A DNA stretch of 9,628 nucleotides from Promethearchaeota archaeon. GTDB lineage: Archaea; Asgardarchaeota; Lokiarchaeia; Sigynarchaeales; SOKP01. Below, piece after piece: positions 1 to 9,628 of this stretch (its first letter is position 1; every line of letters begins with the position of its first letter). Both the position numbers and the translations under genes were made by a program. The stretch spans positions 1 to 9,628 of the forward strand of contig JAEOTW010000321.1 in assembly GCA_016839655.1 (NCBI GenBank), read 5' to 3'. The notes under the pieces are model-generated. The model was not told the DNA's origin. It ran no database searches and worked only from the letters and a program-made list of their open reading frames with translations.

Positions 1-31
1 AAAATTAAATTATGTTAAACGATAATTATAA

Positions 32-616
32 CTATTTAGTTTTTGAACCACAATATTGACAAAATTTTAACTCTAAAGGATAATGTTTCCCACAATTGGG
101 ACATTTCTTTAAAGATTTTTTAAGAATTTCACGTCCTAGCATCTCAAAAGCTTTTTCGACATTCTCACCTGTTTTAGCAGAAGTACTTAAAATTTCTCCT
201 TGAAATTTATGTTTTTCAAATATTTGGAGCACATCTTCTTTTTTAACCTTCCTTTTTAAATCTGATTTTGCTTCAATTAAAATTTTAGTTTTAGGAGAAT
301 TAGGAACGGATGAGATGACATTTATCCAATCATAAAGGTCATTTAGAGAATCTTCGTTTGTAACATCATATAACATTAAGGCACCTGAAGCTCCAGATAC
401 ATAAGAAGGAAAGAGTAATCGAAATTTTTTTTCTCCTGCAAAATCCCAAATATTCAGCAATATTTCAGTCTCATCAACTAATACTTTTTTAGTTTCAAAA
501 TCAACACCAATCGTAGATAGTGTTGATTTCTCGAACTTTCCTGTAGCATATCGACGAATCAAACTTGTTTTTCCAACATTTTTAGCTCCAGCAACAACGA
601 CTTTAAATTTTATCAT
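32..616 (-). CDS. Ras/Rab-like small GTPase with C-terminal zinc ribbon
   Basis: A 194-residue P-loop GTPase of the Ras/Rab type followed by a zinc ribbon. Visible motifs: G1 P-loop GAKNVGKTS (residues 10-18), switch I Thr35 in STIGVDF, G3 WDFAGEKK (Asp58-Gly61), G4 AKSD (116-119) and G5 TSAKTG (145-150). Two departures stand out. The position of the Ras catalytic Gln61 is Glu62, and the first residue of the G4 box is Ala instead of Asn, which may change hydrolysis or guanine affinity. The tail has Cys172, Cys175, Cys186 and Cys189 in a CxxC-x10-CxxCG arrangement and no CaaX or CC prenylation end, so membrane attachment, if any, must be indirect. It starts with ATG and has no clear Shine-Dalgarno. 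It lies downstream of hef on the same strand, with a 134-bp gap holding its own likely TATA box. Its closest relative in the window is the GTPase at 6165-6773 (roughly 45% identical by eye). Family assignment is secure; the cellular role is unknown. Confidence 0.93.
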   Translation of the reverse strand: MIKFKVVVAGAKNVGKTSLIRRYATGKFEKSTLSTIGVDFETKKVLVDETEILLNIWDFAGEKKFRLLFPSYVSGASGALMLYDVTNEDSLNDLYDWINVISSVPNSPKTKILIEAKSDLKRKVKKEDVLQIFEKHKFQGEILSTSAKTGENVEKAFEMLGREILKKSLKKCPNCGKHYPLELKFCQYCGSKTK

Positions 617-676
617 ATTTTACTTCGCTCGACTTTTTTTAAAACTAGTATTCTTACTCAATTAAATTCAATAATA

Positions 677-683
677 TTATAAA
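677..683 (-). promoter_or_regulatory. Candidate TATA box for the first zinc-ribbon GTPase
   Basis: On the minus strand this reads TTTATAA, about 60 nt before the ATG at 616. A start site some 25 nt downstream would leave a leader of about 35 nt. The whole 617-750 spacer is A/T-rich, so this is only the best match. The T-rich runs nearer to hef in the same spacer could terminate hef transcripts. No gene is visible in the spacer. Confidence 0.3.
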
Positions 684-750
684 TTATTATTGAAAATATT
701 AAAAATCTTTTTTATTGTTTTAATAATTTAAAGATTTTATTGTTACCATT

Positions 751-3096
751 TTATCTGTCATTTTTATACTTATAACGGCTTAGTTTATAGATTTCTTGAG
801 CAATTTTTTTTCCTATCTTATCGATTTTTGTTAAATCAGGAATATCTGCTAAGAAAATATTTTGAAGCGTCTTTAATTCTTTCAATAAGTTTTTTGCCCG
901 AAGAGTGTTTACACCTGGGATCCCTGCAATAATATATTCTAATAGATCTGATGGTTCAATAGGAGCTTTGTCAAATCTTAATTTCGGTGAAGAAGCTGTG
1001 ATTGATTGTTCTTTCCTTGCTAATTGATAAAGAAACTGAGCTGTTTCACTAACATTTTCAGTTTTGTAGATTGAAATTCCTAAATTAAGAATTATTGATG
1101 TAATCGCACCGTAGAGTGCATTTTCACTAATATTTGAATCAAGAAATGGATCTCCTTCTAATATTAAAATAGGTCGTAAAAATTTTTCACCAAGTTCACT
1201 CAATTCAGTAAATAACCTTCCATCGATGAGAGAATCATTAAAATCTTTAGCAGATTTCCTCTCAATTCCTACCCTTTCGGATATAACATAATCTGCTACT
1301 AATAACTGCTCTAACTTAATTTTAACTCCCATCAAAGAAAGTGTTCTTACTACTGGAGATGCAGTTTCACGATTATCGCAAATAATTTCAAAGTTATGAG
1401 CATCTTCAATTTTCTTAATTGAACTTTGATCTGGTGCTTTCTTTTCTTTCGATTCCTTCTTTTCATTATTCTCTGAAGAAATATAATTGAAAAGATTAGA
1501 TTGCCCAGACTTAGTCATAGATTCTGAACTTTTAATTTTATCTAAACTTACTTGCATACTTTTCTCTTTAGATCTTTCTGCCCAATAATAACCCTCATCT
1601 CTGGTACCTTCTGCCATTAAGACAAAAACTTTCCCTTCCTTTTTTCTGCCTGTACGTCCACGTCGTTGAATAGAGCGAATAGCACTAGGAACCACATCAT
1701 AAAATACTACTAAATCACATTCTTCAATATCTAAACCCTCTTCAGCAACACTTGTACCAACTAATGTATTATAAATTCCCTCTTTAAAATCACTAAGTAG
1801 ATTGATTTGCTCTTTTTGAGTTAATCCTTTATCAGATCCTCTGGTTGCTTGCCCGACAAACTTATGAATTTTAATTACCTCATCGTCTTCAAATATTTTT
1901 ACTATATTATTGACAGAATCTCTAAAGTGGCAAAAAACAAGTATTCTTGAATCGGAATTTGCTTTTATCTGATTAGTTAAAAGCTCTTTTAGCTTTTCTA
2001 TTTTTGGATGAACAACACCCTTGGAATAGAGTATACTGGTTAATGTCTTAGCATGTTTAAAATCAGTGTCATAAAAAAGCTCTTTTAACGATTTATTTGC
2101 AGTATTTTTCTTAATTTTCTCTTCATTCTTATCAAAATAATCCTTAAGAGCGCTTACACCTTGAGTTTCTATTAACTCCGTCATATGAGATAACCTTATT
2201 GCATTTGCTGCAACCTTTTTTGCGTTAAACATTCGAAACTTTTCATCATTATCCCTTGCTGTGGAAATTCTCCGATTAATTAGATTGTTCAATTTCAATA
2301 GATCTTTTCTGCTGATTTTATTAATATCGTAAGACACAAGTAATTCGTTTTCCTTTAACATTTTATAGCATACTTTTAGTTTATTTTCTAAGATTTCCTT
2401 TACTTCTAAAAGCTCACTTGGAAGTTTAATTTTTATCCATTCATTATCTACTTTATGAATATACGGTTTAACATCCAAGTCCTTTTCTGTTCTGATTTCA
2501 ATATGGTCGATAAATAAATTTTGTTTAATCTCATTAATCTTACTTTCAGTTGAGCCTGGACTTGCTGTTAAACCTAAAATTTGAGAATTCCTAGCAAGAT
2601 CCATATATTTTTTCGCTAAAAAACAATATGCATAGTCTCCAACTGCTCTATGACACTCATCAAAAATTATCAATGAGACATCTTTAATTGAGTATAACCC
2701 TGATATAAGGTCATTTTGGAGAACTTGAGGAGTCATAAAAGCAATTTTTATATCATTCCATAGTATCTGTCTTTTATCAGGAGAAATTGTCCCTGTAAGA
2801 GTTATAAGCGATTCTTCAGGAAGTTTAGTCAGCATTAAAAAAGATTTATAGTGTTGCTCCACTAAAGGTTTAGTGGGGGCTAAAAGAATTACTTTTGAAT
2901 CTTTAATTTCGGTTAATCTTTGTACAGCAAGCATTAAAGCTATAATTGTCTTACCTAAACCTGTAGGGATTACCACTAAGCAGTTTTTATTTAAACAATT
3001 AATAAAAATACTCTCTTGATATTCTCTTCGAGATATTAAATTTTGTTTAATAAGAGGATGAGAAATAAATCCTTCATTTGTAGTTACGAAAATCAC
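751..3096 (-). CDS. hef: Hef: archaeal FANCM/XPF-family helicase-nuclease
   Basis: A 781-residue protein with the full Hef architecture, which in characterised archaea acts on stalled replication forks and branched DNA. The N-terminal SF2 helicase shows PTGLGKT (Walker A, 44-50), DECH (146-149), TASPG (177-181) and QRRGRTGR (motif VI, 477-484), with a helical insertion at about 225-340. A charged linker follows (about 510-565). The ERCC4/XPF nuclease has Asp602, the ERK triad (612-614) and Asp618, so the active site looks intact. A tandem helix-hairpin-helix region ends the protein (about 717-775). The linker contains QSNLFNYI (532-539), which resembles an archaeal PCNA-binding PIP box. The start is GTG: the HPLI segment typical of Hef N-termini begins at residue 13, and the next Met (55) lies beyond Walker A, so a later start is excluded. 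Divergent from the tRNA. Length and domain order match functional archaeal Hef rather than the separate euryarchaeal XPF or Hel308 families. Confidence 0.96.
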   Translation of the reverse strand: MIFVTTNEGFISHPLIKQNLISRREYQESIFINCLNKNCLVVIPTGLGKTIIALMLAVQRLTEIKDSKVILLAPTKPLVEQHYKSFLMLTKLPEESLITLTGTISPDKRQILWNDIKIAFMTPQVLQNDLISGLYSIKDVSLIIFDECHRAVGDYAYCFLAKKYMDLARNSQILGLTASPGSTESKINEIKQNLFIDHIEIRTEKDLDVKPYIHKVDNEWIKIKLPSELLEVKEILENKLKVCYKMLKENELLVSYDINKISRKDLLKLNNLINRRISTARDNDEKFRMFNAKKVAANAIRLSHMTELIETQGVSALKDYFDKNEEKIKKNTANKSLKELFYDTDFKHAKTLTSILYSKGVVHPKIEKLKELLTNQIKANSDSRILVFCHFRDSVNNIVKIFEDDEVIKIHKFVGQATRGSDKGLTQKEQINLLSDFKEGIYNTLVGTSVAEEGLDIEECDLVVFYDVVPSAIRSIQRRGRTGRKKEGKVFVLMAEGTRDEGYYWAERSKEKSMQVSLDKIKSSESMTKSGQSNLFNYISSENNEKKESKEKKAPDQSSIKKIEDAHNFEIICDNRETASPVVRTLSLMGVKIKLEQLLVADYVISERVGIERKSAKDFNDSLIDGRLFTELSELGEKFLRPILILEGDPFLDSNISENALYGAITSIILNLGISIYKTENVSETAQFLYQLARKEQSITASSPKLRFDKAPIEPSDLLEYIIAGIPGVNTLRAKNLLKELKTLQNIFLADIPDLTKIDKIGKKIAQEIYKLSRYKYKNDR

Positions 3097-3145
3097 CAGT
3101 AAAGTTAAGAATATTTTAGGTATTGAAGATAAAATTTAATTGAAA

Positions 3146-3153
3146 TATTTAAA
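3146..3153 (-). promoter_or_regulatory. Candidate TATA box for hef
   Basis: The minus strand reads TTTAAATA about 50 nt before the GTG start, which would give a leader of roughly 27 nt. The surrounding 3097-3286 spacer carries no gene and is divergent, serving hef on one side and the tRNA on the other. Support is spacing and composition only. Confidence 0.3.
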
Positions 3154-3247
3154 CTAACAGACTTTATAAGATCATTAAAAAATACTTAAATTCTTAAATC
3201 GAATTAACAATAATTTAATAATTGAATTAATTAAAGTGGAAAGAAAC

Positions 3248-3256
3248 ATTTAATTC
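3248..3256 (+). promoter_or_regulatory. Candidate BRE/TATA element of the tRNA-Val gene
   Basis: A purine-rich BRE-like stretch (AAGAAAC, from 3241) runs into ATTTAATT, about 35 nt before the mature tRNA 5' end. A start site some 25 nt downstream would leave a short leader of around 10 nt for RNase P to remove. Not distinguishable from local A/T richness without mapping. Confidence 0.3.
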
Positions 3257-3267
3257 GTATGGCTAAC

Positions 3268-3285
3268 TAATTCTAAATAGAATTA
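3268..3285. repeat. 18-bp inverted repeat abutting the tRNA 5' end
   Basis: Perfect 8-bp arms TAATTCTA and TAGAATTA separated by AA. The repeat ends one base before the first tRNA nucleotide. In RNA it would form a small weak hairpin in the 5' leader; in DNA it is a possible binding site. The composition is A/T-rich but the full symmetry and the exact position are notable. Confidence 0.5.
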
Positions 3286-3286
3286 A

Positions 3287-3390
3287 GCGCGGGTGGTCTA
3301 GTGGTATGACGACATATTTTTTGCCTACCGCATTAAAAACGTTAAACGCTCACACCGTGTAAATCGGGGGTTCAATTCCCCCCCTGCGCA
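3287..3390 (+). tRNA. tRNA-Val (CAC) with a non-canonical intron
   Basis: The acceptor stem GCGCGGG (3287-3293) pairs with CCTGCGC (3383-3389), followed by discriminator A at 3390. The D arm is GTC-TAGTGGTAT-GAC (3296-3310). The T arm is GGGGG-TTCAATT-CCCCC (3366-3382). Read straight through, no anticodon stem forms and the gene is about 30 nt too long. Removing 32 nt (3314-3345) joins GAC to ACG and gives stem ACACG pairing perfectly with CGTGT (3356-3360). This encloses the loop CTCACAC (3349-3355), with T33 and anticodon CAC at 3351-3353. The mature molecule is then 72 nt with a five-base variable loop (3361-3365). CCA is not encoded. The intron sits at 28/29 (or 29/30, because A3314 and A3346 are interchangeable), not at the usual archaeal 37/38. 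A tRNA-Gly(GCC) reading was considered and rejected. Lies 111 bp upstream of rpoK on the same strand. Confidence 0.88.
3314..3345 (+). other. 32-nt tRNA intron in the anticodon stem (position 28/29 or 29/30)
   Basis: Inferred from the tRNA fold. Placed at 28/29 it gives a partial bulge-helix-bulge. GACG (3308-3311) pairs with CGTT (3340-3343) over 4 bp, counting one G-U pair. This leaves three-base bulges at 3312-3314 and 3344-3346, the cut sites falling after the second base of each. The inner stem is a weak T-rich/A-rich pairing with one mismatch (3315-3319 against 3335-3339). No good outer helix is visible, so this would be a relaxed motif of the kind cut by broad-specificity archaeal splicing endonucleases. 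Confidence 0.75.
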
Positions 3391-3445
3391 CTATTAAATT
3401 AATTAGTCGATATTTATTTATTAAAACTAATTAAAAACCAAAAAA

Positions 3446-3453
3446 GTTATATG
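3446..3453 (+). promoter_or_regulatory. Candidate BRE/TATA element of rpoK
   Basis: An A-rich BRE-like stretch (CCAAAAAA) precedes GTTATATG. A start site about 26 nt downstream, near 3475, would leave a leader of about 27 nt before the ATG at 3502. This suggests rpoK has its own promoter separate from the tRNA. Confidence 0.4.
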
Positions 3454-3501
3454 AAATTGTACATTTTCAAATGTTAAATTACTCTTTCTTTGGGTTTAAT
3501 T

Positions 3502-3804
3502 ATGTCTAGTTTCTTAGAATCTCGAAATTTACGCAAGCAATATAAGAAAGTTAGAGAATATGTAAAGATTGGACCTATTTTTCTCACAAGATATGAAAAA
3601 GCTAGAATCGTTGGAGCGCGTGCATTACAAATATCCTTTGGAGCCCCTATCCTCGTGGAAAAGCCTATAAACATGATAGATCCGATTAAAATCGCCCAGT
3701 TAGAACTTAGGTCAAGAATCTTACCATTAACAATCAGGCGTGAATACCCCAGTGAAGAATATCAAGATATTCCAATTAACAAACTTATTCTGAAAAAGGA
3801 TTAA
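3502..3804 (+). CDS. rpoK: DNA-directed RNA polymerase subunit K (Rpb6/omega homologue)
   Basis: About 100 residues. RpoK is the archaeal counterpart of eukaryotic Rpb6 and bacterial omega, and it holds the largest polymerase subunit in place during assembly. The family signature is clear: LTRYEKARIVGARALQISFG, then GAPILVE, then DPIKIAQLEL, then the IRREYPSEEYQD segment near the C-terminus. The reading frame opens at a TTG at 3490, but ATG at 3502 (MSSFLESRNL) is the better start: only four residues are lost, it needs no rare start codon, and neither candidate has a Shine-Dalgarno. The length is normal for an archaeal RpoK with a short N-terminal extension. Downstream it converges on the membrane-protein gene with 28 bp between stop codons. 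Confidence 0.95.
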   Translation: MSSFLESRNLRKQYKKVREYVKIGPIFLTRYEKARIVGARALQISFGAPILVEKPINMIDPIKIAQLELRSRILPLTIRREYPSEEYQDIPINKLILKKD

Positions 3805-3832
3805 TAAGTTTTCTTAATACAATATAAGAAAA

Positions 3833-4909
3833 TTAATCAGGTAGAAATGAGAACGTTTCTGAGACAATCTCAGATGCCGTTAAGACTTGACTTGAAATAA
3901 GAGCTTGATCTATTCTTTTTTTAAATTTAGTTTCAAAACGTTCTACAAACGTATCTAGACCATTTCTCAACGATTTTGATGTGCTTGTAGCAATCAATAT
4001 ATAAATAAGAGGAAATTTTGTACTTTTATGAGCTATAACGATAGCGTCCTCTAAGCTTATTTCTCGTAGATCTCCCTTCCCTAATGATTCTCTTAGAATC
4101 GTTATAATTCCTTGAAACATCGCAGATAAAAGATCATCATCTATTATTTTTTTTCCAGATTCCCAATTATGTGAAAATAGCAGAGTGCCCCCCTCTGAGT
4201 TAAATATACTTAATCTCATAACTTTAAAAGGTAAAATGAATGCTAATTTTGGATTTTTAATAAAGACTGCAGAAATAATGATTAACAATCCGATGGAGCT
4301 GGAAAGAAGAAATAATGCACTCGTTTGCCTTGAAATTATCAGTAATAATGGTGTAATTATTCCAAATATAATTCCCCCAAGAAATGAAATGAATGTATAT
4401 TTCTGTAATTTACTAGGAGCTGATATATAAATTTTAAATAAGTAATAAGGCATTAAAAAACTCCCAGTTAACATTAAGATTAAAAAAGTATAATTTCGAA
4501 TAACTTCATTAAAAGTGATTATTTCTTCAGGTATTGTAGTCCCGGGATAAACGATATAATGAAGAATTGAACTATAAGAATATAAGGCTATAAAAAAAAA
4601 GTACCAAATTAGTTTTTTAATACTTGGTGTTTTTCTTGAAATTGATTCACCAAAAAATACAATAAATAATGACCCCAATATAGCAAAAAAGTTATCTATA
4701 AATGCTAAAATGGCTATATACAATAGAGTGGAGGCAACCATAAAGGATATCGAGTTTATTAGTAAGAAAAACCAAGCAATCAATAAATAAAGCATATGTA
4801 TATGTCTATTCGCAAGGTAATTAATTATTAGTAAAATAACCGCAGTTATTATTAAAACTAAAGACAACAAAAACAAACTCAAATTTAGGATATTGCTGAA
4901 CTCAACCAA
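3833..4909 (-). CDS. Seven-helix membrane protein with C-terminal longin/roadblock-like domain
   Basis: 358 residues. About seven hydrophobic segments can be seen (approximately 8-31, 37-59, 62-87, 99-118, 140-162, 172-192 and 198-218). A soluble tail of about 130 residues starts near 228. The tail pattern suggests strand (VMRLSIFNS), strand (GTLLFSHNW), long helix (DDDLLSAMFQGIITILRESL), three strands (LREISLED, AIVIAHK, FPLIYILIA) and a closing amphipathic helix (LDTFVERFETKFKKRI). That is the topology of longin/roadblock folds, which bind or regulate small GTPases in eukaryotes and some prokaryotes. The resemblance is from pattern, not a search. The start is TTG, supported by GAGG seven bases upstream, one of the few Shine-Dalgarno-like sequences in the window. 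It lies 86 bp downstream of the winged-helix gene on the same strand and may be cotranscribed. Likely a membrane sensor or GTPase-signalling platform; ligand unknown. Confidence 0.8.
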   Translation of the reverse strand: MVEFSNILNLSLFLLSLVLIITAVILLIINYLANRHIHMLYLLIAWFFLLINSISFMVASTLLYIAILAFIDNFFAILGSLFIVFFGESISRKTPSIKKLIWYFFFIALYSYSSILHYIVYPGTTIPEEIITFNEVIRNYTFLILMLTGSFLMPYYLFKIYISAPSKLQKYTFISFLGGIIFGIITPLLLIISRQTSALFLLSSSIGLLIIISAVFIKNPKLAFILPFKVMRLSIFNSEGGTLLFSHNWESGKKIIDDDLLSAMFQGIITILRESLGKGDLREISLEDAIVIAHKSTKFPLIYILIATSTSKSLRNGLDTFVERFETKFKKRIDQALISSQVLTASEIVSETFSFLPD

Positions 4910-4913
4910 ATTA

Positions 4914-4919
4914 TCTTCC
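4914..4919 (-). promoter_or_regulatory. Shine-Dalgarno supporting the TTG start of the membrane protein
   Basis: The minus strand reads GAGGAAGATAATTG. The GAGG core lies seven bases before the TTG start codon, good archaeal spacing, and it decides for TTG at 4907-4909 over any internal start. Confidence 0.6.
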
Positions 4920-4995
4920 TCGGTATTTCAAACTAAATAAATTCAAGTATTAATTACTTATAAAAAAAACCATTCTAAAAGAGATATATTGCATT

Positions 4996-5424
4996 TTATT
5001 GAACGCGATATTTTCCTCTTTCAGTTAAAAAATAGACTGGTTTATCCCCTACTTTTTCAGATTCTAAATATCCTTTTGAGACTAAATCATCAAGTATTTT
5101 TTCTAGTTCTGCTCTTTTAAAGCCCGGAATTCCTAATGGTATCCTTGATTGGTTGGCAATTATCGCTATTCTTTCTAAAAATAGCCTTTTACCCATAAAA
5201 GTTTCAAGGATTGTAATTTCGTCATTAGATAACCTTTCAAATTGGTCATGTTCCAAATAACTCTCCTTTAGAGATTGAGCTAGATCTCTTGTTTCTGCAC
5301 TAATCTTCTGTTTTTGTGTTTCAACATGCTTTAAAGTGACTAGATCTTTCGCAACGAGTTTTTTTTTACCCTCATTCTTTTCTTCGTTCTCTTCTTCAGT
5401 AGGCTGATCATTTTTGTTTTCCAT
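4996..5424 (-). CDS. Winged-helix domain protein with charged N-terminal tail
   Basis: 142 residues. Residues 1-22 are a Glu/Lys/Asn-rich, probably disordered tail. Residues about 24-62 look like a charged helix that could be a short coiled coil. Residues about 65-142 resemble a winged helix: SNDEITILETFM as helix 1, LERIAIIANQS as helix 2, FKRAELEKILDDLVSKGYLE as the recognition helix leading into the strand, then a wing and the closing strand VYFLTERGKYRV. The ending 'GYLE...YFLTERGKY' is typical of archaeal winged-helix regulators. I do not recognise the specific family. It starts 45 bp from the divergent acetyltransferase and precedes the membrane-protein gene. A regulator of these neighbours is a reasonable guess, but winged helices also serve in protein-protein complexes. 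Confidence 0.72.
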   Translation of the reverse strand: MENKNDQPTEEENEEKNEGKKKLVAKDLVTLKHVETQKQKISAETRDLAQSLKESYLEHDQFERLSNDEITILETFMGKRLFLERIAIIANQSRIPLGIPGFKRAELEKILDDLVSKGYLESEKVGDKPVYFLTERGKYRVQ

Positions 5425-5469
5425 AATATTACCATAAGGAATTTAATTATAAAAATTTATATTTAAATA
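5425..5469. promoter_or_regulatory. 45-bp divergent promoter shared by winged-helix and acetyltransferase genes
   Basis: An A/T box around 5442-5455 (TTTAATTATAAAAATT on the plus strand, TTTTTATAATTAAA on the minus) sits about 20-25 bp from both start codons. That is TATA-to-start-site spacing in each direction, so both mRNAs are probably leaderless or nearly so. One roughly symmetric element may serve both genes. Confidence 0.45.
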
Positions 5470-6039
5470 ATGAAAAAGGTCTTAGAGTTAAAAACTGGAG
5501 AAACAATAATCTTCAGACATATAACAAAATCTGACGTTAACGGCGTCTGGAAAAATTTTAATGAGGTAATTGAAGAAGGTTTATATTTACCAGTATATTT
5601 TCCAGTGAGAACTCAATTAGAGAAAGACTCATGGTATCATAATATTACAAAAGAGAATGAAATATGTATAATTGCAGAAAACCCAGATATCAAACCCCCT
5701 TACAACATTATAGGTCAATGTGAGATTTCTGATTCTAATTGGGATGCCGCTGCACATGTAGGAACCTTAGGGATTATTGTAAAACAGAAATATCGAAATC
5801 AAAATATTGGTAAAAATCTTATAGATGTCGCGATTCGAGAATCTAAGAGATTAAACAATAAAGAAAAAATTTTATTAAGCAGTTTTTCAACTAATAAGAG
5901 AGCTATCCATCTTTTTACAAAAATCGGATTTAAAATTATTGGAGTGAGAAAAAAGCAATTTCTGATGAATTCAGACTATTTAGATGAGGTATTGATGGAA
6001 ATTTGGATAGATGATTATATAAATCAGAATCAATCATAA
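5470..6039 (+). CDS. GNAT-family N-acetyltransferase
   Basis: 189 residues with the GNAT fold, transferring acetyl from acetyl-CoA to an amine. The N-terminal strand (TIIFRHITKSDVNGVWKNF) opens the domain. Motif A spans about 98-123: the strand GTLGIIV followed by the pyrophosphate loop YRNQNIGKNL, where Asn112 replaces the first Gly of the usual RxxGxG. Motif B is NKRAIHLFTKIGFKIIGVRKK (about 142-162), the classic 'N..A..LY.K.GF...G' block. The closing strand is DEVLMEIWI. The overall layout is close to the RimJ/RimL and PhnO-like single-domain acetyltransferases that act on protein N-termini or small amines; the substrate cannot be read from sequence. It starts with ATG, 45 bp from the divergent winged-helix gene, and probably lacks a leader. 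The following GTPase is 125 bp downstream with its own candidate promoter. Confidence 0.9.
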   Translation: MKKVLELKTGETIIFRHITKSDVNGVWKNFNEVIEEGLYLPVYFPVRTQLEKDSWYHNITKENEICIIAENPDIKPPYNIIGQCEISDSNWDAAAHVGTLGIIVKQKYRNQNIGKNLIDVAIRESKRLNNKEKILLSSFSTNKRAIHLFTKIGFKIIGVRKKQFLMNSDYLDEVLMEIWIDDYINQNQS

Positions 6040-6103
6040 TAATGATCTCATTTTAACCCCTTTAATTCACACTATAATAATTGGTAAAATTTTTATAGAA
6101 ACC

Positions 6104-6144
6104 TATTAATAAGAATACGCTCTTACTTTTTATTAATAAGAATA
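6104..6144 (+). repeat. Pair of 14-bp direct repeats upstream of the second GTPase
   Basis: TATTAATAAGAATA occurs exactly at 6104-6117 and again at 6131-6144, with starts 27 bp apart. The pair ends 20 bp before the GTPase ATG. A TATA-like TTTTTATA lies just upstream at 6090-6097. The copies either flank a start site as an operator or are themselves tandem TATA elements. The 6040-6164 spacer holds no gene. Confidence 0.6.
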
Positions 6145-6164
6145 TTGTTAATTGTCCTCTTATT

Positions 6165-6773
6165 ATGCTAAAATACAAGATTTGTGTAGCAGGGGCAGAG
6201 GGTATCGGAAAATCCTCACTGATAACTAGGTATGTAGATGATACATTCAATGAGGATACAATGAAAACGATTGGAGTAGCTTTTAAAAGAAAGGAGATTA
6301 AGATAAAGGAAAAATTAAGCATTGAATTGAATATCTGGGATTTTGGAGGTGAAAAAAAGTATCGGCTTCTGTTTCCTGCTTATGTGAATGGTGCTGCAGC
6401 CGCCTTATTACTCTATGACACTACTGATAAGAATTCTTTAGATGATCTTGAAAATTGGGTTCAAATTATTGACGATAATTCTAAAGACGTCATCAAGATA
6501 ACAATTGGCACGAAAACAGATTTAAAGGACCAACGAGAAATTACTAAAGCTGATGCTGTTAAAATTAGTACTAAATTCAATTGTTATGGTGACTCTATTG
6601 GTACCTCATCAAAAACTGGTGAAAATGTCAAAAAAGCATTTCAAAATATAGTGGAAGCAATAATAGAACAGAAATTACATGAATGCAAAAGTTGTGGAGA
6701 ATACTTCTCTATAAAATTAAAATATTGCAATTTTTGTGGAGAAGAAAGTACAATTAATACCGCTACCGTATAA
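6165..6773 (+). CDS. Ras/Rab-like small GTPase with C-terminal zinc ribbon (second copy)
   Basis: 202 residues. G1 is GAEGIGKSS (10-18), switch I has Thr35 in KTIGVAF, G3 is WDFGGEKK (Asp59-Gly62), G4 is TKTD (116-119) and G5 is TSSKTG (147-152). As in the paralogue at 32-616, Glu (63) stands at the catalytic Gln position and the G4 Asn is replaced, here by Thr, a substitution tolerated in some other GTPase families. G5 is SSK instead of SAK. The zinc ribbon is Cys174, Cys177, Cys188 and Cys191, with the same CxxC-x10-CxxCG spacing, followed by a short polar tail without prenylation cysteines. The block GEKKYRLLFPAYVNGA after G3 is nearly shared with the other copy and is characteristic of this pair. 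Starts with ATG. Convergent with the hydrolase gene, with only five bases between the stop codons, so their transcripts must overlap. Effector and regulators unknown. Confidence 0.93.
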   Translation: MLKYKICVAGAEGIGKSSLITRYVDDTFNEDTMKTIGVAFKRKEIKIKEKLSIELNIWDFGGEKKYRLLFPAYVNGAAAALLLYDTTDKNSLDDLENWVQIIDDNSKDVIKITIGTKTDLKDQREITKADAVKISTKFNCYGDSIGTSSKTGENVKKAFQNIVEAIIEQKLHECKSCGEYFSIKLKYCNFCGEESTINTATV

Positions 6774-6778
6774 TTATA

Positions 6779-7609
6779 TTATAAATCCTCTTTCTCTCTC
6801 CTATAGAGTGATGGTGGAGGTCTTGCACCCTCTAATGGTTTACTTTTAAGTTTTTGAATAAATACTTGAAGCTCCATCATAGCATTCTCAATTGAGGATT
6901 CAATTTCTTTCTTAACATTTTCTTCACCAAGAACAAAATTTCCATGACTAGGAAAAAAACTATTAATTCTTAGTGTATTTAAAATGTGTAAGGAGTTAAT
7001 ATATTCAGAAATTGAACCGGACTCATAAATGTTAGTAATAGCACCTTTATACAACGTGTCACCTGTAAAGATATATTGCTTAACTGGTTCATAAAGGCAA
7101 ATACAACCAGATGTATGACCTGGTGTTTCAACAATTTTTAAAATAACATTTCCTAAATCGATTATATTTCTATCCTCAAGCCAGATATTAATCCTCAAAT
7201 TGGATAAATCTACACCCCACTTTTTACCTTTTGTTATCAGCTCATCACTATGTTGGATTTTTGTGGCAGCCCACCTATGAGCAGCAAAGGGGCAATGAAG
7301 GTATGCATTAGAACTAATATGATCAAAGTGTTCATGAGTATTAATGACTAAATCAATATCTTCAATTTTTAAACCTACCTCATTTGTAAGTAGATAATTA
7401 AGACTGTTGAATTTAGTGATAATCCCCGTATCTATCAGTATATTTAAATTTTCTCCAATAATTAGATAAACATGACATCCAGGACCTCTTGTATGAAATT
7501 GATATACATTAGGTTTTACAAGGTGTAGAGTATACCCAGCTTTTCCATAAATATCATCCTCTTTAATTAAACGGGGTGTAAATAATGCAGATTCTTTACC
7601 TACGTCCAT
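6779..7609 (-). CDS. Metallo-beta-lactamase-fold hydrolase
   Basis: 276 residues with a complete binuclear metal site. The HxHxDH motif is His92, His94, Asp96 and His97 (NTHEHFDH). Further ligands are His165 in TPGHTSG, bridging Asp184 in FTGDTLY, and His222 in PSHG. Ahead of it, the strand ILIDTG (57-62) is the usual first MBL block. The family covers glyoxalase II-like thioesterases, LACTB2-type nucleases and many uncharacterised hydrolases. Nothing here fixes the substrate: there is no flavodoxin, rhodanese or RNase J module. The C-terminal tail (about 250-276) is basic and contains a PPP run. Start: ATG at 7607-7609; no Shine-Dalgarno with proper spacing. Lies 73 bp downstream of the LRR gene on the same strand and could be cotranscribed. 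Convergent with the GTPase gene. Confidence 0.9.
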   Translation of the reverse strand: MDVGKESALFTPRLIKEDDIYGKAGYTLHLVKPNVYQFHTRGPGCHVYLIIGENLNILIDTGIITKFNSLNYLLTNEVGLKIEDIDLVINTHEHFDHISSNAYLHCPFAAHRWAATKIQHSDELITKGKKWGVDLSNLRINIWLEDRNIIDLGNVILKIVETPGHTSGCICLYEPVKQYIFTGDTLYKGAITNIYESGSISEYINSLHILNTLRINSFFPSHGNFVLGEENVKKEIESSIENAMMELQVFIQKLKSKPLEGARPPPSLYRREKEDL

Positions 7610-7642
7610 CCCTATTCACTTTGAAATTTAAAACAATGTGAT

Positions 7643-7656
7643 TCTAAATATTTAGA
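7643..7656. repeat. 14-bp palindrome upstream of the MBL hydrolase
   Basis: TCTAAATATTTAGA is a perfect palindrome 34 bp before the hydrolase ATG, in the 73-bp gap after the LRR gene. It is positioned where a TATA box would lie, so it may be the promoter core or an overlapping operator. Short and A/T-rich, so chance is possible. Confidence 0.35.
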
Positions 7657-7682
7657 GTAATAAAAATCAATCTATTTGAGAA

Positions 7683-9125
7683 TTAGGGAAACTTTAATCT
7701 CTTATGGTATTGCTCTAGACTTTTTTGATCTAAGGGATTCTCATTCAAGAAAATGAAATTTAGATTTTTAAGTTCTTCAACACTTTCTCTTTGAAATTCA
7801 GAAATACGATTTCTTCCAAGGTGTAACATGATAATACTCTGTAATTTATCTAAATTCTCAACCTTCTTTATTTCATTATTGTCTAAATATAATTCTTGTA
7901 AATCTTTTAGATTCTGTAAACCTTCAATTTTTCCGATTTGATTATACGAGAGCTCTAATTTTTTTAAATTTGATAAATTCTCAAGTGATTCAATATTTTC
8001 AATATTATTATTTGAGAGATATAATCCCTTTAATTTCTCAAGAATCCTTAATCCTTCAATTTTTGAAATTTTATTACCATTGAGATATAACCACATTAAA
8101 TTTTTTAAATTTTGAAGACCTGTTATTCTCTCTATTTTATTAAAAGATAGATTTAATCTCTCTAACTCAATCAAACTATCAAGATTTTTTATTTCTTCAA
8201 TCTTATTACGTGTTAATTCTAGAGCTTTTAATTTACTTAAATTATTTAAATTTTCTATTCTACTTATTGAATTTTGATTTAATAATAATTTCTCTAAATT
8301 CCTTAATGAAGTAACACCCTCAATATTCTTGATTCTATTATTTGATAAATTTAATTCTTCTAACTGCTGTAACCCCTCTACATATTCAATTTTCTCCAAA
8401 TTATTATGAGATACATCTAAAGTTCGCAATTTTTTTAGAATTTGAACACCTTTCAGAGAAACAAGGTTATTTCGATGTAAATGAAGATGTTCTAATTCTT
8501 TCAGCAAATGTATTGATTTCACATCACCTATTTCTGTTAAATTAGAACTTTCACAATTCAAATAGCTAATTCTACCATTTTTCAAGCTGACATGGTAGCC
8601 ACATTTCTTTGTATAAAAATCATATAAAATAAGATTTATACAGATTTCTAGGTACATTTCTGGGATTGCTTCATTATAACTATAGTTAAATATTTCTTTT
8701 GGAAATTTTTTTATCTTTGACTCAAAATCTTTTTTAATTGATTCTTTTAAATAATCCACTAATAATTTTCGCGCCTTTAAGTTTTCTATTGAATTTAAGA
8801 TTCGAATAGCAAATATTTGTAATTCTACATTATCTATTCTATTTAATGTGTATTTTATTAAAGGTAATAGTTTCTTGTTATACAAATACTTCTCTTTTAA
8901 AATTCGCCCTGCGATTAATCTTAGCTTTATGTCCTCATCAGAAAGATATAAATGTTCGAAAAATTTGAAATTTTTTCCTTCATCAATTAACCCATAATTC
9001 AATAGAGCATTTTGACGTTGTTCTGGATCAGTTGAACTATCGATCCACTCCCTTAAGAGAGCTAATCCTTCTTTTTTTCCTATTTGGTCCAAATTTTCTT
9101 TAATATAATCTGGATGTAATTCCAT
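7683..9125 (-). CDS. SDS22-type leucine-rich-repeat protein with helical N-terminal domain
   Basis: 480 residues, no signal peptide or membrane segment, so probably cytosolic. Residues 1-170 are helical and resemble HEAT-like repeats (segments LLREWIDSSTDPEQRQNALL and LRLIAGRILKEKYL), a guess from pattern. A degenerate first LRR (about 185-209) precedes ten consecutive 22-residue repeats at 210-429 of the form xLxxLxLxxNxIxxIexLxxLx. An irregular eleventh follows (430-453), then a C-terminal cap ending at 480 (NLNFIFLNENPLDQ). The 22-residue period with 'NxIxxIE' is the SDS22 class, found in eukaryotic phosphatase regulators, LRR-containing ciliary proteins and many Asgard proteins. The array forms an open binding scaffold; its partner is unknown. 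Start: ATG with a GA-poor upstream and no Shine-Dalgarno, the likely TATA lying about 50 bp upstream. Upstream of the MBL hydrolase on the same strand. Confidence 0.92.
   Translation of the reverse strand: MELHPDYIKENLDQIGKKEGLALLREWIDSSTDPEQRQNALLNYGLIDEGKNFKFFEHLYLSDEDIKLRLIAGRILKEKYLYNKKLLPLIKYTLNRIDNVELQIFAIRILNSIENLKARKLLVDYLKESIKKDFESKIKKFPKEIFNYSYNEAIPEMYLEICINLILYDFYTKKCGYHVSLKNGRISYLNCESSNLTEIGDVKSIHLLKELEHLHLHRNNLVSLKGVQILKKLRTLDVSHNNLEKIEYVEGLQQLEELNLSNNRIKNIEGVTSLRNLEKLLLNQNSISRIENLNNLSKLKALELTRNKIEEIKNLDSLIELERLNLSFNKIERITGLQNLKNLMWLYLNGNKISKIEGLRILEKLKGLYLSNNNIENIESLENLSNLKKLELSYNQIGKIEGLQNLKDLQELYLDNNEIKKVENLDKLQSIIMLHLGRNRISEFQRESVEELKNLNFIFLNENPLDQKSLEQYHKRLKFP
7767..8498 (-). 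repeat. Tandem 66-bp coding repeats (eleven LRR units)
   Basis: The coding DNA for LRR units 1-11 runs in steps of 66 bp (72 bp for the last unit). Units share recurring short words such as the TTATT/AATTCT blocks seen on the plus strand. They are diverged at DNA level, so the array is old, and not a fresh amplification. Confidence 0.75.
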
Positions 9126-9176
9126 ATTGAGGAGTTAAAAATTCAATATTTTTCAATGCTATCCTAATTAGTCACA

Positions 9177-9183
9177 TATATTA
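9177..9183 (-). promoter_or_regulatory. Candidate TATA box of the LRR gene
   Basis: The minus strand reads TAATATA about 52 bp before the ATG, giving a leader of about 27 nt, the same spacing as the candidates at hef and rpoK. Weak evidence on its own in A/T-rich DNA. Confidence 0.3.
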
Positions 9184-9226
9184 GAATTAGTTTAAATCTA
9201 ACCAGCAAAAAAATTCCAATTTATTA

Positions 9227-9337
9227 TCAATATTTCTTCTTCTTTATTCTTCTATCTTGGTTAAACTGTCTTTTCACTAGAATGATTAAACTAATGGATA
9301 TTATTCCTATAACAACTAGATAATCGTACCCACTAAT
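9227..9337 (-). pseudogene. Remnant C-terminal membrane anchor of a surface protein
   Basis: An open stretch of 36 codons with no usable start codon. It begins right after an in-frame TAG (9338-9340) and ends at TGA (9227-9229). It encodes ISGYDYLVVIGIISISLIIL (one hydrophobic helix) followed by VKRQFNQDRRIKKKKY, a strongly basic tail. A 'GYD/GYE + helix + basic tail' ending is what archaeal secreted or S-layer-like proteins use as a C-terminal anchor with the tail inside the cell. The upstream ectodomain is missing or out of frame; a further in-frame TAA follows one codon beyond the TAG. Best read as the leftover 3' end of a decayed or deleted gene in the 330-bp spacer between LRR and actin genes. 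Chance is not excluded at this length. Confidence 0.5.
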
Positions 9338-9387
9338 CTAAGATTACGTCAATAATGAAGTAATAGCTCTTTTTTATCTCAACATTT

Positions 9388-9408
9388 AAAAAAAAGAAAA
9401 TAAAAAAA
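9388..9408 (-). terminator. Oligo-T terminator of the actin gene
   Basis: On the minus strand, 47 nt after the actin stop codon, the sequence runs T7, A, T4, C, T8. Archaeal transcription terminates at such oligo-T runs without needing a hairpin, and none is visible here. The best terminator candidate in the window. Confidence 0.6.
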
Positions 9409-9455
9409 CTTAATATATTAATTCCCATTTGGTTTGCTTGAAGCTATTTGACGGA

Positions 9456-9628
9456 TTAGAAGCACCGGTGAATTACTTGGGGGCCCATCTCTTTATATTC
9501 TCTACGAGTAACCCACATCCTATGAAACGTCTTAAGTGACGAAAGAATGCTCCCACCAATCCATACTGAGTACATACGCTCTGGAGGTGCGATAATCTTT
9601 ACATCAACACTTTCAGGAATTTGCTCCT
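9456..9628 (-). CDS. Actin (Asgard/lokiactin type), C-terminal fragment cut by the window edge
   Basis: The last 56 residues of an actin, the filament-forming ATPase of the cytoskeleton. The fragment reads [20 protein letters not shown], then [20 protein letters not shown], then VIHRCF and a TAA stop. It aligns without gaps to subdomain 1 of eukaryotic actin ([19 protein letters not shown]...MWISKQEYDESGP), except at the very end. There HRCF lacks the Lys of eukaryotic HRKCF. Crenactins and bacterial MreB/ParM diverge far more here, so this is an Asgard actin rather than a more distant homologue. The 5' part lies beyond position 9628. GC content is about 47% (79 of 168 bases counted), against roughly a quarter to a third in neighbouring genes, suggesting codon selection for high expression. 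An oligo-T terminator follows the stop. Confidence 0.95.

Follow-up and report, generated by a model that had tools for sequence, protein, structure and literature searches.

The window, by which we mean the whole stretch of 9,628 nucleotides analysed here, contains a tRNA-Val(CAC) gene with an intron of 32 nt in its anticodon stem. This is very probably a working gene of a Lokiarchaeia archaeon, the intron of which lies at position 28/29, has a relaxed splice motif and would be cut by a presumably heterotetrameric EndA, expected in the host of the window as in its relatives, before the exons would be ligated. The evidence comprises the tRNA and its intron, the conservation of the motif, selection on the exons and the presence in relatives of two genes for EndA. 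The closest known relatives of eukaryotes are the Asgard archaea; in eukaryotes, tRNA introns occur almost only at position 37/38. The rise, spread and loss of tRNA introns is a general question, and this gene is a good natural record of these events: with one orthologous gene in largely conserved surroundings, compared in 45 genes, gain, loss and exchange become directly readable. Furthermore, an EndA pair with a crenarchaea-type loop links intron richness in Asgard archaea to a testable feature of the enzyme.

The tRNA model RF00005 matched the window with 47.6 bits and an E value of 7.1e-8 (cmscan), covering the whole model (positions 1-71). ARAGORN called no tRNA in the window. The gene is organized as follows:

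3287-3390, + strand: complete tRNA-Val(CAC) gene (cmscan, RF00005)
3287-3313, + strand: 5' exon, tRNA positions 1-28 (RF00005 match, splice enumeration, relatives)
3314-3345, + strand: 32-nt intron at position 28/29 in the anticodon stem (splice enumeration, motif of the relatives)
3346-3390, + strand: 3' exon, tRNA positions 29-73 (RF00005 match, splice enumeration)
3351-3353, + strand: anticodon CAC (splice enumeration, the sequence itself)

We enumerated 18 placements of a single intron, spanning positions 26 to 44. All five pairs of the anticodon stem formed only with the intron after position 28, 29 or 30, and all five were of the Watson-Crick type only for the placements 28/29 and 29/30. 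For both of these, the spliced product has U33, the anticodon CAC, A37 and A73. Removal of the 32 nt yields a full cloverleaf tRNA with a 5-bp anticodon stem, as in archaeal introns spliced by EndA. The locus is confirmed as a tRNA-Val(CAC) gene with an anticodon-stem intron, and the statement of the preliminary description that a proper tRNA forms only upon removal of 32 nt at 3314-3345 was borne out by both the RF00005 match and the placement test.

EndA cuts after the second base of each bulge. The elements of the splice motif in the window are:

3308-3311, + strand: 5' strand of the central helix, 4 bp (GACG, tRNA positions 23-26, of which 23-25 also form the 3' strand of the D stem)
3312-3314, + strand: 5' bulge, predicted cut AC|A (motif of the relatives, EndA cut rule)
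3340-3343, + strand: 3' strand of the central helix, CGUU (fold, relatives)
3344-3346, + strand: 3' bulge, predicted cut AA|A (motif of the relatives)

Both the 4-bp helix joining 3308-3311 to 3340-3343 and the pair of 3-nt bulges, which had been drawn from the letters alone, are indeed present and are conserved in relatives. The minimum-energy fold of the precursor has -33.1 kcal/mol (z -1.92), a level reached by 7 of 200 shuffles; it contains the central helix, extended by a fifth pair. The outer helix had been described as poor, and in this fold it consists only of AGUG/CGCU across a 3-by-2 internal loop. The strict bulge-helix-bulge, with helices on both outer sides, is absent from the window intron. 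The motif is a relaxed bulge-helix-bulge of the HBh' type, following the naming in PMC6379350 and PMC4090602, and relaxed motifs belong to the wider bulge-helix-bulge family (PMC6379350). Because the central helix takes up the 3' strand of the D stem, splice motif and cloverleaf are locally mutually exclusive.

According to the mechanism that we propose, the 32-nt intron would interrupt the primary transcript at 28/29. The 3' end of the intron, CGUU, would pair with GACG at positions 23-26, which would place a 4-bp helix between AC|A and AA|A. A heterotetrameric EndA, composed of a catalytic alpha subunit with a crenarchaea-type loop and a structural beta subunit, would cut both bulges, and a ligase would join the exons, which would refold into the cloverleaf. 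The D stem would form only after the central helix had been given up. The weakness of the outer helix and the competition of the central helix with the D stem speak against this mechanism.

The tRNA gene has two immediate neighbours, the first of which served as synteny anchor and for the tree:

751-3096, - strand: Hef-like helicase/nuclease with DEAD, Helicase_C, ERCC4 and HHH domains (Pfam), divergent neighbour of the tRNA gene
3502-3804, + strand: rpoK/Rpb6-like gene downstream of the tRNA gene (PF01192, E 2.1e-7)

A search with Hef gave 60 loci, 56 of them labelled as Lokiarchaeia or Lokiarchaeota and four not so labelled (L054, L058, L059, L060). Best-segment identity between the Hef-like protein of the window and its counterparts in L001-L011, all labelled as Lokiarchaeia or Lokiarchaeota, was 80-89%, which places the host in Lokiarchaeia. 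The loci were scanned for the tRNA with a 5'-exon pattern allowing one substitution. It was present in 45 of the 56 Lokiarchaeia loci; in four of the 11 loci lacking it, the sequence upstream of Hef was shorter than 100 nt. Of the 45 tRNA genes, 43 lie upstream of Hef and divergent from it, at a distance of 136-1636 nt, and an rpoK-like ORF followed the tRNA in all nine relatives checked. In L026 and L047, a tRNA-Val(CAC) copy whose body has diverged (GTGCAAGTGG...) lies close to Hef on the opposite strand and contains a 44/45 intron.

The typed set consisted of 44 loci plus the window; L013 was left out, as its tRNA is cut by the contig end, and L003, L017, L018 and L023 were typed by hand. 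We designate the intron sites A (28/29), C (about 37/38, since 36/37, 37/38 and 38/39 give the same product), V (44/45) and T (58/59). The intron states of the 45 genes were:

None: 5
A: 10
C: 4
V: 3
T: 2
AV: 2
CT: 2
VT: 9
AVT: 7
ACT: 1

An intron was present in 40 of the 45 genes, at least two in 21 and three in eight, and 10 of the 16 possible site combinations occurred. Site A was occupied in 20 genes including that of the window, which shares the A-only state with nine close relatives. The five intronless orthologues (L018, L023, L024, L029, L037) have the anticodon CAC and closely similar exons. Intron lengths were nearly uniform at each site: 32 nt in 14 of 20 A introns and in 11 of 16 distinct V introns, 30 nt in 19 of 21 T introns and 19-22 nt in the seven C introns.

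In the motif test for site A, the four intron bases before the last two were compared with tRNA positions 23-26 in 20 distinct introns. A total of 77 out of 80 helix pairs was found, with RACG/CGUY between the bulges. Four pairs were formed in 17 introns and at least three in all 20, the three exceptions having one mismatch. The site A introns have the 4-bp helix with a 3-nt bulge at each splice site. None of 500 dinucleotide shuffles reached 77 pairs (best, 44), a control that overstates the evidence somewhat because the compared sequences are related, and ten other offsets gave at most 39. At site V, at least three pairs with positions 39-42 were found in 16 of 16 distinct introns (total, 54; best of 500 shuffles, 39), although the offset control was not clean, with 42 pairs at the best other offset, -7. 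Site T showed at least three pairs with positions 53-56 in 17 of 21 introns (total, 70; best of 500 shuffles, 46), again with an unclean offset control of 52 pairs at the best other offset, -5. The T introns of L002, L034, L038 and L057 had only one or two helix pairs, and the site may be shifted in these loci.

The motif and the relatives also bear on the exact site. The preliminary description had left a choice between 28/29 and 29/30. The latter would concern the same gene and intron, gives an identical product in the window, where both flanking bases are A, and is a published intron site (PMC4090602). However, in four of the 20 site A introns (L019, L038, L039, L057), the base following C28 is T. 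A29 can then stem only from the 3' exon, which gives 28/29; cutting at 29/30 would place T29 opposite U41, provided that these introns occupy the same site as that of the window. A 4-bp helix with 3-nt bulges, cut after the second base, likewise leads to 28/29. We therefore retain 28/29 and consider 29/30 improbable. A degenerate tRNA pseudogene that acquired an insertion by chance would be in accordance with the missing ARAGORN call and with the location of the insert in a stem. Against it stands a comparison of eight A-only genes (the window, L001, L004-L006, L008, L009 and L011; L003 and L010 were left out). Over the 28 pairs, the mean difference is 3.2% for the exons (maximum, 9.7%) and 26.1% for the introns (minimum, 12.5%), and the T stem shows a two-sided change, with G49-C65 in the window and A49-U65 in the other seven genes. 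As read from this divergence, the exons are shown to be under selection. Furthermore, 20 genes share the same insertion site, a nearly identical insert size and the same helix.

A pseudogene would also be easier to accept next to a second, intact tRNA-Val(CAC) gene, a finding that the preliminary description had named, together with a lack of expression from this locus, as speaking against its own reading. None was found in the relatives searched, as judged from two lines of evidence. The sequence CTCACACCGTG occurred once in 13 of 15 relatives' genomes and was absent from G002 and G007, whose gene has a 37/38-type intron there; an extra match to YTCACACCGTG in G005 lies outside any tRNA. For G001 and G010, 30 of the 44 tRNA-model hits were inspected, and among these the known locus was the only one with a CAC stem-loop in a tRNA, in a scan that would miss CAC genes otherwise interrupted in the anticodon arm, and 13 other look-alike stems in these hits lay, judged by eye, in non-tRNA sequence. 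The 5'-exon pattern was found in 48 of 83 genomes of the class, and once only in 46 of those. We rejected the pseudogene, which we regard as highly improbable, on the contrast between exon and intron divergence. Least probable of all, to the point of being negligible, is a tRNA-Lys(TTT) or other tRNA with a standard 37/38 intron and a coincidental CAC stem-loop. Removal at 37/38 does leave ACAUA/CGUGU and the anticodon UUU, but with an A-C mismatch in the stem and T37. Moreover, the five intronless orthologues with their closely similar exons read CAC, the TTTTTT stretch is not conserved in relatives, and three genomes (L100, L124, L140) have a Lys(TTT) gene of their own, the intron of which lies in the variable loop. 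The mismatch and the separate Lys(TTT) genes led us to reject this alternative, which leaves tRNA-Val(CAC) with a 28/29 intron as our reading.

The history of the introns was assessed by counting the fewest changes on one quick Hef tree of 45 rows with open branches, a count in which gain and loss are indistinguishable. We obtained 7 changes for A, 7 for C, 7 for V and 10 for T; 100 label shuffles gave means of 14.9 (A), 6.63 (C), 15.2 (V) and 15.1 (T) and minima of 10, 5, 10 and 10, respectively. As the values for A and V are below those of all shuffles, the value for T equals the lowest shuffle and that for C is not low, the A and V patterns are partly inherited, T is more weakly so, and C is scattered.

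Three loci showed changes in similarity along their sequence. L002 and L003 are 88-98% identical upstream of the tRNA (60-column windows), 67-74% identical for about 240 alignment columns from the tRNA start onward, and downstream 82-98% identical for about 1.1 kb and 68-98% beyond. The divergent tract in L002 (JAHQWL010000002.1) comprises 202 nt, ends at a conserved block before rpoK and contains C and T introns and different exons in place of the A intron. L017 and L023, compared together with L018, share 92-100% identity in 11 of 12 upstream windows. They diverge over a stretch of about 150 nt in L017, which begins some 20 nt ahead of the tRNA and extends some 35 nt past its end, with a C intron of the 37/38 type in L017 that is absent from L023; the L017 contig ends soon after the tract and provides little downstream flank for this comparison. 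L036 agrees with L039 from the anticodon region downstream, not upstream, and has the variable-loop intron of L039; its tRNA-Val is 803 nt from Hef. Its A intron is identical to that of L033 at 30 of 32 positions (94%) with Hef only 65% identical, the mean A-intron identity of 140 pairs with Hef below 75% being 0.65 (sd 0.06). We read the patterns in L002, L017 and L036 as probable swaps of short tRNA-gene stretches between lineages, with chimerism as the alternative in these metagenome assemblies. A wider generalization, which we put forward as tentative and rather doubtful, is that the tRNA intron set of Lokiarchaeia behaves as an exchangeable allele. Cassettes of about 150-200 nt, containing the tRNA and little flank, would be swapped by recombination, and introns at four fixed sites would come and go as sets, at times incompletely, at a much higher rate than changes in the adjacent genes, as permitted by a loop-bearing heteromeric EndA.

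The A-type intron is one of many in these genomes. Among 90 rows of Rfam tRNA matches from four genomes, 74 were full-length; 41 of the 74 were at least 95 nt long and 35 were 100-107 nt. These precursors of 100-107 nt form the commonest class, with introns of about 30 nt and near-constant size at several sites. In a survey of 60 loci from three genomes (L091-L150), a tRNA was parsed in 52. Variable-loop introns were found in Lys TTT, Thr CGT, Thr GGT and Arg CCT. Elsewhere, introns lay near position 26 in Pro TGG, at 28/29 or 29/30 in the Thr CGT gene of L141 and, as judged by eye, in the D arm. We searched 57 of these 60 loci, all but the three Val loci, for similarity to the Val introns of sites A, V and T. 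The part of the tRNA genes covered gave no sign of intron transposition between genes: the 15 best ungapped matches were 69-75% identical, and the mean of the bests was 0.656 compared to 0.642 for shuffled introns. With matches near the shuffled level, transposition between different tRNA genes was rejected for the part searched.

The preliminary description had expected an endonuclease that accepts relaxed substrates and had proposed to look for a heteromeric or epsilon-type EndA. In line with this expectation, the relatives encode two EndA proteins, a catalytic alpha with a crenarchaea-type loop and a beta devoid of the catalytic histidine. PF01974 detected these two kinds of protein in 17 relatives' genomes, with at least two matches in 14 of the 17; within the class, 82 of 83 genomes had a match and 68 at least two, and gaps in the draft genomes may explain the remaining ones. 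By eye, the EndA tyrosine, histidine and lysine are present in 14 of 14 extracted alpha proteins (L068 was left out), as is the segment F[FY]GSP[LI]GI[NSQH]KPR including the loop lysine. Beta has the histidine replaced in 15 of 15 proteins (by eye) and is without the loop segment of alpha. With phmmer, alpha aligned to residues 22-201 of 201 of the Aeropyrum pernix EndA chain 3p1z_B; the loop segment aligned without gaps, with the alpha lysine on residue 44, and this lysine is invariant in 30 of 30 aligned homologues. K44 is the conserved lysine of the Crenarchaea-specific loop (PMC6379350). Of the two EndA genes in the relatives, one is thus catalytic and the other is not, and by sequence alpha has the specific loop with its conserved lysine. 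The predicted structure of alpha, used for the fold only, had a mean pLDDT of 67.9 with less than 50 in the loop region, so that the loop geometry is not confirmed by it. Foldseek placed Sulfolobus tokodaii 2cv8 on top and chains of 3ajv and 3p1z at ranks 2-5. Efficient cutting of relaxed motifs is confined to (alpha-beta)2 and epsilon2 enzymes, and the (alpha-beta)2 enzyme of Methanopyrus, without such a loop, is constrained (PMC6379350). The EndA pair of the relatives appears fitting for a broad-specificity enzyme.

Alpha shares with the (alpha-beta)2 EndA of Aeropyrum pernix (3p1z/3ajv) an alignment that includes the loop and lysine 44; the Lokiarchaeia alpha-beta assembly is, in contrast, only presumed, and the alpha model is of modest confidence. 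Non-canonical archaeal introns are described at 29/30, 45/46, 59/60 and elsewhere (PMC4090602). Introns of Thermoproteales (Sugahara 2008 and Fujishima 2010, via PMC4090602 and PMC4033280) likewise occupy stem and loop sites, with up to three per gene, and are associated with relaxed bulge-helix-bulge motifs and a heteromeric EndA with a specific loop (PMC4090602, PMC4033280). Here, in contrast, the host is an Asgard archaeon, and one orthologous gene displays four sites, 10 combinations and near-constant intron lengths. Whereas transposition between tRNA genes is reported for Thermoproteales, no similar introns across genes were found here in the part searched.

The view that such intron positions occur mainly in Thermoproteota no longer holds, given the Lokiarchaeia host of the window and their occurrence in Atabeyarchaeia/Freyarchaeia (PMC11291895); of the earlier interpretation, the anticodon-stem intron and the expected relaxed endonuclease stand. 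In Atabeyarchaeia/Freyarchaeia, 92-95% of the tRNA genes have introns, which are often non-canonical, and over half have several (PMC11291895). Frequent non-canonical and multiple tRNA introns are consequently already known in Asgard archaea, in other classes; our analysis differs in its gene-by-gene history, the Lokiarchaeia tRNA introns and the EndA analysis. Intron gain and loss between close genomes at one locus, with recombination invoked, has been described for tRNA-Thr(GGU) of Caldiarchaeum (PMC3293823), where an insertion sequence of 1,868 bp is involved along with a fragment of a tRNA, in contrast to tracts of about 150-200 nt and an intact gene here. We recognised no literature dealing with tRNA introns of Lokiarchaeia or with an EndA of Asgard archaea that has this loop, in a search whose limited coverage of subscription papers makes this weak evidence of absence.

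Beyond the neighbours listed above, the window encodes two Ras-family small GTPases about 5.5 kb apart, at 32-616 (- strand) and 6165-6773 (+ strand). Both end in a pair of Cys-x2-Cys motifs, and the protein encoded at 32-616 has zinc-ribbon hits below the cut-off. A leucine-rich-repeat protein is encoded at 7683-9125 (- strand); its N-terminal part gave a HEAT-repeat hit below threshold.
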